This document shows positions 1-64,000 of a stretch of DNA of 64,000 bases, piece by piece; positions within the stretch are counted from its first letter, which is position 1, and each line of letters opens with the position of its first letter. The translations under genes and the position numbers were made by a program. This DNA is from Oryzomonas sp. (lineage in GTDB: Bacteria > Desulfobacterota > Desulfuromonadia > Geobacterales > Pseudopelobacteraceae). The DNA lies in the NCBI GenBank assembly GCA_031292255.1, contig JARLHN010000015.1, positions 1-64,000 on the forward strand, given 5' to 3'. Below the pieces are notes generated by a model, which saw nothing but the letters and a program-made list of their open reading frames with translations, did not search any database and was not told the DNA's origin.

Positions 1-105
1 ATGGAACGATACAACCAGCACTGGCTGGTGGAAAAACTTGGATTCAGAAGCCCTAAACAAGCCTTGAGCGACTTCTACAACGATCAACTCGAGGCAGCAG
101 CATGA
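1..105 (+). CDS. IS3-family transposase (OrfB), C-terminal end, cut by window edge
   Basis: The first 34 codons form an open frame ending in TGA, with the sequence YNQHWLVEKLGFRSP near its start. This matches the extreme C-terminus of IS3-type DDE transposases, where a Y-N-x-x-W/R segment is followed by a G-[YF]-x-S-P motif after the integrase core. The gene began before the window, so its integrity and IS subgroup cannot be judged. The right terminal inverted repeat should lie in the next ~60 bp but I could not define it without the left end. The family call is knowledge-based; the frame and motif are seen directly. Confidence 0.7.
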   Translation: MERYNQHWLVEKLGFRSPKQALSDFYNDQLEAAA

Positions 106-333
106 CTCTTATCTTGTGTCCAAGGCACCGGGCGCGCTACAAAGACTATGAATTCCCAGCAGTGTCCCGCTGTTTCATATGATTAAAATGATAATACAAG
201 CCTTTAATGAAGAAGATAAACAGGAGAAAGCGAAACAGAAGTGCGCAAAGTCCCGAAGCGAACTTTATGGCAAATTTAATGCGAGGAAATCATTGAAGGA
301 GCCGGCGGAAAAGGCGGAACATAAAATGGTCAT

Positions 334-984
334 CTATTTGTAGGTTGTTATTCCTTCGCGGATTGCAAACTTGGTCAGTTCTGCAATGCTGTACAGGTTC
401 AATTTGTTCATTATGCTGATTCTCTGGTTTTCAATGGTCTTCTGGCTGACATCCAATTTGAAGGCAATCTCCTTAGCGTTCATGCCGTCGGCAAGAAGCT
501 TAAGCACCTCCCGCTCCCTGGCGGTCAGCTTGTCATAGGGGGAACGTTCAACATCGGGAACGCGTTGCAGAAACTCCTTGAGCAGCAGATGCGTTATTTG
601 GGGGGGTAGGTACGGTTCACCAGAGGCCACGGTTCGAATGGCCATCACAAATTCAGCATAGGCCGTATCCTTTAAAAGATAGCCTGTGGCTCCTGCTTCG
701 AGTACCTCTACCACAAAACGGCGGTCACTTTCCATGGACAGCGCCAATACCCTTATTTTATCCGTTTCCGAGGTGATTTTTCGCGTGGAGTCTATTCCGT
801 TCATGCCCGGCATGGTAATGTCCATTACTATTACGTCAGGTTGATGCTCCCGTGCCTTTTGCAGTGCTTCATTGCCGTCGCAAGCCTCGGCAACGACCTC
901 GATGTCCGATTCCTTTTCCAACAAAGCTCGCAAACCTTCACGGAAAATTGCATGGTCATCGGCTATTAAAATTTTCAAGTTCAT
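334..984 (-). CDS. NarL/LuxR-type response regulator
   Basis: A 216-residue two-domain regulator. Residues ~1-120 are a receiver domain with the acidic pair in LIADDH and the phospho-acceptor Asp in VIVMDITMPG. Residues ~150-212 are a LuxR-type helix-turn-helix (LTAREREVLKLLADGM, then KTIENQRISIMNKL). I chose the start at 984 because a GGAG lies 7-8 nt upstream; a longer in-frame start at 1074 would overlap the kinase gene. The gene follows the histidine kinase at 1002-2399 with a 17-bp gap, so both are probably co-transcribed, kinase first. It binds DNA in the cytoplasm; the target genes and signal are not evident. Confidence 0.93.
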   Translation of the reverse strand: MNLKILIADDHAIFREGLRALLEKESDIEVVAEACDGNEALQKAREHQPDVIVMDITMPGMNGIDSTRKITSETDKIRVLALSMESDRRFVVEVLEAGATGYLLKDTAYAEFVMAIRTVASGEPYLPPQITHLLLKEFLQRVPDVERSPYDKLTAREREVLKLLADGMNAKEIAFKLDVSQKTIENQRISIMNKLNLYSIAELTKFAIREGITTYK

Positions 985-1001
985 GACGATCTCCAAGGAA
1001 G

Positions 1002-2399
1002 TCAGGATGTTTCCAGCGGGACCATCATGGTGACGCTGGTGCCCTTGCCGGGCTCTGAATCCAGAATAAAGCATCCGTCCATGTAATTGATTCGTTGTTC
1101 GATATTAAAGAGGCCAAAGCAGTTGGTCCTGGTATGCTGGGTTCTTGCGGCCTCAACATCGAAGCCGATGCCATTGTCTTCAACGGAAATGATAATAAAG
1201 CCGGATTCCCTCTTGAGAGATACTTTCGCGGTTTTTGTGCCCGCATGTTTTGCAACATTCTGGAGAAGTTCCCGGATTGACTGAAAAAGTGCCGAGCGGA
1301 TCTCATATTTTAGTGGCTTGGGTTCCTTGTCGTCAAAAAAATCCACGTGCAGTTCCAGGTTCTCGCGCATCTCTTTCCCCAACCAGCGTACTGCTGCCTC
1401 CAAGCCCGCTGTGGACAGTATAGGTGGCCGCAACTGAAACGTCAGCGATCTGATGTCCTGGATTGACTGGTCGATCAGATCGGTAATTTCCAGGACTTCA
1501 TTCGTATTAATGTCGGAAGGTGATAGTTGGGCCAATTTGTCGATTTTCATCTTGCCGAGCAGGAGGCGATGACCGACATGGTCGTGCAACTCTCCGGCAA
1601 TGCGAGCTCGCTCACGTTCCTCGGCAATTGACAGTTCGTTGGCCAAGGTTTGGACTTTGATCTGTTGGGCGCGAAACTCTTCTTCTTTTCGCTTGCGCTC
1701 ATCAATTTCGTTTTGCAGCTTCCGATTGGTCTGAAGCAGCGAAGCGGTTCTCTCCGCCACTTGAAGTTCAAGATCATCACGAGTTTTTTTCAGCTCCAAC
1801 TTAGCCTGTTTGAGCAAGTTATTAACCCTTGAGACTTCTTCGCAGCGAGTGAAGATCTCTGCCGCCATCTGTTCGGTTTGTTTCGGCAGGCCTGCGCTGA
1901 GTTGATGCTTGTCCTCGGTATTCTTCATGAGATGGATATACGTTGTTACATCGACTACTCGATGGATAATGAACAGGATTTTATCCTCGGCATCCAACAC
2001 CGGTGTATTGATCGGGCTCCAGTAGCGCTCTTCAAATCCCTCTTCCCCATTTTGTTTGGGAATGTCGTATTTTTGGATGCACATTGCATCCGTCACCTGT
2101 TTGTCCAGCACGCGGGCCAATGAGGCTTTCAGGTTGGCGACACCCGTGGCATGATCATCGTTCGGATTGTCGGGGAACGCCTCGAATATCCCGAGACCTA
2201 TGATTTTGTCCAGTTTGGACCTCGTAGCATGCAAATATGCATTGTTCGCATGTACAATATGCAAGCTCGGATCGAGGATGAGACATGGGTCCGGCGCTGA
2301 GTCAAAGAGAATTCGAAAATATGATGGGGGAACGGTTGGAGTTATGCAGGAAAGTGATGATCGACTTTCGTATTGATTGTTTTTGCCCTTGTTTTTCAT
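1002..2399 (-). CDS. PAS-domain histidine kinase of the NarX/DesK (HisKA_3) type
   Basis: This 465-residue kinase has no membrane segment. Residues ~28-155 form a PAS domain (FDSAPDPCLILDPSLHIVHANNAY). A long coiled coil covers ~170-255, rich in Glu, Lys and Arg. The HisKA_3 dimerisation box is IAGELHDHVGHRL, with His as the phospho-acceptor. The C-terminal HATPase_c domain has an N box (ELLQNVAKHA) and a G box (DNGIGFD). It should phosphorylate the adjacent NarL-type regulator at 334-984. A soluble PAS suggests an internal redox or small-molecule cue, which is inference. A GGAG stands 8 nt before the ATG. Confidence 0.93.
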   Translation of the reverse strand: MKNKGKNNQYESRSSLSCITPTVPPSYFRILFDSAPDPCLILDPSLHIVHANNAYLHATRSKLDKIIGLGIFEAFPDNPNDDHATGVANLKASLARVLDKQVTDAMCIQKYDIPKQNGEEGFEERYWSPINTPVLDAEDKILFIIHRVVDVTTYIHLMKNTEDKHQLSAGLPKQTEQMAAEIFTRCEEVSRVNNLLKQAKLELKKTRDDLELQVAERTASLLQTNRKLQNEIDERKRKEEEFRAQQIKVQTLANELSIAEERERARIAGELHDHVGHRLLLGKMKIDKLAQLSPSDINTNEVLEITDLIDQSIQDIRSLTFQLRPPILSTAGLEAAVRWLGKEMRENLELHVDFFDDKEPKPLKYEIRSALFQSIRELLQNVAKHAGTKTAKVSLKRESGFIIISVEDNGIGFDVEAARTQHTRTNCFGLFNIEQRINYMDGCFILDSEPGKGTSVTMMVPLETS

Positions 2400-2549
2400 G
2401 GTGATAACTCCTCACTCAACGCGGCGACAGGTTGAAGTGACAGACACCCGAATTTTTACTTATTTTACTCTCTGTTAACGGTTGTTCGCAATCACAAAAC
2501 CCTTGACGATAAATGAGCGATTATCTTCGTCACACTAATAGATAGGACC

Positions 2550-3410
2550 CTAATCTATTACCCGATAAACCGCCGCGAAATCTTCGTCGCCATGCCCTGC
2601 CGCACACGCCCGCTTAAAGGTCTCGTTGGCCGTGGCAGCGGTATGGAGCGGCTGACCCAGCTCATCGCCAAGGGCGACGGCCAGGCGCAGATCCTTTTGC
2701 ATATGTTTAAGGGGAAAGCTGGTCGGGAACTCCCCCTGTAACAGCATCGGTCCCTTGCCCTTGAACATCGGATTGGCAATCGCCCCGGCGTCGAGCACCT
2801 CCAGAATCTGGTTGCCGTCAAGCCCACCGTTTTGACCTAGGGACATTCCTTCGCAGAAGGCTGTCATCATCCCTCCCATGACCATATTGACCACCAGCTT
2901 CATACGCGCTCCCTGGCCGACAGCGCCGAGATAAAGACGCTTCTTTCCCAGTTTATCGAGGGCCTGGGCGGCTTCCTCGTAAAGGCTCCGGTCGCCGGCG
3001 GCGAGGATGACCAGGGTTCCGTCCTCAGCCGGCTTCTTCGTCCCGGATACCGGGGCTTCGAGGAAACGGCCTCCGGCCTTGGCGACTGCCGCTGCGATGG
3101 TGCGGGCGGTAACGTCATCCACCGTCGACATATCGATATAGCCGCGTCCGCCGCCGATCCCGGCCAGCACGCCGTTCAAACCGAAAAAGGCTTCATGCGC
3201 GGCGGTGGGGTCGGCGAGCATGGCGAAGGTGATGTCGCAGCTTGCGGCCACCTCGCCGGGGCTTTTTCCCTGGCGGGCTCCGAGGGATACCAGCGGAGCG
3301 CATTTGGCCGGCGTGCGGTTCCAGACCGTGACATCGAAGCCGGCCTTGACAAGGTTGGCCGCCATGGCACTTCCCATGATGCCGAGGCCGATAAAACCGT
3401 ATTGAGGCAT
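2550..3410 (-). CDS. NAD(P)-dependent beta-hydroxyacid dehydrogenase (glyoxylate / succinic semialdehyde reductase type)
   Basis: At 286 residues the protein has the usual length for the family. The N-terminal Rossmann motif is GFIGLGIMGSAMAANL, followed by the cofactor-proximal VWNRTP. The substrate-binding segment EAPVSGTKKPAEDGTLVILAAG and the catalytic Lys in KLVVNMVMGGMM are present. Geobacter members of this subfamily have been characterised as reducing glyoxylate and succinic semialdehyde with NADPH; assigning that substrate here is by resemblance. It is monocistronic as far as I can see, with AAAGGAGA before the ATG. The neighbours (a two-component pair and an efflux operon) give no metabolic clue. 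3-Hydroxyisobutyrate dehydrogenase is the alternative name. Confidence 0.9.
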   Translation of the reverse strand: MPQYGFIGLGIMGSAMAANLVKAGFDVTVWNRTPAKCAPLVSLGARQGKSPGEVAASCDITFAMLADPTAAHEAFFGLNGVLAGIGGGRGYIDMSTVDDVTARTIAAAVAKAGGRFLEAPVSGTKKPAEDGTLVILAAGDRSLYEEAAQALDKLGKKRLYLGAVGQGARMKLVVNMVMGGMMTAFCEGMSLGQNGGLDGNQILEVLDAGAIANPMFKGKGPMLLQGEFPTSFPLKHMQKDLRLAVALGDELGQPLHTAATANETFKRACAAGHGDEDFAAVYRVID

Positions 3411-3679
3411 ATATTTTCTCCTTTTTGCCGATTGACGACTGTCTGCGGGTGACGTCCAACCCGACCACCTCCACCCGGCGGGGGCTGATGCCCTTGCCGG
3501 GGAGGGGGCGACGTTCCTCGCAGGCCATACAATCTATCCTTTTATTAAACGGCAGGCAATGGTTCTTGTCAAAGACGCGCGATCACCTTTATGGTTGAAA
3601 AGGTTATGGTGTTTGGCAATCAAGACGTTTATGCAGACATTGGCCGATAGCGCCTCATCATCGCGGGATCAAAAAGAAT

Positions 3680-5125
3680 TTAAGAGTGAGGGTCGTCTTG
3701 TTGTTTTTGGTGCAAGTAGACCTGGGAATCCGCCCAACCGCCGCCCAGCGCCTTAATCAGATTTACGGTGGATACGTATCTCGCGCCGACTATCTGGACC
3801 GCCGCCAATTCATTCTGGAGTTGGACGGTTTGCTGCGTAACGACGTTTAAATAGCTCTCGATGCCGTTTCGGTACCTGTCGAGCGCTATCGTTGTCGCCT
3901 CTCTCGCGCTCTCCGTAGCCGCCTCCTGGAACAACGCCTGATCGGCCAACAGGTGGAGCGCGCTGAGCTGTGTCTCCACATCGCCAAATGCCACCAGAAC
4001 ATTTTGCCGGTAGTTGGCTTCCGCTTCCCGGTAACTCGCTTCCGCGGCACTGACGCGTGCCTTCAGGCGTCCGGCGTTGAAGAGCGGGGCGGCTATGCCG
4101 CTTCCCAAGGCGAATGTACGATTAGCGGCCCAATTGAAGAGGGTGCCGGCATCCACGCTTTCAAAGCCGGCAGCCCCGGTGAGGCTGATGGAGGGGAGCC
4201 GCTCCGCTTGGGTCACGCCGATCAGGGCGCTTCGTGCAGCCAGCGTCCGTTCCTTCTCCGCGATATCGGGCCGGTGCGCCAAAAGGTCGATGGGGAGACC
4301 CGGATTCAGGGGAGGGGGGGAGCCCGAGAGCGATGTCGGGTGGATGGAAAATTCCGATGCCGATTGGCCCGTCAACACTGCGATGGCGTTTTCGAACTGC
4401 CTGCGGCCGATGCCGAGCGCAACCTCTTGGGCCTGCTCCGATTGCAGGAGCGTTTGCGCCTGTTGTACGTCCAGCTTGCTCGCCAGGCCATTCCGGTAAC
4501 GGAGCGAGGTGAGATCGAGACTGGTCTTCAAGGCCTTAACCGTCTCCGAGAGCACGCGCACTTGGGCGTCGATGGCCCGCAGGCTGAAATAATCCACGGC
4601 GAGTTCGGAGGTAAGGGAGAGGCGGATGGTCTCGAAGTCCGCCTGGCTCGCCTGCTGTTCCGCGTTTGCCGCTTCAATGGAACGGCGGACGCGCCCCCAG
4701 GCATCGATTTCATAGTTGAGCGAGATGGAGGCGTTGAAATCGTTGTACGAGCCCGGTTGCGCACCTGCTGCAGTGTTGTTCACACGGTCCCTGGCCTCGC
4801 CATACCGGCCCAGGTTGCCATTGGCCCCGATGGTAGGGAAGGAGTAGGAACGTGCAATGGTCGAATAGGTGCGCGCCTGATCTGTTCTGGCTATGGCGGC
4901 TCGCAGGTCCTGGTTGGATGTGATGCATGCCTCTTCCAGGGAACTCAGGCTTGGGTCGTTGAAGATTACCCACCAGTTTACATGCCCGATCTGCTGCGTC
5001 GGGTCGGCCCGCAGGGTTGCGCTGAAGTTCGCCGGGGTGGGTGTCGTGGGCCGGCGGTAATCAGGCCCGGAAACGCAACCGGCAAGGGACAAAAGGCACA
5101 GGGTCAATGCAGCGCTCTTCTTCAT
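3680..5125 (-). CDS. RND efflux outer membrane lipoprotein (TolC/NodT family)
   Basis: A 481-residue outer membrane factor. The start at 5125 gives a clean lipoprotein signal, MKKSAALTLCLLSLAGC, with the lipobox Cys at residue 17 and then the family-typical GPDYRRP. Two OEP repeats follow (roughly 60-260 and 270-460), with the hallmark VASYFSLRA-like VDYFSLRAIDAQ, LRYRNGLASKLDV and DRYRNGIESYLNV motifs. It should form the outer membrane exit duct of the pump encoded by the two preceding minus-strand genes. The gap to the adaptor gene is only 7 bp, so the three genes form one operon. The exported substrate cannot be read from the sequence. Confidence 0.95.
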   Translation of the reverse strand: MKKSAALTLCLLSLAGCVSGPDYRRPTTPTPANFSATLRADPTQQIGHVNWWVIFNDPSLSSLEEACITSNQDLRAAIARTDQARTYSTIARSYSFPTIGANGNLGRYGEARDRVNNTAAGAQPGSYNDFNASISLNYEIDAWGRVRRSIEAANAEQQASQADFETIRLSLTSELAVDYFSLRAIDAQVRVLSETVKALKTSLDLTSLRYRNGLASKLDVQQAQTLLQSEQAQEVALGIGRRQFENAIAVLTGQSASEFSIHPTSLSGSPPPLNPGLPIDLLAHRPDIAEKERTLAARSALIGVTQAERLPSISLTGAAGFESVDAGTLFNWAANRTFALGSGIAAPLFNAGRLKARVSAAEASYREAEANYRQNVLVAFGDVETQLSALHLLADQALFQEAATESAREATTIALDRYRNGIESYLNVVTQQTVQLQNELAAVQIVGARYVSTVNLIKALGGGWADSQVYLHQKQQDDPHS

Positions 5126-5132
5126 AACCACC

Positions 5133-6287
5133 TCAGTATTTCCTTGCAGCGACAACCTGGACGTGTTGACCCTGGAGCAGCGAGTCCGGCGGGTTGAGGA
5201 CAACATCCTCGGAGCCGTTCAGGCCGGAGATGATCTGCACCGTGGAGCCGAAATCGGTCCCCACGGTCACGGTCCTCAACTCAATGACTTGGCCATTCTT
5301 TACGATTGCCACCTGCCGCCCCTCAGCCCGGAACAGGAGGGTATTGGCGGGCAGGATATAGGACGGCTGGTTCTGATGCAGATTGAAGTGCACGTTGGCG
5401 TAGGAACCGGGGAGTAACCGGCCATCCTTGTTCGGGACATCGACCTCGACGAGAAGCGTCCGGGTCGCGGGATCAATGGATTGGGCATTACGGACAATGG
5501 TTCCCGGGAACGACTGCCCGGGGTATTGGGCAAATCCGACATTCGCCGCACTCTCTCCTTTTGCCGCGGCAGCATAATTCTCCGGAACGGAGACAAAGAC
5601 GCGCAAAGTCCATATCTGCGACAGTTGGAACAGCTCGACCCCCTGCGCGGAGCCGCCGGCATTGATCAGGTTGCCCACGTCCACCTTTCTGCTCGTGATA
5701 ATGCCATCGAAGGGCGCATAGACCTTCTCGAACCCTTTGAGTTGCTGCAGGCGCCGTACCTCGGCCTGGGCTGCCTGGAGCGTTGCCTGTTGCCCCCGCA
5801 GGTTCTGTGCGGTTTGATCGACCTCCTGCTGGGCAACCGCGTCGGTATGGCTCAAGTTGGCATATCTGCCGGCAGTGATTTGTGCCAGCTTCAGGCTGGC
5901 TTCCACTTGCCGCAACGTGGCCTGGGCCGCATCCAGTTGCGAGTCTATTTCCGGACTCGCTATGGTCGCGAGGAGTTGGCCTTTGCGCACGTGCGTACCG
6001 ATGTCCGCATACCATTTCTGGAGGTACCCGTTGGTCCGGGCATAGATCGTCGTCGCCATATAGGGCTGGACCGTGGCCGGCAACGCGAATTGCGAGCTGG
6101 GCGTGCCGACTGTGGGACGCGTAACATTGACCGGCGTCAGGGCGAGTTCGTGGGTGGCGGCCTCAAGCTGACGCGACGCCACCACGCGGGAGGATACCTG
6201 TCCCACGATTGCCGCACAGAGGGTGAACAGGAGAACCGCGCCGATGCGGGATCCCCACCTGGGGTTTGAAGCTTCGTGTTTAGTCAT
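5133..6287 (-). CDS. RND efflux periplasmic adaptor (HlyD/AcrA family)
   Basis: This 384-residue membrane fusion protein has an N-terminal signal-anchor (RIGAVLLFTLCAAIVGQVSS). A lipoyl/barrel-sandwich half follows (GYLQKWYADIGTHVRKGQLLA), then an alpha-helical hairpin (~110-185), the second lipoyl half (YAPFDGIITSRKVDVGNLIN), a beta-barrel and a membrane-proximal domain. Two ATGs are close together. The one at 6287 has GGAG with 7-nt spacing, while for the one at 6293 the spacing would be 1 nt, so I chose 6287. The start overlaps the end of the permease gene by 8 bp, suggesting translational coupling. It bridges permease and outer membrane factor. Confidence 0.95.
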   Translation of the reverse strand: MTKHEASNPRWGSRIGAVLLFTLCAAIVGQVSSRVVASRQLEAATHELALTPVNVTRPTVGTPSSQFALPATVQPYMATTIYARTNGYLQKWYADIGTHVRKGQLLATIASPEIDSQLDAAQATLRQVEASLKLAQITAGRYANLSHTDAVAQQEVDQTAQNLRGQQATLQAAQAEVRRLQQLKGFEKVYAPFDGIITSRKVDVGNLINAGGSAQGVELFQLSQIWTLRVFVSVPENYAAAAKGESAANVGFAQYPGQSFPGTIVRNAQSIDPATRTLLVEVDVPNKDGRLLPGSYANVHFNLHQNQPSYILPANTLLFRAEGRQVAIVKNGQVIELRTVTVGTDFGSTVQIISGLNGSEDVVLNPPDSLLQGQHVQVVAARKY

Positions 6288-9200
6288 TACCATGCTCCGA
6301 TGAAGTCATGTCAGTGGTGCCGAGCGGGTGAAGCCGCTTGCGATGAATGAAAGAGAATACCGCAGGGACAAAGAACAAGGTTGCCACCGTGGCCACACAT
6401 AACCCTCCGATAACGGCCCGACCCAGGGGAGCGTTCTGCTCCCCGCCCTCACCAAGGCCCAGGGCCATGGGAACCATACCGATGATCATTGCCAGGGCGG
6501 TCATGATGACCGGCCGCAGGCGGGTTTTCCCGGCTTCCAAGGCGGCTGTGATCCCATCTCCGGTCGCCGCAAGCCGGTCATTTGCGAAGGAGACCATAAG
6601 GATCGAGTTTGCCGTGGCAACGCCGATGGACATGATGGCGCCCATGAGCGCCGGAACGCTGAGGGTCGTGTGGGTAAGGAACAATATCCAGCAGATACCG
6701 GCAAGTGCCCCCGGGAGGGCGGTAATGATGATCAGCGCAGTGGTCCAGGACTGGAAGTTGATGACAATCAACAGATAAACGAGGATGATCGCAAAAACAA
6801 CCCCCAACCCCAACCCGGCAAAGGAAGAGCGCATGGTGGCCACCTGGCCGCGCATGGCCACCGTGCTTCCACGGGGGAGTTTATTCCGGATACCCGCGAT
6901 CAGCTTGTTGATGTCCGACGAGACGCCTCCCAGGTCGCGGTCCTGTATATTCGCGTAGATATCGACCACCGGCTGTATGTTGTAATGGCTCATGACGGCT
7001 GGGCCCACCGACCTTTTCAGGTTAGAGATATTTTCCAGAAGCTGGGGCTGAGAATTGCCGGGAGCGGTGACCGTGAGGGTGCGCAACTCATCGAGGCTGC
7101 CGATGCTGGACTGGGGGGTCTGGGTGGCGATGGCGTAGGAGATCCCGTTTTTCGGGCTCAGCCAGAAATTGGGCGTTGTCTGGGAGCTTCCCGAAAGCGC
7201 CACGAGTACGCTGTTGGCAACGTCCCTCTCCGTCAAGCCGCTCAGCTCGGATTTAGTCCTGTCCACGGCTACGGTGAAACGGGGTTGATTGAACAACTGG
7301 TGCACCCGCACATCTACCGCTCCCGGAACATTACGGATCTTTTCGCTGAGTTCCGCGGCTATGGCCGCGTTGCCGGCCAGATTGTTTCCCACGATCTGTA
7401 TGTCGATGGGAGCGGATGATCCGAAGTTCAGGATCTGGCTGACGATATCCGCCGGTTGGAAGAAAAAGCCGGTACCTACAAAATCCCGCGGCAGCATGAC
7501 CCGCAATAGCCGGATATAATCGGCCGTGGCCCGGTGGCCCGGCTTGAGCGAGATAAGGACTTCGGCATCCATCGAGCCGATGAACCCGCCGTTGCTGTAG
7601 GTCAGGTTGATGCCGGTGGTGGGCAGGCCGATGTTGTCGAGGATTCCCTCCAGATCCGCGGAAGGGATTATCTGGCGAATGCGGTCTTCGACCAGGCCGA
7701 CCGTCTTGGCGGTGTCCTCGACGCGCATGCCGGTCTTGGTGCGTATATGGAGGCGTATCTGGCCGGCGTCCACATCGGGAAAGAAATTGCTGCCAAGGAC
7801 CAGGGCCAGGGGTAGACTCAGCAGGCACACGGCCAGGAACGCGGGCAGAAAGACGTTGCGGTGCCGCAGGCAGTGCCCCAGAACACCCGTGTACCATTCA
7901 CCGAACCGGTCAAAGGCATTTACAAAGCCGACATGTATGCCGTGGGCCCACCCTGTTTTCGAATCCGTATCGCCAAGCTGATGGCGGTGATTCCTCATAA
8001 GGTAGAAGACGAGTGTCGGTACAATGGTCCGCGACAGCAGATACGACGCGAGCATGGCAAACATGACGGCTTCCGCGAGGGGTACGAACAGATAGCGGGC
8101 AACCCCCTGCAGAAGGAACATGGGCAGGAAAACGATCGAAATACAGAGGGTGGACACGAATGCCGGGACGGCGATTTCCTGGGCGCCATCCAAAATGGCT
8201 TGTTTCAGCTCTTTCCCCAGGCTGAGGTTGCGTTCGATGTTTTCAATCGTTACCGTTGCATCGTCAACCAGGATACCGACCGCCAGGGCCAACCCGCCGA
8301 GGGTCATGACGTTGATAGTCTCGCCAAGAAGAGACAACACGGTCAATGAGGCGAGGATCGAGAGAGGAATCGAGATGGCGATGATGAGCGTTGACCGCCA
8401 CGAGCCGAGAAAAAGCAGGATCATGAGCGCGGTGAGGCAGGCGGCGGTAATCCCCTCCCGGATCACTCCCTGGATCGCCGCGTTCACGAAAATGGATTGA
8501 TCGAAAAGCGGGCGTATCCGCAGCTCACGGGGCAGGCTCGCTGCGATCTGCGGCAGTGCCGCCCGGACAGCGGCCACAATATCCAGCGTCGATGCATTTC
8601 CGGACTTTTCGATCTGGAGGAGAACGCCCCGTTGGCCATCCTGCCTGACGATGTTCTGCTGTACGGCGAACCCGTCGCGCACATGGGCGACATCCCGGAC
8701 ATAGATCACGGTGCCGTTGACGACCTTCACGGGCATGTCGTTGATCTCTTCCACCGTGCGCGGAGATCCGTTGAGGACGATATTGTACTCCGTATCGCCG
8801 ATTTTTGCGGTGCCCGACGGCAGAATGACGTTTTGGGCGCCGATGGCGTTCACAACATCAAAGGGAGAAAGCCCCCGTGCGATTAACCTCTGGGAGTCGA
8901 TATCGACCATCACCTGTCTGGCTTTACCGCCATAAGGCCAAGGTATGGATGCACCCTGTACGGTCGCCAACTGGGTACGGATGAAATTGCCCCCGAAATC
9001 ATTGAGCTGTTGCTCATCGAGCCCCTGGCCACTGAGCCCGAGTTGCAGGATGGGTACGGTGGAGGCGTTATAATTCAGGATCAGGGGAGGCGTGATGCCG
9101 GGTGGTAGTTGCCGGAGCTGTGTTTGCGAGATGGCGGTAACCTGCGCGTTGGCAGTGGCGATATTCGCCCCCGGGTGGAAAAAGATCTTGGTTACCGAGA

Positions 9201-9465
9201 TGCCGTTCAGTGATTGAGACTCGATATGCTCGACATCGTTTACCGTCGTCGTTACCGAACGTTCGAAGACGGAGACGATCCTGTCGTTCATCTCCTGCGG
9301 CTCCAGGCCGTTGTAGGACCAGACTGCGCTGATGACCGGGATGTTGATGGTTGGAAAGATGTCCGTCGGTGTGCGCAGCATAACCAGGGGTGCCGCCAAA
9401 ACGAGCAGCAGAGAGAGTACGATGAAGGTGTAGGGACGATTCAACGCAAGACGAACTATCCACAT
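6280..9465 (-). CDS. RND multidrug efflux permease (AcrB/HAE1 family)
   Basis: This protein has 1061 residues, as expected for inner-membrane RND pumps. It starts with the typical MWIVRLALNRPYTF and TM1, then the PTDIFP segment, and repeats the layout in its second half (TM7 near FLPAFLAVCLL). The proton-relay Asp region is in TM4 (GGLALAVGILVDDATV) and the partner Lys region in TM10 (VVFAIILVYLLIVINFQSW). It is the first gene of an efflux operon with the adaptor (5133-6287) and outer membrane factor (3680-5125). A Cpx-like activator box lies 173 bp upstream (9638-9702), so induction by envelope stress is a reasonable inference. Confidence 0.95.
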   Translation of the reverse strand: MWIVRLALNRPYTFIVLSLLLVLAAPLVMLRTPTDIFPTINIPVISAVWSYNGLEPQEMNDRIVSVFERSVTTTVNDVEHIESQSLNGISVTKIFFHPGANIATANAQVTAISQTQLRQLPPGITPPLILNYNASTVPILQLGLSGQGLDEQQLNDFGGNFIRTQLATVQGASIPWPYGGKARQVMVDIDSQRLIARGLSPFDVVNAIGAQNVILPSGTAKIGDTEYNIVLNGSPRTVEEINDMPVKVVNGTVIYVRDVAHVRDGFAVQQNIVRQDGQRGVLLQIEKSGNASTLDIVAAVRAALPQIAASLPRELRIRPLFDQSIFVNAAIQGVIREGITAACLTALMILLFLGSWRSTLIIAISIPLSILASLTVLSLLGETINVMTLGGLALAVGILVDDATVTIENIERNLSLGKELKQAILDGAQEIAVPAFVSTLCISIVFLPMFLLQGVARYLFVPLAEAVMFAMLASYLLSRTIVPTLVFYLMRNHRHQLGDTDSKTGWAHGIHVGFVNAFDRFGEWYTGVLGHCLRHRNVFLPAFLAVCLLSLPLALVLGSNFFPDVDAGQIRLHIRTKTGMRVEDTAKTVGLVEDRIRQIIPSADLEGILDNIGLPTTGINLTYSNGGFIGSMDAEVLISLKPGHRATADYIRLLRVMLPRDFVGTGFFFQPADIVSQILNFGSSAPIDIQIVGNNLAGNAAIAAELSEKIRNVPGAVDVRVHQLFNQPRFTVAVDRTKSELSGLTERDVANSVLVALSGSSQTTPNFWLSPKNGISYAIATQTPQSSIGSLDELRTLTVTAPGNSQPQLLENISNLKRSVGPAVMSHYNIQPVVDIYANIQDRDLGGVSSDINKLIAGIRNKLPRGSTVAMRGQVATMRSSFAGLGLGVVFAIILVYLLIVINFQSWTTALIIITALPGALAGICWILFLTHTTLSVPALMGAIMSIGVATANSILMVSFANDRLAATGDGITAALEAGKTRLRPVIMTALAMIIGMVPMALGLGEGGEQNAPLGRAVIGGLCVATVATLFFVPAVFSFIHRKRLHPLGTTDMTSSEHGND

Positions 9466-10011
9466 TTTGGCTATCCTTTTTCCTCATGTCGTCGTTAGGA
9501 TGGAATGTGTCAACGACACGTTCAGTGTGTTCTTTCATGACCAGCTAATGACACGTGGGATAGTTCGTGGTGCCCGTCTTTCCCACAGCCCCTGATCCAT
9601 GCTTGCAATCGCCATTCGTTAATGGTGCCATGTCTCGACTATTGCAAAAAAGCGGAACAATGGGGGTTAAGAATGATCAAGGGATGGTAAAGTTTTGTAA
9701 AGATCTGCTGGAGAGATAAAAGTTTGCATGAAGCCGGAAACACCACTGCAAGGGGACATTGCTCATTTTGCAACCCAGGCTGTGTCCCAGGCCCCAGGCG
9801 CCTCGAAGCGGTTCTGGTGCATCGCGGCCAACCGGGGTGTCCCTGCCCGGATGTTGTGGAACCAATTTCAGTCAGTCCGAAGCAAATTCTGAATTTATCA
9901 GGGACGACGGACTCGTTTCCCCTGGTCTGCCCCGAGCATTATCCGTATCTCCCGTATCCGGCGGAGGTATGGATTAAGATCGGGGCAAAGCCTGGGTGAC
10001 TCGTATGGGAA
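9466..10011. other. Intergenic region with efflux promoter and no supported gene
   Basis: These 546 bp separate the efflux operon from the small exported-protein gene. The part at 9547-9702 resembles 10402-10552 closely, and contains the 65-bp promoter element described separately. The remainder (9703-10011) has open frames on both strands, but none has a ribosome binding site or a recognisable family, so I annotate no gene there. Confidence 0.6.
9638..9702 (-). promoter_or_regulatory. Cpx-like activator box plus extended -10 promoter, copy 1 (efflux operon)
   Basis: Read on the minus strand, this 65-bp block starts with CTTTACAAAACTTTAC. It has four CTTxAC-type half-sites at offsets 0, 10, 21 and 31, and ends with TGnAATAGT, an extended -10 without a consensus -35. 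The complement of the first two half-sites is GTAAA-N5-GTAAA, the published E. coli CpxR box. The -10 lies 173 bp before the permease start codon. Two more ungapped copies stand at 10488-10552 and 10707-10771. Use by the CpxR-like regulator at 11778 is inferred from proximity and motif. Confidence 0.72.
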
Positions 10012-10269
10012 TTAGCTATTCGAGGTCATCTCTTCATAAAAACGCTGCTCATCATCCAATCGGGATTTGAGCCTCTGTAATTCGTTGGGTGTGTAGACCG
10101 AGGTTCCTTTGGCAATCTCGGCTTTCAGCTTACTGATGATCTCCTGGATTGTGTAGCTTTGGCCCGTGGTAGCAGCGGGCGTGTTTTGCTCTGGATCGCC
10201 GGGTGCGGCAGACGCCGCATATGATGTCGCCAAAAGTATTGCCAAGGTCATTACAATAATATTTTTCAT
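10012..10269 (-). CDS. Small exported protein, unknown function
   Basis: This 85-residue protein has a clear signal peptide (MKNIIVMTLAILLATSYAASA, cleavage after ASA). The mature part of ~64 residues is short, charged and probably helical: a Gly/Pro/Gln/Thr linker, then QEIISKLKAEIAKGT and ELQRLKSRLDDEQRFYEEM. AAGGAGAG precedes the ATG. I do not recognise the family. It lies downstream of promoter copy 2 (10488-10552), identical in design to those of the efflux operon and of the TauE-CpxRA unit. By analogy with CpxP or Spy it could be a small periplasmic envelope-stress protein, but no CpxP motif such as LTxxQ is visible, so this is only inference. Confidence 0.75.
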   Translation of the reverse strand: MKNIIVMTLAILLATSYAASAAPGDPEQNTPAATTGQSYTIQEIISKLKAEIAKGTSVYTPNELQRLKSRLDDEQRFYEEMTSNS

Positions 10270-10487
10270 CGTTTCTCTCCTTGAATGTCTAGTTGGTTAC
10301 CACGGTGAGTAAACTGCTGCTTCAATTGCTTGTTGAGTAACGTCATGTGGAATTCACCGTGATCCACCTCCCCCCTCATTGTCACACTCGTAGGGGTAAG
10401 AATGCATGAGATAGTTTGTGGTACCCATCATCACCGAAACCCCCGTCTTTGTTGGTATCCCTTGTGCGGCTGCAACGCCATGTGTTA

Positions 10488-10552
10488 ACTATTTCACAAA
10501 ACCTGTGGAATGTGGGTTAAGAACAGTCAAGAGCTGGTAAAGTTTTGTAAAG
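10488..10552 (-). promoter_or_regulatory. Cpx-like activator box plus extended -10 promoter, copy 2 (small exported protein)
   Basis: Second copy of the 65-bp element, read on the minus strand. It has CTTTACAAAACTTTAC, half-sites CTTGAC and CTTAAC at offsets 21 and 31, and a terminal TGAAATAGT extended -10. It points at the small exported-protein gene, with a long leader of about 215 nt. The leader itself (10402-10487) resembles the efflux leader (9547-9637), so box and 5' untranslated region appear to have been duplicated together. Confidence 0.72.
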
Positions 10553-10706
10553 CCATGTAAACAGATAGTAATTACTTGTATTATAGTTTATTGACAACAT
10601 TTTGGGTACTGATCTTGATAAATTCAAAGACATCCGCTATAAGTTCATTATATTACCTATTCATTCCCTGCTCAGATTCGAATGGATGCCGTAGAATGGA
10701 TTCAAT

Positions 10707-10771
10707 CTTTACAAAACTTTACAAATTCTTGACTATTCTTAACCCCAATGCCGCCATTTTTATGAAATAGT
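10707..10771 (+). promoter_or_regulatory. Cpx-like activator box plus extended -10 promoter, copy 3 (TauE-CpxRA unit)
   Basis: Third copy, on the plus strand: CTTTACAAAACTTTAC, CTTGAC, CTTAAC and TGAAATAGT with the same spacing as copies 1 and 2. The -10 ends 31 bp before the ATG of the TauE/SafE gene, so the leader is short here. If the same transcript continues into the response regulator and kinase genes, the system would be autoregulated, as Cpx is in E. coli. Confidence 0.72.
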
Positions 10772-10802
10772 TGATATAATTATTTCTACTCAGGACTTGC
10801 CC

Positions 10803-11561
10803 ATGCCCGGAATACATATCGATTTTCACGTCTTACTTCTCATTGCTGCTGCCGGCGTTTACGCAGGCATGCAGAACGTTCTTGCCGGCGGCGGCTCATT
10901 CATCACTTTTCCCGCATTATTGCTCGCCGGGCTAGATCCGCTCGCCGCCAATATGACGTCAACCATTGCGCTTTTTCCAAGTCAGATCACTTCGGCAGTT
11001 GCAGGACGGAGCCTGCTTAGCGACGTCGGCCCGATCGGTTTCCGACGGTTGTTCCTCGTCAGTTGCCTTGGCGGCGCATGCGGCGCTTTTTTACTCCTCA
11101 ATACACCGGCAACCTTTTTTGCCAGGCTCGTCCCATGGTTGGTTCTGTTTGCCACCGGAGTGTTCGCCTGGGGAAGCTTTCGTCGTAAACCCTTACATGT
11201 TGCCCACGTTGCATCGCCGACATTGCTGATTGCAATTCAGGCAGGCATTGCGGTTTACGGCGGCTATTTTGGCGGCGGCATAGGTTTTTTGATGTTGGCG
11301 GCGCTGACGGTGGCAGGCCTGCCGATCCGCGCTGCCACTGCAAATAAGAACGTTCTGGCCATGGCCATGAATGCCTCGGCCGTACTGATTTTTGTTTTCT
11401 CCAAGCTGATAAACTGGCCCGCGGTAGTAGCGTTGGGACTGGGCGGCATCTGTGGCGGACTCTCCGGGTCGTGGTTGATGCACCGTGTGCCGGAAAAACT
11501 ATTGCGCGGTTTTGTCGTCATGGTCGGTACGTTGTTGACGGTTTGGCTGTTTATTCGTTAG
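10803..11561 (+). CDS. TauE/SafE-family membrane permease
   Basis: A 252-residue inner-membrane protein with about eight hydrophobic segments and the family's glycine-rich repeats: GMQNVLAGGGSFITFPALLLAGL near the N-terminus, and again YFGGGIGFLMLAALTVAGL at ~140-165. The family exports sulfite, sulfoacetate or related organosulfur anions in characterised cases; the substrate here is unknown. The ATG at 10803 has AGGA with 7-nt spacing, better than the upstream in-frame TTG. It is the first gene after promoter copy 3 and precedes a CpxRA-like pair by ~215 bp, which suggests a role in envelope or sulfur-oxyanion stress (inference). Confidence 0.88.
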   Translation: MPGIHIDFHVLLLIAAAGVYAGMQNVLAGGGSFITFPALLLAGLDPLAANMTSTIALFPSQITSAVAGRSLLSDVGPIGFRRLFLVSCLGGACGAFLLLNTPATFFARLVPWLVLFATGVFAWGSFRRKPLHVAHVASPTLLIAIQAGIAVYGGYFGGGIGFLMLAALTVAGLPIRAATANKNVLAMAMNASAVLIFVFSKLINWPAVVALGLGGICGGLSGSWLMHRVPEKLLRGFVVMVGTLLTVWLFIR

Positions 11562-11777
11562 CCGCCATGCTGCTTGGACGGTACATGGACGGGAAATCCG
11601 CTTTGTGAAAGCCACCATGACTGAAGGTTCCAGCGCAGTTTGGTGTAGCCGGACGGTGAGCCATCTGCCTGAAGATTTGCAGCCAGACCCGTGTGGTTAG
11701 TCATGGAAAGTAATTTCGGCATGATGGATTCATTTAGGCTATACTCAAGCAGTATGCGGTCAGGGAAAAGGACTTGA

Positions 11778-12488
11778 ATGAGAATGAGCAGAATATTGGT
11801 CATAGACGACGATATCGATCTCTGCGAACTGATCAGCGATTACCTGGCGTCGGAAGGTTTTGCGCTCGATACCGTACAAAACGGCGAGGAAGGGGTGCGG
11901 CAAGCGCTGACGGGCGACCATGATCTGATCGTGCTCGATGTGATGTTGCCGGGGATAAGCGGCTTCGAGGTCTTGCGCCGTATCCGCGCCGCCTCGGCTG
12001 TCCCGGTGCTGATGTTGACCGCCCGGGGAGACGATGTGGATCGGATCGTGGGCCTGGAAATGGGGGCTGACGACTATCTGCCCAAACCGTTCAATCCGCG
12101 CGAGTTGGTGGCCAGGATTCGCGCCATTCAGCGACGTATGGCGACTGCCGCAGTAGAGGAGACTCTGTCGCCGGCACGATTACTGCTAGGCGACGTGGAA
12201 TTGGACGGCGCAACCAGGCAGGTGCACCGGGGTGGGGTCCAACTTGACCTGACGTCGGTGGAATTTGCCCTCATGGAGGTGTTCCTGCGCCTGGCAGGTC
12301 AAGTGATCAGCCGCGAGGAGTTGTCACGCCAAGCCCTCGGCCGCCAGTTGCACTCCTATGACCGCAGCATCGACGTGCATGTCAGCAACCTGCGCAAGAA
12401 ATTGGGACCTCTCGGGGATGGCGGCGAACGGATCAAGGCGGTGCGCGGCATCGGCTACATCTATACCCGGCCTTCCGGGGAACACTGA
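11778..12488 (+). CDS. OmpR-family response regulator, CpxR-like
   Basis: This 236-residue regulator has a receiver domain with VIDDDIDL, the phospho-acceptor Asp in LIVLDVMLPG, the Thr in LMLTARG and the Lys in LPKPFNP. A winged helix occupies ~135-230 (LTSVEFALMEVFL, then SYDRSIDVHVSNLRKKLG). The linker LLLGDVELDGATRQV and overall layout resemble CpxR. AAGGA lies 5 nt before the ATG. The partner kinase starts 18 bp downstream. Three CpxR-type boxes in the preceding 2.2 kb (9638, 10488, 10707) are its likely operators, predicting control of the efflux operon, the small exported protein and its own unit. Confidence 0.92.
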   Translation: MRMSRILVIDDDIDLCELISDYLASEGFALDTVQNGEEGVRQALTGDHDLIVLDVMLPGISGFEVLRRIRAASAVPVLMLTARGDDVDRIVGLEMGADDYLPKPFNPRELVARIRAIQRRMATAAVEETLSPARLLLGDVELDGATRQVHRGGVQLDLTSVEFALMEVFLRLAGQVISREELSRQALGRQLHSYDRSIDVHVSNLRKKLGPLGDGGERIKAVRGIGYIYTRPSGEH

Positions 12489-12506
12489 CAGAAAGGCCCC
12501 GTTGCC

Positions 12507-13910
12507 ATGCGAACCCAGTTCGTCAAGATATTCCTCTGGTTCTGGCTTGCCATCACTTTGGCCAGTATTGCCAACTTCATTCTGGCCATCACCTCGCACA
12601 GCAGCATTCGGGCCACTTATCGCCGAAACCTGGCGGAAGAACATCGGCAAACGCTGGAACAGATGCTTGCCATCTTCTCCGGAAACATACCCATGCCGCC
12701 CAAACGCTGTCATGACCGTGCGTGTCGCAATAAGTCCCCAGCGACGGAAATCCGGATCTGTCTTTTCAGCAGTGATGGCGGAAAACTTCTGGACGGCGGG
12801 CCGGTTTCCCGAACCATGCAGGAGGCGGCCACACGGGCTGCTCAGAGCCGGACGGCCGAAACGGTGAACAGGGAAGGTTATCTGGCCATGGCGAAGCCGG
12901 TTGTCGGGTCGTCGGGAGGAAGCTATGTGGCCGCTGTCGGAATGCCGGTCATTTCTCGGTGGGCGGAGCCCGACTGGCTTTTGCTCACCCGCATTCACAG
13001 TCTGTACCAAGTGGTTTCGCTGCTCATCGGCGGGGTTGTCTGCTATATTCTGGCATGGCGGCTGACCGCCCCGATTCGCCGCCTGCGGACCGCGGCCCAG
13101 CGTTTGGCATGCGGCGATCTTTCGGCCAGGGTCGGCATGTCGCCGCAGAAGCCGGGCGATGAAGTAGCCGACCTCGGGCATGACCTGGACCGCATGGCCG
13201 AGAGGATCGAGACTTTGGTGGAATCTCAGAAACGGCTCCTGCGTGATATCTCCCACGAACTCCGCTCCCCCCTGGCGCGGATCAACGTGGCCCTTGGACT
13301 GGTCCGGCGCAATGGCTCTCCGTCCGGGGAGAGGTATCTGGACCGGATTGAGGCCGAGACCGAGCGTCTGAACGAGTTGATCGGCCAGTTGTTGACCCTT
13401 ACCGTCCTGGAGAGCGGCAGCGAGCAGTTGCAGCGGGAAACCGTCGATCTGGAGAATCTGGTGAGGGAAGTGGTTGACGATGCAGGCTTCGAGGCGGAGG
13501 AGCATAACCGACGGGTACTAATCATCGCCTGCGAGGCGCTCCAAATATCGGGGAACAGAGAGATGCTCCGGCGGGTGGTGGAAAACGTTGTCCGTAACGC
13601 CGTACGTTACACCGACGAGGGGACAGCGGTTGAAATCGTTCTGCATGCCGTGCAGCACGATGGCGGTCCATGTGCCGTGCTGACGGTGCGCGACCATGGA
13701 CCCGGCGTGCCGGAGGCGGCATTAACCAATATATTCCGCCCCTTTTATCGGGTCGCCGATGCCCGCGACCGGCAGAGCGGCGGCACCGGCATCGGCCTGG
13801 CAATCGTCGAGCGCGCCCTGCACATGCACAACGGCACGGTCACGGCCCGCAATGCCCTTGAAGGAGGCCTGATCGTCGAAATCCGCCTGCCGATACATGA
13901 AGAAGGGTAG
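12507..13910 (+). CDS. Membrane histidine kinase, CpxA-like
   Basis: In this 467-residue sensor, TM1 is at ~8-28 (IFLWFWLAITLASIANFILA), followed by a periplasmic domain of ~135 residues with two Cys (KRCHDRACRN) and TM2 at ~165-185. A HAMP domain follows (RLTAPIRRLRTAAQRLACGD). The HisKA box is RDISHELRSPLARIN, with the autophosphorylated His. The HATPase has N (VVENVVRNAVRYTD), G1 (DHGPGVP) and G2 (GGTGIGLAIV) boxes. The SHELRSPL motif and topology are those of CpxA. The two closely spaced periplasmic Cys could be a metal or redox sensor, which is inference. It is co-transcribed with the regulator at 11778. Confidence 0.92.
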   Translation: MRTQFVKIFLWFWLAITLASIANFILAITSHSSIRATYRRNLAEEHRQTLEQMLAIFSGNIPMPPKRCHDRACRNKSPATEIRICLFSSDGGKLLDGGPVSRTMQEAATRAAQSRTAETVNREGYLAMAKPVVGSSGGSYVAAVGMPVISRWAEPDWLLLTRIHSLYQVVSLLIGGVVCYILAWRLTAPIRRLRTAAQRLACGDLSARVGMSPQKPGDEVADLGHDLDRMAERIETLVESQKRLLRDISHELRSPLARINVALGLVRRNGSPSGERYLDRIEAETERLNELIGQLLTLTVLESGSEQLQRETVDLENLVREVVDDAGFEAEEHNRRVLIIACEALQISGNREMLRRVVENVVRNAVRYTDEGTAVEIVLHAVQHDGGPCAVLTVRDHGPGVPEAALTNIFRPFYRVADARDRQSGGTGIGLAIVERALHMHNGTVTARNALEGGLIVEIRLPIHEEG

Positions 13911-13913
13911 AAC

Positions 13914-14138
13914 CTGCTCCATACTCTACCCAGTATCGCCTCACTCCCCGAGACATTTGCGCCGAAGGAAGCCAGGAGGCTCTCTGAACGACTTGATATA
14001 CATTACACATTCAATCATGGCGGCCGGCTGAGCATGGCGAAGGTTGAATTCAAAGTCCTTAAAAGACAGCGTCATGGTCGTCTGACTCCAGATATGCCAA
14101 TCATGCCGGCTGAGGTGGCCGCATGGGAAATGTACTGA
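13914..14138 (+). pseudogene. IS630-family transposase remnant
   Basis: One plus-strand frame reads ASLPETFAPKEARRL, then SERLDIHYTFNHGGRLSMAK and finally EVAAWE before a stop at 14136-14138. This follows the C-terminal part of IS630 transposases (ASLYE-F-P-EARR, LEIHYTPKHGSWLNMAE, REVAAWE), including the catalytic-region context but with substitutions (TPKHGSWLN became TFNHGGRLS). No start and no N-terminal DDE residues are present, so it is a decayed fragment. It fills the gap between the CpxA-like kinase and the LytS gene. Confidence 0.62.
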
Positions 14139-14259
14139 AACAACAGCGAGAGAGAAACATGGCAGTTCTTGACTGTAGCTGGAATGTGGTATAGTAAAAA
14201 TTGTGTTATTGACCAATAGGTTGTGGTGCTAAATACAGGTTGGGCATCGCGGTGACCCC

Positions 14260-15975
14260 ATGAATGAAACGATCCGTCTGTCCCTTGATCTCTTCGAACG
14301 GTTGGGAATTCTTGCCGTCCTTTTCTTCCTCATGTTGAGATTCGAGTTGTTTCGGCGGTTCTTGACCGGCAAAGTGACCACGGCGAGCAACCGCGAAAAG
14401 CTGTTCCACGCCGTCTATTTCGGTTTGGCGGGCATCTTTGCCACCTACTGCGGCTTCCCGGTACACGGGGCGATCGCCAATCTGCGTACCGTCCCGGTCG
14501 TCCTCGGCGGCATTCTGGGAGGCCCTCTGGTTGGCCTGTCCGCCGGCATCATCGCCGGAGTGCACCGCTATTACTATGATGTCTACGGGGTGACCTCCCT
14601 AGCCTGCGCCATCGCGACACCGCTGGCTGGGGTTGCGGCGGGCCTGATCTACCACAGGCTGCACCGGAAGGCATTCGATCCGATATTGGCTTTTTTCATC
14701 GGCATCGTGGCCGAGTCGATCAAGATGGGGTTGATTTTGCTCCTGACCTGGCCGGATGCCGCGGTTCTGGATGTGGTGCATGCCATCGGCCTGCCCAGCG
14801 TACTCGCGAACGCCTTCGGCGTCGCGGTCCTCGTGGAGGTGATTGCTTCCGTCGCTCGCGAGCAGGAGCGGGCCGTGGCGCAACAGGCGCAGACCACGCT
14901 CAATATTGCCTTCAGGACGCTGCCGTATCTGCGCCAGGGCCTGAATCGGGCGTCGGCTGAGGAAGCGGTGCATATCATCCGTGAGATGACCGGCCTGGAT
15001 GCGGTATGCCTCTCCAACGAGAATGAAATCCTTGCCCATGAAGGTCTGGACGGTGAGCAGCATGCGCCGGGCGGGCAGACTCTGACCTTTGCCGCACGGC
15101 GCGCCCTTGAAACGAGCACGGTGGTCATCGCCCCCACAAAGAGTGATATCGGCTGGGGAGAGCAGGGGTGCAGGCTCGGATCGGCCGTCATTGTGCCGCT
15201 CAAAATATGGGGCAAGACCGTAGGGGTAATGGAGTTGTATCGCCTGAAGGAGCACGCCATCAGCAGGTTGGACGCGGAGCTGGCCAACGGTCTTGCCCAC
15301 CTTTTCTCCAACCAGTTGGAACTGGGCGAGATCGAATTCCAGCGCAAGCTCGTGGCCGAGGCCGAAATCAAGGCCCTCCAAGCACAGATCAACCCCCACT
15401 TCCTGTTCAATGCCATCTCCACCATCATCAGCTATACGCGGACCAACCCTCAGACCGCCTCCTGTCTGTTGGTGAAACTTGCCGAATTTTTCCGCAAGAA
15501 CATCAGCCCTGCCGCCAGCAAGGTGCCGCTGTCGGTGGAGCTTGAGCATTGCGAGGCCTATATCGCCATCGAAATGGCGAGGTTCGAGGAACGGCTCTCC
15601 ATCGTCTACGAGATTGAGGATGCTGCTCTGTCGTGCAACGTCCCCTCGTTGATCCTTCAGCCGTTGGTGGAAAACAGTGTGCGCCACGGCATTCTGCCGA
15701 AGGAGGGGGGCGGAGTGATCCATATCGGGGCACAAAAGGACGGCAACAACCTCATCATCTATGTCAAGGACAATGGTGTCGGCATGTCACGGGAGCGCAT
15801 TCAAAGCTTCCTGTCGGAGACGGTGGCACCCCATATGGGTACGGGGCTGGGGTTGGCGCTCAGAAACGTCAACAGCCGCCTGGCAACCCTGTACGGTAAC
15901 GACAAGGGATTAAAGATCGAGAGCGAACCGGGCGAGGGCACCACGGTCCGTTTCTGCGTGCCGGTGGGTGTATGA
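14260..15975 (+). CDS. LytS/BtsS-type sensor histidine kinase
   Basis: This 571-residue kinase begins with five or six transmembrane helices of the 5TM-LYT type (~10-190), including GFPVHGAIANLRTVPVVLGG and LVGLSAGIIAGVHRYYYD. A GAF domain follows (~225-355). The His_kinase domain has the phospho-acceptor His in LQAQINPHFLFNAISTI. The HATPase domain has LVENSVRHGI and KDNGVGMS. The neighbouring LytTR regulator overlaps its stop by 4 bp (ATGA), so the pair is translationally coupled. Characterised members sense pyruvate (BtsS) or membrane potential/lysis (LytS); which applies here is unknown, and no cstA-like transporter lies in the window. Confidence 0.93.
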   Translation: MNETIRLSLDLFERLGILAVLFFLMLRFELFRRFLTGKVTTASNREKLFHAVYFGLAGIFATYCGFPVHGAIANLRTVPVVLGGILGGPLVGLSAGIIAGVHRYYYDVYGVTSLACAIATPLAGVAAGLIYHRLHRKAFDPILAFFIGIVAESIKMGLILLLTWPDAAVLDVVHAIGLPSVLANAFGVAVLVEVIASVAREQERAVAQQAQTTLNIAFRTLPYLRQGLNRASAEEAVHIIREMTGLDAVCLSNENEILAHEGLDGEQHAPGGQTLTFAARRALETSTVVIAPTKSDIGWGEQGCRLGSAVIVPLKIWGKTVGVMELYRLKEHAISRLDAELANGLAHLFSNQLELGEIEFQRKLVAEAEIKALQAQINPHFLFNAISTIISYTRTNPQTASCLLVKLAEFFRKNISPAASKVPLSVELEHCEAYIAIEMARFEERLSIVYEIEDAALSCNVPSLILQPLVENSVRHGILPKEGGGVIHIGAQKDGNNLIIYVKDNGVGMSRERIQSFLSETVAPHMGTGLGLALRNVNSRLATLYGNDKGLKIESEPGEGTTVRFCVPVGV

Positions 15976-16739
15976 CCATCACCGCATTCATCATCGACGA
16001 TGAGGCGCCGGCCCGCAGGGAGTTACGCTACCTACTAGAGCAGGTAGGGGATGTGGCCATCCTCGGGGAGGCGTCCAATCCTTCCCAAGGGATAAAGGGC
16101 ATTCGCGAATCCAAGCCGCAACTTGTATTCCTGGACATCCAACTGCCCGGCCTGAACGGGATAGAGTTGGCTCAGGTCATCAGGGAACTGCCCGACAAAC
16201 CGCTGGTCGTATTCGCCACCGCCTTCGAAGAGTTTGCCGTGCAGGCCTTTACGGTGGATGCTTTCGACTACATCCTCAAGCCGTTTACCCTGGAACGGGT
16301 TGCCAAGTCCATCCAGAAGGCCGGGAACACCCTTGACGCGCAAGTAAAGGCGCAAAAAAACGTTGCTCCACCGGAAGGTGCCCACGGTCCGGACAAGCCG
16401 GATACCAAGCGGATCCTTGCCCATCGGAGAGGCAAGATGATCCCCGTCTCTCCCGAGAGCATCGTCTTCATACGCGCTACGGAAGGTGAAGCGCAAATCC
16501 ACACGACGGATGGCCTCTATACCTCGAAAAGCACCCTCAATACCCTGGAAAGTGTTCTGGAACCATACTCCTTCATCAGGGTTCACCGCAACTCGCTGGT
16601 CAACCTGAACTGCATCGTTGAGATCATCCCCTGGTTCAGCGGCAGTTGCAAGCTGATCATGAACGACAAGAGCGGCAGCGAGGTGCTGGTTAGCCGGTAC
16701 AACGCCAAGGACCTGAAACAACGCCTGATTTTGAGCTAA
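15972..16739 (+). CDS. LytTR-family response regulator
   Basis: A 255-residue regulator. The receiver domain (~1-120) has IIDDEAPARREL and the phospho-acceptor Asp in LVFLDIQLPGLNG, with the conserved Lys in ILKPFTLERV. A Pro/Lys-rich linker of ~40 residues follows. The LytTR DNA-binding domain (~155-255) has the typical HRRGKMIPVSPESIVFI start and the FIRVHRNSLVNL motif. Its start overlaps the kinase stop, making a clear cognate pair. LytTR proteins usually bind direct repeats upstream of a few targets; I could not identify such repeats with confidence in the window. Confidence 0.94.
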   Translation: MTITAFIIDDEAPARRELRYLLEQVGDVAILGEASNPSQGIKGIRESKPQLVFLDIQLPGLNGIELAQVIRELPDKPLVVFATAFEEFAVQAFTVDAFDYILKPFTLERVAKSIQKAGNTLDAQVKAQKNVAPPEGAHGPDKPDTKRILAHRRGKMIPVSPESIVFIRATEGEAQIHTTDGLYTSKSTLNTLESVLEPYSFIRVHRNSLVNLNCIVEIIPWFSGSCKLIMNDKSGSEVLVSRYNAKDLKQRLILS

Positions 16740-17004
16740 TGGCGTCTCCTCCTCTTCGACTTTTCTTTGTAAATGGCGCTTCGGCCCTGAACATAGAACC
16801 ATTCATCGGTTATTTCTGTCGTTCGACCATCCTTTTGTGCCATTCGTTATGATTCTCTTACCCACCTTGCGGCAGCAGAATAAAGTAGTAAACAAGTAAG
16901 GGAAATTCAGGAGTAACAGCACGGCGCACCACTTCTGGCGAGGTAGGGACAGATGGCTCCTATGCTGGAACTTCGATCACTATGGCACAATAAAGGAGGC
17001 TGTG

Positions 17005-18225
17005 ATGTCTGAAGAATTGTTCGAATCTGCAGAGCAGGAAAGCACGGGAGTGAGCCGCCGGAACTTCATCAAAACAGCGGCAGTGGTGGGAGCCAGTGTG
17101 CTGGCGGTTCAAGCCGTCGGACGCACTGAAGCCCATGCGGCGGAAGACGCGAAGAATGAAGCCAAGGCAGCATCGGCCGCCGCCGCGGGTGGTGGCGCCA
17201 AGAAGCTCTCCGATGTGCTCAAGACGGCCCGTGAAAAACTCTACCCCCGCTGCCGGGTCTGCCCCGAGTGCGACGGGGTGGCCTGTTCCGGCGAGGTGCC
17301 GGGTATGGGCGGCATCGGTTCGGGCAAGGCGTTCAGGAACAATCTCCAGGCCCTGGCCAAATACGAACTGAACATGCGGACCTTCCATGATGTGAAAGAC
17401 CCGGATACCTCCCTGACCCTGTTCGGTGTCAAGCTGACGATGCCGATCATGTCAGGTGTTACCGGTGGGACCACCTATAACATGGGGTTGAAGGGCAAGG
17501 TCACTGAAGAGGAGTATGCCGAAGGGATTATTGCCGGGTGCGCCAAGGCCGGCACCATGGGCTTCGCGGCGGATGGCATCGAAGATCCGCTCTCTGTTTA
17601 TGAAACCAGGCTGAAGATCGTGGCAAGATACAAAGGCCAGGCCCTGGCCCAGGTCAAGCCGCGCACCCAGGCAGAGATCATCAAGCGCGTTCGTCTGCTT
17701 GAGGCGGCTGGAGTACCGGCCTTTGCCATCGATATCGATTCTGCCGGCCGTGCGGCGCGCGCCCTCCCGGGGCAGACCGTGGAGCCCAAGACTTTGAAGC
17801 AACTTCGTGAAATCGCTAAATCCACCAAGCTGCCGTTTCTGATCAAGGGCGTCATGACACCCGAGGAAGCACTTATGGCGCTCGAAGCCGGCGCTGCCGG
17901 GATAGTGGTGTCGAACCACGGTGGCCGGGTTTTGGACCACACGCCGGGAACATCCCAGGTACTGCCTGCCATTGCCGACAAAGTCAAGGGGAGGATGATC
18001 ATCCTGGCCGACGGCGGGGTGCGCTACGGTGCTGATGTCCTGAAGTTGCTGGCCCTGGGCGCCAATGCCGTCCTGGTCGGCCGCCCGCTGCTCAGGGGCT
18101 CCGTCGGCGGCGGCGCAGTCGGTGTGGCCCTCATGCTGAACAAGCTGCGGGATGAACTGGTCGTCTCCATGACCTTGACCGGCACCGCCGACGTGAAAAA
18201 GGTCAGCAGGAACATTTTGGCATAA
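17005..18225 (+). CDS. Tat-exported FMN-dependent alpha-hydroxyacid dehydrogenase-like protein
   Basis: This 406-residue protein starts with a twin-arginine signal (SRRNFIKTAAVVGASVLAVQA), then an Ala-rich linker. It next has a Cys cluster spaced C-X2-C-X2-C-X4-C (CRVCPECDGVAC). The TIM barrel carries family landmarks: FLIKGVMTPEEA (flavin Lys), SNHGGRVLDHTPGT (catalytic His and substrate Arg) and ILADGGVRYGADVLKLLALGA. AAAGGAGG lies 5 nt from the ATG, favouring it over the GTG one codon earlier. Lactate and glycolate oxidisers belong here, but a Tat-exported form with a Cys cluster is unusual. It heads a cluster with a triheme cytochrome, a binding protein and TatA, suggesting periplasmic oxidation with electrons passed to cytochromes (inference). 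Confidence 0.85.
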   Translation: MSEELFESAEQESTGVSRRNFIKTAAVVGASVLAVQAVGRTEAHAAEDAKNEAKAASAAAAGGGAKKLSDVLKTAREKLYPRCRVCPECDGVACSGEVPGMGGIGSGKAFRNNLQALAKYELNMRTFHDVKDPDTSLTLFGVKLTMPIMSGVTGGTTYNMGLKGKVTEEEYAEGIIAGCAKAGTMGFAADGIEDPLSVYETRLKIVARYKGQALAQVKPRTQAEIIKRVRLLEAAGVPAFAIDIDSAGRAARALPGQTVEPKTLKQLREIAKSTKLPFLIKGVMTPEEALMALEAGAAGIVVSNHGGRVLDHTPGTSQVLPAIADKVKGRMIILADGGVRYGADVLKLLALGANAVLVGRPLLRGSVGGGAVGVALMLNKLRDELVVSMTLTGTADVKKVSRNILA

Positions 18226-18315
18226 TCACACTTAAACGATGGGTGTGGCGGAGGATAGATCGGGGTGCACTCCGGTCCGTGGCTTCTTCGCCATGCCCAT
18301 CGTCAGGAGACACCA

Positions 18316-18615
18316 ATGCGAAACGGTATAACGTGTGTAATCATCCTGGCTGTCGGCGCCCTGGGCAGTGTAGTGTTCGCCACCAGCGACAAGGCCCTGC
18401 TGTACGGAGGGGCGGGACAGGGGAGAGTCATATTTGACGGAAGGCTCCACGCCTCCAGGGGGCTTGTATGCAAAGATTGCCACAGCGACATCTTTGAGAC
18501 GAAAAAGAAGGCGTTGATAACCATGGATGACCACTTCAGGCCCGTGGCTTGTTTTACCTGCCACGACGGCTCGAAGGTATTCAATGATTGCGAGAAGTGC
18601 CACCGTAAGTTCTGA
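18316..18615 (+). CDS. Periplasmic triheme c-type cytochrome (c7-like)
   Basis: A 99-residue protein with a signal peptide (NGITCVIILAVGALGSVVFA) and three CxxCH haem sites: CKDCH, CFTCH and CEKCH. The segment GRVIFDGRLHASRGLVCKDCH matches the c7-type triheme domain start. Extra His residues (HAS, DDHF) could be distal ligands, giving bis-His haems. The ATG at 18316 is preceded by CAGGAGA. It lies 90 bp after the FMN dehydrogenase gene and 51 bp before the binding-protein gene, consistent with an operon. It is a plausible electron acceptor for the dehydrogenase; this is inference. Confidence 0.88.
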   Translation: MRNGITCVIILAVGALGSVVFATSDKALLYGGAGQGRVIFDGRLHASRGLVCKDCHSDIFETKKKALITMDDHFRPVACFTCHDGSKVFNDCEKCHRKF

Positions 18616-18666
18616 TGCCGAGTCCCATTGCAATGTTAACCAACTCAGAGAGGATATGACCGTACT

Positions 18667-19425
18667 ATGAAAAATTTTTCTCGGTTGCAGAGTAGTATCC
18701 TGGCCGTTGCGATGATCTTCTGCCTGGCCCGGGCGGCCCTTGCCGAGGACGTCAAGCTTAACGGGGCGGCCAGCGTCGTCACGGACCTTGTTGCGCCGCA
18801 CCGGGCTCAGGTGGAAAAGGCCACCGGCTACAAGCTGGTCATTGACAAGAGCAATGCCGGCAAGGGCCTGATAGACCTTATCGATGGGAAATGCGACGCC
18901 GCCATGGCGTCGGCCTCGCTGGACGCCACCATGAAGGCGGCCAAGTCGGCCGGGCTCACCAAGGCGGTGCCGGACCTGAAGCTGCATGTCATCAAGAAAA
19001 CAGAGGTGGTCTTCATCGTGCACCCCTCCAATCCGGTCAAGAGCCTTACCTGGGAGCAGATCAAAGACATCCACACCGGCAAGATCTCCAATTGGAAGGA
19101 ATTGGGCGGCAAGGACCTGCCGATTACCGTCTATACCGACGCCAAAGCCAGCGCCACCCGTGGGCTGATCAAGCAAGTCGTCATGGCCGACAGCGAATAT
19201 GCGGCCGGTGCCAAGGCGGTAAGTTTCGTGAAAGAGGTGAACGACAGGGTGGCTACGGATGCCGGCGGCATCGGCGGGCTCGGTCTGGGATTCGTCGATC
19301 CGGCTCAGGTTGTCATTGTCGCCACCCAGAAGATCGAGCGGCCGCTGGGATTCATTACCGTTGGTGCGCCGTCGGCTACGATGCGGAAGATAATGGATGC
19401 CTTCAAGGCGGCAAGCAACAACTAG
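18667..19425 (+). CDS. PstS-like periplasmic substrate-binding protein
   Basis: A 252-residue exported protein with a signal peptide (SILAVAMIFCLARAALA). Residues ~25-250 follow the PBP_like (PstS-related) fold: LNGAASVVTDLVAPH, NAGKGLIDLIDGKCDAAMAS, then LTWEQIKDIHTGKISNWKELGG, the last being a hallmark of phosphate-binding-like proteins. No ABC permease or ATPase is adjacent, so it may act outside a classic importer. Its neighbours are a triheme cytochrome, a Tat-exported FMN enzyme and TatA. The ligand is unknown; phosphate or another oxyanion is possible by family. GAGGA lies upstream of the ATG with a slightly long spacing. Confidence 0.85.
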   Translation: MKNFSRLQSSILAVAMIFCLARAALAEDVKLNGAASVVTDLVAPHRAQVEKATGYKLVIDKSNAGKGLIDLIDGKCDAAMASASLDATMKAAKSAGLTKAVPDLKLHVIKKTEVVFIVHPSNPVKSLTWEQIKDIHTGKISNWKELGGKDLPITVYTDAKASATRGLIKQVVMADSEYAAGAKAVSFVKEVNDRVATDAGGIGGLGLGFVDPAQVVIVATQKIERPLGFITVGAPSATMRKIMDAFKAASNN

Positions 19426-19611
19426 TACCTGTAACGGTTATAAATACGGATAAAGTAGGTAGAAAATTTCTCACGCTTGCAGAATTGTGAACCGTACTCA
19501 ACTTGTAAATTACTGAATTTATAGATTATTAAATTTAGAATATAATAAGCTTAACTTATACAATGCTGTTTATATTCAGCCATATTCAAGCACAGTGAGG
19601 AAATAAAGTTT

Positions 19612-19785
19612 ATGTTTGGTTTTGGTATTCCAGAATTACTTATTATTGGCGCTATTGTGATGTTGATATTCGGCGTGGGAAAATTGCCGGAAATAGGCAG
19701 CTCTTTTGGTAAAGCCATTGATAATTTCAGGAAAGCTGCGGATGGTAAGGATATGGTAGAAATAAACCCAAAAAATGATGTTTAA
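19612..19785 (+). CDS. tatA: TatA/TatE-type twin-arginine translocase subunit
   Basis: A 57-residue protein: [20 protein letters not shown] as a single N-terminal transmembrane helix, then the hinge [22 protein letters not shown] as an amphipathic helix and a short tail. The FG-x-G-K-LP-E-x-G motif is diagnostic of TatA/E. GAGGA stands ~9 nt upstream. It follows the binding-protein gene by 186 bp and belongs to the neighbourhood of the Tat-signal FMN dehydrogenase at 17005, suggesting a dedicated or co-expressed translocase component. The tatC of this window is 17 kb away (36285-37136), so the Tat genes are scattered. Confidence 0.9.
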
Positions 19786-19797
19786 AATTGTGGGCAA

Positions 19798-19890
19798 TTA
19801 TAGGTTCCTTGCCGACAACTCAGCCGACATCATCTGGCGTCTCGGCCCGGACCCGAGACTTCCCGCCGGTGGCCAACCTTTACGACCAAA
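19798..19890 (+). pseudogene. PAS-domain remnant
   Basis: Directly after tatA one frame reads NYRFLADNSADIIWRL followed by GPDPRLPAGG. This resembles the start of PAS sensor domains (Y-R-x-L-A-[ED]-N-[AS]-x-D-[VI]-I-W-x-L). The frame stops at 'AAATTATGA' soon after, with no start codon or kinase domain. It is most likely debris of a sensor protein. The match is short, so confidence is modest. Confidence 0.4.
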
Positions 19891-19959
19891 ATTATGAAAA
19901 TATCCTGTTCAATGTGGTAGATGATGCGATAATTGCTTGTCCTTACACGTTACGCAAAC

Positions 19960-19986
19960 AAAAAGAGACCGGTTTTCACCGGCCTC
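19960..19986 (-). terminator. Rho-independent terminator of the repeat lipoprotein gene
   Basis: On the minus strand a 9-bp stem (GAGGCCGGT / ACCGGTCTC, one G-T wobble) with a GAAA loop is followed by TTTTTG. It lies 31 bp after the stop codon of the gene at 20018-20968. Confidence 0.85.
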
Positions 19987-20017
19987 CTCGGAACATAGTC
20001 TTTTTCAACTCACATGC

Positions 20018-20968
20018 TTAATTTGTTCTTGGAGTCGTTGTCGTAGCCTTCTTCTTTTTCTTGGTTTTCGGAGGTGGTGCCTGCTCAGCGGCGGCAGCGT
20101 CCGCCTCAATCTGTTTAAGTGCAGCAGCATCCGCAGCAGCTTTGTCGGCAGCAACTTTCTGCGCAGCGGCAGCATCCGCGGCAGCCTTATCATCCGCAGC
20201 TTTCTGTGCAGCGGCAGCATCCGCAGCAGCTTTTTCGGCGGCAGCCTTCTCAGCGGCCGCTTTCTCGGCAGCCGCTTTCTCCGCAGCTGCCTTTTCAGCA
20301 GCGGCTTTCTCGGCGGCAGCCTTCTCCGCAGCAGCTTTTTCGGCGGCGGCCTTTTCAGCGGCAGCTTTCTCGGCAGCGGCCTTTTCAGCAGCAGCCTTCA
20401 TTTCAGCCGCTTTGTCAGCAGCCTTCACTTCTACACCGGCAGCAGTGATCGCAGTGAAAAAGTCGGTATAGAAGACAGGGTCCGTGATATTGCCTTCCTT
20501 CGTGACAACGGTCTGATACTCGGTACCTGTCGGTATAATTGGAATTATCCAAAGAAGATGCCACCAAGTTGTCCATTGGCGATGGAGGATTGTCTGCTGG
20601 CTCGCAGAGAGCGTTAACGATACAGCTTGTGGGCCATTATCAAAGATGTATGCGGAAGTACTGATATTATACGATTGTTCAGGTATTGCCGGGTCTTGGA
20701 AATTACGGCTTGCTTTTATCAAACCAGAGGTCAGATCGATATTATCAATTGAAAATCCTTGATGAACTAGTACTTGTTTAGTTACACGTATCGCTTGAGA
20801 CACTGTCAGATCAAGTTGCTTTGAATTGCCAACTAGTGCCGTCTTGTCAGAGAATGCCATCTGGTGACCTGCTGGACCAGCACAGCCAGTTACTACTGCA
20901 CTTATCAATGATAATACCAGAGTGAATACCATAAGCTTCGATACTGAACTTCTTGACAACACGTGCAT
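20018..20968 (-). CDS. Lipoprotein with TolA-like Ala-Glu-Lys repeats
   Basis: A 316-residue protein starting MHVLSRSSVSKLMVF, with a lipobox at LISAVVTGC. I chose 20968 because GGAGG stands 7 nt upstream. Residues ~30-180 are a folded part with one hydrophobic stretch (WWHLLWIIPIIPTG). Residues ~185-250 are about eleven AAAEK pentads, followed by AAADAAAAQK variants and a Lys-rich tail (PPPKTKKKKKATTTTP). The repeats predict a long rigid helix as in TolA, and the basic tail might bind peptidoglycan or nucleic acid. It is single, with its own terminator. I do not recognise the N-terminal domain. Confidence 0.8.
   Translation of the reverse strand: MHVLSRSSVSKLMVFTLVLSLISAVVTGCAGPAGHQMAFSDKTALVGNSKQLDLTVSQAIRVTKQVLVHQGFSIDNIDLTSGLIKASRNFQDPAIPEQSYNISTSAYIFDNGPQAVSLTLSASQQTILHRQWTTWWHLLWIIPIIPTGTEYQTVVTKEGNITDPVFYTDFFTAITAAGVEVKAADKAAEMKAAAEKAAAEKAAAEKAAAEKAAAEKAAAEKAAAEKAAAEKAAAEKAAAEKAAAEKAAADAAAAQKAADDKAAADAAAAQKVAADKAAADAAALKQIEADAAAAEQAPPPKTKKKKKATTTTPRTN
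20217..20400 (-). repeat. 15-bp coding minisatellite (AAAEK repeats)
   Basis: About eleven imperfect 15-bp units inside the lipoprotein gene encode AAAEK pentads. Third-position differences between units show that the array is not a recent slippage product. The + strand shows a long spurious open frame (Ser/Ala-rich) because of the repeat. Confidence 0.85.
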
Positions 20969-21781
20969 AAGCCATCCTCCAAACTCAGAATATTGATGCA
21001 ACCATGTTCCCAGTAATAAATTAATCCCATTTTTATCATATTAACAATATAGGTTCAACAGTCAAAAACATTTTTTACGGCACTCAATAAAGCCCTTAAA
21101 AATAAAAATACACAAACGTCGCATTTTAATTACTATTTCGTGGAGTCAGGCAGCGGGTTCCAAGTTGACAACCTGAAAAGTCGATCCATCGTCGATAATG
21201 AGTAAAGCGTCCACCTTGGAGGCGTTGGTTTGCTGCTTGAGAGCTGGCCTTGAAAACAAACTTGGCAGCTTGGAGACCCTGCTGGGTGCCCACATCCACA
21301 TTTAAGGCCGGCGGTGCGGCATCGGTAAAGAAAGACAAGGTCGCCGGACAGCGGGACAAAAAAGACAGGGAGCAGCAATGGGCAAGCTACTGCAAGGCTG
21401 CCTGAACGACACATAAAGTTCAATCAGGCGACCTCACCTGTTTCGACTGGACTGGATGCTACAACAGATGCGTTGCAAAGCAAGCTAAAAAATAGTTACA
21501 TTCAAACCTTTGCCCGGCCTCAAAATTCACCGCCTGATCCGGTACATACCCCGCCTTGCCATCGGCGAGCGCCGGCACCTCAATAATCCGCCTCCCCAAA
21601 ATGTACTATCTAAAGAAAGCTCCGACACCGGATCTCTGTGGAGAAACGCAGCACTGCCGAAAATTTTATTAGCATTATGGGCTGTTTTTATTGGCATTAT
21701 GGGCTGTCGTTAATTACCTACAGCGAACTCTTGCTTTATTTGCTATGTATACTAGGTCAAGGATGACAGCGGGGGGATAAT
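20969..21781. other. AT-rich intergenic region with repeat copy A, no supported gene
   Basis: These 813 bp contain repeat copy A (21144-21290) and several short open frames without ribosome binding sites. One minus-strand stretch reads RIIEVPALADGKAGYVPDQA around 21520-21580, which looks like a fragment of something once coding, but I cannot assign it. I see no promoter or RNA gene of known type. Confidence 0.5.
21144..21290. repeat. Diverged ~147-bp repeat, copy A
   Basis: Shares with 22690-22836 the blocks GTCGATCCATCGT, ATGAGTAA, CTTGGAGGCG and AGCTGGCCTTGAAAACAA in the same order and spacing. The two copies are in the same orientation and flank the HTH-receiver gene. Frames in both copies read F-K-A-S-x-Q-A-x-N-Q-R-L-Q on the minus strand, so the ancestor may have been coding. 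Confidence 0.7.
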
Positions 21782-22471
21782 TTGACGATTGAAGAGGCAT
21801 TTGGCATCGTAATTCGGAGACTGCGGAGGGAACGGATGCTCTCTCAGGACAAGCTATCATCAATCAGTATGGTAGACCGAGCTTTTATCTCAAATATCGA
21901 GGGAGGGAAACAACAGCCAAGCCTCATCACCATTTTCGAGCTTGCCAATGCATTGAATGTTACCACGTCCAGCATTATGGTTGAGGTGGAGTTTTTATTG
22001 AAAATAAATTGCCCCGAAATACTCAAAAACAACCAGGACGGTAACTTAGCCTGGTTACACAACTTGGAGATTATGATGACGGGAATTTTGGAAGAGTTTC
22101 GTGGCAATGAAACGATACTCATAGTAGATGATGAACTTCAACTACGCGAGATGCTCTCATGTTTTCTGTCTAATTACGGTTACAACGTAATTTGTGCCAA
22201 TGATGGTCATGATGCAATAGAAATATACAAACAAAACATTGAATCAATAAGGCTTTCTATTATGGATATTGTCATGCCACGTAAGGATGGCATTACGGCA
22301 TCAAAAGAAATAAAAGAGTTAAATCCAGGCGCAATAATATTGTTTATCAGTGGGTATAGTCCAAGCTATTTAACCAAGACAGATGATATCGATCTCATAC
22401 AAAAGCCGTTTTCACCTATTGAAATAATCAAAAAAGTCAGGGCGAGCCTTGATTTAAGCCGCTCTTGCTGA
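21782..22471 (+). CDS. XRE-type HTH fused to a C-terminal receiver domain
   Basis: This 229-residue protein has the reverse of the usual order. Residues ~5-70 are a HTH_3 (Cro/C1) domain (LRRERMLSQDKLSSIS, FISNIEGGKQQPSLITI). Residues ~108-225 are a receiver with LIVDDE, the phospho-acceptor in SIMDIVMPRKDG, and IQKPFSP. The start is TTG at 21782, after a GGGGGG stretch 7 nt upstream; the next Met would remove half of the HTH. The gene is visibly more AT-rich than its neighbours and lies between two diverged repeats, which suggests horizontal acquisition. No kinase is adjacent; it may be a one-gene regulator served by an orphan kinase. Confidence 0.85.
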   Translation: MTIEEAFGIVIRRLRRERMLSQDKLSSISMVDRAFISNIEGGKQQPSLITIFELANALNVTTSSIMVEVEFLLKINCPEILKNNQDGNLAWLHNLEIMMTGILEEFRGNETILIVDDELQLREMLSCFLSNYGYNVICANDGHDAIEIYKQNIESIRLSIMDIVMPRKDGITASKEIKELNPGAIILFISGYSPSYLTKTDDIDLIQKPFSPIEIIKKVRASLDLSRSC

Positions 22472-22928
22472 ATTATGACATTAGGATGGAAGATATTCAA
22501 GCCCAAGCTCTGATCCGTTTTCAGCCTCGTGGATGCATTTTCTGAGCCGCCCCATACCCGGACCATCTGTCTTGATTTTCAGTTCGTCGCAGCCTGTCAG
22601 GAACGCGAAATTCACCGACAGTAGATTCGCATTGCTCCCACTTTCTGCGCTGATCTCCGGATTTGCCCTCTGACCCTCGCGGCATGCAGCGGGTCAGGCT
22701 TCCCCGTTGACAAATTGTAAGGTCGATCCATCGTTACTGATGAGTAACGTGTCGATCTTGGAGGCGCTGATTTGGTGCCTGCAAGCTGGCCTTGAAAACA
22801 ATCTTCGCATCTTGGAAGGCCCCACTGGTTAAACAATACAGGAAATAGACAAGGGATATGATTAAAACTCGTGGCATTTCCGCCGGATGTGAAATGTCGG
22901 GTCGCGGGTAGGCATGGGCAGGCAATGA
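22472..22928. other. Intergenic region with repeat copy B
   Basis: Between the HTH-receiver gene and the tRNA terminator. A minus-strand stretch ending at 22481 reads LKIKTDGPGMGRLRKC then IHEAENGSELGLEYLPS, an orderly-looking C-terminus without a start or ribosome binding site; I cannot name it. The rest is repeat copy B. Confidence 0.45.
22690..22836. repeat. Diverged ~147-bp repeat, copy B
   Basis: Second copy of the repeat at 21144-21290, same orientation, sharing GTTGACAA, GTCGATCCATCGT, ATGAGTAA, CTTGGAGGCG and CTGGCCTTGAAAACAA. The copies lie ~1.5 kb apart. Confidence 0.7.
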
Positions 22929-22964
22929 AAACGCCCGGCAGCTTTGACAGCTTGCCGGGCGTTT
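22929..22964 (-). terminator. Terminator downstream of tRNA-Met
   Basis: A perfect 12-bp stem, AAACGCCCGGCA / TGCCGGGCGTTT, with a 12-nt loop, 8 bp beyond the tRNA 3' end. The A and T ends make it usable from both strands. Confidence 0.85.
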
Positions 22965-22971
22965 CATTAAT

Positions 22972-23048
22972 TGGTGGCGGTGCAGGGACTTGAACCCCGG
23001 ACATTACGGATATGAGCCGTATGCTCTAACCAGCTGAGCTACACCGCC
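22972..23048 (-). tRNA. tRNA-Met (CAT anticodon)
   Basis: A complete 77-nt cloverleaf with encoded CCA on the minus strand. Acceptor GGCGGTG pairs with CACCGCC, the D arm is GCTCAGCTGGTTAGAGC, the anticodon loop CTCATAT is closed by ACGG/CCGT, and the T arm is CCGGGGTTCAAGTCCCTG. CAT could also belong to tRNA-Ile2, which needs lysidine modification. The first base pair G-C excludes initiator tRNA, and overall similarity favours elongator Met. Confidence 0.9.
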
Positions 23049-23122
23049 GTGGTCATTGAGTAAGGTCTTACTTTTTAATTCATCCGCGTCACGATTGTCA
23101 AGATAAAATATGCAGTGACGGG

Positions 23123-25231
23123 TCATTTTCCGATCCCCGTCACCGTCTCCGTTCCAATCCCGGCCGCAGCCCCTGTTCCCGCCCCGGATGTCAGCCCTTC
23201 CAGGGTAAAGTTGATGTGAAAGGAAAAAGGGTTCCCGGGACGGTTGGAGATGGAGGAGACGATGCTCCAGCATTTTTGGCGGTATTCGACGGTATAGATC
23301 GATTCGAGAAAATCGTGGCGATCGAAGGAGTAGCGGGCGGCATAGGCCAACACCCATGGCTTGAAGAACTTGGTGGTGAGCTTACCCTCCATGTAGTCCA
23401 CCTGGTCACGGGAAAAACGGTAGCTCAGCACGGCGCTGTCTCCCTTCTTGTCGTCCATCTCCACGCCCGGTGCCGCGCTTGAGATGTAGTTGCCGTAAAG
23501 GTTGTAACGGGCGTCGAAGTTCAGCTTTACCTGGGGATGCACCCATGTCTCGGATTCCAGCATCAGATCGGTCCAGGGGCGGTTGACATCGACCATGGTC
23601 AACAGGTCGCGCCGCGTCCCGTCAATGCTGTACCCCTGGGTCAGCTTGATGCGCGAGATATCGCGGTAGGTCGTGATGTCGCCGGTCTGGAATTTTCCCC
23701 CCAGGAAGCTGGTCACGGATGCATAGATGATGTTCTGCGGGATGAGGCGGTCGCTATAGTCGTAGAAGGGGAGCCTTGTCTGGTCTTGGCTTGGGGCATA
23801 GGTGTAGTACAGCTCCGGGGTGAGCTCATGGCGCAGCTTCTTGAGGGAGGGGCCGTCAACATCGTAGATCCGGCTGATCGATGTGGAGGCGCGGGCACCC
23901 ACCTCGGGCAGCAGGTCGCCGTCCTCCGGCCGTGTCCCGGTGCCGGCCGTGTTCTGAGTGTTGTAGCCGCGCAGATGCAGGCCGGCATAGGCCGAAGTGT
24001 TCAGGTAGCCGCGCAGGCCGGTTACGAGCGTCACGCGCGGAAAGGCGCTCACGCGCTGGCCGATGGGATCGACCTCCCGGTACAGGTTGTCAAAGCTGGA
24101 ATCAAGGTCGAAATAGACCGGGGCAAAAGGGATTTGCTGGCGGACTCCGGCCAGCGAGATATTCGGCAGGGTTTGGACGGTATGGCTGTTATCCAAGGTG
24201 TACAGGTTCTCTACCAAGCGCAGGTCGCCCGAAAGGGCGTAATTTTGCCAGGTTTTCAGTGCATTGACGACGCTTTCGTTGGACTGGCGGTTGTAGTCGC
24301 CGCTCTTTTCCCCGTAATCTGCCAGGAAGCTTTTGTCACTGGTCAGGTTGATATCCATCCGCAGGTTCATGTCCGGGGAGAAGATCTCCTTGTGGGTCGT
24401 GGTGACTTCGCCACGCCAATGCTCTTTGAGGATGTCATAGATCAGGTAACCGCTGAAATGCCCTTCGCTGCCCCGTGTGCGGATATAGCGATAATCCACG
24501 CCGGTGCCGACGCCGCGCTTGGTCTCCATATCGAGATCGAGCAGCAAGTCCTGGCTGGGGGAAATGACCAGGTAGAGCGGGATGTCCAGTTGGGCGCCGC
24601 GGTTGGCGGAGTAGCCGATCTTGGGCAAGAGAAGCCCGCTTTTGCGTTCCCGCACGACCGGAAAGGCCATCCAGGGAAGATAGAGAACAGGCACATCCCT
24701 GATGTAAAAAGTCACATCCCTTCCGATTGCATACCCCAGCAGGTTGACGTCGAGCCGCTCTGCGCTGAATTTCCAGCTTGGATCGGGAAAGTCGCAGGTG
24801 GTAAACTCAGTGGTGATGAACACCGTCTCGTTATCGTTGATCCTCGTGACCTTTTCGCCGGTAAAGGTGATATTGGACGTGGCGGAGTTGAGAACACCTT
24901 TTTCCAATTCCCCACGTCCGGTGTCCATATTCAGTGTGAGGGCTGTGCCCTTCATGGTCTCATCGCCTTTTTTGACGATTACATTGCCGGTGGCGTACAT
25001 TACCCTTGTTTTGCGGTGGTAGGTCGCCTTGTCGGACGTGAGGGTCATGCCATCCCATATGATCTTCACGTTGCCGGTGGCAATGAATATCTCATTGGCC
25101 GTATCCTGGGTCATGGCATCGGAGTGGATTGAGATGTTGCCATCGGATGGTGTGGGGACGGCCCCATGGCAGAGGGAGATTGGGAACCATGCCAGGCAGG
25201 CCAGCAGTATGAACAGGCGTGTCGGCGTCAC
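23123..25231 (-). CDS. lptD: LPS-assembly outer membrane protein LptD
   Basis: This 702-residue protein has a signal peptide (LFILLACLAWFPISLCHGA) and an N-terminal OstA/LptA-like beta-jellyroll (~35-130, with TGNVKIIWDGMTLTSDKATY and YATGNVIVKKGD). The long C-terminal barrel contains the conserved PVLYLPWMAFPV, KSGLLLPKIGYSANRGAQ and QQIPFAPVYFDLDS. It inserts lipopolysaccharide into the outer leaflet with LptE. The start is GTG at 25231, overlapping the folC stop by one base (TAGTG), so translation is coupled. It closes the trpA-accD-folC-lptD series. The two periplasmic Cys pairs of E. coli LptD are not obvious here. Confidence 0.95.
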   Translation of the reverse strand: MTPTRLFILLACLAWFPISLCHGAVPTPSDGNISIHSDAMTQDTANEIFIATGNVKIIWDGMTLTSDKATYHRKTRVMYATGNVIVKKGDETMKGTALTLNMDTGRGELEKGVLNSATSNITFTGEKVTRINDNETVFITTEFTTCDFPDPSWKFSAERLDVNLLGYAIGRDVTFYIRDVPVLYLPWMAFPVVRERKSGLLLPKIGYSANRGAQLDIPLYLVISPSQDLLLDLDMETKRGVGTGVDYRYIRTRGSEGHFSGYLIYDILKEHWRGEVTTTHKEIFSPDMNLRMDINLTSDKSFLADYGEKSGDYNRQSNESVVNALKTWQNYALSGDLRLVENLYTLDNSHTVQTLPNISLAGVRQQIPFAPVYFDLDSSFDNLYREVDPIGQRVSAFPRVTLVTGLRGYLNTSAYAGLHLRGYNTQNTAGTGTRPEDGDLLPEVGARASTSISRIYDVDGPSLKKLRHELTPELYYTYAPSQDQTRLPFYDYSDRLIPQNIIYASVTSFLGGKFQTGDITTYRDISRIKLTQGYSIDGTRRDLLTMVDVNRPWTDLMLESETWVHPQVKLNFDARYNLYGNYISSAAPGVEMDDKKGDSAVLSYRFSRDQVDYMEGKLTTKFFKPWVLAYAARYSFDRHDFLESIYTVEYRQKCWSIVSSISNRPGNPFSFHINFTLEGLTSGAGTGAAAGIGTETVTGIGK

Positions 25232-26511
25232 TAGCCTCGTATCCCTTCAAAATGTTGTCCTGCGAGCCACGCCTTGGTCTCTCCGACCGTGAACAGGGAT
25301 CCGCACACCAGGATCAGATCGCCACTCCCGTTTTCGCGGAGGGCCGTTTCAATGCCGTTGCCGACGCTCCCGCAGGCAGTGGCCCGGAAACCGAGCCCTT
25401 CAAGGATTTTGGCCAGGGCGGCGTCGTTCAGGGCGCGTTCCACGGCAGGGGTGACGGCATAGGCGCTGTGGACCTTGCCGATAAGGGGGGCGAATATCGC
25501 AGGGATGTCCTTGTCGGACATGACGCCAGCCACCAGCAGGAGCCGTTTGTAGCGGTAATCGCCCAGCGCCTCGGCCAGGGCGGCGGCGCCGGCCGGGTTG
25601 TGGGCACCGTCCAGCAGCAGAGGGGGAGGGCCCGGGACCAGTTCCATACGGCCGGGCCATTGGGCGGCTCCGATGCCGGCCGTAAGGGCATGGGTTGGGA
25701 CAGGGCTCCCGGCGGTAGCCGCAAACGCTTCTGCAGCGGCCAGGGCCAGGGCGGCGTTCTGTGCCTGGTAGCGGCCCGGGATGCCGGGGGCTAGGTGGGG
25801 CAACTCCGTGCAAAGGCCTTGGTAGCGGAGGAAACCGTCGTCTCCCCACGAGGCGTGAAAGTCGTCTCCCTCCTGGATGAGCCGGTTGGCTCCCGCGCCG
25901 CAGATCCGGCGGATCACCTCCAGGGCTTCGGCCGGCTGGCGGGCGGAGACCACCGTGGTCTCCGGTTCGGCGATGCCTCCCTTTTCGGCGGCTATGTGGG
26001 CGAGGGATGCCCCCAGGTACTCGCAGTGGTCCAGCGCAATGGGGGTTATGACCGTCAACAGGGCGGGGATAACGGCGGTGGCATCCGATCTTCCCCCCAT
26101 CCCGGCCTCCATGACAGCCACTTCGGCGTGCTCTTCGGCAAAACAGAGGACAGCCAGGGCAGTGACGATCTCGAAGAAGGTGGCTTCGGCCGGGGCCAGT
26201 GCCATGACCGTACCGAGAAGCGCCTCAATGCGTTCCGGCGCCGGCTCCTGCCCGTTGATTCGGAAACGCTCGCTGAAGTTTACCAGGTGGGGAGAGGTGA
26301 ACAAGGCGGTACGAAGCCCCGCCTCCCCGAGCATCGAGGCAAGAAAGGCGGAAGTGGAGCCTTTGCCGTTGGTGCCGACCACATGGATACTGCGGAAAGA
26401 GCGTTCCGGGTGCCCCAGGCGCTCCAGGATGAGTCGGACCCGTTCCACGCCGGGACGAATGCCGAAACGCCGGCGGGCGTAGAGTTTCTCAAGCATGCCG
26501 GCCAGGGACAT
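25231..26511 (-). CDS. folC: Folylpolyglutamate synthase / dihydrofolate synthase
   Basis: A 426-residue Mur-ligase-fold enzyme. The P-loop is VVGTNGKGSTSAFLASML, the folate-binding loop region is FTSPHLVNFSERFRING, and VMEAGMGGRSDAT and LDHCEYLG are family signatures. The glutamate ligase domain starts near LLLDGAHNPAGA. It adds Glu residues to (dihydro)folates, ATP-dependent, in the cytosol. The start lies 1 bp after the accD stop and its own stop overlaps lptD, so it is an internal operon gene. Confidence 0.96.
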   Translation of the reverse strand: MSLAGMLEKLYARRRFGIRPGVERVRLILERLGHPERSFRSIHVVGTNGKGSTSAFLASMLGEAGLRTALFTSPHLVNFSERFRINGQEPAPERIEALLGTVMALAPAEATFFEIVTALAVLCFAEEHAEVAVMEAGMGGRSDATAVIPALLTVITPIALDHCEYLGASLAHIAAEKGGIAEPETTVVSARQPAEALEVIRRICGAGANRLIQEGDDFHASWGDDGFLRYQGLCTELPHLAPGIPGRYQAQNAALALAAAEAFAATAGSPVPTHALTAGIGAAQWPGRMELVPGPPPLLLDGAHNPAGAAALAEALGDYRYKRLLLVAGVMSDKDIPAIFAPLIGKVHSAYAVTPAVERALNDAALAKILEGLGFRATACGSVGNGIETALRENGSGDLILVCGSLFTVGETKAWLAGQHFEGIRG

Positions 26512-26512
26512 C

Positions 26513-27367
26513 TCAGGCAGCGGGGCGATGGAGCATCTTCAGGATCGAAGCGAGTTTGATGCGCATCTCCGAGCGGGGGCAGATCACGTCCACCATGCCG
26601 TGGTCCAGCAGGTACTCGGCCCGCTGAAACCCCTCCGGCAGTTTCTGGCGGATGGTCTGTTCAATGACCCGGGGCCCGGCAAAACCGATCAAGGCCTTGG
26701 GCTCGGCGATATTGAGGTCTCCCAGCATGGCAAAACTGGCGGTAACGCCGCCGGTGGTGGGGTCGGTCAGGATGGATATGAAGGGAATGCCGGCGTGCTT
26801 CAGCTTGGCCAAGGCAGCGGAGGTCTTTGCCATCTGCATCAGCGACAGGATGCTTTCCTGCATGCGCGCGCCGCCCGAGGCGGAGATGATGAGCACCGGC
26901 TGGCGTTGTTGAAGGCCCCGTTCGATGGAGCGGGTGATCTTTTCGCCGACCACGCTCCCCATGCTGCCCCCCATGAAGGCAAAATCAAAGCAGGCAACCT
27001 GCACACCCATGCCGTCGATAGTTCCCTCGACACAGATGACGGCGTCCTTTGACCCACCCTTGGCCACTGCGGCATCGATGCGTTCCTGGTAGCTCTTGGC
27101 ATCCTTGAAATCAAGGAAGTCCACCGACTTCATGCCGGCGTCGAACTCCTGCCATGTCCCGTTATCCAGCAGTATCTCCAGACGTCTGCGGGCCGGGATG
27201 CGGTAGTGGTGGCCGCACTTGGGGCAGACATTGAGATTGGCTTCGATCTCTTTGCCGAGGATGGTTTCGGAACAACCCTGGCATTTGACCCACATACCCT
27301 CGGGAACCTTGACCTTCTTTTCCCTGTTTTGCACGATTCCTGCTTTATCACGGTTGAACCAGCTCAT
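26513..27367 (-). CDS. accD: Acetyl-CoA carboxylase carboxyltransferase subunit beta
   Basis: A 284-residue AccD with an N-terminal four-Cys zinc ribbon (CQGC and CPKCGHH). The carboxyltransferase core includes FAFMGGSMGSVVGEKI, ISASGGARMQESILSL and DPTTGGVTASFAMLGD, ending in the usual GFAGPRVIEQTIRQKLPEGFQ segment. It forms the carboxyltransferase with AccA (not in the window) for malonyl-CoA synthesis. A longer in-frame start at 27421 lacks support; the ATG at 27367 has GAGG 7 nt upstream and starts with MSWFNR as in relatives. The trpA gene lies 223 bp upstream. Confidence 0.97.
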   Translation of the reverse strand: MSWFNRDKAGIVQNREKKVKVPEGMWVKCQGCSETILGKEIEANLNVCPKCGHHYRIPARRRLEILLDNGTWQEFDAGMKSVDFLDFKDAKSYQERIDAAVAKGGSKDAVICVEGTIDGMGVQVACFDFAFMGGSMGSVVGEKITRSIERGLQQRQPVLIISASGGARMQESILSLMQMAKTSAALAKLKHAGIPFISILTDPTTGGVTASFAMLGDLNIAEPKALIGFAGPRVIEQTIRQKLPEGFQRAEYLLDHGMVDVICPRSEMRIKLASILKMLHRPAA

Positions 27368-27590
27368 ATTAAACCTCGCGATCTGTAAAAACGTTACTTG
27401 AGTGAAAGGGGGTGGTAGCAAAAAAGCGGCGGCCTGTCAAGCTTTAGCAGGCAGCTGAAAAGCTATTGCGGAGAGCCGTCTGCGGCGTTGTGCGGTACTC
27501 GTTACCTCGGCTAACTGCTTGTTGTGTCTCGGCTGCTCCGTTCCGGGCGCCTGGCATCCGGTCTTCCTCATGACGTTTTTCGGCAACCTG

Positions 27591-28394
27591 TTAGGCCGGG
27601 CCGTGGGAGATGGCGCGTTTCAGGTCCCCGACCAGCCGCCTCAGTTCGCTCTTAAGCTTTGCGCCGGAATGTTGCTCGAACAGCTTGACGATGGCGCTGC
27701 CAACGACGACGCCATCGGCCATGGCCGCCACCTCGGCCGCCTGTTGGGGGGTGGAGATGCCGAACCCGGCCATGACCGGCACGTGGATCTTCCGGCGTAC
27801 CTTGGCCAGTTCGTCCGCCAAGGTCGCGGAGGTCTCCTGGCGCACGCCGGTGACACCGGTGACGGTCACGTAGTAGACGAAACCGCGCCCCAGTCTGGCG
27901 ACCGTAGCGATGCGCGACTTGTCCGAGGTCGGCGTCAGCAGGAAGATGACGTTCAATTCACTGAGGGCGGCATAACGAAGAAACTCGTCGGACTCCTCCG
28001 GGGGCATGTCCACCAAAAGAACGCCGTCCACGCCTGCCTGGACGGCATCGCGGCAAAAACGCTCATAGCCGTAGGCATGGATGGGGTTGAGATATCCCAT
28101 CAGGATGATCGGAATGTCCTGTGCCGTTCTTACTCTTGTCACGGTTGCGAGGATTCCCGCCAGGGTGGTGCCGGCAGCCAGGGCCCGTTCGGAAGCCAGT
28201 TGGATGGTCGGACCGTCCGCCATGGGGTCGGAAAAGGGGACGCCCAGTTCGATGATATCCGCGCCGGCATCCGCCAACAGCCGGATCATCTCTTCAGTAG
28301 TGTCCAGATCCGGGTCGCCGGCGGTTATGAAGGTCACAAGGGCCTTGTCGTTGTGGCGGTGGAGTGTGGCAAGTCGTTGGGAAAGTCGGTCCAT
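27591..28394 (-). CDS. trpA: Tryptophan synthase alpha subunit
   Basis: A 267-residue TIM barrel. Catalytic Glu lies in [20 protein letters not shown], the second catalytic Asp lies in the same segment, and the phosphate-binding motifs are [10 protein letters not shown] and [11 protein letters not shown]. It cleaves indole-3-glycerol phosphate to indole, channelled to TrpB, which is not in the window. The GGAG upstream is at a long spacing (~11 nt), hinting at modest initiation. The upstream gap holds a MITE-like element, so it has been separated from, or never joined to, other trp genes here. Confidence 0.96.
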
Positions 28395-28449
28395 GTTGTT
28401 GCACTCTCCGGGGGGCTTTCTGAAAAAGCAGTTAAATGTTGGTCAGTTA

Positions 28450-28604
28450 ACCTGAAAACGGCAGTCAGTAACCGCAAAGACGCAAAGAAGACAAAGAAAT
28501 CAAAATGCTTATGAAAATAAAGACTCGAACCTATCCGATGAAAGACTGTGGTAAGACAACTGACTGATTTTCCTTCGCGTACTTTGCGTCCTTGCGGTTC
28601 AAAA
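28450..28604 (+). mobile_element. MITE-like element, copy 1
   Basis: A ~155-bp non-coding block bounded by 18-bp imperfect inverted repeats (AACCGCAAAGACGCAAAG at 28470-28487 and its complement at 28582-28599). A nearly full-length second copy lies inverted at 47738-47890 and shares the interior as well, e.g. TATGNNAATAANGACTC and ATGAAAGACT. It lies between trpA and the chemoreceptor gene. The outer flanks CTGAAAACGGC are also shared. Confidence 0.72.
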
Positions 28605-28687
28605 GCATTTTTTAGGTTTAATCCAAGAAAGGTTGGGAGTGGCTCCCCCTTCGGCAAAGGGAAAGACAAACAGCGCCTCTCGTTCTC

Positions 28688-30847
28688 TTAGAGCTTGAAA
28701 CCGGACATTTCCGTTTCCAGAAGGTCGATCTGCTTTGAGAGATTGGTAACGGAATGTTCCATGAGTTCGGCAGCCTCGGCGTTGGCGGCGGAGGTGAGCT
28801 GAATGTTGTCAAGGGCCTTGAGTATCTGGGCGCTGTTGAGACCCTGGGAACGGCACGCATCACGGATCTGTTCGATCATGGAGGTCACGTCTTCGGTGGA
28901 GCGGGCGATCAGGCTGCTGGCGCGGCTCTGCTCACGCGTTGAGGTGCGGACGTGGACGGTCAGGTCCTTCATGCTCTCCACCGCCGCCGAGATCAGGTCG
29001 CTCCCGCGGGAGTGTTCGCGCGCCGATGACGCGATATGCCCGACCATCTCTTCCACACTGGTCATGGCCTCCTTGATGCTTTGGCTGCCACGGGCCTGTT
29101 CGACGGTGGCTCGCGCTATCTCCCTGACCTGGATGCTGGCTTTCTGGACGCCGCTGACGATCTTTTCCAGGGCGGCGCCGGAGCGCTGGGAAAGTTTTTC
29201 CCCTTCCGAAATATACTCTTCCGCCTGGCTGATCGCCTCAACGGCGCGCGCGGTTTCGTTCTGCACCCCACTGATGACGGAGGCGATCTCACGGGTGGAA
29301 CTGCTGGTCCGTTCGGAAAGTTCACGGATCTCGTCGGCCACCACCGCGAATCCCTTGCCGTGCTCTCCGGCCTGGGCGGCAATGATGGCGGCATTGAGGG
29401 CCAGCAGGTTGGTCTGTTCGGCCACCTCATCGATGACCGAGAGGATGGTGCCGATGTCGTTGGCCTTGAGGGACAGGTTTACTATGACCTCTGCGGTTAT
29501 GTGGGATGAACGGCGGATGTCCTGCATGCCGGCGATGGTTTCTTCCACTGCCTTCTTGCCTGTTTCGGCGTCATTTTTGACACCTTCGGAGATGGCCGAG
29601 GTGTCCATGGCGCTTTTTTCGACCTGCTTGATGGTGGCGTCCATCTCTGCGATGGATGAGGCCGTGGTGCTGGAGGCGTCCAGAAGATTGGCGATGCTCG
29701 CGTCGATCTCCTTGATGGATGAGGCCATCTCGATGATCGAAATGCTGACCTCGTTGACCTCGCCCCCCAGTTTGTCGGCGTTTATGGCAACCTCCTCGAT
29801 ACTGGCCGCCATCTCCAGGATCGAGGAGGACGTCTCCGAGGCCGACACGGAGAGCCTGTCGATGTCGTTCGAGATGTCCTGGACCGACTTGTTGATGAGT
29901 TCCACCGCCCGGGATGTCTCTGCAACCGTTACCTTCTGGAGTTTTGCCGAGTTGACCACCTGGCGGGACGCCTTTTCGATGTTGTTGTCGATGGAGGTGA
30001 ACTCTTCGGAGGCAATGTTGACCCGGGAAACCATGTTTTGCAGGTTCTCGGCCATGGTGTTCATGGCCGTTGCCAGGGCGCCGGTTTCTCCCCCCCCTTT
30101 GCTGTCGAGGCGGCTGTCGAGCTTGCCGTCCGCCATGGTGCGGGCAAAAACGACGCACTTCCGCAATGGCCTGGTTATGGAAAGGGTGATCAGGTACGCG
30201 AGAACGGCCACCAGGAAGACTACCAGAAAGCCGACGATGCTGGCCGTCATGATCTTGGCGGCGATGTTTGAGGATACCTGCCTTTCAACGGCGCTGACGT
30301 CATGGTGAATGGTTTCGACCATGGCCGCGACGGTGGTGCTGAAACTGTTGAACCGCTGTGTCTGGATGCCGGTCATGAGGTAACTGGCCCTGAGCACGTC
30401 CCCCTTCTCGGCGGCTGGCAAGACCTCGCCCAGCAGCGTCCTCTTATAATCGAACCAGATGATGTAAGCCTTGTTGATGGTCTCCCACTCGCTGCGCGAG
30501 TTAATCGACTTCAGGACGATGCTGAACTTGCTGTCGATATCGTTTGTGAGCTGTTTTACGGTCGTAACTATCTTGTCGATGGCGGCTGGATCGGTTTCCA
30601 GCATGAAATTTTGCATCTCATTGCTGATCTGGTAGAGGTCGGATTTGAGAAGCGCGATATTTTCGAGGGCGTTGTTGTTGGCCTGGATGATTTTGTAGGT
30701 ACTCCCCCCGATCCTGACATCGTTGAGGAGCATGCTGCCGAGTACGGCCAAGAGCATGATGCCGGAGAAGGCCGCTGCCGAGAGCAGCGTCATCTTGGCG
30801 CGCAGGCTGAAACCTTTGCCGTTGGGCGAATCGGAGGTTGTCTGCAC
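28688..30847 (-). CDS. Methyl-accepting chemotaxis protein
   Basis: A 719-residue chemoreceptor. TM1 is at ~20-42 ([22 protein letters not shown]), followed by a ~150-residue periplasmic four-helix-bundle sensor, TM2 at ~195-220, and HAMP ([22 protein letters not shown]). The long cytoplasmic helical hairpin has the conserved tip [18 protein letters not shown], where A-x-A-G-E-x-G-K-GF-VVADEIR follows. It signals to CheA/CheW, none of which is nearby. The C-terminus lacks a CheR-tethering pentapeptide. The HAMP-to-tip length suggests one of the longer Geobacter receptor classes. Confidence 0.95.
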
Positions 30848-31014
30848 GTGGTGCGAGCTCCTTGGTCTGCGAAGTAGTGTTTCAAGCGCCGGGGTGGTGT
30901 TCGCTGCCGTCGCCGTTTCGCCTGCGGATGCATCGCGCGGGCCGTCGGAAAACAGGGGTGCCTACGGAAAAAGCGGCCCAACTATAGCAGAGCTGTCGCT
31001 TTCATATCAAGCAA

Positions 31015-31043
31015 AAACGCCCGCGGCACGGGCCGCGGGCGGA
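31015..31043 (-). terminator. Terminator of the lytic transglycosylase gene
   Basis: A perfect 10-bp stem, CGCCCGCGGC / GCCGCGGGCG, with a 4-nt loop, followed on the minus strand by TTTTTG. It lies 41 bp after the stop of the gene at 31084. Confidence 0.85.
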
Positions 31044-31083
31044 AGGGGAAGATGAAAAGGTGAAGAGCGCTGTGCTGCATTCG

Positions 31084-31731
31084 TCAGGGTGTTTTTATGT
31101 TCGACTCTTCCATGGCAATGCGCTCGGTCCGGCGATCCAACTCGGCCTGCATCTCCCGGCGAACGTGCCGGACTCTTTTCATGTAGGCATCGGCCTGAGG
31201 ACCCCAGCCGCAGTAGAGCTTTTTGGCCCGTTCCAGATTGCCGGAGGCTGTTTGCAGCTTGGTGAACAGCTCACGAACGGCGGCTTCGGCGCATTTTCCG
31301 TCATTTTTCATGTCCTGGGGGGTGTAACCGTGGCTTCTGGCCCGCTGGGGCATGAGTTGCCACACGCCCAGTGCCCCTTTGGAAGAGAGGGCCACCGCTG
31401 AGAGGCGGTGTCCCCCGGTTTCGGCCAGTGCGATCTCTGCCAGATCGAAGGGCATGAAAGGGGTGTCAAGGGTCTTGGTAAAACAGAGGGCCGCCAGTTG
31501 ACTCGCCCGCTCCGGGGTCGTGCATCGGGTGAAGGCGGCCTCGATGGCCTTTACCTGACGCTTTCGCTCGCTTATGGAGATACCTTTCTCCAGGAGGTTC
31601 CTGAACTCCAGGTCAAGGGGGGTCTCAAAAGCAGTCATTGCCGCAGCCTGCGGCTCTGCTTTTTTGATCGGGGGAGGGTCGCAGCCTGCCAGTGGAAGCA
31701 GGCATGTTATGCAGAGTAGTTTTTTTAGCAT
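31084..31731 (-). CDS. Lipoprotein lytic transglycosylase (SLT domain)
   Basis: A 215-residue protein with lipobox LLPLAGC (MLKKLLCITCLLPLAGC). The SLT domain spans ~95-200: catalytic Glu in EIALAETGGHRLSA, then the G-x-x-G-x-x-Q-[LM]-MP motif (GALGVWQLMPQRA) and the late YCGWGPQADAYMKRV segment. It would cleave glycan strands of peptidoglycan at the membrane face. ETGGH replaces the commoner ES-x-x, which is a moderate deviation. It is monocistronic, with its own terminator. Confidence 0.87.
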   Translation of the reverse strand: MLKKLLCITCLLPLAGCDPPPIKKAEPQAAAMTAFETPLDLEFRNLLEKGISISERKRQVKAIEAAFTRCTTPERASQLAALCFTKTLDTPFMPFDLAEIALAETGGHRLSAVALSSKGALGVWQLMPQRARSHGYTPQDMKNDGKCAEAAVRELFTKLQTASGNLERAKKLYCGWGPQADAYMKRVRHVRREMQAELDRRTERIAMEESNIKTP

Positions 31732-31842
31732 AAGAAAGAGTTGGTCAGTGGTATAGGCTTTGCCGGAATGGCGTACGCGCCACGGGGTAACGATGGTTGC
31801 TCCGGCTGGATGCTCCTTTCTTGCTGGATTTACCCTGATACG

Positions 31843-31870
31843 CCAAAGTCCCGGTTGGCCGGGACTTTGG
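31843..31870 (-). terminator. Hairpin downstream of cydB
   Basis: A perfect 12-bp stem, CCAAAGTCCCGG / CCGGGACTTTGG, with a 4-nt loop, ~100 bp beyond the cydB stop. There is no U-tract, so it may act as an mRNA 3'-end stabiliser or a weak terminator rather than a classic one. Confidence 0.55.
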
Positions 31871-31967
31871 ATGTGCTCAAGGTTGCATATTCATATACTG
31901 CATGATGTTTGATTTGTCAAGTCAAGCAGGTCAACATTCAATAATATCGGTGTGTTACATCAATAAA

Positions 31968-33023
31968 TCAGTAGGCCTCCGGGCTCCCAAGCACATCCTC
32001 GTTGCTGACCCGCGCCCGGAAGATGCGATACACCCAGATCTTGTAAGCGATAACGGTCGGAACGCATATCAGCGCCACGACAGTCATGATCTGTAGCGTC
32101 AGCAGACTGGACGAGGAGTTGTAGATGGTCAGGTTGGAGGCGGGGTCGATGTTAGAGGGGATCAGGTTGGGGAAGAGCCCGGCCACGCCGGTGAAAACCA
32201 CGAAGACAATGGTCAGGCACGAAAAGGTGAAGGCCTTGTAGTACTCGTTTATTGCGGCAAAGACCTTGATCATAATGAGCGAGGCCACGGCAATCACAGG
32301 GATGACCAGCAGAAGCGGTGTCTTGAAGAAGTTGTCGTACAGCCTGGTGGCGGGGTAGGTGTAGCCGAGAAAGAGGACCGCCACCACCAGAAGCGGCAAC
32401 CAGAGCTTATTGGCCAGGTCGGCGCTCCGCTTGCTCAGGTCGCCGGTGGTCTTGATGGCTGCGTAGATCGAGCCGTGCACGGCAAAGAGCATGACGAACA
32501 GCACGCCGGTTATCAAGCCGTAGGGGTTGAGCAGGCCGATAAGGGTCCCGTCGTAGGCGAAGTTCACGGCGGCAAAATCGTTCCTCATGGGGATGCCCTT
32601 GAAAATATTGCCGAACGCCACCCCGAACAGCAAGGCCGGAAGAAAGCTGGAGATGCAGATGGCTACGTCCCAGGCCTTCTTCCATGTGGTGCTTTCCAGC
32701 TTGCCCCTGAACTCAAAGGAGACGCCGCGCACGATCAGGGCAAACAGTAAAAGCAGCAGGGCCGAGTACAGATTGCTGAACATCAGGGCATAGGTGGTGG
32801 GAAAGGCCGCAAAGGTGGCGCCGCCGGCGGTAACCAGCCAGACCTCGTTGCCGTCCCAGACCGGGCCGACCGTATTGATCAGCACCCGCTTCTCGGTATC
32901 GTTTTTGGCCAGGAAGACGGACAGGAAACCTGTACCGAGTACGAAGCCGTCCAACATGAAATAGGCTGCCCACAGCACTCCCCACAACACGAACCAAATG
33001 ATCTGAAATACGGATACGTCCAT
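31968..33023 (-). CDS. cydB: Cytochrome bd quinol oxidase subunit II
   Basis: A 351-residue membrane protein with eight or nine helices. The start FQIIWFVLWGVLWAAYFMLDGFVLG and VGPVWDGNEVWLVTAGGATF are hallmarks of CydB. Its ATG lies 3 bp after the cydA stop, so the two are one operon. The pair forms the high-affinity bd oxidase, reducing O2 with quinol electrons. In a largely anaerobic metal-reducing type organism this usually protects against oxygen. No CydX small subunit is visible after the stop. Confidence 0.96.
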   Translation of the reverse strand: MDVSVFQIIWFVLWGVLWAAYFMLDGFVLGTGFLSVFLAKNDTEKRVLINTVGPVWDGNEVWLVTAGGATFAAFPTTYALMFSNLYSALLLLLFALIVRGVSFEFRGKLESTTWKKAWDVAICISSFLPALLFGVAFGNIFKGIPMRNDFAAVNFAYDGTLIGLLNPYGLITGVLFVMLFAVHGSIYAAIKTTGDLSKRSADLANKLWLPLLVVAVLFLGYTYPATRLYDNFFKTPLLLVIPVIAVASLIMIKVFAAINEYYKAFTFSCLTIVFVVFTGVAGLFPNLIPSNIDPASNLTIYNSSSSLLTLQIMTVVALICVPTVIAYKIWVYRIFRARVSNEDVLGSPEAY

Positions 33024-33026
33024 AGT

Positions 33027-34373
33027 TTATGCCCTCCCCTGAACGTTGATGATGGCGGAAAGATCCTTGTCCGGCCCTTTTTTGGCGTATTTGACCAACA
33101 AGAAAATATCAATTGCGCCCAACAGGCCGTACAGTACGGTAAAGCCCAGGAGCGACAGGGCCACTTGGGTGGCCGAGATCGATTTTGAAACCGCATCCGC
33201 GGTCTTGAGCACACCGTAGACGATCCAGGGTTGCCGCCCCAATTCAGCAACGAGCCAGCCGAATTGTTCCGCCAGGTAGGGGGCCGGAATCGCGCATACC
33301 ATGATCGTGAGGAAAACACGCTGGTTCTCCAGGCCCTGTCTGCGCGACAGGAAAATGGCCGCCAGGCTGGCAAGGATCATGAGCGTGCCGAGACCGACCA
33401 TCATGCGGAAGCTGAAAAAGGTCGGGGTGACAAGGGGACGGAGATCCTTGGGAAACTCCTTGAGCCCCTTGATCTCGGCGTTCGGATCATGAAAGGCCAG
33501 CATGCTGAGTGCGTTGGGGATGCAGATCTGCTCGAATGCGTTGCACTCCCGGACCGGGTCAGGAAGAAGCAGGAGGTTCATGCCGACGCCCCGCTTGGTT
33601 TCCCACTGGGACTCCATGGCGGCGAATTTGCTGGGCTGGGTCCTGGCGATCTCCACGGCGTGGAAGTCACCGGTCAGGCCGACGCCGATCGAGGCGACAA
33701 AGGCCCAGACCGCAGCCAGCCTGAAAGAGCGTTTGAAAAAGTCGATCTCGTTGCCGCGCAGCAGGTGCCAGGCGGAAACCCCCATGATGAGGAAGGCTGC
33801 CAGTGCATAGCCGGAGAGCAGGGTATGGGTGAATTTGATCCAGCCGTACGGGTTGGTCAGGACCGCCAGGAAGTCGTTCATCTCGGCCCGGTTGTTGCGC
33901 AGCACATACCCGACAGGTTTCTGCATCCAGGCGTTGGCCAGGAGGATGATCAGGGCCGAAACATTCGTGGCGACCGAGGCCAGCCAGATGGAGGTCAGGT
34001 GGGCCTTCTTGGAAATCTTGTTCCAACCGAAGATCCAGACGCCAATAAAGACCGACTCAAGGAAGAAGGCCAGAGTTGCCTCGATTGCCAGCGGAGCGCC
34101 GAAGATGTCCCCGACGTAGCGGGAATACTCGGACCAGTTCATGCCGAACTGGAATTCCATGGTGAGGCCGGTAACGACCCCCAGAGCAAAGTTGATCAGG
34201 AACAGTTTGCCCCAAAACTTGGTCATGCGGAGCCAGGTCTCGTCACCGGTCGTCACATACCTGGTTTCCATCCAGGCGGTCAGGATCGAGAGCCCGAGGG
34301 TCAGAGGGACAAAGATCCAATGGAACATGGCGGTTGCTGCGAACTGCAGCTGACTAAGGGTTACTACGTCCAT
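33027..34373 (-). CDS. cydA: Cytochrome bd quinol oxidase subunit I
   Basis: A 448-residue subunit, shorter than E. coli CydA, so of the short Q-loop type. Haem ligand and family sites are visible: the His in FAATAMFHWIFVPLTLGL, GVVTGLTMEFQFGMNW, the second His in KFTHTLLSGYALA, the Q-loop start GDFHAVEIARTQPSKFAAME and GRQPWIVYG near the C-terminus. AAGGAGGA precedes the ATG. It is followed by cydB. An Rrf2 regulator gene lies 208 bp upstream in the same orientation. Confidence 0.96.
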   Translation of the reverse strand: MDVVTLSQLQFAATAMFHWIFVPLTLGLSILTAWMETRYVTTGDETWLRMTKFWGKLFLINFALGVVTGLTMEFQFGMNWSEYSRYVGDIFGAPLAIEATLAFFLESVFIGVWIFGWNKISKKAHLTSIWLASVATNVSALIILLANAWMQKPVGYVLRNNRAEMNDFLAVLTNPYGWIKFTHTLLSGYALAAFLIMGVSAWHLLRGNEIDFFKRSFRLAAVWAFVASIGVGLTGDFHAVEIARTQPSKFAAMESQWETKRGVGMNLLLLPDPVRECNAFEQICIPNALSMLAFHDPNAEIKGLKEFPKDLRPLVTPTFFSFRMMVGLGTLMILASLAAIFLSRRQGLENQRVFLTIMVCAIPAPYLAEQFGWLVAELGRQPWIVYGVLKTADAVSKSISATQVALSLLGFTVLYGLLGAIDIFLLVKYAKKGPDKDLSAIINVQGRA

Positions 34374-34581
34374 ACATCCTCCTTGCTAAGATAGTGGTAT
34401 TAAGGGGTGTGTCTTCACAGTCACCATTGACAATGAAGAAACACCCCCGATTTGGTGCAACAAAGAAGCAATTCGCAATACTATAGCTACATTTTCTGAA
34501 ATACAATTATTTGTGTATAATAAGATCCATTTTGTCCCATTTTGGGGCAAATTTTTTTTGGGTTGTCCAACGCGGACAGGA

Positions 34582-34986
34582 TTATCCTTCAGCCAATTCC
34601 TTCAGGGTGACCTTCTCGAGGATGCCCCGGACCTGAGACTGCACGTTCATCCATACCGGATGCACGTTGCACGCAATGCTGCGGTCGCAATTAATGCCGT
34701 TGACGACGCATCTGTTGGGGATAATCGGACCCTCCACGGCTTCGACCACATCCAGAAGGGTGATCTTGTCCGCCGGGCGGCCGATTACGAATCCGCCGCC
34801 GGTGCCGCGGAACGACTTTACCAGGCCGATCTTGCTGAATTGCTGGAAGATCTTTGCCAGGAATGTCGGTGGTACGTCAACCACCGCCGCGATGTCGCTT
34901 AACAGGCAGACCTGATCGGCAGGTCTGGATGCCAGATAGACGATGCCGCGAATTGCATATTCACCCTTGCGGGTAAGCTCCATCAT
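34582..34986 (-). CDS. Rrf2-family transcriptional regulator
   Basis: A 134-residue regulator with the Rrf2 winged helix: MELTRKGEYAIRGIVYLASR, then AAVVDVPPTFLAKIFQQFSKIGLVKS and RGTGGGFVIGRP. Three Cys (RCVVNGINCDRSIACNV) are placed where IscR, NsrR and RsrR bind a [2Fe-2S] or [4Fe-4S] cluster, so an Fe-S-based sensor of O2, NO or redox state is likely. It lies just upstream of cydAB. A palindrome at 34999-35021 covers its promoter, so autoregulation is likely. Confidence 0.9.
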   Translation of the reverse strand: MMELTRKGEYAIRGIVYLASRPADQVCLLSDIAAVVDVPPTFLAKIFQQFSKIGLVKSFRGTGGGFVIGRPADKITLLDVVEAVEGPIIPNRCVVNGINCDRSIACNVHPVWMNVQSQVRGILEKVTLKELAEG

Positions 34987-34998
34987 CGATATAACCTC

Positions 34999-35021
34999 AA
35001 AAAGACTTTATATGTCTTTTT
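34999..35021 (-). promoter_or_regulatory. Palindromic operator candidate of the Rrf2 gene
   Basis: An 8-bp inverted repeat, AAAAAGAC / GTCTTTTT, with a 7-bp spacer; its left edge is 12 bp upstream of the Rrf2 start codon. An AT-rich TATAAAG lies inside on the minus strand. Size and position suit an Rrf2 dimer site. Confidence 0.55.
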
Positions 35022-35070
35022 AGGGTTTTTTAGCCGGATTGTCAATAGAAATATTTGGGGGGGCGATTTG

Positions 35071-36159
35071 TCAGCGTCCGAGCATGATGCCCAGGTCTTC
35101 GGCCGTCCTGACGATCTCTCCCTCGGGATCGACCAGCTTCAGATCCCGTATGGCATCCTCAATGGGGACCGAGGTGATGGTACGCCCCCTCAGGCAGGCC
35201 ATGCGCCCGAAATCTCCGGCAGCCACCATCTGCACCGCCTTGGTGCCGAAGCGGCTTCCCAGGGCGCGGTCAAAGGTAGTGGGGGAGCCGCCCCGTTGCA
35301 GATGTCCCAGCACGGTGACGCGCACGTCCATGTCCAGGCACTTTTGAACGTGCTGCGCCACGAACTGCCCGATCCCCCCCAACCGCTCGATGGTCTGGCA
35401 TTCGTCCGCCTTTTTGGCCACGACTCTGCTCCCCCCCTCCGGGAAGGCCCCCTCCGCAGCCACGATGATGCTGAAGCGGCTGCCCCGGGCGGAACGCCGG
35501 GTGACGGCGTCGCAAATGCGGTCGATGTGAAAGGGGATCTCGGGTATCAGGATGACATCGGCGCCGCCGGCAATGCCCGATTCCAGGGCGATCCAGCCGG
35601 CATAGCGCCCCATTACCTCCAGGATCATCACCCGGTGGTGGCTCTCGGCGGTGGTGTGCAGTTTGTCCAGGGCGTCGGTGGCCGTTTCCAGGGCGGTGTT
35701 GTAACCGAAGGTGAAATCGGTCTCCCGCAGGTCGTTGTCGATGGTTTTGGGCACGCCCACCACCGGCACTCCTTTTTTGGATAGCTCCAGGGCTATCTTG
35801 AGCGATCCCTCGCCGCCGACAGCCACCAGGGCATCGATCCCGAGAGCCCTTATGTTTTCTACGACCTTTTCGGAGAGATCCAGATGTACGATGGCGCCTT
35901 CTTGCTCGACCGGATAGGAAAAGGGGTTGCCGTGGTTGGTGGTGCCCAGGATGGTGCCCCCGCGGGGGAGGATGCCGCGTACGCTCTCCAGGGTAAGGGG
36001 TTTGCATTTGGCGAGGCTCAAGAGGCCGTCGAAACCGTCCTCAATGCCGATCACCCGCCATCCGTGGCGGATGATGGCGCTCTTGACCACGCCGCGGATA
36101 ACGGCGTTCAGCCCCGGACAGTCGCCGCCGCCGGTCAGGATGCCGATCGTCTTCGTCAT
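35071..36159 (-). CDS. pfkA: 6-phosphofructokinase (PfkA superfamily, group III-like)
   Basis: A 362-residue kinase with GILTGGGDCPGLNAVIRG, LVAVGGEGSLKIA, VPKTIDNDL, EVMGRYAGWIAL and LGHLQRGGSPTTFDR. The position equivalent to E. coli Gly104 is Gly (GGEGS) and that of Gly124 is Lys (PKTIDND). Classic PPi-dependent enzymes have Asp plus Lys and classic bacterial ATP enzymes Gly plus Gly. The Gly/Lys mix occurs in the group III enzymes, which mostly use ATP, so ATP is favoured but not certain. It phosphorylates fructose 6-phosphate in glycolysis. Confidence 0.93.
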   Translation of the reverse strand: MTKTIGILTGGGDCPGLNAVIRGVVKSAIIRHGWRVIGIEDGFDGLLSLAKCKPLTLESVRGILPRGGTILGTTNHGNPFSYPVEQEGAIVHLDLSEKVVENIRALGIDALVAVGGEGSLKIALELSKKGVPVVGVPKTIDNDLRETDFTFGYNTALETATDALDKLHTTAESHHRVMILEVMGRYAGWIALESGIAGGADVILIPEIPFHIDRICDAVTRRSARGSRFSIIVAAEGAFPEGGSRVVAKKADECQTIERLGGIGQFVAQHVQKCLDMDVRVTVLGHLQRGGSPTTFDRALGSRFGTKAVQMVAAGDFGRMACLRGRTITSVPIEDAIRDLKLVDPEGEIVRTAEDLGIMLGR

Positions 36160-36231
36160 GTGAAACCTCCTCTGGCAGCTATAAAGCCATTGGTGAACAG
36201 GAGATTACTACCTTGGAACTTCGGAAAATCC

Positions 36232-36252
36232 CCCCTCCCTTGACGGGAGGGG
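36232..36252 (-). terminator. Hairpin downstream of tatC
   Basis: An 8-bp stem, CCCCTCCC / GGGAGGGG, with a 5-nt loop, ~33 bp beyond the tatC stop. On the minus strand it is followed by GGGATTTTCC, only a short U-run. Confidence 0.55.
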
Positions 36253-36284
36253 ATAGTTATACTTCAATTCAAGTTCTCAGCCTG

Positions 36285-37136
36285 CTAGACCGTTTCGCCC
36301 TCCGGTTCGGCTACTGCGGCAACCTTCTTCTTGCCGAAGATCAGTGCCACCCAGATGCTGATCTCGTACATCAGGTACATGGGGAGCATGATGACGAACA
36401 TGGTGATCAGGTCTGCGTGAAAGGAGGCTACGATGGCGCTGGCCAGCAGGGCGTATTTGCGCTTTGAGGCCAAGATCCGATAATTGACGATGCCGAAGCG
36501 CGCCAGGATCATGGACAGGATGGGGAGCTCGAAGATCAGGCCGAAGATCAGGATCAGGCGCAGGCAGAAGTTGATATAGGCGCTGATGTTGAACCAGCTC
36601 TGCAACCCCTCGGCCTCGTAGGAGAGTGAAAAATTGATGATGACCGGCCAGATCACGATCAGGAAGAACATGGCTCCGACGCAGAAGGTAAGCGTGGCGG
36701 CGGTGATGAAGGGGATCACCAGGCGGCGCTCCTTGCGGGTGAGGCCGGGCGCTATGAACATCCAGAGCTGCAGGAAGACCACCGGCAGGACCAGGATGAA
36801 CCCGAGCAGCATGGAGATCTTGCATTGGATGAAGAACGGCTCCAGGGGGGCGCTGTAGTTGAGGACATGCTTCTTCTCGGGGGCAGCGGACTCCTGCTCC
36901 AGCTTGAAATGGCTGTACATGGCCGGAGCCCGTTCCTTGACCTGGGCGTAAACCCTCTTCTTGATCTCGGTCAGGTAGGTCTTGCCGGTCAGGGGTTTTT
37001 CCACGAACGTGAGGACGGCGCTTGAAAAGTTCCAGGCAACGCCCATGCCGATGACCACGGCAACAACGATGATAATCAGCCGTTTGCGCAACTCCACCAA
37101 GTGTTCGATGAATGGGGCAACCTTTTCTTCACTCAT
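36285..37136 (-). CDS. tatC: Twin-arginine translocase subunit TatC
   Basis: A 283-residue membrane protein with six helices. The N-terminal signature FIEHLVELRKRLI and the first cytoplasmic loop FIAPGLTRKERRLVIPF, which binds the twin-arginine signal and carries the conserved Glu, are both present. The first periplasmic loop is expanded (~45-100, charged), compared with E. coli. No tatA or tatB gene is adjacent; a tatA stands at 19612. Client candidates in the window include the FMN dehydrogenase at 17005. Confidence 0.95.
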   Translation of the reverse strand: MSEEKVAPFIEHLVELRKRLIIIVVAVVIGMGVAWNFSSAVLTFVEKPLTGKTYLTEIKKRVYAQVKERAPAMYSHFKLEQESAAPEKKHVLNYSAPLEPFFIQCKISMLLGFILVLPVVFLQLWMFIAPGLTRKERRLVIPFITAATLTFCVGAMFFLIVIWPVIINFSLSYEAEGLQSWFNISAYINFCLRLILIFGLIFELPILSMILARFGIVNYRILASKRKYALLASAIVASFHADLITMFVIMLPMYLMYEISIWVALIFGKKKVAAVAEPEGETV

Positions 37137-37185
37137 GCTTTATTCCCGATTCCTTCACTGAAGTCCATGTTTATCCGAGACTATT

Positions 37186-37239
37186 GCAAAAGTCCCCTCC
37201 CCCCTTGCGGGGGAGGGAGTCTATTTATAAGACTTTTGC
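37186..37239. repeat. Nested inverted repeat upstream of tatC
   Basis: An outer 9-bp repeat, GCAAAAGTC / GACTTTTGC, encloses an inner 9-bp hairpin, CCCTCCCCC / GGGGGAGGG. It lies between rnr and tatC, 50 bp upstream of the tatC start. The inner G/C stem resembles that at 36232-36252. It may be an intergenic repeat or an rnr/tatC RNA structure. Confidence 0.55.
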
Positions 37240-37349
37240 AAGAGCCTATCCATCGGGTCATTTCCTATCACAGCGCCTTATTGCCATGCAACCAGTTTTG
37301 CGATGAATCTCTCCTGAATCCGTGACACCTTCACGGATTCAGGTCACAG

Positions 37350-39659
37350 TCAGCGCCGTTTCGTGCCGCCGGGACGTCCCTTCCGGGGTCCGTTTCCTTT
37401 TTCGTCCGTCTCCTTGCCATTGGAACGTTGTACAAAACCGGACACCTTCTTCCCTCGCACCGGGATGCGGGGGTAAGCTTCGGTGGCGCTCGCCGGGACG
37501 ACGGCACGGGTCGGCGGGGAGGACGATGTGTGGGCCGCAAGGGTGAACTCGATGCGCCGGGTGGCCGGGGAGACCGCAGCAACCGTAACCCGCGCCTTGT
37601 CGCCAATGCGGAAGACGCGCCTCAGCCGGCTGCCCACCAGGGAGTGCTGCTTCTCTTGGTAGCTGTACAGGTCATCGTTCAGGGTGGAGATGTGCACCAG
37701 GCCTTCCACGAACAGCTCGTCCAGCTCCACGAAGAAGCCGAAACCGGTCACCCCGGTGATATAGCCGTCGAACTCCTCCCCCAGGTGCTGCTGCATATAC
37801 TGGACCTTTTTCATTTCCACCACGTCCCGCTCGGCCTCCATGGCCACCCGCTCCCTCTTGCTGGTATGATCGGCCACCTCTCCCAAACGTTCGGTCGCAA
37901 TGGCCAACTGCTTCTCGCCGCGTTTGTCCCCCTTGTTCCCATCCAGGGCCAGGGTTGCCTTGAGGATGCGGTGCACCACCAAGTCGGGGTAGCGCCGGAT
38001 CGGGGAGGTGAAGTGGCAGTAACAGGCGGAGGCCAGGCCGAAATGCCCCAGGTTCTCAGCGGCGTAGCGGGCCTGTTTCATGCAGCGCAGAAGGGCGTAA
38101 TTCAGCATGCGCTCCTCTGGCCGCCCCTCTGCCTGGACCAGTAGGCGTTGTAACTCGGCAGGGTTGACCCGGTCTTCGGTCAGGGCAAATTCGTAGCCGA
38201 ACCCGTAGATGAATTCCTGGAAGTCGTGGAGCTTGGCCGGATCGGGGTTCTCGTGGATGCGGTAGAGGAACGGGATGGTGCGGGAAGTGACAAAGCGCGC
38301 CACTGCCTCGTTGGCGGCCAGCATGAACTCCTCTATCAGTTGATGGGCCAGGTTGCGTTCGGCCCGGATGATCCTCTCGGTCAGGCCGGTCAGGCCGATG
38401 ATGATCTCCGGTTCGGGCAGGTCGAAGTCGATGCTGCCCCGTTTCCTGCGCATCCCCATCAGGATCAGGGCCAGATCCTTCATATCCCCGAGCATGGGGG
38501 TCAGGGGACGGTGCTTGTCCGCTACCTCCAGGTCGTTGTCCACGATGATCTGCCTGACGATGGTGTAGGTGAGGCGGGCGGTGCTCTTGATGACGCTGGG
38601 GTAGAAGGCGCTTTCCACCATGGCGCCAGTGTTGTCGAAGAGCATCTCGGCCGTCATGGTCAGGCGATCCACCTGAGGGTTGAGGGAACAGATGCCGTTG
38701 GAAAGCCGTTCGGGCAGCATGGGGATGCAGCGGTCGGGGAAGTAGACCGAGGTGCCGCGCAGATATGCCTCCCGGTCCAGGGGGCTCCCCGGCTTGACAT
38801 AGGCGGATACGTCGGCGATGGAGACCCAGAGCCGGAAATTGGCCCCTTCGCGGCGCAGGGAAACGGCGTCGTCGAAGTCCCGGGCCGTCTCGCCATCGAT
38901 GGTGACGGTCGTCATGGCACGCAAGTCAACGCGCCCCTTAAATTCCTCGTGAGCCACGGTTTCGGGTATGGTCCCGGCCTCGGCCAGCACGTCCGGGCCA
39001 AATACATGGGGCAGGTCGAAACGGCGGATGACCGACTGGACCTCCACCTCCGGGTCGTCGGGCCACCCCAGTATCTCCACGACACGCCCTTCCGCCGGCC
39101 GTCCACCGACCGGATAGCTCGTCAACTCGACCACGACCTGCTGGCCGTCCTCGGCCCTGGCGCGCCCCTTGGGGGGGATGACGACCGCCAGGTTGAGACG
39201 CTGGTCGTCGGAGATGACAACCGCGCCGCGCCGGCTCTCCTCGTAACGTCCCACGACTCGGGTCGTGGCCCGTTCGACCACGGCCACGATCCGTCCGTCC
39301 AGCTTGTTGCCCCCCATGCGGCTTTGGCCGGCGGTGGCCTCCACCAGATCGCCGTGCAGGGCGCTCTTCATGAATTTTGCCGGAATGAAGATGTCCTCGC
39401 CGCCACCTTCGGGCGCCACGAAACCATAGCCATCCCGATGGACCGAGATCCTTCCGCGCACCTTCTTGACCTCGCCCGGAAGCACATAGCTGTTGCCCTT
39501 CAGCCGGGCCACCTCGCCGTTATCCGCCATATCCTCCAGCAGGTTCTTCAACTCGTGCTTGAGGTGGCGGCCGCCGAATTCGCGCACTAGGGTCGAGAAA
39601 TGGACCGAGCCCCCATACTCCTTGAGAAGCGCCAAAATCTGTTTTTTTGAAACCGTCAT
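37350..39659 (-). CDS. rnr: Ribonuclease R
   Basis: A 769-residue 3'-5' exoribonuclease. The N-terminal winged-helix is at ~1-60 (ILALLKEYGGSVHFSTLVRE), two cold-shock domains follow (VHRDGYGFVAPEGGGEDIFI), then the RNB core with the metal-binding TIDGETARDFDDAVSLRR, and the S1 domain (FDGYITGVTGFGFFVELDEL). A basic tail ends the protein (GPRKGRPGGTKRR). It degrades structured RNA without a helicase. The start at 39659 has AGGA 6 nt upstream and begins with the HTH; the upstream in-frame extension has no such support. Confidence 0.96.
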   Translation of the reverse strand: MTVSKKQILALLKEYGGSVHFSTLVREFGGRHLKHELKNLLEDMADNGEVARLKGNSYVLPGEVKKVRGRISVHRDGYGFVAPEGGGEDIFIPAKFMKSALHGDLVEATAGQSRMGGNKLDGRIVAVVERATTRVVGRYEESRRGAVVISDDQRLNLAVVIPPKGRARAEDGQQVVVELTSYPVGGRPAEGRVVEILGWPDDPEVEVQSVIRRFDLPHVFGPDVLAEAGTIPETVAHEEFKGRVDLRAMTTVTIDGETARDFDDAVSLRREGANFRLWVSIADVSAYVKPGSPLDREAYLRGTSVYFPDRCIPMLPERLSNGICSLNPQVDRLTMTAEMLFDNTGAMVESAFYPSVIKSTARLTYTIVRQIIVDNDLEVADKHRPLTPMLGDMKDLALILMGMRRKRGSIDFDLPEPEIIIGLTGLTERIIRAERNLAHQLIEEFMLAANEAVARFVTSRTIPFLYRIHENPDPAKLHDFQEFIYGFGYEFALTEDRVNPAELQRLLVQAEGRPEERMLNYALLRCMKQARYAAENLGHFGLASACYCHFTSPIRRYPDLVVHRILKATLALDGNKGDKRGEKQLAIATERLGEVADHTSKRERVAMEAERDVVEMKKVQYMQQHLGEEFDGYITGVTGFGFFVELDELFVEGLVHISTLNDDLYSYQEKQHSLVGSRLRRVFRIGDKARVTVAAVSPATRRIEFTLAAHTSSSPPTRAVVPASATEAYPRIPVRGKKVSGFVQRSNGKETDEKGNGPRKGRPGGTKRR

Positions 39660-39945
39660 GCTATATCCTATTGAGGTTTGATAATTGTATGATCCGGACA
39701 GGATAATATGCCTTTTCCGCGCAATTTGCGATAATTTTCCTGTTGTTCCGCAACGCCTAAGTGGTGGCCGGCACGGATTCATGGTTTCCCGGCGGTTGCA
39801 GGGAAGCGAATATGAGTTAAACTAGATTTGGTTTCATTGCTCTTAACCCTTTGTGGATTTGAGGATAATTGAAAACGCCGTGATTTTTTCTGTGTCTTTG
39901 TGGCTGACAACCGATTTTAGGATAAAAGAAAGGAGCGAACCGGTG

Positions 39946-40908
39946 ATGAAAGCGATACGTGTCGGTAAATTGGGGCCTCCCGAGGTTCTGGTGCTGGAAG
40001 AGGTGGCAGATCTGGAACCTGGACCGGGCCAGGTGTTGGTGACGGTCAAAGCTGCCGGGGTGAATCCGGTGGATACCTATATCCGCTCCGGCCTGTATCG
40101 CTCCGACCTGGAACTCCCCTATACCCCCGGCATCGACGCCGCCGGGGTGATCGCCGCAGTGGGGCCGGACGTGAAGCACCGCCGGGTGGGGCAGCGGGTG
40201 TACGTGGCCTGGTCCGTGTCCGGCACCTATGCGGAGCAGGTGCTCTGCAACGAATTTCAGACCCATCCCCTCCCTGATGGAGTCAGCTTCGGCCAGGGGG
40301 CCGCCATCGGGGTCCCCTACGGCGCGGCCTTTCGCGCCCTGTTCCAGCGAGCCCATGCCCTGCCGGGGGAAACGGTGCTGGTGCATGGCGCCAGCGGCGG
40401 GGTGGGGCTTGGCGCGGTGCAACTCGCCAGTGCTGCCGGGTTGCGGGTGATCGGCACGGCCGGTTCCGGACAGGGGAGGGCGCTGGTGCAGGCCCAGGGG
40501 GCACACCACGTGCTGGATCATCGCCAGCCGGGCTATCTGGACCAATTGACCGAGTTGACCTGCGGCAAAGGGGTGGATCTGATCCTGGAGATGCTGGCCA
40601 ATGTGAACTTGGCCAAGGACCTGACGGTGTTGGCCAAGAGCGGCCGCGTGGCGGTGATCGGCAGCCGCGGCAAGATCGAGATCGACCCGCGCGAGACCAT
40701 GGGGCGCGAGGCCTCGATCATCGGCGTCACGCTGTACAACGCCACGCCGCAAGAGTTGGCCTCCATGCACGCCGCATTCGTGGCCGGGCTGGAAAACCGC
40801 ACCCTGCGGCCTGTGGTGAGCAGGGAGATTCCCCTGGCCGAGGCGTCGGCGGCCCATCACGCAGTCATGGAGACCAGCACCCTGGGGAAGATCGTGCTGA
40901 TCCCCTGA
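39946..40908 (+). CDS. Zinc-independent quinone oxidoreductase-type MDR dehydrogenase
   Basis: A 320-residue medium-chain reductase of the NADPH:quinone oxidoreductase (zeta-crystallin) group. It starts MKAIRVGKLGPPEVLVLEEV, with GVNPVDTYIRSGLY and PYTPGIDAAGVIAAVG. The NADPH-binding Rossmann motif is LVHGASGGVGLGAVQLA. The catalytic zinc Cys of alcohol dehydrogenases is absent, so it is the quinone reductase type. It is divergent from rnr, with a 286-bp shared promoter region. AAAGGAG lies ~10 nt before the ATG. Confidence 0.92.
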   Translation: MKAIRVGKLGPPEVLVLEEVADLEPGPGQVLVTVKAAGVNPVDTYIRSGLYRSDLELPYTPGIDAAGVIAAVGPDVKHRRVGQRVYVAWSVSGTYAEQVLCNEFQTHPLPDGVSFGQGAAIGVPYGAAFRALFQRAHALPGETVLVHGASGGVGLGAVQLASAAGLRVIGTAGSGQGRALVQAQGAHHVLDHRQPGYLDQLTELTCGKGVDLILEMLANVNLAKDLTVLAKSGRVAVIGSRGKIEIDPRETMGREASIIGVTLYNATPQELASMHAAFVAGLENRTLRPVVSREIPLAEASAAHHAVMETSTLGKIVLIP

Positions 40909-40932
40909 TTCCGGTTCCAAATTATGGGAAGA

Positions 40933-41655
40933 TCAGGCGGCGGCATCCTTCAGGTCGCGGATGATCTCGATTTGGCGCTGGAAAATATAGCGCGACAATT
41001 GTTGCTCCAGGAGTTTTTCGGGATGGATGGCAAAGCGGTAGCTGTAGGGTGAGGCGTGCCCCTCGATGTGTACCAGCTTGGCTTCGACTTTGAGGGGTAA
41101 GAGCTTGTCCTGGGTCGGGTCGGGCAACAAGAAGCGCAGGATGGTCTCGTTGCCGGTCGGCATGTCGAGATATTCGTCAGTATTGATGGCTGCCCCACCG
41201 GTCGAGATGTCCGACAGCCTGCCGTGCATGTCCTGTCCTTGAAACGGAAAGGCAGCCTGGGTTGGGTGCGCCAAATCCAGTCTGACGGAGCTTCTCCGCT
41301 CCGCCATGATCTCCACGAAGCGCAGCTTGCTGAGGGATACCGCATGCCTGGGCACATTGACGTACTGGACGTGGGCGGCGATGTCGTGCGGAAACAGCTT
41401 GCAGCGGATCAGGGTGTAGTGGTCGGCGGCCATGGCCACCGCCTGCTGGGGTTGGACATCCAGGTCGAGGATACCGTGCTCGACGGCATCCAGCGTGGCG
41501 GCGTAGGTCAGCGGCAGCCCTTTGAAATAGTTGATCAGCTTGAACGCGGGGAGTTTTTTTCCGGCCAGGGCGTTTTTGAGGGTGGCTAATATCTCCGCCT
41601 GGTCCTCTTCGAAGGACCTGACGACACGTGAACTGTAGATGCTGTTAGGGTCCAT
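40933..41655 (-). CDS. PilZ-domain protein (c-di-GMP receptor candidate)
   Basis: A 240-residue protein. Residues ~1-115 form an N-terminal domain that I do not recognise, probably of the YcgR-N or DUF type. Residues ~118-230 form PilZ, with the RxxxR-type ERRSSVRLDL and the (D/N)xSxxG motif as DISTGGAAI, which together bind c-di-GMP. It is probably cytosolic. Targets are unknown; a diguanylate cyclase (43886) is 2.2 kb away but not linked. It sits tail-to-tail with the quinone oxidoreductase. Confidence 0.88.
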   Translation of the reverse strand: MDPNSIYSSRVVRSFEEDQAEILATLKNALAGKKLPAFKLINYFKGLPLTYAATLDAVEHGILDLDVQPQQAVAMAADHYTLIRCKLFPHDIAAHVQYVNVPRHAVSLSKLRFVEIMAERRSSVRLDLAHPTQAAFPFQGQDMHGRLSDISTGGAAINTDEYLDMPTGNETILRFLLPDPTQDKLLPLKVEAKLVHIEGHASPYSYRFAIHPEKLLEQQLSRYIFQRQIEIIRDLKDAAA

Positions 41656-41720
41656 GGAACCGCTTTGAAGAGGATAGTTTCAGTGGAACCCTGCCGGTGT
41701 CGGCAGCTCCTGTTCCGGCA

Positions 41721-42188
41721 TCAGAAGCCGCATCCTCCGCCCTGCTTGAGGTGGTATTTCTGGTGATACGCTTCCGCCTCCCAGAAGACGGCGGCGGGAA
41801 CGATCTCGGTCACTATGCTGCGGCGCAGCCTGCCCGAACGGTCAAGACGCTCCCGTGACGCCTCGGCGGCCTGCCTCTGCTCTTCGGAATGGTAGAAGAT
41901 GGCCGAACGATACTGGTCGCCCAGATCCGGCCCCTGGCGGTTTAGCTGCGTCGGGTCGTGGCACTCCCAGAACAGGTCCAGGAGCCGCTCGTAGGAGATC
42001 TGTCCGGGATCGAAGGTGATCTCCACCGCCTCGGCATGGCCGGTGCTATGGCCGCACACATCGCCATAAGTGGGGTTTTCGGTCCGGCCGCCCGTATAGC
42101 CTACCCTGGTTGCCGCAACACCGGGAACATTCATGAAGTCGTCTTCCACGCCCCAGAAACAGCCTGCTGCAAAGGTTGCCTTTTCCAT
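41721..42188 (-). CDS. msrA: Peptide methionine sulfoxide reductase A
   Basis: A 155-residue MsrA with the catalytic GCFWGVED motif near the N-terminus. [24 protein letters not shown] carries substrate-binding residues and an internal Cys (VCGH); [23 protein letters not shown] is also present. The tail GGGCGF has a resolving Cys. It reduces Met-S-oxide in proteins. It lies 40 bp after yebC, so a yebC-msrA unit is plausible. Confidence 0.95.
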
Positions 42189-42228
42189 CCGGGCCTCCTA
42201 GAAACAAAAGGGGACGAGGGAGTCCGGC

Positions 42229-42972
42229 CTACATCATCTTTTCCATCTCTTCCGCAGAGATGTCGAAGTTGGCGTAGACGTTCTGCACGTCGTCGTTGTC
42301 TTCCAGCTTGTCCATCAGCTTGAGCATGCTTTCGGCCTGCTTCCCATCCAACTCCACCTGGGTCTGGGGGATCATGGTGATCTCGGCGTTTATCTGCTTG
42401 AAGCCTTTGGCCTCCAGGGCCTCGCGTACCTCGATGAAGGAGGACGGTTCGGTCGTGACCTCGATCTGTTCGTCCTGCTCGGTCACGTCGTCGGCTCCCA
42501 CCTCGATGGCTGCTTCGAACAGTTGATCGAAATCAACCGATTTGTCATAGACGATCAGCCCTTTTTTGCTGAATATCCAGGAAACGCAGCCCGCCTCGCC
42601 CATATTGCCGTTGTTTTTGGTAAAGATGCTGCGTATGTCGGAAACCGAGCGGTTACGGTTGTCCGTAAGCACCTCCACCAGCACTGCCGCCCCGCCGGGG
42701 CCGTACCCCTCGTAGACGATCTCTTCGTAGACGACCCCTTCCATTCCGCCGGTACCCTTCTTGATGGCCCGGTCGATGTTGTCCTTGGGCATGTTCTCGG
42801 CCTTGGCCTTGTCCACGGCGGTCCGCAGGCGCGGATTGCCGTTGGGATCACCGCCTCCCAGCTTGGCGGCAACGGATATCTCCTTGATCAGCTTGGTGAA
42901 TACCTTGCCCCTCTTGGCGTCTGCCGCACCTTTTTTGTGCTTGATGGTGCTCCATTTATTATGACCTGACAT
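42229..42972 (-). CDS. yebC: YebC/TACO1-family protein
   Basis: A 247-residue protein with the canonical start [20 protein letters not shown] and [23 protein letters not shown]. It ends [20 protein letters not shown]. The family has been described both as a transcription factor (PmpR) and as a translation factor that helps ribosomes on proline stretches. The start at 42972, with GGAGGA 9 nt upstream, matches family starts; the upstream in-frame extension does not. Confidence 0.95.
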
Positions 42973-43093
42973 CCTTCCCGCTCCTCCGAAAAAATGTGGT
43001 GTGACTTTTTTTGTTGCCATAAAAAGTGACAAACACTAGCATAGAGCCTACACTCTGTCCAGAGGGAAAAACTGCAAAACGGGGGCAAACAAC

Positions 43094-43477
43094 ATGGTAT
43101 CGATCATCGGGCACCTCAGGCGGTTCGGGTTGCTGGCGCTGGTAATGACGCTGCTTTTGGTCGGCTGCGCCGGCGTGGATTCCAACACCCGCGACGACTC
43201 CTCCGGTCTTCCCCCTATCATGACCCAGGACGAACTTGTGCGTCCCTACATAAAGCTCGGCAGGATTCAGGTCACCCGCGAGGTGTTCACCACGGACGCC
43301 CTGATCAAGACCGACGTCTATGACTGGGGGACTGCGGCCTTGCGCAGGGAGGCGGCCAAGATGGGTGCGGATGCCGTTATTTTCCCGGAGGTCAACGGGG
43401 ACAAAATTACAAACGGCCTGCTGCCGTCCACCGAATTCCGCGCCACCGGTGTGGCGATCAAGTTCAAAAAGGATTGA
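43094..43477 (+). CDS. Small lipoprotein of unknown function
   Basis: A 127-residue protein with a lipoprotein signal (LALVMTLLLVGC, Cys at ~24). The mature domain contains KLGRIQVTREVFTTDALIKT and a compact alpha/beta part ending FRATGVAIKFKKD, with ALRREAAKMGADAVIFPEV, a pattern seen in YbjQ-like and DUF4156-type lipoproteins. GGGGG stands upstream of the ATG. It is divergent from yebC and followed by tRNA-Cys 45 bp on. Confidence 0.78.
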   Translation: MVSIIGHLRRFGLLALVMTLLLVGCAGVDSNTRDDSSGLPPIMTQDELVRPYIKLGRIQVTREVFTTDALIKTDVYDWGTAALRREAAKMGADAVIFPEVNGDKITNGLLPSTEFRATGVAIKFKKD

Positions 43478-43522
43478 CAGGGTAGGATGAATTTTATATA
43501 AAGAGCGTTCACATAATTTGAT

Positions 43523-43597
<75 letters not shown>

Positions 43598-43608
43598 TAA
43601 AAATCAAG

Positions 43609-43638
43609 AGGTTAGCTCTAAAAAGCTAACCTTTTTTT
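43609..43638 (+). terminator. Terminator of tRNA-Cys
   Basis: A 9-bp stem, AGGTTAGCT / AGCTAACCT, with a 6-nt loop and a TTTTTTTG tract, 11 bp after the tRNA. Confidence 0.9.
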
Positions 43639-43885
43639 GTATTCAAGTGCAAAACACCTTAGACGCCAAGCACTAACATCATCACCCGCAAAGCCCAATT
43701 TAAGAACGTAAAACGTCAAATGCGAACTTCTCAATAATGGCGCGATGACCTCTGCTTTACCACTTCCACTCAACCAAGACTCACCGAATATCCTACTCTC
43801 CAATTACTGTGGACACTTCTGATAATAATCTGTATATGAATCTGCAAAGATCGTAGCCTGAAAGCCATTTCATGGGGGAATCAGT

Positions 43886-44836
43886 ATGACAATGGTAAGC
43901 AAAAATGATGAGACATTGCCTATTCTGGTAGTGGAAGACGACCCGATTTCCAGTGATATCCTGAGAAAATACCTTGAAGAAGAAGGCTATACTTCAATTT
44001 CCGTAACCAATGGACAGGATGCTTTAGAACTTTACCAACACAGTTTTTTTTCAATCATCATCACAGATTGGCTGATGCCCAAAATGGATGGTCCCGATTT
44101 GTGCCGCGCTATTCGTAATATGCCTTCAGATAGTTATACCTACATAATTCTTCTTACGGCGTTGGATTCACAAGATGAACTGGAAAAAGGCCTTGAATCG
44201 GGGGTTGATGAGTACCTTGTCAAGCCTGTCCACCAGGCTGAGCTTCGCCTGCGCCTCAAAAGCGCTCGCCGTATTCTTGAGCTGGAAAATACCCTGAAAC
44301 GGAGCATTGCCGAGATTAGGGAGTTGTCCATCCGAGATCCGCTGACGGGCAGTTTCAATCGTGGTTACATGGATGAGCAACTCGCAAATGAAATTAATCG
44401 TGTGTACCGCTATGAACACTCGCTATCAATATTACTTGGGGATCTGGACCTCTTCAAAAAGATAAATGACACATTCGGCCATCTGGCAGGCGATGAGGCG
44501 TTGCGGCAATGCGCCCGTACCATCGGCAATTCCGTTCGGCGCGGTATCGATTGGCTTGCTCGCTATGGCGGGGAGGAATTTGTCATTGTTCTGCCTGAGA
44601 CCGACCAACAGGGATGTTTGGTGGTGGCTGAACGCATTCGTCAGCAGATTGCAGCACTTCAAATTGAGTCAAATGGAAAGACTTTCAGTTTGACGATCAG
44701 TTTTGGCGTGGTTACAATTTTACCGGGGGATTTTACCAAGCCGGTTACAATGGATGAGGTTCTTATTTCGGCAGACGGTTGCCTGTACACGGCTAAAAAT
44801 GAAGGAAGAAATAGAGTCGTAGCGACTCAAATTTGA
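43886..44836 (+). CDS. Response regulator diguanylate cyclase (REC-GGDEF)
   Basis: A 316-residue PleD-like protein. The receiver (~10-130) has VVEDDP, the phospho-acceptor Asp in IIITDWLMPKMDG, Thr in LLTALDS and Lys in LVKPV. A coiled linker (LELENTLKRSIAEIREL) leads to a GGDEF domain starting DPLTGSFNRGY, with active-site YGGEEFVI, so catalytically competent. An RxxD I-site five residues before the motif is not seen (the sequence is RGIDW, ten before). It makes c-di-GMP when phosphorylated. Stand-alone; no adjacent kinase. Confidence 0.94.
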   Translation: MTMVSKNDETLPILVVEDDPISSDILRKYLEEEGYTSISVTNGQDALELYQHSFFSIIITDWLMPKMDGPDLCRAIRNMPSDSYTYIILLTALDSQDELEKGLESGVDEYLVKPVHQAELRLRLKSARRILELENTLKRSIAEIRELSIRDPLTGSFNRGYMDEQLANEINRVYRYEHSLSILLGDLDLFKKINDTFGHLAGDEALRQCARTIGNSVRRGIDWLARYGGEEFVIVLPETDQQGCLVVAERIRQQIAALQIESNGKTFSLTISFGVVTILPGDFTKPVTMDEVLISADGCLYTAKNEGRNRVVATQI

Positions 44837-45191
44837 TAATGGCGTCTATTCGGTCAGAACAGCCGACGGAGACGAGGCCGGTTGCCGCTTGTGCGGCCAA
44901 GGTTGTGGGGCGTCCAGTTGTCCATGCGCCTGACGATAAGGGCGCTTTCACGTCATTTGATTTGGTCCACATTGTGCATATTATATAAATGAGGCTGCAT
45001 AGACGAGGATTGAATTACCGGTTTCATGTACCAATTCCTAACAATATTGCTGATGTAACAGAATATTTCCTTGACACAAATTGTCACTGTCAGCAGTTTA
45101 TGCCATGTTTTGTTTTATTTTACCGGACACCAGTCTGACGGGCATTTGCAGTAAATGCGTGTATATTGACAAGGTTTCCAGAGAAGATGAA
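44837..45191. other. Intergenic region without supported gene
   Basis: 355 bp between the diguanylate cyclase and the pseudopilin. It holds short frames without ribosome binding sites. An AT-rich tract around 44980-45075 (TATTATATAA, ATATTTCCTTGACAC) may hold the pseudopilin promoter. I see no terminator hairpin of note. Confidence 0.5.
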
Positions 45192-45716
45192 ATGACTGTT
45201 TTTGAGCGTGATAAAATCAAATATGCCGGTGTTATGAGCCGTGTGGATGCTCAGGCGCGTACGGTTTTTCGTCTTGATCGCCGTGGATTTTCTTTGGTTG
45301 AGCTGATCACTGTTTTGGGTATTGTGGCTGCGCTGGCAGTTATAGCCATACCAAGTTATACAGCTTACACATTAACCGTAAAGAATAATCGATGCGTTGC
45401 CGATATTCGCACAATCGACAAGGCAGTGCTCTCATATTATCTGGACAACAACAGCCTGCCTGTTAATCTGTCCGACATTGGAGTTGCTGCCAATCAGCTT
45501 GATTCGTGGGGCAGGCCATATATATATCAGAATCTTGTCATCAGTGATGCCAATGCGCTTGAGGATCAATTCGGCGTGGCTCTCAACACGGATTATGATT
45601 TGTATTCAAAGGGACTTGACGGTATAAGTGGATCGCTTTATACCGATACCGGCAGTGGCGATGATATCGCACGGTTTAATAACGGAGCGTTTGTCGGTTT
45701 GAGAAATCCCGACTAA
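45192..45716 (+). CDS. Type IV pilin-like / type II secretion pseudopilin
   Basis: A 174-residue protein with a class III signal: a long basic leader ending LDRRG, then FSLVELITVLGIVAALAVIAIP with Glu at +5. Prepilin peptidase would cut after Gly. The C-terminal domain (~65-174) has DSWGRPYIYQN and DLYSKGLDGISG, typical of GspG-like major pseudopilins with a calcium-binding end. Start choice is uncertain: 45192 has weak AGAGAAG. A Met 14 codons later would give a more usual leader. No other secretion genes are near, so it is an orphan pseudopilin. The next gene, a zinc-ribbon protein, is 33 bp on. Confidence 0.83.
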   Translation: MTVFERDKIKYAGVMSRVDAQARTVFRLDRRGFSLVELITVLGIVAALAVIAIPSYTAYTLTVKNNRCVADIRTIDKAVLSYYLDNNSLPVNLSDIGVAANQLDSWGRPYIYQNLVISDANALEDQFGVALNTDYDLYSKGLDGISGSLYTDTGSGDDIARFNNGAFVGLRNPD

Positions 45717-45749
45717 TAACACAGGTAATGGGTAACAGACATCTAACTT

Positions 45750-46943
45750 ATGACAACTGATAACAAAAACCACGATTTCACTTTCGGCTCAATTACCAAG
45801 ACTGTCGAAAAGTCCGATAAAGATGGCATCGACGATTTTGATTTCGGAGATTTGTCGTGGCCGGTTGAAAAAACGGGTCAAGACGTTTCGGCCGATTTCT
45901 CTTTTGATGCATTGCCTGAACCTGTCGAAAAGTCGGATCAGGCAGGCGCAGAGCTGAGTCCGGCCAAGGCCCCGGTAAAAGAGGTGCTGCCTTTTACGTG
46001 TCTGAAGTGTGCTGCAACGAATGAAGTCGGTTTTAACCAGATATCGGATGACGGACTCATTATAAAATGTTCTTCCTGCAGAACCCGTATTGAAATTGTC
46101 CGGGATTCCTGTGCAAAAAGAGCCAGCCAGTTGTCCAGAGAGTTATTTTGCGTTAAGTGCGGGCATCAATTGGATCATCACTTGGTTTGCCGTTCTTGTG
46201 GCCTCCTGTATCCGGATTATTTTGTCGTGGTGAACCATGAGGAAGCCCGTCGTCAAGCCAAAAGCAGGCGAAGTGCCAAATTCAGGCAAGCATTTGTTGA
46301 TTTTGGGGCTTCTTTCGGGCCGGGCCCGTCAAAGGTGAAGCAAGGTGTATATTCACCGGATAGTGTTGTTGATGTCGCGACGTGGAAGCCGGCTGTTTTA
46401 TCAAGCGGTCTGAGGAAGGCATTGGTCGGTTCGGTGGTGGTTGTTGTCATTGCTGCCGGTGGTTTTTTTTATTACCGTCAATACAGGGCTGAACAAGAGT
46501 TTGTTAAGAATTATGTAAAGGCGCTGTACGGAATAAAGGTTGGAGTCGAGGGCAGCTTGAATGCCTGTGCCAAGATTTCCGAGGATTGGAAGGCGACCGC
46601 GGACTCAAGGGTAAATTTCACTCCTCGCGTTAACATGGATGCTGATGTCAAGGCGGAAAGAGTAAAATCCGAAGTTGACAGGATTATGCAGACGCTTCAG
46701 AATCCGCCCGCCAAATACTCTCAGGCAAAGGAGAAGCTTGCAGAGCTTAACAATATTTACGCGAACCTGTATTCTTTCAAGAGTTCCCCACGGGGGACTT
46801 TGGATAGCTTTAAAAGTTCTACCAACAAGGCTGGTCTGGGTTTTCAAAAGGCGGCAGAGGAGCTTAAGGCGAGTCTGCCCGAAAAGCTGTCGAAAGAGCT
46901 GGAGATTGCTAAACAGAGGTATCGTGGTTTGGCAAGTCTCTAA
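45750..46943 (+). CDS. Zinc-ribbon, single-pass membrane protein of unknown function
   Basis: A 397-residue protein. Residues ~8-64 hold three degenerate repeats, each an F-x-F-[GD] motif followed ~10 residues later by VEKS/T. At ~83-120 and ~134-152 Cys pairs form zinc ribbons (CLKC...CSSC, then CVKC...CRSC). A basic helix follows (RRQAKSRRSAKFRQAF), then one transmembrane helix at ~228-246 (LVGSVVVVVIAAGGFFYY) and a ~145-residue helical C-terminal domain, probably periplasmic. It follows the pseudopilin by 33 bp, so may function with it. I do not recognise the family. Confidence 0.8.
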   Translation: MTTDNKNHDFTFGSITKTVEKSDKDGIDDFDFGDLSWPVEKTGQDVSADFSFDALPEPVEKSDQAGAELSPAKAPVKEVLPFTCLKCAATNEVGFNQISDDGLIIKCSSCRTRIEIVRDSCAKRASQLSRELFCVKCGHQLDHHLVCRSCGLLYPDYFVVVNHEEARRQAKSRRSAKFRQAFVDFGASFGPGPSKVKQGVYSPDSVVDVATWKPAVLSSGLRKALVGSVVVVVIAAGGFFYYRQYRAEQEFVKNYVKALYGIKVGVEGSLNACAKISEDWKATADSRVNFTPRVNMDADVKAERVKSEVDRIMQTLQNPPAKYSQAKEKLAELNNIYANLYSFKSSPRGTLDSFKSSTNKAGLGFQKAAEELKASLPEKLSKELEIAKQRYRGLASL

Positions 46944-46998
46944 GTAGTTTCAGTATGATTCACCCTGTTTTGGTTAGCAGGAGACAAGTTCTCCTCTA

Positions 46999-47041
46999 CC
47001 GGGGACAGGTGTTTGCGGCCCCGGAAATCCGGTTTTTTTTT
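46999..47041 (+). terminator. Terminator of the pseudopilin/zinc-ribbon unit
   Basis: CCGGGG and CCCCGG pair over a 14-nt loop, followed by AAATCCGG and nine T. It lies ~55 bp after the stop at 46943. The rest of 46944-47290 shows no supported gene. Confidence 0.7.
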
Positions 47042-47290
47042 GTTTCAAGAGGAGACGCTGCCGTCATGTGTTTTTGATGTCTCATTTCCAGCGACACGGA
47101 GGCATTACCGTACCTTCCCACATGTCGCAACATTCCTGCATTACAAGTCCCATTCCCGCACGTAAGAATCCTTAGCGCGCACCATTGCCCCGGCAACCTC
47201 GTTTTTACGCGCGTCTTGACCCTCTTATTGACATAATCAAATTTGGTGATAGTTTTTTGCTATGTTCTGATACAACAGAAAGGCAGCCAA

Positions 47291-47713
47291 ATGAAAAAGC
47301 TCTTACCGAGGTTGCTCATCTTCTGTTTTCTGTGTACGGGCTGCGCAATCCCTTTTTTCAGTCAAATGACCAGTTTTTCGCCTTCGGTTTCCGGCGGGCA
47401 GATACCAGGGATTCAGGCTACGACTACTGCGTCGTTAGCAACAGATAACTACCGAATACTGAAGACGAATGTTGAGGGCACGGATTGGGGGATCAGTCTC
47501 CTCGGCATTTTTCCCATTGTCTCTCCGGACTATGCAAAAGCGATTGCAAAGCTTTATACCGCAGGAGAGGTTTCAGTAGGGAAACCTCAGGCAGTCGTCA
47601 ATATACTTCAACAAAATACCTCACCGTATTTTATTCTCTTCTCTATTCCAAGAATCATGTTTCGAGCGGATGTGGTGGAGTTTACAAAAGCCGCCCACCC
47701 GCAGACACCTTGA
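47291..47713 (+). CDS. Small lipoprotein of unknown function
   Basis: A 140-residue protein with a lipobox (LLIFCFLCTGC, Cys at ~18). The mature part contains NYRILKTNVEGTDWGISLLGIFPIVSP, a pattern I associate with a family of small bacterial lipoproteins annotated only as DUF (DUF6567-like; not verified). The ATG at 47291 has AAAGG 8 nt upstream; the upstream in-frame Met is less supported. Stand-alone; its neighbours are repeats. Confidence 0.72.
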   Translation: MKKLLPRLLIFCFLCTGCAIPFFSQMTSFSPSVSGGQIPGIQATTTASLATDNYRILKTNVEGTDWGISLLGIFPIVSPDYAKAIAKLYTAGEVSVGKPQAVVNILQQNTSPYFILFSIPRIMFRADVVEFTKAAHPQTP

Positions 47714-47737
47714 CTCAACAATTAACCCAAAAAAACA

Positions 47738-47890
47738 TTTGAACTGCAAAGATGCAAAGAACGCGATGTAAAATCAATTAGTTGCCTTTCCAAAGTCTTT
47801 CATGTTTTGGGTTTGAGTCCTTATTCCCATAAGAATTCGAATTTCTTTGTGCCCTTTGCGTCGTAGCGGTTACTAACCGCCGTTTTCAAG
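47738..47890 (-). mobile_element. MITE-like element, copy 2
   Basis: Inverted second copy of the element at 28450-28604. Ends are AACTGCAAAGATGCAAAG (47742-47759) and CTTTGCGTCGTAGCGGTT (47854-47871), an imperfect inverted repeat. The interior aligns with copy 1 over its length with substitutions and small gaps. It lies 25 bp beyond a lipoprotein stop codon. Confidence 0.72.
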
Positions 47891-47925
47891 ATTAAAGAGC
47901 TTCCCATTGGCACCGCCATCACTCC

Positions 47926-47958
47926 AAAGCCCCGGCGCCTGGCATGCCGGGGCTTTTT
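47926..47958 (+). terminator. Rho-independent terminator
   Basis: An 11-bp perfect stem, AAAGCCCCGGC / GCCGGGGCTTT, with a 9-nt loop and TTTTT. It sits between the convergent genes at 47291 and 47999. Confidence 0.85.
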
Positions 47959-47998
47959 GCCGCCAAACTGCGCAAACGGCCCTTACCCAAAAGTTGCC

Positions 47999-48676
47999 TC
48001 AGGGATTCCGCGCGGCAAGCCAGATGGTGTGCTGCCGTCCGCCCTGTTCCTTGCCGCGTGCTGGCACCCGGACCTCGCTGATCCCGAAACCCGCCAGGCG
48101 CAGCCGCTCGGTAAAAGCCCGGTCAGGACCTGCCGACCAGACGGCCAGCACCCCTGCCGGGCGCAGGGCCGCAAAGGCGGCCTCCAGGCCCGCCTTGCCG
48201 TAAAGCCACGCATTGCCTCTGCGGGTCATGGCCTCGGGGCCGTTGTCCACGTCCAGCAGGATGGCGTCGTAGGCCTTTTTTTCCGAGCGCAGGACAATAG
48301 CCACATCCTTCTCCTGAACCGTGACCCGGCAGTCGTCAAGAGGATATCCGGCCAGGTCCGCGAGCGGCCCCCGGTTCCACTCCACCACGCTTGGCACCAG
48401 TTCGGCCACCACCACACGTCCGTTGGCGCCGAGCCGGTGCAGTGCCGCTGCGGTGGTGTACCCCATGCCCATCCCGCCGATCAGAATACGGGGAAAGGGT
48501 CGGTCGGCGATACGGGCGCAGGCAAGATCGGCCAACGCTTCTTCCGAGCTGTGAACCCGGCTGTTCATGAGTTCGTTGCCGTCGACCTGGATCGAATACT
48601 CCCTGCCGCGCCGATAGAGGCGCAGTTCCCCGCCCCCGGGAGCCTGTGCGCTGTCGATGAGTTCCCACGGTATCAT
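47999..48676 (-). CDS. Spermidine synthase-like methyltransferase-fold protein
   Basis: A 225-residue Rossmann-fold protein. A beta-rich N-terminus (LRLYRRGREYSIQVDGNELM) resembles spermidine synthases. The cofactor loop is ILIGGMGMGYTTAAAL, the acidic residue after strand 2 is in VVVAELVP, and the catalytic-region motif is YDAILLDVDNGPE. Canonical synthases have GGGDG and YD-x-I-x-x-DSTDP; the differences mean the substrate may not be putrescine. I chose MIPWELID at 48676; the in-frame upstream ATG at 48715 lies within a dispersed repeat. Confidence 0.8.
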   Translation of the reverse strand: MIPWELIDSAQAPGGGELRLYRRGREYSIQVDGNELMNSRVHSSEEALADLACARIADRPFPRILIGGMGMGYTTAAALHRLGANGRVVVAELVPSVVEWNRGPLADLAGYPLDDCRVTVQEKDVAIVLRSEKKAYDAILLDVDNGPEAMTRRGNAWLYGKAGLEAAFAALRPAGVLAVWSAGPDRAFTERLRLAGFGISEVRVPARGKEQGGRQHTIWLAARNP

Positions 48677-48696
48677 GATTGTCTCGCAGTACTGGC

Positions 48697-48725
48697 GTCC
48701 CACGACTAACCGCATGGGACACTGA
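48697..48725 (-). repeat. Dispersed GTGTCCC-GGTTAG repeat
   Basis: On the minus strand AGTGTCCCATGCGGTTAG followed by TCGTGGGAC; GTCCCA / TGGGAC can pair over a 12-nt loop. Related copies are at 11686-11716, 49463-49487, 50796-50825 and (inverted) 50937-50958. Confidence 0.6.
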
Positions 48726-48835
48726 AGAGTGAGGCATCACATTATCACATGGTGGGCTATGTTTCGCTGATTTTCTCGCGCTGCCGGAAGGATCGCAGGC
48801 TTCGGCTCTTCCCGCTTCCGTGCGATACCACCATG

Positions 48836-48867
48836 AAAGGCCGGGAAGATCTGCGTCCCCGGCCTTT
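48836..48867 (-). terminator. Terminator downstream of the DUF2007-like gene
   Basis: A 10-bp stem, AAAGGCCGGG / CCCGGCCTTT, with a 12-nt loop, 43 bp beyond the stop of the gene at 48911. Short U/A tracts on both sides. Confidence 0.7.
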
Positions 48868-48910
48868 GTTTATTCGAAACCTGTTACCGATGCCTTGTAA
48901 GGTCGCATCG

Positions 48911-49099
48911 TCAAATCGGGTAAATGCTGCTGTTCAAGAGCGCCTCCGCGTGCTCCAGATCTTCCTCTGCCACCGATATCTCCGTCATGGAGGGACTCTT
49001 TCCAACCTCCCTGATGGAATAGCCGATGCCGCCGTGCTTCAGAAGATTCTCGATCCAGATCCGGTTATGCGTATCGGTTGTATCGTAAAACCGTGCCAT
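48911..49099 (-). CDS. Small DUF2007-like protein
   Basis: A 62-residue protein: MARFYDTTDTHNRIWIENLL, then KHGGIGYSIREVGKSP and a C-terminal helix EEDLEHAEALLNSS. Small alpha/beta proteins of this pattern (a strand, a helix covering one-letter 'IE-x-LL', a strand and a C-terminal helix) belong to the DUF2007 'putative signal transducing protein' group, sometimes linked to PII-like folds. GGAGG is 8 nt before the ATG at 49099. A longer in-frame GTG start is not needed. Role unknown. Confidence 0.75.
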   Translation of the reverse strand: MARFYDTTDTHNRIWIENLLKHGGIGYSIREVGKSPSMTEISVAEEDLEHAEALLNSSIYPI

Positions 49100-49191
49100 C
49101 GACAACACCTCCCCTCACGGCGTGACAACATTACGCCCTCTTACCACAACCACGGAATATTTCTCGAACCGCCAGACGTCATGCCAGCCGA

Positions 49192-49335
49192 TCACAATCT
49201 GACCGGCTCGCATACGTTAGCCTGGTCGTGCGATTTTGCGCCGCATCGGGAACAAAAATATTCAGCATCACTTGTTAGTTTGTCAAGCCGGCCCTGATCT
49301 GAAATTGCGCATACCTTTGTTTGTGCTTGCGACAT
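49192..49335 (-). CDS. 47-residue Cys-motif miniprotein
   Basis: MSQAQTKVCAISDQGRLDKL, then TSDAEYFCSRCGAKSHDQAN and VCEPVRL before TGA. The YFCSRCGAKSHD-x-x-NVC segment, with two further Cys, suits a one-zinc knuckle. GGGGG lies 8 nt before the ATG. It is well separated from others (92 bp from the DUF2007-like gene, same strand), so the two may share a transcript. I believe similar tiny proteins occur in related bacteria but cannot verify this here. Confidence 0.68.
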   Translation of the reverse strand: MSQAQTKVCAISDQGRLDKLTSDAEYFCSRCGAKSHDQANVCEPVRL

Positions 49336-49991
49336 GATGTGAACCCCCTTTCATGAGGGAATGATCTTTATTTCTGCATAGTAGTATAGTAATACTTTCG
49401 CGGAAAAATGAACAGAAGGCGCTTTCGGGAAAAGAAGTGGGATCAGGGGGAGGGGGGTACCTTAGTGTCCCGTGAGGTTAGTTCGTGCTCGTAACGCGGA
49501 ATGCATGCGCGTCACGGGGATGGTTGACGGTTCGGACCAAGATATGCCGGCGCGGGATGAGCCTGCCAGTACGTATTTCAAGGCGATCAAGGTCAAGATA
49601 CTAATTCCCCAGATCGGTCAACATTTACCTGTGCTGTCTGACGGATATCCCTCCTGAAATGGATTTGCCGGATTGATCGATGTTAATGACGTTTGTCACC
49701 TTCAGCTTGCCGATGAACGTGCCGTTCATAGCATTAATTACTTCTAATGCCTCATGATTGCGTTGAAATTTACTGCTCAGTGATGTAGAAGGATGTAGCG
49801 CATCACATGGAAAAGGGGCACGTTTAGGGGACCTTGGGTCGGCAGGTTACGGCTCTGGCGGTACGATCCGATGCAGCCCGACGGTTTCTTTTCCGGCATG
49901 ATGCACGACAAACAGCTCTCTCCCCCCATTGTTGTGCTGATATGCATTGTCGATAGCACCACCCTTGTGATTCCTGTTTACAGGTATTGAT
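49336..49991. other. Intergenic region with repeat, no supported gene
   Basis: 656 bp. It holds a copy of the GTGTCCC-GGTTAG repeat at 49463-49487. A minus-strand open stretch at ~49625-49770 reads HEALEVINAMNGTFIGKLK then VTNVINIDQSGK, faintly like an RNA-binding or pilus-type domain, without a start codon context. I annotate no gene. Confidence 0.5.
49463..49487 (+). repeat. Dispersed GTGTCCC-GGTTAG repeat
   Basis: TAGTGTCCCGTGAGGTTAG then TTCGTG. It closely matches the complement of 50937-50958 (both continue TTAGTTCG-x-x-CTCGTAA), so these two could be the ends of a ~1.5 kb element containing the lipoprotein gene at 49992. Confidence 0.55.
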
Positions 49992-50573
49992 ATGAAGTTA
50001 TTACAATTATTTTTCATTTTATCCATCATCATAATGCCGGCGTGCAGCAACCTTACCCGGTCCTACAGCGTGACGGTTCTGGCGGATAATAAGACAACGG
50101 AAAACGAATTTCCTATTGATAATAAGCTCTACTACATGTCGTATGGTCAGGATGTCTGTATTGCAGTCATAGCCGGTAAGATGAAAGTTGATGCCATTTA
50201 TGAAGGTTATGGCGGATACCGGGAATTTGTCGATTTCGCTTCAACCGAATTGATTACTGATTATGAACATCATCTGATCAGCCTCTCAAAGTATTTTCAA
50301 AATCATTCCTTCAGCTTGGTGAACAGGCATGAGATCGATATGGTGCTTGACGAATATGATCCAAGCAATCTTGCTCTCATACCGGAAGAACTGCGTCAGA
50401 AGTTTGCCAAGGAGACCGCTGCGACACACCTTCTGGTAGTGAATTTCTCGCGGAGTTTTGACGACAGATCCCATGCGATAGATGTAACGGAACGTCAACT
50501 CATCAGCGTCGCAACGGGAACCGTTGAGGCGTTGGATTATGTGAAGGTGCGAAATTCCATTTCTCCCCTGTAA
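49992..50573 (+). CDS. Lipoprotein of unknown function
   Basis: A 193-residue protein with signal MKLLQLFFILSIIIMPAC, lipobox Cys at 18. The rest includes QNHSFSLVNRHEIDMVLDEY, IPEELRQKFAKETAATHLLV and a beta-rich end, somewhat like the CsgG/FlgO-type fold in which a regulated helix bundle is followed by strands (inference). AT-rich compared with neighbours. An AGG lies upstream of the ATG. It may lie inside a repeat-bounded segment (49463-50958). Confidence 0.7.
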   Translation: MKLLQLFFILSIIIMPACSNLTRSYSVTVLADNKTTENEFPIDNKLYYMSYGQDVCIAVIAGKMKVDAIYEGYGGYREFVDFASTELITDYEHHLISLSKYFQNHSFSLVNRHEIDMVLDEYDPSNLALIPEELRQKFAKETAATHLLVVNFSRSFDDRSHAIDVTERQLISVATGTVEALDYVKVRNSISPL

Positions 50574-50699
50574 CAAGTTGTTGAAAATCGTCACACGCAC
50601 CGAACATGGTATCATGTAATGCCCCGCATGTTCCCTCATAAGCACTTTCTGCATATTATTTAATCACCCACTGCCTCAAAAGCTGCCTGTACGGGCCGG

Positions 50700-50747
50700 G
50701 CCCATGGCCGGCAACACCAGTCCTTCCCTGTATTGCCGGCCATGGGC
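50700..50747. repeat. 15-bp perfect inverted repeat
   Basis: GCCCATGGCCGGCAA and its exact complement TTGCCGGCCATGGGC are separated by 18 bp. There is no U-tract. It lies 127 bp after the lipoprotein gene, so a terminator or an intergenic palindrome. Confidence 0.6.
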
Positions 50748-50795
50748 GCAGGCTGGCAAGCATTATGCTTGAAAAAACGGATCGAACGACAACCT

Positions 50796-50958
50796 GAGCG
50801 TCCCGTGCGGTTAGTCGTGGGAAGTAATTCCAAGTAATTTTGGCTGGTGCCGAGGCGCGGCGACGCAGGTGCAGCTGGGTCTACATCAAGGAGCCGCAAC
50901 GACGGCAGCGGCCAAGAGAGCCGGAATTACGAGTTCGAACTAACCCCATGGGACACTG
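50796..50958. repeat. Short element with GTCCC-GGTTAG terminal inverted repeats
   Basis: The left end GCGTCCCGTGCGGTTAG and the right end CTAACCCCATGGGACACT are inverted copies of the dispersed repeat, 163 bp apart overall. The interior is GC-rich and non-coding as far as I can tell. Its right end abuts the start codons of the operon at 50973. Confidence 0.5.
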
Positions 50959-50972
50959 ATATGAGGAACCAT

Positions 50973-52214
50973 ATGGATACAGCCGCAAACGCCGCACTGC
51001 TCAATGCGACCCTGAACGACATCTGTGTACGCCACCCGGAAACCCTGCCGGTATTCATCAATGCGGGCTTGGAGATGGTTGAGGATGAAGGGCTTCGCGC
51101 GTCATTCGGGACGGTGGTGACGCTCCGCACCCTCCTCAAGGCGCGGGATCTCAATAGCGATCTGTTCTGCCGGCGCCTGGACGAGGTGATTGCCGAGGCT
51201 GTCCGGACGGTGCGGAAACAGGCGGAGCCCGAGGCGGTGGGAATCCCCCTCAACCTGTTCGCCCTGCTCCCTTGTCCGCTCAAGGTGCCTCTGGAGGAGG
51301 CTTTCGAGGCGTACCTGGACGCCCTTCCACCGGACAAGCGCTCGTCCTTTACCTATTGCCTTGAGGGGAACGCCAACCACGATGTGGATTACTATGCACT
51401 GGTGGATCATTTCGAGTCCATTGACGACATGCCGGACATCATTATCACCCCCGGCTTCAACAGTTTTTTCCACCGGCCGTTCGTGGAGCGCTTTATCGAA
51501 CAAGGGCTGTTCACCAGCGTCTCCACCTTTGGCGGGGACCGTCACCTTGCAAAGTTGGGGGTTACCGATCCCCAGGGGCAGTACACCATGCTGGCCATGA
51601 ACCTGCTGGTGTTGGTGGCCGATCATGCCCGCCTCGACGGCCGGCCGGCCCCCGAGACCTGGAAGGACCTTCTGGAACCGGTGTACCGCAAAAGCGTCGC
51701 AATTCGCGGCAACCACGACGGTTCCTTCTGCGAGACCCTGCTGCTGTCCATCCACAAGGATTACGGCCTGACCGGCGTGTCCCGGCTGGGGGAGAACGTC
51801 AGGTACGGCTGGCACCCCTCCCAGATGGTCAAGGCCGCTGCCGGCAGCAGTGCGGACGCCCCGGCCGTCAGCGTCATGCCGTATTTCTTTGCCCGGCACC
51901 TCCGGAACAAGGAGGGGATCAGCATCATCTGGCCCAGGGATGGTGCCCTGGTCAGCCCGGTGACCATGCTGGTCAAGACCGGAAAACGTGCGGAGTTGCA
52001 ACCGCTGATCGATTTCCTGTCCGGAGCCCAGGTTGCCGTGATCTGCGCCGACGCCGGCTTTCCGGCCGTCTACCCCGGAGTGGACAACCGCTTGCCGGAC
52101 GATGCCGCCTTAAAGTGGATCGGCTGGGAGTACGTGAAAAAGAACGACATCAAGTCCATGCAGGTGGAGATCAACGCGACCTTTCTCCGGGCGTTCAAGG
52201 GTGGCGGGGCATGA
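50973..52214 (+). CDS. Cytosolic ABC substrate-binding-protein-like protein with N-terminal DUF1858/ScdA_N-like domain
   Basis: A 413-residue protein without signal peptide. Residues ~8-70 look like the DUF1858/ScdA N-terminal helical domain (LNDICVRHPETLPVFINAGL) but without its Cys. Residues ~120-400 follow the fold of type II binding proteins: FTYCLEGNANHDVDYYALVD, PDIIITPGFNSFFHRPFVER, and KEGISIIWPRDGALVSPVTM as in iron(III)-binding proteins. AGGA is 5 nt before the ATG at 50973; an alternative start is 4 codons upstream. Its stop overlaps the next start (ATGA). Together with a GTPase and a soluble ABC ATPase it forms a permease-less set next to nifH. Function unknown; metal or cofactor handling is my inference. 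Confidence 0.78.
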   Translation: MDTAANAALLNATLNDICVRHPETLPVFINAGLEMVEDEGLRASFGTVVTLRTLLKARDLNSDLFCRRLDEVIAEAVRTVRKQAEPEAVGIPLNLFALLPCPLKVPLEEAFEAYLDALPPDKRSSFTYCLEGNANHDVDYYALVDHFESIDDMPDIIITPGFNSFFHRPFVERFIEQGLFTSVSTFGGDRHLAKLGVTDPQGQYTMLAMNLLVLVADHARLDGRPAPETWKDLLEPVYRKSVAIRGNHDGSFCETLLLSIHKDYGLTGVSRLGENVRYGWHPSQMVKAAAGSSADAPAVSVMPYFFARHLRNKEGISIIWPRDGALVSPVTMLVKTGKRAELQPLIDFLSGAQVAVICADAGFPAVYPGVDNRLPDDAALKWIGWEYVKKNDIKSMQVEINATFLRAFKGGGA

Positions 52215-52897
52215 GGTTGATCACCGTGGCCGGGCCGCCGTCGTCGGGCAAGACCTCCGTGATCATCAAGGCGGTCGAGGCGTTGCAAGGGGAGGGGGTC
52301 AAGGTCGGCGTCATCAAGTTCGACTGCCTCTCCACCGGCGACCAGGCCCTGTACGAGCGCAGGGGGATCTCGGCAAAGACCGGCCTGTCCGGCAATCTTT
52401 GCCCGGACCACTTCTTTGTCAGCAATATTCAGGAGTGCCTGCAATGGGGCGAGCAGAGCGGTTTCGACCTGCTGGTCTCCGAGAGCGCAGGGTTGTGCAA
52501 TCGTTGCGCGCCCCACATCAAGGATGTGTGCGCGGTCTGCGTGATCGACAACCTGAGCGGGGTGGAGACACCGCGCAAGATCGGGCCGATGCTCAAGATG
52601 GCGGATATCGTGGTGGTCACTAAGGGGGACATCGTCTCCCAGGCCGAGCGGGAGGTGTTCTCCTACCGGGTGCGGCAGGTCAATCCGGGTGCTGTCATCA
52701 TCAACGTAAACGGCCTGACCGGGCAGGGGGGTTACGAGTTGGGGCGCCTACTCTCCGCCGCCCAAGAGACAGTCTCCCTGACCGGCAGGCTGTTGCGCTT
52801 TTCCATGCCGGCGGCGCTTTGTTCCTATTGCCTCGGCCAGCGGAAAATAGGCAGCGATTACCAGATGGGCAACGTCAGGAAGATGGATTTTACATGA
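52211..52897 (+). CDS. HypB/UreG-type (G3E) GTPase with Cys motifs
   Basis: A 228-residue P-loop protein. The Walker A is TVAGPPSSGKTSVIIKA, and switch-like VGVIKFDCLSTGD follows. SESAGLCNRCAPHIKDVCAV takes the position of the SIMIBI 'ES-x-G' Walker B and adds C-x-x-C and C-x-x-C pairs. The base-specificity motif is VVVTKGD in place of NKxD. A C-terminal CSYC is also present. HypB and UreG load nickel into hydrogenase and urease; the Cys here suggests metal binding too. Both ends overlap neighbours by ATGA, so tight co-translation. Confidence 0.82.
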   Translation: MRLITVAGPPSSGKTSVIIKAVEALQGEGVKVGVIKFDCLSTGDQALYERRGISAKTGLSGNLCPDHFFVSNIQECLQWGEQSGFDLLVSESAGLCNRCAPHIKDVCAVCVIDNLSGVETPRKIGPMLKMADIVVVTKGDIVSQAEREVFSYRVRQVNPGAVIINVNGLTGQGGYELGRLLSAAQETVSLTGRLLRFSMPAALCSYCLGQRKIGSDYQMGNVRKMDFT

Positions 52898-53910
52898 CAA
52901 CCGGTCACGATACAGTACCTTACAGCGCCATGTCGGCCGGGGAGTTGCTGCGAAAACATCCCTACGCGGAGGACTTTTTCACCTCTTTGGGGTTGGCGCT
53001 GCCGCCCGCCGAAGAGTCGGTCGGCGCCTACTTCGGGCGCCTCACGTCCGAGGTCCTGGAGGACCTGGGGGTCGAACGCCGGGAACTGGTTGAACGGTTC
53101 AGCGCCTTTATGGCCCTCGTGGTCTCGCTTCGGGAAAAACGGACCGGGCCGGCCATCGACTCCATCACCATCCAGGGGGGTGTGGACAAGAGTGGCGCTG
53201 CCGAGGAGTTCGTGCTGACCGTCGCTCCGGGCGAGGTGGTTTCCATCGTCGGCCCGACCGGCTCGGGCAAGAGCCGCTTCCTGGCCGATATCGAATGGAT
53301 GGCCCAGGGGGACACCCCCACCCGGCGCCGGGTGCTGATTAACGGCAGCGTGCCCGACCCGTCCCGTCGTTTCTCCCTGGAACACAAGCTGGTGGCCCAA
53401 CTCTCCCAGAACATGAACTTTGTCATGGACCTGAGCGTGGAGGAGTTCATCGCCATGCATGCCGAGAGCCGCATGGTGAATGACGTGGCCGGGATCACGC
53501 GCACCATTATCGAAAAGGCCAATGAACTGGCCGGGGAAGGGTTCTTGCCCCAGACCCCGGTCACGGCCCTGTCCGGCGGCCAGTCACGGGCTCTGATGAT
53601 CGCCGACACATCCTGCCTCAGCACCTCGCCCATCGTGCTCATCGACGAGATCGAAAACGCCGGCATTGACCGGAAGAAGGCGGTGAGGACCCTGGTTGAC
53701 GAGCACAAGATCGTGCTGATGGCCACCCACGACCCGATCCTGGCCCTGATGGGGGACCGGCGCTTGGTATTCAAAAACGGCGGCGTGCGGGCGATCATCG
53801 CCACCACCCCCGCCGAGCGGGCCACCATGGCGGCCTTCGAGGAGTTGGATGCCCGGCTGACCGCTGTCCGCAACGCCCTGCGCAATGGGGAGCGGATCGA
53901 TTGCGTCTGA
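52894..53910 (+). CDS. Soluble ABC ATPase with N-terminal DUF1858-like domain
   Basis: A 338-residue protein. Residues ~12-75 repeat the theme of the first gene (AGELLRKHPYAEDFFTSLGL). The ABC domain follows at ~95-300: Walker A SIVGPTGSGKSRFLAD, Q-loop near VAQLSQNMNF, signature LSGGQSRALM, Walker B IVLIDEIENAGID and the H-switch MATHDP. There is no transmembrane segment and no permease gene in the operon. The complete ATPase site says it hydrolyses ATP, perhaps to drive conformational work on a protein partner. The combination with a binding-protein-like partner and a GTPase is unusual. Confidence 0.85.
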   Translation: MTTGHDTVPYSAMSAGELLRKHPYAEDFFTSLGLALPPAEESVGAYFGRLTSEVLEDLGVERRELVERFSAFMALVVSLREKRTGPAIDSITIQGGVDKSGAAEEFVLTVAPGEVVSIVGPTGSGKSRFLADIEWMAQGDTPTRRRVLINGSVPDPSRRFSLEHKLVAQLSQNMNFVMDLSVEEFIAMHAESRMVNDVAGITRTIIEKANELAGEGFLPQTPVTALSGGQSRALMIADTSCLSTSPIVLIDEIENAGIDRKKAVRTLVDEHKIVLMATHDPILALMGDRRLVFKNGGVRAIIATTPAERATMAAFEELDARLTAVRNALRNGERIDCV

Positions 53911-53970
53911 TCGCCGCTCTGGGGTGGCTGCCCTACAGGGCACACAATCTGCCCCTTAATTAAGCACATG

Positions 53971-53986
53971 TTGCGGATACCTTGCA
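53971..53986 (+). promoter_or_regulatory. Candidate sigma54 promoter 1 upstream of nifH
   Basis: TTGCGG-N5-TTGCA: perfect -12 TTGCA at the right spacing, but -24 has TG instead of the invariant GG. Weak candidate. Confidence 0.3.
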
Positions 53987-54052
53987 GCGGCAGGTTACGT
54001 TGATCGGGAGCAGACAGGCTATTTAAGGGCCTTGAGTCGTGTTTTATCCTGT

Positions 54053-54068
54053 TGGCACGCATTGTGTA
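54053..54068 (+). promoter_or_regulatory. Candidate sigma54 promoter 2 upstream of nifH
   Basis: TTGGCACG with a perfect -24 (TGGCAC), then N5 and GTGTA at -12 where TTGCA is expected (GT for the GC dinucleotide). The predicted start (~54079) falls just before the first leader hairpin. It fits nifH being nitrogen-regulated through sigma54. Confidence 0.42.
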
Positions 54069-54081
54069 TCTCTTATGGACA

Positions 54082-54182
54082 TGACATGCCCGATCATGTC
54101 ACCGAAATTTACACCAACTGATTCCGTGCAACCGGCGCAATGCCCCGCTCTCGCAGATGAGACGCGGGGCGTTTTATTTTTT
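54082..54182 (+). promoter_or_regulatory. nifH leader with two hexaloop hairpins and terminator (attenuator candidate)
   Basis: Hairpin P1 (54082-54101) is a perfect 7-bp stem, TGACATG / CATGTCA, with hexaloop CCCGAT. Hairpin P2 (54142-54170) has GCCCCGC / GCGGGGC, then TCTC / GAGA and hexaloop GCAGAT, and is followed by TTTTATTTTTTG, thus a terminator. Both hexaloops end in GAT. nifH starts 170 bp later, so transcription from the candidate sigma54 site must pass it. ANTAR-type antitermination, which uses tandem hexaloop hairpins, is known for nitrogen genes in Geobacter. The ANTAR loop consensus has A1 and G4; here G4 is met in both loops but A1 in neither. Confidence 0.55.
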
Positions 54183-54342
54183 GAACGAAGAATCATGCCG
54201 GAGAATAATAACGACACTACGTTGTGAGAACTGAACGGAGCATTCAGCTCAAAAGGCCGGGGACACGGTGACGAGTGCTGCAACCGTGGGGCGCCTAGAT
54301 GTGCTACCTCGAAAACAGCTGTAAATCCGCTCAGGTGGATGA

Positions 54343-55218
<876 letters not shown>

Positions 55219-55250
55219 ACTCCAGGCGCTACCGAAAAATTACGTAACAC

Positions 55251-55282
55251 AAAGGCCGCATTCATTTCCGAATGCGGCCTTT
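55251..55282. terminator. Bidirectional terminator between nifH and cowN
   Basis: A 13-bp perfect stem, AAAGGCCGCATTC / GAATGCGGCCTTT, with a 6-nt loop and short A and T tracts on either side. It serves both convergent genes. Confidence 0.9.
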
Positions 55283-55286
55283 TATT

Positions 55287-55595
55287 TCAGCAGCTTTCCT
55301 CTTCGATCTGTTCCAAGAGCTTTAGGGCATTCCGATCGTCGTAGGTCTCGAAGAGTTCCCTGATGTTATTGATATAGGAGTGGATCAGGAGCAGTTCGTC
55401 AATGCAGCGGCCGCTGGTCTTGTCCGGGGTTTCCACGTTGTCCAGCTTGTCCCTGAACCGTTCCCAAAAGAGGTTTGTCCGTTCGGGGTCATCGATGTGC
55501 CGCCGCAGCATCCCCATGAGCACCCTCGCGTTTTCGTCGCCCTTGATCCCGATGAACGATACGTAACGGTCCGGTTTTTCCACAGTCGCCTCCAT
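55287..55595 (-). CDS. cowN: CowN-type protein, sustains N2 fixation in the presence of CO
   Basis: A 102-residue protein: [59 protein letters not shown] and the tail [10 protein letters not shown]. These match the CowN family (DRYVSF-x-GI-x-x-x-x-NA-R, RHI-DP-x-x-SN-FW-x-x-F, LIHS-x-x-x-x-I-x-ELFE, EE-x-C). CowN protects nitrogenase from carbon monoxide inhibition, known from purple bacteria and Gluconacetobacter. It follows an FKBP gene by 17 bp on the same strand, and is convergent to nifH. N-terminus is slightly extended (MEATVEKP). Confidence 0.88.
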
Positions 55596-55612
55596 GAAAC
55601 CTGCCTTTCGGA

Positions 55613-56041
55613 TTATTCAACTCTATCCAGCCGCAGGGCAAAGGTCAGGTCCAGACCGGCCAGGGGGTGGTTGCCGTCCAGCGTCACCTCGGTCTCGGTG
55701 ATCCCGGTGATCTGCATGACCCGTTCAGTCCCACCCGTAAAGGCGATGCTGAGTTTTTGACCAATACTGATCTCTTTTTCAGCGGGGAAATGGGACCGTT
55801 CCACGCGGATGATGTTTTCTTTCAGCCGGGGCCCGTATGCCTCCGCGGCCGGGATGACGATATTGACCGTCTCTCCGACGGCCATGCCGACCACTGCCTG
55901 TTCCAGAGCCGGAAAGACCTGATTCCGGCCGATGGTGAAGGTAAGCGGTTCTTCGTCGGCGGTGCTGTGGAAGATGCGCCCATTGTCGAGTGTCCCGATG
56001 TAGTGGACCGATACAGTGCTGCCCTGTTGTGCATGTGTCAT
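55613..56041 (-). CDS. FKBP-type peptidyl-prolyl isomerase (SlyD-like)
   Basis: A 142-residue SlyD-like protein: [56 protein letters not shown] and the inserted IF chaperone flap (ISIGQKLSI...). It ends [18 protein letters not shown]. The nickel-binding His/Cys tail of E. coli SlyD is missing. The start at 56041, with AAGGAG 8 nt upstream, is better than the long in-frame extension to 56221. It is co-transcribed with cowN. A sigma54-like site 50 bp upstream suggests nitrogen regulation. Confidence 0.92.
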
Positions 56042-56090
56042 GTTCCATACTCCTTGCAGGCTATGGTTCACTGCTGTTGCCATGACGGTA

Positions 56091-56106
56091 TGCAACAAGT
56101 CGGCCG
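56091..56106 (-). promoter_or_regulatory. Candidate sigma54 promoter of the FKBP-cowN unit
   Basis: On the minus strand CGGCCG-N5-TTGCA, with the GG-N10-GC spacing met and a perfect -12. The start would be near 56079, giving a ~38-nt leader with the ribosome binding site. Confidence 0.5.
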
Positions 56107-56196
56107 AGATGAGTGTTGAATACGCTTCAGTAAACAACGGGACTTGCGGCAAGGCTGCTGCTGCATAATGGGGCAAATGAGCAGTATCTGACCATT

Positions 56197-56220
56197 CGTT
56201 ATGCAAATATAAATATAACA
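56197..56220. promoter_or_regulatory. ModE-like box 1
   Basis: CGTTATGC-N8-ATATAACA, an imperfect 8-8-8 palindrome close to the E. coli ModE consensus CGTTATAT-N(4-8)-ATATAACG. It lies ~91 bp upstream of the FKBP-cowN sigma54-like site. Confidence 0.5.
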
Positions 56221-56338
56221 TCTGACTTTATTGAGCCATAACCATACAAATATAAAAGATTGTAACCCATGTAACTGTTTGGCACGGGTTATGTAGTTTC
56301 CATGTGTTTTCCCGGACCGTCGCGGTGCCGCAATGCGC

Positions 56339-56366
56339 TTTACATGAGGAACAATCCCTGTATAAT
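56339..56366 (+). promoter_or_regulatory. Sigma70-type promoter upstream of modD
   Basis: TTTACA, 16 bp, TATAAT: near-consensus. Transcription from ~56374 runs into the terminator at 56480-56508 before modD. Confidence 0.6.
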
Positions 56367-56373
56367 TGAGCGG

Positions 56374-56508
56374 CAAAAACCTGGGATTGGCCGTGGGCAG
56401 CCATGCTTGCGCCATCTTCAAGGCATCCGGCGTCATTCTCGGCGTGAATTGAATAGGAAAGGTACGCATGAACACGTGAAGGGGCATCAACGGTACTGCC
56501 CTTTTTTT
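56374..56508 (+). ncRNA. Candidate short leader or small RNA upstream of modD
   Basis: A ~135-nt stretch bounded by a near-consensus promoter and a terminator (AGGGGCA / TGCCCTT stem at 56480-56503, T7). Short repeated blocks (GGCATCCGGCGTC, CTCGGCGTG) suggest structure. I cannot match it to the Moco riboswitch or any other class I know. It could be an attenuator for the mod genes or a stand-alone small RNA. Confidence 0.4.
56480..56508 (+). terminator. Terminator upstream of modD
   Basis: A 7-bp stem, AGGGGCA / TGCCCTT, with a 10-nt loop and seven T, 53 bp before the modD start. Confidence 0.7.
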
Positions 56509-56516
56509 GTGGATTC

Positions 56517-56540
56517 CGTTATATTATCAATGATATATCG
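56517..56540. promoter_or_regulatory. ModE-like box 2
   Basis: CGTTATAT-N8-ATATATCG, very close to the ModE operator consensus. It lies 20 bp upstream of the modD start codon, directly before the ribosome binding site GGAGGAGG, in a position to repress the mod operon when molybdate is ample. Confidence 0.72.
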
Positions 56541-56560
56541 AATGATTGGAGGAGGTTGCC

Positions 56561-57415
56561 ATGCTTGCCTGTCTGCCTGACGGGGAGATCGAACGGTTCA
56601 TCGATGAGGACCTCCCCTATGGTGATCTGACCACCCATCTGCTCGGTATCGGTCATCAGCCGGGCGCCATTACCTTTTCCACCCGTGAGGACACGACCCT
56701 CTGTTGTTGCGAGGAAGCGGGCCGGGTGCTGGAAAAATGCGGTTGCAGTATCTCGATCCTCGTGCCGAGCGGAACGCGCTGTGATCCCGGCACGATTTTT
56801 TTGAACGCCCAGGGAACGGCACAGGCTCTGCACGCCGGCTGGAAGGTTGCCTTGAACCTGCTGGAGTACGCCTCCGGCATAGCCACGCGGACCGCCAGGA
56901 TTGTCCGGGCCGCCAGGGAGGCGAATCCGGGTATCGTTGTGGTTACTACCCGCAAATCCTTTCCCGGCACCAAGAAGGTCGCCATTAAGGCCATCATGGC
57001 CGGCGGTGCCCTGCCTCATCGATTGGGACTGTCGGAAACCGTGCTGGTGTTCAAGCAGCATACCGCCTTTCTTGGCGGTCTGGATGGGTTTCTGAAGGAG
57101 GTAGCCGATCTGCGGGCCAGGGCGCCGGAAAACCGGATCATCGTCGAGGCGGAGAACGCCGAAGAGGCGTTGCGTATAGCCGGGGCAGGGGTGGATGTGG
57201 TCCAGGTGGACAAGCTGGAGCCCGCCGAGTTGCGGCAATTGGCGTCAGATGTCCACACAATGGACCGGGCGGTCAGGATATCCGCGGCAGGTGGCATCAA
57301 CGAGGGAAATGTGGCCCAGTACGCCGCCAGCGGCGTGGACATCATCGTCCTGTCCTCGGTCTACTTCGGCAAGCCTGCGGACATCGGCGTCCGAATCGTT
57401 CCCAGCGTAGCATGA
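56561..57415 (+). CDS. modD: ModD, molybdenum transport-associated NadC-like protein
   Basis: A 284-residue protein of the quinolinate phosphoribosyltransferase superfamily. EDLPYGDLTTHLLG, LLEYASGIATRTARIVRAAR, VVTTRKSFPGTKKVAIKAI, GGALPHRLGLSETVLVFKQH and EAENAEEALRI follow the ModD branch; true NadC differs (TRKT-x-PG-x-R, GG-x-x-NHR). The biochemical role of ModD is unknown. GGAGGAGG is 5 nt before the ATG at 56561. First gene of a modDABC series; modA starts 66 bp later. Confidence 0.92.
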   Translation: MLACLPDGEIERFIDEDLPYGDLTTHLLGIGHQPGAITFSTREDTTLCCCEEAGRVLEKCGCSISILVPSGTRCDPGTIFLNAQGTAQALHAGWKVALNLLEYASGIATRTARIVRAAREANPGIVVVTTRKSFPGTKKVAIKAIMAGGALPHRLGLSETVLVFKQHTAFLGGLDGFLKEVADLRARAPENRIIVEAENAEEALRIAGAGVDVVQVDKLEPAELRQLASDVHTMDRAVRISAAGGINEGNVAQYAASGVDIIVLSSVYFGKPADIGVRIVPSVA

Positions 57416-57480
57416 AGTGGCACCCTGGGGCAGTCCCCTGCGGGAAGAACACACGTTAATCGAGTTAAACGGAGACCATC

Positions 57481-58227
57481 ATGAATCGCGTAATATCCAC
57501 ACTGATTGTCGTTGCGGCTTGTTTACTCCCCATCGCCGCAACGGCTGCCGAGATCAACCTGTTTGTGGCGGCCAGCATGAAAGAGGTGGTCAACGAACTG
57601 GCCGACAGCTATGCGAAGCAGAATAGCGGCATAATCTTCAAGAAAAATTACGGCGCATCCGGCTCCCTGGCCAAACAGATCGAGAACGGCGCCCCGGCGG
57701 ACATCTTCATTTCGGCCAATCTGGAATGGATGGAGTATATGAAGGCCAGGAAACTGGCCGACGACAAGAGCATCGCTACCTTTGCCTACAACTCACTGGT
57801 ATTCGCCGGCCGGCCGGGGGTGAAGGCCGCCGGCATGTCCGACGTGGTCAGGCTGAACAGGATAGCCATCGGCAGCCCCAAGAGCGTGCCGGCCGGGGAA
57901 TACGCCGTCGAGGCCTTCAGGAAGGCGGGGATCGACAAACAACTCGAAAAAAAGCTGGTCATGGCCAAAGACGTGCGGGAATGCCTGTTGTACGCAGATC
58001 GCGGCGAGGTTGACGGCGCGTTTGTCTATAAAACCGATGCGCTGCAGGTTGCCAGGAGCGCCCGAATCCTGTTCACGGTCCCCCAGGAATATTACTCGCG
58101 AGTTACCTATCCCATGGCCTTGACCGTGGCTGGCAGCCGAAAGGCCGTGGCCGCCGGATTCTACCGGTTTCTGGAGTCGGCCGATGCCAAGGCCGTACTT
58201 GCCAGGCACGGTTTCAGCGTGAAATAG
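57481..58227 (+). CDS. modA: Molybdate-binding periplasmic protein
   Basis: A 248-residue binding protein with a signal peptide (VISTLIVVAACLLPIAATAAE). It starts INLFVAASMKEVVNELADSY, with NYGASGSLAKQIENGAPADIFISAN and IGSPKSVPAGEYAVEAF, hallmarks of ModA: the Ser after GAS and in AASM contact molybdate. VDGAFVYKTDA contains the conserved Tyr. It delivers molybdate to ModB. GGAG stands upstream. Genes modB and modC follow. Confidence 0.96.
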   Translation: MNRVISTLIVVAACLLPIAATAAEINLFVAASMKEVVNELADSYAKQNSGIIFKKNYGASGSLAKQIENGAPADIFISANLEWMEYMKARKLADDKSIATFAYNSLVFAGRPGVKAAGMSDVVRLNRIAIGSPKSVPAGEYAVEAFRKAGIDKQLEKKLVMAKDVRECLLYADRGEVDGAFVYKTDALQVARSARILFTVPQEYYSRVTYPMALTVAGSRKAVAAGFYRFLESADAKAVLARHGFSVK

Positions 58228-58235
58228 GGCACGCT

Positions 58236-58922
58236 ATGCCGGCCTTCACCTCAGCCGAATACCTGGCCATCCTGCTGTCGCTCAAGGTGGCGACCGTGGC
58301 GACGCTGGTGTCGCTTCCCTTCGGGTTCGGGGTCGCCTATCTCATGACCTACCGGCAGTTTCGCGGTAAGGTCGCGCTGGATGTGGCGGTCAATCTTCCC
58401 CTGACCCTGCCGCCCGTGGTGATAGGGTATATCCTCCTGTTGCTCCTGGGCCAAGAGGGTTTCATCGGCCAGCATCTGCTGCAGCCGCTCGGCATAAGAT
58501 TGATCTTTACCTGGAAAGCCGCGGTCATTGCCACGGCCGTGGTCGGCTTTCCCCTCATGGTCAGGTCGATCCGCCTGGGCATGGAAGGCGTTGACGAGCG
58601 TCTGATCCAGGTCGCCCGCACCCTGGGCGCCGGGTGGTTCGACACCATCGTGACCGTGATCATCCCTCTTTCGCTGCGCGGGATCGCTGCCGGGTCGGTG
58701 CTCATGTTCGCCCGCGGCCTGGGAGAATTCGGTGCGACCATCGTGGTGGCCGGCAATATCCCCGGCGTAACCCAGACCATCCCCCTGGCGATCTACGAGT
58801 ATGCCAGTTCGCCCGACGGCGACCGCATGGCCCTTGCCCTGTGCCTGGTGTCGGTCCTCATCTCGGTTGTCGTGCTCCTGCTCCACGAATATCTCAATCG
58901 TCGCATCGCCAGGGCTGACTGA
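58236..58922 (+). CDS. modB: Molybdate ABC transporter permease
   Basis: A 228-residue permease with about five helices. It starts TSAEYLAILLSLKVATVATLVSLPFG, then NLPLTLPPVVIGYILLLLLG and the EAA loop EGVDERLIQVARTLGAGWFDTIVTV, which docks ModC. FARGLGEFGATIVVAGNIPG is a ModB hallmark. It lies 8 bp after modA and 1 bp before modC. Confidence 0.96.
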   Translation: MPAFTSAEYLAILLSLKVATVATLVSLPFGFGVAYLMTYRQFRGKVALDVAVNLPLTLPPVVIGYILLLLLGQEGFIGQHLLQPLGIRLIFTWKAAVIATAVVGFPLMVRSIRLGMEGVDERLIQVARTLGAGWFDTIVTVIIPLSLRGIAAGSVLMFARGLGEFGATIVVAGNIPGVTQTIPLAIYEYASSPDGDRMALALCLVSVLISVVVLLLHEYLNRRIARAD

Positions 58923-58923
58923 C

Positions 58924-59979
58924 ATGGAACTGCACGTTGCCCTGCAAAAGAGTTTCGGCGCTTTTTCCCTGGATGTTTCGTTCACGGTACGTGGAGAACG
59001 CATCGGAGTATTCGGACCGTCGGGAAGCGGAAAATCCACGTTGGTAAGCCTGCTCGCCGGATTGCAGCAACCGGACAACGGCATCATCCGGCTGGACGGC
59101 GAACTGCTCTACGATAGCCACGACGCCACCAATATCCCTCCGGAACAGCGCCGTATCGGCATCGTTTTCCAACACCCCTACCTGTTTCCCCACATGAGCG
59201 TCAAGGGAAACCTCCTCTACGGCTACAAACGGAGCGCCCCGGCAAACCGCAGGATCGATTTCGACAGCCTGGTGGCGGTGCTGCAGTTAGACCATCTCCT
59301 ATCACGCGGCGTGCATAACCTTTCGGGCGGGGAGAAACAGCGGGTGGCCATCGGTAGGACGGTCCTTTCCAGCCCCCGCCTGCTGCTCATGGACGAGCCC
59401 CTGTCGGCGCTGGACGACACTCTCAAGTTCCAGATCATCGATTACCTGAAGGCCGCCAGCGAGGCGTTCCGGATCCCCTATCTCTTCATCTCCCACTCGC
59501 TCCTGGAGATGCGCATCATGGCTGACCGGGTACTTGCGGCCAGCGCCGGACGCATCGAGGCCCAGACAACAACGGAGGATCTGGCCCGATCCCGCATGGG
59601 GCTGAGTCCGGTCGGCTATATCAACCTCTTGCAGCTGGCTCACCCGCGCAAGGTTGACGGCATGTCCGCCTACGCCTGGGGCGGGACCGAGCTTCTGATC
59701 TCCGCCGACGGCGACCATCCGGAATCACTGTTCGAACTCTCCTCGAAGGATATCATCCTGATCAAACAGCATCCGGACGCAATTAGCGCCAGAAACCTGC
59801 TCGACTGCACCGTTTCCGGCACCTTCCGGTCCGGCGGCAAGGTTGGGGTTGAGCTTGCCTGCGGTGACGGACGGCTCGTGGCCGAAGTGGTACAGCAGGC
59901 TGCCTGTGAACTGGGCATCGAAATAGGGAGCAGGCTTTTCGCGGCCATAAAGGCTTCGGCTTTTCGGCGGCTTGGCTGA
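58924..59979 (+). CDS. modC: Molybdate ABC transporter ATP-binding protein
   Basis: A 351-residue ATPase. Walker A VFGPSGSGKSTLVSLLAG, Q-loop IGIVFQHPYLFPHMSV, signature LSGGEKQRVAIGR, Walker B LLLMDEPLSALDD and H-loop FISHSLLE. The C-terminal TOBE domain (~290-350) binds oxyanions in related proteins and may give trans-inhibition. It starts 1 bp after the modB stop. Confidence 0.96.
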   Translation: MELHVALQKSFGAFSLDVSFTVRGERIGVFGPSGSGKSTLVSLLAGLQQPDNGIIRLDGELLYDSHDATNIPPEQRRIGIVFQHPYLFPHMSVKGNLLYGYKRSAPANRRIDFDSLVAVLQLDHLLSRGVHNLSGGEKQRVAIGRTVLSSPRLLLMDEPLSALDDTLKFQIIDYLKAASEAFRIPYLFISHSLLEMRIMADRVLAASAGRIEAQTTTEDLARSRMGLSPVGYINLLQLAHPRKVDGMSAYAWGGTELLISADGDHPESLFELSSKDIILIKQHPDAISARNLLDCTVSGTFRSGGKVGVELACGDGRLVAEVVQQAACELGIEIGSRLFAAIKASAFRRLG

Positions 59980-60153
59980 CGTTCCATGGTATTAAATCCC
60001 TGCGCCCGATAAGTAGGGATTGACAGTTACCCTTGTTTTAGGGTAGGTTAACGCCCGCTGAAACATTACGGTTTAGGACGGCAGCTGGCTGCCCGACCGA
60101 GTTGACCCGCAACCCCCGCCAACAACCAAGCCTCAACAAAAAACAATGTCGAT

Positions 60154-60229
60154 GCCACCTTAGCTCAGTTGGTAGAGCAATTGATTCGTAATCAATAGGT
60201 CGCCGGTTCGACTCCGGCAGGTGGCTCCA
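60154..60229 (+). tRNA. tRNA-Thr (CGT)
   Basis: A 76-nt cloverleaf with encoded CCA: acceptor GCCACCT / AGGTGGC, D arm GCTCAGTTGGTAGAGC, anticodon stem ATTGA/TCAAT with loop TTCGTAA (CGT), T arm GCCGGTTCGACTCCGGC. An integrase remnant begins 72 bp downstream. Confidence 0.96.
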
Positions 60230-60262
60230 GTTTTAACTCCATGGTGATACAATACCAACCTG

Positions 60263-60288
60263 AAACCCGCTAGAAATGGCGGTTTTTT
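60263..60288 (+). terminator. Terminator of tRNA-Thr
   Basis: CCGC / GCGG stem extended by AA / TT across a bulge, with TTTTTTG. A short stem, 34 bp after the tRNA. Confidence 0.55.
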
Positions 60289-60300
60289 GTTGTCTGGCGT

Positions 60301-60630
60301 CCAATAAGGATTTTCCGCTATGCCGTCGCCACGGGACGGGCTGAACGTGACCCTGCGGCAGACCTGAAAGGGGCGCTTACGCCGTTGAAGGGGAAGCATC
60401 ACGCGGCAATCACCGACCCGAAAGACGTTGAGCCCTTTCTGATGGCCATAGAGGGGTGTCAAGGCTCTTTCGCCGTGAAGAGTGCTCTACTTACTGCTTG
60501 CCCTCTGGTCTTTGTCCGTCCTGGTGAGTTGCGGCAAGCAGAATGGACAGAGATCGACTTTGACGCGACAGAGTGGAACATCCCCGCTGAACGGATGGGC
60601 TTAAATAGGGACATCCCTATTTATCCATAA
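60301..60630 (+). pseudogene. P4-type integrase (tyrosine recombinase) remnant
   Basis: The frame reads IFRYAVATGRAERDPAADLK, then KGKHHAAITDPKDVEPFL and VFVRPGELRQAEWTEIDFDA, ending AERMGLNRDIPIYP. This matches the central part of P4-like integrases, including the first catalytic Arg in RPGELR. The N-terminal DNA-binding arm and the later H-x-x-R and Tyr residues are missing; the frame stops just after AERM. Located directly behind tRNA-Thr, it marks a former island integration site. Confidence 0.78.
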
Positions 60631-60741
60631 GCAAAATCTGCGTCATCCGAAAATCCCCAACTCGGCAAAATCAGGAAAGAGCACTACCTGCTATAAATGG
60701 TTTGGAAATGGCCAATAAGCTTCTGTGCCATTGGCCGGAGT

Positions 60742-63246
60742 TCACACCTCAATCCTGAATTCAGCACCGTCCTGAATATTGGACACCGTAAGTCTACCGC
60801 CCATGTTTTTCTCAATGATAATCTTAGACATATATAAGCCGATGCCAGTGCCGTGGGAGGGTCCTTTCGTGGTGAAATAGGGCTCGAAAACTTTGGGAAG
60901 AATACTATCATCAATGCCACCGCCGTTGTCATACACAGTTACAACCGAAAGATTATTTTCACGGAATGCCCGGATGGTGATCAATGGTTTTTTAACCTTC
61001 CTCTCCAGCAAAACATCCTTGGCATTAGAGATGATATTTAGCAATGCATGCTCATAATCATTTTTGAAGCCGGATACCTTGATTTTTTCCTCTAGGCGCA
61101 ATTTAACCTCAATATGACTGTTCTTTAAGGCGGCAGAAAGAAGCTCAACAGCCTCTGTCACCGCTTTGGCAATTTGAAAATCATGCACATTTCTTTCTTT
61201 TCTGAAGAAGTTTCTGAAGTCGTCTATGGTATTGGACATATGCTGGATAATTTGCATAACTTTGTCTATTTCTGCCTCAAATTCCGTCTCGGAAAGCTCT
61301 CCTGAAGCAAAGGAATATTTCAGGTTCTGCACGATCAGTCCGATATTGTTGAGTGGTTGCCGCCATTGATGGGCAATATTTCCGATCATCTCCCCCATAG
61401 CTGCAAAGCGGTTTTGCAGCAGTAGTTGACCTTCAAGTTTGATCCTTTCTTCTTCGGCGAGTTTCATTTCAGTAATATCGGCGTTAATGCCAATAATACG
61501 CTCTGTCGTGCCGTCTTTTCCCTTTATAGCCATACCTTCTGCCTTGATATGCTTCACAGCACCGTCAGGATGACGGATACGGAAAACGGTATCGTATTTT
61601 TTACCTTCGTTCTGCGCTGCCAGAGATGCAGCAACTACAGCATCCTTGTCCTCCGGATGCAGCCTGTCCAGCCAAGAATCAATATAGCCAGTGAATGCTT
61701 CCCGTTTGATACCATACATCTCAAACATCCGGTCATTCCAAACCATTTTATTGTCAGCTATTGTCCTGTCCCAGACACCTAAATTTGCAGCCGAGACCGC
61801 CAACTGGAGCCGTTGTGACAGAGTCTCCACCTGTTTGAGAGCTTGTTTGGACTCGGTGATGTCACGAATGATCTCTATCGCACCTATAATATTACCGGAT
61901 TGATCGTACAGGGGGGACGCCTTGGCAAAAACCCATGTGCCCTTATTGTTGTTTAGTGAGTTGCAATAGACTTCCCCCATGAGGGTGTTGCCTTTACGGA
62001 TGACGTTGGGGTACGGGATCGAACTCTCTTCGCAATCCATAAAGACCAAGTCCGCCAACCCTGGACGTGCAACACCATAAAACGGTGTGGTGTAGGCATA
62101 GTCGCCTTTGCCGATCATTTCTTCGGCTGGAACGCCGGTCATCTCCTCTATTGCCCGATTCCAAATCATGACCCGCTTATCCATATCAATGGCCAAAGTG
62201 GCGTCCGGCAGAAATGCTATGATGTCCTTCAGTTGCTTCTGATTCTCCCGCAGCTTAAACTCGGTTTCCTTCTCACGTTTCCATCCGGTTAACAGCATCC
62301 GCGAAGATAATAGTGTGGCCAAGGTGAAGAGGACAACCAGGCCAAGTTCCATCAGGGCCTCTTTTCGCCAGCCGGCAAAATATTCGTCCTTTCCCAGAGC
62401 AGCAATTACATACAGTGGATAGCCGGATATCTTTTCATATGAGAGCAGTCTCTCAATTCCATCTATCCGGGAGATGGCCTTGAATGTGGCTTTATTTTTG
62501 CCAGCCTTAATCAGGTCGGAAAACGCCTCCCCTACATTCTTATTGCCTACGGTGCCGCCGGCAACTGTCAACGCAGGGTGCCTGACAATTAAAGCCATTT
62601 CATCGTCGCGAATGGCGACGAAACCCTTTTTGCCGACGTTGATCTTGGAAAATACGTTGATAAAGTGGTCGAGGGTGAGAACACCATGCACAGTGCCGAC
62701 AAACGAACCATCCGGGTTGTTGACGCGACGTGTCATGATAATAATCCATTGCTTCGCTATACGCCCAAAGACCGGTTTTGAAATGAAGAGGTCACCTTTG
62801 GGATGGTCGCGTTCGAAGATGAAGTAATCGCGGTCGGAGATATTGGTGACGACTCCTGGTGTGAGGTTTCCTGCTCCGTACATGATATCACCTCTGGAGT
62901 TGGTCACCCGAAACCCTAGGAGCATCGGCAGGTAGGAGTGCTGTCTGGCCATGTACCTGTTCAAGGATTCCTTGTCGATACCCCCTCGTGAAATCTGCTC
63001 TTCAGCTTCGTGCTTTATTGCAATGAGCGCTAAGTCAATGCTGTTCATCTCGCCTTTGACAGTGTGGTCAAGAATGCTTGCAATGTTTTGTGTAGATACT
63101 TCAGCACGTTTTTCATAAAAAACCTTGCTTTGGTACAAGGATAGACATACAAGGCTGTAGACTAACATGTTCAGCAAGACAATAATTATCGCAAGTCGTT
63201 TTTTAAAACCAGCTAAAGAAACGGTAGATTTCTTCATGTCAGACAT
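60742..63246 (-). CDS. Membrane sensor histidine kinase with Cache-like and PAS domains
   Basis: An 834-residue kinase. TM1 is at ~16-36, a periplasmic dCache-like domain at ~50-290 (DRDYFIFERDHPKGDLFISKPV, KGFVAIRDDEMALIV) and TM2 at ~300-318. One PAS follows (IAFLPDATLAIDMDKRVMIWNR) and a second (LGVWDRTIADNKMVWNDRMF) with a PAC (GINADITEMK). The kinase has phospho-acceptor His in IGNIAHQWRQPLN, N box LLNIISNAKDVL, and YDNGGGIDD, HGTGIGLYMSK. Periplasmic Cache domains bind small ligands such as organic acids. AGGAG lies 6 nt before the ATG. No regulator is adjacent. Confidence 0.93.
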   Translation of the reverse strand: MSDMKKSTVSLAGFKKRLAIIIVLLNMLVYSLVCLSLYQSKVFYEKRAEVSTQNIASILDHTVKGEMNSIDLALIAIKHEAEEQISRGGIDKESLNRYMARQHSYLPMLLGFRVTNSRGDIMYGAGNLTPGVVTNISDRDYFIFERDHPKGDLFISKPVFGRIAKQWIIIMTRRVNNPDGSFVGTVHGVLTLDHFINVFSKINVGKKGFVAIRDDEMALIVRHPALTVAGGTVGNKNVGEAFSDLIKAGKNKATFKAISRIDGIERLLSYEKISGYPLYVIAALGKDEYFAGWRKEALMELGLVVLFTLATLLSSRMLLTGWKREKETEFKLRENQKQLKDIIAFLPDATLAIDMDKRVMIWNRAIEEMTGVPAEEMIGKGDYAYTTPFYGVARPGLADLVFMDCEESSIPYPNVIRKGNTLMGEVYCNSLNNNKGTWVFAKASPLYDQSGNIIGAIEIIRDITESKQALKQVETLSQRLQLAVSAANLGVWDRTIADNKMVWNDRMFEMYGIKREAFTGYIDSWLDRLHPEDKDAVVAASLAAQNEGKKYDTVFRIRHPDGAVKHIKAEGMAIKGKDGTTERIIGINADITEMKLAEEERIKLEGQLLLQNRFAAMGEMIGNIAHQWRQPLNNIGLIVQNLKYSFASGELSETEFEAEIDKVMQIIQHMSNTIDDFRNFFRKERNVHDFQIAKAVTEAVELLSAALKNSHIEVKLRLEEKIKVSGFKNDYEHALLNIISNAKDVLLERKVKKPLITIRAFRENNLSVVTVYDNGGGIDDSILPKVFEPYFTTKGPSHGTGIGLYMSKIIIEKNMGGRLTVSNIQDGAEFRIEV

Positions 63247-63524
63247 GATTCGCTCCTGAATACTACATAATCAACAGAATGACACTAAACATATGTTTAC
63301 CTGAATATCTTTCGTAAGTTTACTACTCATTGAAAAATATACAAATCGTGTGGTTGTAAAGAGCTAAGCGGGTTTAGCAGGTCTCTGAAAAATTGCGGCG
63401 TTTACGGCCACGTTGATACCGATTCGTGCTATTGTACCATGCTTAACATCCTGAAGTGTGGGAGAAACAATATGCGCGGTTTTGAGCAATTATCTGATTA
63501 CTTATTCGCTTATGTCTCGCCCGG

Positions 63525-63935
63525 TTATAAATGGAAGGTTGGAAGGTGGTGAGGTGATAATGTTGGAGCCGTATTTACCTGTCGCCAGGAAAAGAATAAC
63601 GACAGACTTATGCCCAAGAGAAGGCCCATGTTTAACTGTGGAGCCAAGAGATACCCCTTGAATGATCGTTTGTTGTTGTATAGCCAATGCGGGAGTGATA
63701 TAACAATTTGAAATAACGTCATAAGAGGAACACCATGACCAAAGCGGGCATTGAAGATAATCCAATCTAATACAGGGCTTGGCCTGTTTTGATAACCGGC
63801 TTGCCCATTATTTATTTCAGCAAGGGATGCCATCGTGAGCAGGGGCGTGGCCCCACCGAGCGTCACAGGCGTCATGGTATTCGGCCGAAGTAGCGTTATT
63901 GCTGGCAATCCCCAAAAAAAGAGTTGCTTCTTCAT
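63525..63935 (-). CDS. Small membrane protein, unknown
   Basis: A 136-residue protein with hydrophobic segments near the start (LFFWGLPAITLL), at ~72-92 (VPLMTLFQIVISLPHWLY) and at ~105-122 (MGLLLGISLSLFFSW). AGGA lies 5 nt before the ATG at 63935. No family recognised. The AT-rich region and composition support a real but unassigned gene; it could also be a chance frame. Confidence 0.42.
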   Translation of the reverse strand: MKKQLFFWGLPAITLLRPNTMTPVTLGGATPLLTMASLAEINNGQAGYQNRPSPVLDWIIFNARFGHGVPLMTLFQIVISLPHWLYNNKRSFKGYLLAPQLNMGLLLGISLSLFFSWRQVNTAPTLSPHHLPTFHL

Positions 63936-63972
63936 GGGTTCCTGTGATATAAAAACAAAAAAATTGTTCACT

Positions 63973-64000
63973 AAAAGTGAGCTCGCAAGGCTCACTTTTT
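63973..64000. terminator. Terminator at the right window edge
   Basis: A 10-bp perfect stem, AAAAGTGAGC / GCTCACTTTT, with a 7-nt loop. Usable on both strands; on the minus strand it could end a transcript coming from outside the window. Confidence 0.8.

Follow-up and report, generated by a model that had tools for sequence, protein, structure and literature searches.

A three-gene unit encoding a cytosolic binding-protein fold and two NTPases beside a second nifH in Oryzomonas: a candidate metallocofactor delivery or repair system

The window analysed here is a stretch of 64,000 nucleotides from Oryzomonas sp. (phylum Desulfobacterota, class Desulfuromonadia; contig JARLHN010000015.1 of assembly GCA_031292255.1). 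It contains a unit of three genes (Table 1) encoding a binding-protein-like subunit (SBP), a SIMIBI GTPase and an ABC ATPase, joined at both junctions by 4-nucleotide ATGA overlaps, as had been read in an earlier note made from the sequence. The unit is followed by a nifH gene, by cowN and an isomerase gene on the opposite strand, and by modDABC. That earlier reading had overlooked the DUF1858 module of the SBP, the probable related module of the ABC ATPase, the downstream cowN and modDABC genes, and the fact that this nifH is a second copy, whose product is 87.8% identical to the main NifH. The true start of modC is probably downstream of position 58801, since the profile match opens at residue 45. 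The score limits for all three proteins were passed at 58 core loci, including the window but without L050, which is the same place as L006; all three proteins are present in these loci by definition of the selection, and the finding of 58 such loci indicates that the arrangement is not due to chance. One ORF cluster (c38) was left out as a probable shadow ORF; in L051 and L062 it overlaps the SBP gene on the opposite strand.

Table 1. Coordinates of the three-gene unit and of neighbouring features in the window.
Feature	Position	Strand	Size and evidence
Candidate sigma54-like promoter (-24/-12) preceding the trio, CTGGCAAGCATTATGCTTG	50753..50771	+	footprint, same-genus alignment
SBP gene (cytosolic binding-protein-like subunit)	50973..52214	+	413 aa; SBP_bac_6 E 5.8e-84
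DUF1858 module of SBP (aa 11-65)	51003..51167	+	PF08984 33.3 bits, cut-off 32.2
GTPase gene (SIMIBI, HypB/UreG-like)	52211..52897	+	228 aa; cobW/HypB/UreG E 4.6e-12 (Pfam)
ABC ATPase gene (permease-less)	52894..53910	+	338 aa; ABC_tran E 1.5e-13 (Pfam)
N-terminal module of ABC ATPase, probably DUF1858-related	52933..53148	+	hhalign vs SBP module
Second, intact nifH	54355..55218	+	TIGR01287 470 bits, cut-off 394
cowN	55287..55595	-	NF033689 118 bits, cut-off 48
FKBP-type peptidyl-prolyl isomerase	55613..56221	-	PF00254 9.5e-20
modD	56576..57415	+	TIGR01334 267 bits, cut-off 179
modA	57481..58227	+	TIGR01256 168 bits, cut-off 62.5
modB	58236..58922	+	TIGR02141 233 bits, cut-off 183
modC	58801..59979	+	TIGR02142 384 bits, cut-off 285

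The SBP subunit has a binding-protein fold and, as the earlier note stated, no signal peptide (the highest hydropathy in the first 45 residues is 0.77). Its predicted model (pLDDT 85.8) has the ferric-binding proteins FutA and FbpA as the closest folds in the PDB. Among 74 SBP rows, which include both L006 and L050, Cys101 is kept in 64/64 and His281 in 64/70 of the rows aligned at these positions; His281 is absent from six rows, and several short variant SBPs lack Cys101 and show HSPLNI or a similar sequence at that place. The positions that are fixed within a clade differ between the nif and hcp clades described below: SBPs of the former, for instance, have Cys253 where those of the latter have Phe. 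Relatives of the SBP also occur without a trio-type GTPase and ABC ATPase, in L009, L054, L059 and as the second SBP of L006.

The GTPase contains the C-x-x-C pairs (C96/C99 and C204/C207) and the TKGD motif noted earlier, and residues C64, H67, C96, C99, C204 and C207 are invariant in 90/90 sequences. Both its Pfam profile and its fold, for which HypB and UreG are the best PDB matches, are of the type found in nickel-inserting GTPases, the activity named in the earlier note. Nickel is nevertheless not indicated, because the GTPase scores lie far below the NCBIfam equivalog cut-offs (52.9 versus 121.2 bits for HypB, 27.4 versus 204.2 bits for UreG); in addition, 30 scanned neighbour representatives, a subset of all neighbours, comprise no nickel-enzyme family, although an AIR-synthase-type gene, by eye a HypE, adjoins the unit at L079. 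That the trio is a nickel insertase like HypB or UreG is thus highly improbable.

In the ABC ATPase, the nine catalytic positions in the Walker A and B motifs, the Q-loop, the signature, the catalytic glutamate and the H-loop are invariant in 91/91 rows (holding the window twice, and both L006 and L050), which bears out the complete set of catalytic motifs described in the earlier note. Its N-terminal module is probably related to the DUF1858 module of the SBP, as suggested by profile alignment with hhalign (86%, E 5e-6; in reverse 73%, E 3.2e-5).

None of the three proteins appears to be a transmembrane protein, in line with the earlier note: the highest 19-residue hydropathy values are 1.51 (SBP), 1.30 (ABC ATPase) and 1.18 (GTPase), whereas the lowest value among 34 permease matches is 2.07. 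Among the relatives of the trio these values reach 1.95 and overlap with those of exported ModA (minimum 1.61), so that for the relatives hydropathy is stronger evidence for the lack of transmembrane helices than for the lack of signal peptides. Of the properties of an ABC importer, the window's trio has the catalytic ABC motifs, but neither a permease in the operon nor an exported SBP. It could still be a degenerate or permease-sharing importer, with a permease encoded nearby or elsewhere, as SBP_bac_6 is a transporter family and variant units, consisting of GTPase, ABC ATPase and in some cases a short SBP, do adjoin importer genes, a label carried by 16/90 rows of the tree. The earlier note had named occurrence mainly beside a membrane permease as evidence that would speak against its reading. 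The core loci do not show this: a permease gene (ModB or FecCD, no SsuC) was recognised in the fetched stretch of 17/58 core loci, and these permeases are mostly the ModB of a molybdate importer. In the window, however, the mod importer has its own ModC, the SBP opens with DUF1858 instead of a signal peptide-like stretch, and the N-terminus of the ABC ATPase is DUF1858-like as well. The variant SBPs begin either directly with the binding-protein domain or with DUF1858, and an extra ABC ORF stands beside the permease genes in L083, L109, L123, L125-L128 and L145 (none was seen for L115, L118, L124 and L129). A permease-sharing importer is therefore quite improbable.

The tree of GTPase sequences comes from a fast search and has SH-aLRT values as its sole branch support; long branches meet in it, and identical GTPases were dropped from it (92 to 90). 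The window belongs to a clade, here called the nif clade, that adjoins nif or mod genes in 20/28 loci, with mod genes in 17/28 and NifV-, NifB- or NifDKEN-type genes in several. The sister clade (hcp clade) comprises relatives from the class of the window, Bacillota genomes (the phylum of the genome titled Desulfosporosinus) and one Fusobacterium record; it adjoins hcp or nrfA in 16/22 loci and nif or mod genes in 0/22, L123 being left out of these counts. When 58 core loci are compared with 40 control loci (hand-chosen coordinates fixed before inspection, two per genome in 20 genomes), using profiles derived from the neighbours of the trio loci themselves and applied alike to both sets, mod neighbours are found at 18 versus 0, hcp neighbours at 12 versus 0 and nif neighbours at 13 versus 2 loci; Fisher values for these counts overstate independence because the loci are related. 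Linkage to nrfA alone is not enriched (4/58 core versus 2/40 control loci), and 21/58 core loci have no nif, mod, hcp or nrf neighbour at all.

The same division is seen in the distribution of nitrogenase. All 29 nif-clade genomes of the class (26 placed by the tree; G059, G121 and G140 by SBP match) have a nifD match over the cut-off. This holds for 5/16 class genomes that have the hcp-clade type only (any nifD match in 7/16; nine of these genomes are in the tree, and G051, G083, G099, G105, G120, G124 and G132 were assigned by SBP match), and for 8/27 genomes or records with a trio-type GTPase outside the class (any match in 9/27), six of these eight being the six same-phylum genomes. Restriction to nitrogenase genomes is thus true for the nif clade and false for the family. 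Most diazotrophs of the class do not have the trio, since only 35 of the 117 class genomes with nifD over the cut-off carry a trio-type GTPase by hand count (29 of the nif clade, five of the hcp clade, and G119). HCP presence was rejected as a predictor of the trio: it predicts nothing, because HCP is found in 141/146 class genomes and is undetected in the window's own assembly, which is 88% complete. A search of plasmids gave one close relative, the 2.1-Mb Fusobacterium record; the 16 other matches are weaker and, where annotated, are UreG or HypB.

The presence of modDABC and nifH in the window, together with the mod and NifV/NifB/NifDKEN-type neighbours in its clade, would also be explained by Mo-specific trafficking, with the trio acting like NifQ and supplying the second NifH with molybdate or Mo-homocitrate from which FeMo-co is assembled. 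Replacement of NifQ was considered and rejected: by hand tally NifQ is present in 10/29 nif-clade genomes, so the two are not mutually exclusive and the trio is no simple substitute for NifQ. Moreover, the hcp clade shares the same six GTPase residues despite its lack of nif and mod neighbours. A dedicated molybdenum route is unlikely.

Candidate regulatory sites follow the two clades. The 19 bp of the sigma54-like candidate are identical in 4/4 aligned same-genus upstream regions, which have a mean identity of 52% overall. Its weight comes from this footprint in four relatives and from the clade comparison, since matches to the consensus by itself are no more frequent in the window than expected (6 versus 6.3). 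Sigma54-like sites occur in 12/27 nif-clade upstream regions (2.6 expected), and in 0/13 and 0/9 regions of the other groups. HcpR/FNR-type sites, with an HcpR-type motif that resembles FNR sites, are found within the class in 10/13 upstream regions of the hcp clade (0.64 expected), 7/10 of them at -92 to -96 and 5/10 in loci with hcp nearby; elsewhere they occur in 2/9 Bacillota/Fusobacterium regions (0.33 expected) and in 1/27 nif-clade regions (1.35 expected). The candidate regulation may therefore match the client in each clade. The HcpR/FNR-type sites, as well as CowN and DraT among the neighbours, would also suit a regulatory or protective switch, in which the trio responds to metal, NO or CO by modulating nitrogenase or HCP and transfers no metal, and excerpts of two papers place DUF1858 proteins in other NO or nitrate contexts (PMC6710368, PMC6282519). 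A sensor would, however, hardly need two complete NTPases whose catalytic residues are invariant, and such a switch seems rather improbable.

More distant units (L085-L088 and L131-L144, 18 loci) contain a GTPase that scores 181-200 bits and has the same six Cys/His residues. The ABC ATPase is found in 17/18 of them, as the first gene where present (L131 opens at a contig end). An Fe-S-domain protein is present in 18/18 loci according to a profile made here, with PF04060 in two representatives, and a NifS-like desulfurase in 2/18; no SBP match was found in these 18 loci.

The metallocofactor machine proposed in the earlier note fits the anatomy of the trio and is well supported by its context. 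Its suggested service to nitrogenase stands for the window's clade, by neighbours, nifD and sigma54-like sites, and falls for the family as a whole, given the hcp/nrf sister clade and the many genomes without nifD. The preferred interpretation, to which we give close to an even chance, is a cytosolic, NTP-driven system for metallocofactor delivery or repair with a client and cargo that depend on the clade. Judged from the sequences, the trio of these anaerobes probably supplies fragile enzymes, nitrogenase for example, with metal cofactors or restores these cofactors. Gene order, domains, conserved residues, neighbourhoods and candidate regulatory sites are observed, while we infer the cargo, the complex, the docking, the order of steps and the assignment to first insertion or repair. 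The SBP would be a ferric-binding-protein fold kept in the cytosol, the cleft of which may hold a metal or a small metal cluster, the likely ligands being Cys101 and His281. The GTPase may then take over or check the metal at its own Cys/His site, by analogy with HypB and UreG, and the ABC ATPase would dock through the DUF1858-like modules that it seemingly has in common with the SBP, its mechanical work opening the carrier or the client. For the nif clade, this client would belong to the Mo-nitrogenase pathway, with Fe or Mo as possible cargo; in the sister clade it would be the nitrosative-stress Fe-S machinery around the hybrid cluster protein. A more specific version is tentative and clearly less probable: an undescribed dual-NTPase metallocluster machine, in which a ferric-binding fold recaptured into the cytosol acts as cluster carrier, loaded or unloaded by the HypB-like GTPase together with an ABC ATPase docked through DUF1858, the engine being reused for the nitrogenase cofactor or the hybrid cluster, and its ABC-GTPase core being common with the wider Fe-S-protein family.

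No description or function of the trio was found in the open-licence PubMed Central literature, and the earlier note likewise knew of no described system of this composition. Excerpts of a literature listing on maturation factors name none for the hybrid cluster protein. The ways in which anaerobes assemble and repair complex metal clusters are still only partly known, and the assembly of Mo-nitrogenase is pursued as an engineering goal. A conserved operon that encodes two motors along with a metal-binding-type fold kept inside the cell, and whose candidate control sites are of nif type in one clade and of NO type in the other, provides a directly testable candidate for both HCP maturation and Mo-nitrogenase assembly.

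The trio can be compared with several known systems. With HypB and UreG its GTPase has in common the fold, the P-loop, the TKGD motif and Cys/His residues in apparently corresponding stretches, which would be equivalent to the HypB/UreG metal sites and may serve as a metal site here too. It differs in falling below the equivalog cut-offs, in an additional LCxxC and a C-terminal CxxCLG motif, and in having an SBP and an ABC ATPase as partners. The SBP domain has the fold of FbpA and FutA, but these are exported importer subunits, whereas the trio SBP has no signal peptide and additionally carries DUF1858 and a conserved cysteine. SufC, described in excerpts of PMC9164220 as the permease-less ABC ATPase of Fe-S assembly in SufBCD, is likewise soluble and linked to genes for metalloclusters; SufB and SufD families are absent among the Pfam-scanned neighbour representatives. 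Component A2 of the MCR activation complex is also a permease-less ABC ATPase, required to activate a metalloenzyme, but it has two ABC domains per chain, and the subunit list in the abstract names neither a GTPase nor an SBP (PMC12176620), both of which the trio has. The distant Fe-S units resemble the trio in their ABC ATPase and in a homologous GTPase that has all six Cys/His residues, and carry an Fe-S-domain protein in place of the SBP.

Three adjacent genes of the window, encoding a binding-protein-like protein (SBP), a GTPase and an ABC ATPase and together called the trio, overlap by ATGA at both junctions, as the earlier note had read them. An exact 4-nt overlap of the SBP and GTPase genes recurs in 25 of 59 loci, a count that takes in L006 and L050, two loci representing the same place. 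Hydropathy comparison with permease controls reveals no permease-like hydrophobic stretch in any of the three proteins, in line with the claim that no transmembrane protein is encoded.

Features of the trio region
Feature	Coordinates	Strand	Length	Remarks
Inverted repeat	about 50700-50747			GCCCATGGCCGGCAA ... TTGCCGGCCATGGGC; long, seen by eye, between upstream lipoprotein-like gene and trio
Trio	50973-53910	+		three genes
Gene 1, SBP	50973-52214	+	413 aa	DUF1858 aa 11-65, SBP_bac_6 aa 151-391
Gene 2, GTPase	52211-52897	+	228 aa	CobW/HypB/UreG group
Gene 3, ABC ATPase	52894-53910	+	338 aa	
Sigma54-like site	54052-54068			upstream of nifH
nifH	54355-55218			over NCBIfam cut-off
Sigma54-like site	56279-56295			upstream of modD

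The SBP model (pLDDT 85.8) matches the FutA/FbpA ferric-binding proteins best, and the GTPase model (pLDDT 87.7) matches HypB and UreG best, which agrees with its earlier description as HypB/UreG-like. GTPase residues C64, H67, C96, C99, C204 and C207 are invariant in 72/72 trio-type rows and in 18/18 rows of the Fe-S type, i.e., distant ABC ATPase, GTPase and Fe-S-domain-protein units that lack an SBP match. H102 and C110 occur in 53/72 and 70/72 trio-type rows, respectively, and are both missing from the Fe-S type. Nine catalytic positions of the ABC subunit are invariant in 91/91 rows, confirming its full set of catalytic motifs. Among 74 SBP rows, Cys101 is present in all 64 aligned at that position, the 10 gapped rows being mostly short variant SBPs, several visibly without the cysteine; His281 is present in 64 of 70 rows. 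In the SBP model Cys101 lies at a helix start and His281 just before a helix, each following a strand, a kind of position that commonly forms the ligand site of SBPs and may do so here. Alignment of the ABC N-terminus with the DUF1858 module of the SBP succeeds in both directions (probability 86%, E 5e-6; 73%, 3.2e-5), which makes a common DUF1858-like docking module likely, though not certain.

The trio is real, widespread and conserved. Within the class of the window's organism, 48/146 genomes match the SBP (G005 and G056 weakly) and 47/146 the GTPase (genome G028 with the distant Fe-S type). GTPase matches, with trio and Fe-S types mixed, extend to 13/247 genomes of the phylum and 39/299 of Bacillota, the phylum of a Desulfosporosinus genome. 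The trio also occurs in a record of Fusobacterium vincentii that was deposited as plasmid pSB055A; this 2.1-Mb record is chromosome-like in size, and the genes 3' of its trio resemble, by eye, a zinc-type importer. Some SBP relatives are accompanied by neither the GTPase nor this ABC (L009, L054, L059 and the second SBP in L006), and the SBP may therefore have partners of other kinds. The Desulfosporosinus locus L009 (1-17000) combines such a relative with modA/B/D, two nitrogenase-like (Oxidored_nitro) proteins, a FecCD permease, a periplasmic binding protein and, by profile match, a DUF364-type protein. Locus L059 (8175-10898) holds an ORF of 907 aa, one part of which is DUF1858+SBP-like (24% identity), the rest being long and unannotated; it has no NCBIfam match at 1e-10.

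In a tree of 90 GTPases, the 18 Fe-S-type proteins form one branch (support 99). The window's clade (nif clade; 28 GTPases, support 86) has nif or mod neighbours in 20/28 cases (mod 17, nif 13), no label in 7 and an importer in 1. Its sister group (hcp clade; 23 GTPases, support 98) comprises class relatives, Bacillota genomes and Fusobacterium; omitting the long-branched L123, it adjoins hcp in 12/22, nrfA in 4/22 and nif or mod in 0/22. Among the deeper branches are units whose SBP is short or undetected and which adjoin importer genes. The 58 core loci, which pass the score limits for all three proteins, are enriched over 40 control loci in mod (18 vs 0), hcp (12 vs 0) and nif (13 vs 2) neighbours; other neighbours are FecCD/PBP2 (7 vs 0), nrfA (4 vs 2) and SsuC (0 vs 1), and in 21/58 core loci nif, mod, hcp and nrf neighbours are all absent. 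The Fe-S-type units (L085-L088, L131-L144) are uncharacterised; a NifS-like cysteine desulfurase occurs in 2/18 of their loci, the one scored falling below the NifS cut-off. Nine hcp-clade class loci (L048, L049, L052, L053, L055-L058, L061) encode a small conserved protein (80 to 95 aa) 3' of the ABC gene; one representative gave no Pfam match and a sub-threshold zinc-protein match in NCBIfam.

Downstream of the trio, the window contains nifH, cowN, an FKBP and modDABC, with CowN and ModD/A/B/C also exceeding NCBIfam cut-offs. This nifH is an intact second copy without nifDK beside it, 87.8% identical to the main nifH, which adjoins nifD on another contig; the genome has four NifH-type matches, three above the nifH cut-off, and contig C44 carries two of these four. 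nifD is above cut-off in all 29 nif-clade class genomes, versus 5/16 hcp-clade-only genomes (Fisher 4e-7 for these 5; 7/16 with any match) and 88/117 other class genomes (Fisher 0.0012), relatedness being uncorrected and some clade assignments resting on an SBP match only. Outside the class, a trio-type GTPase is found in 27 genomes or records; nifD is above cut-off in 8 of these, among them all six same-phylum genomes. The proposed link to nitrogenase holds in the window's clade but not for the family as a whole. Hybrid cluster protein (HCP) is present in 26/27 of the non-class genomes or records, but is nearly universal in the class as well (141/146); none was found in the window's own 88%-complete assembly.

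A 19-bp sigma54-like element upstream of the trio is identical in four same-genus genomes. Allowing up to two mismatches and requiring the GG/GC core, sigma54-like sites occur upstream of the trio in 12/27 nif-clade regions (mononucleotide shuffles give an expectation of 2.6), some of the 12 being close relatives with the same site, and in 0/13 hcp-clade class and 0/9 Bacillota/Fusobacterium regions. Sites comparable to those preceding nifH and modD in the window are found in same-genus loci L003 (two), L031 (two) and L051 (one). The inverted repeat preceding the trio is retained in part among relatives. The core of the HcpR motif, taken from the accessible part of Rodionov et al. on Desulfuromonas and Geobacter (PMC1274295), is found in 10/13 hcp-clade class regions (0.64 expected), 2/9 Bacillota/Fusobacterium regions (0.33 expected) and 1/27 nif-clade regions (1.35 expected). 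Seven of the ten have a site 92-96 nt ahead of the profile start, at a constant position with respect to the trio. HcpR is not proven as the regulator, since FNR sites look similar to this motif and only five of the ten loci have hcp close by. For C. difficile, the accessible part of PMC12915319 calls frdX-hcp as the only direct HcpR targets.

What nitrogenase, HCP and the Fe-S-type relatives have in common is complex iron-sulfur chemistry rather than nickel. A metallocofactor machine, as proposed in the earlier note, is the best-supported general reading, and a reading specific to nitrogenase is one for the window's clade, the biochemical role being predicted in both cases. The SBP would be a cytosolic carrier, the GTPase a metal-checking component and the ABC subunit a motor, jointly loading, moving or mending a metal or cluster. 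SBP residues C253, N133, N210, R245 and T331 of the nif clade are F, A, V, P and F in the hcp clade (27 and 22 sequences), while C101 and H281 stay the same, a pattern in the alignments that would suit one engine with different cargo per clade. A role confined to molybdenum may apply in the nif clade, but leaves the hcp clade unexplained, and 10/29 nif-clade genomes carry NifQ as well as the trio.

As far as searched, this metallocofactor machine candidate is undescribed: the open-licence full-text literature yielded no account of the trio, as the earlier note had supposed, and the accessible part of a review of NTPase metallochaperones (PMC9164220) does not name it. Permease-less ABC ATPases that work on metalloenzymes or clusters are already known, namely SufC (PMC9164220) and component A2 of the complex that activates MCR (PMC12176620).
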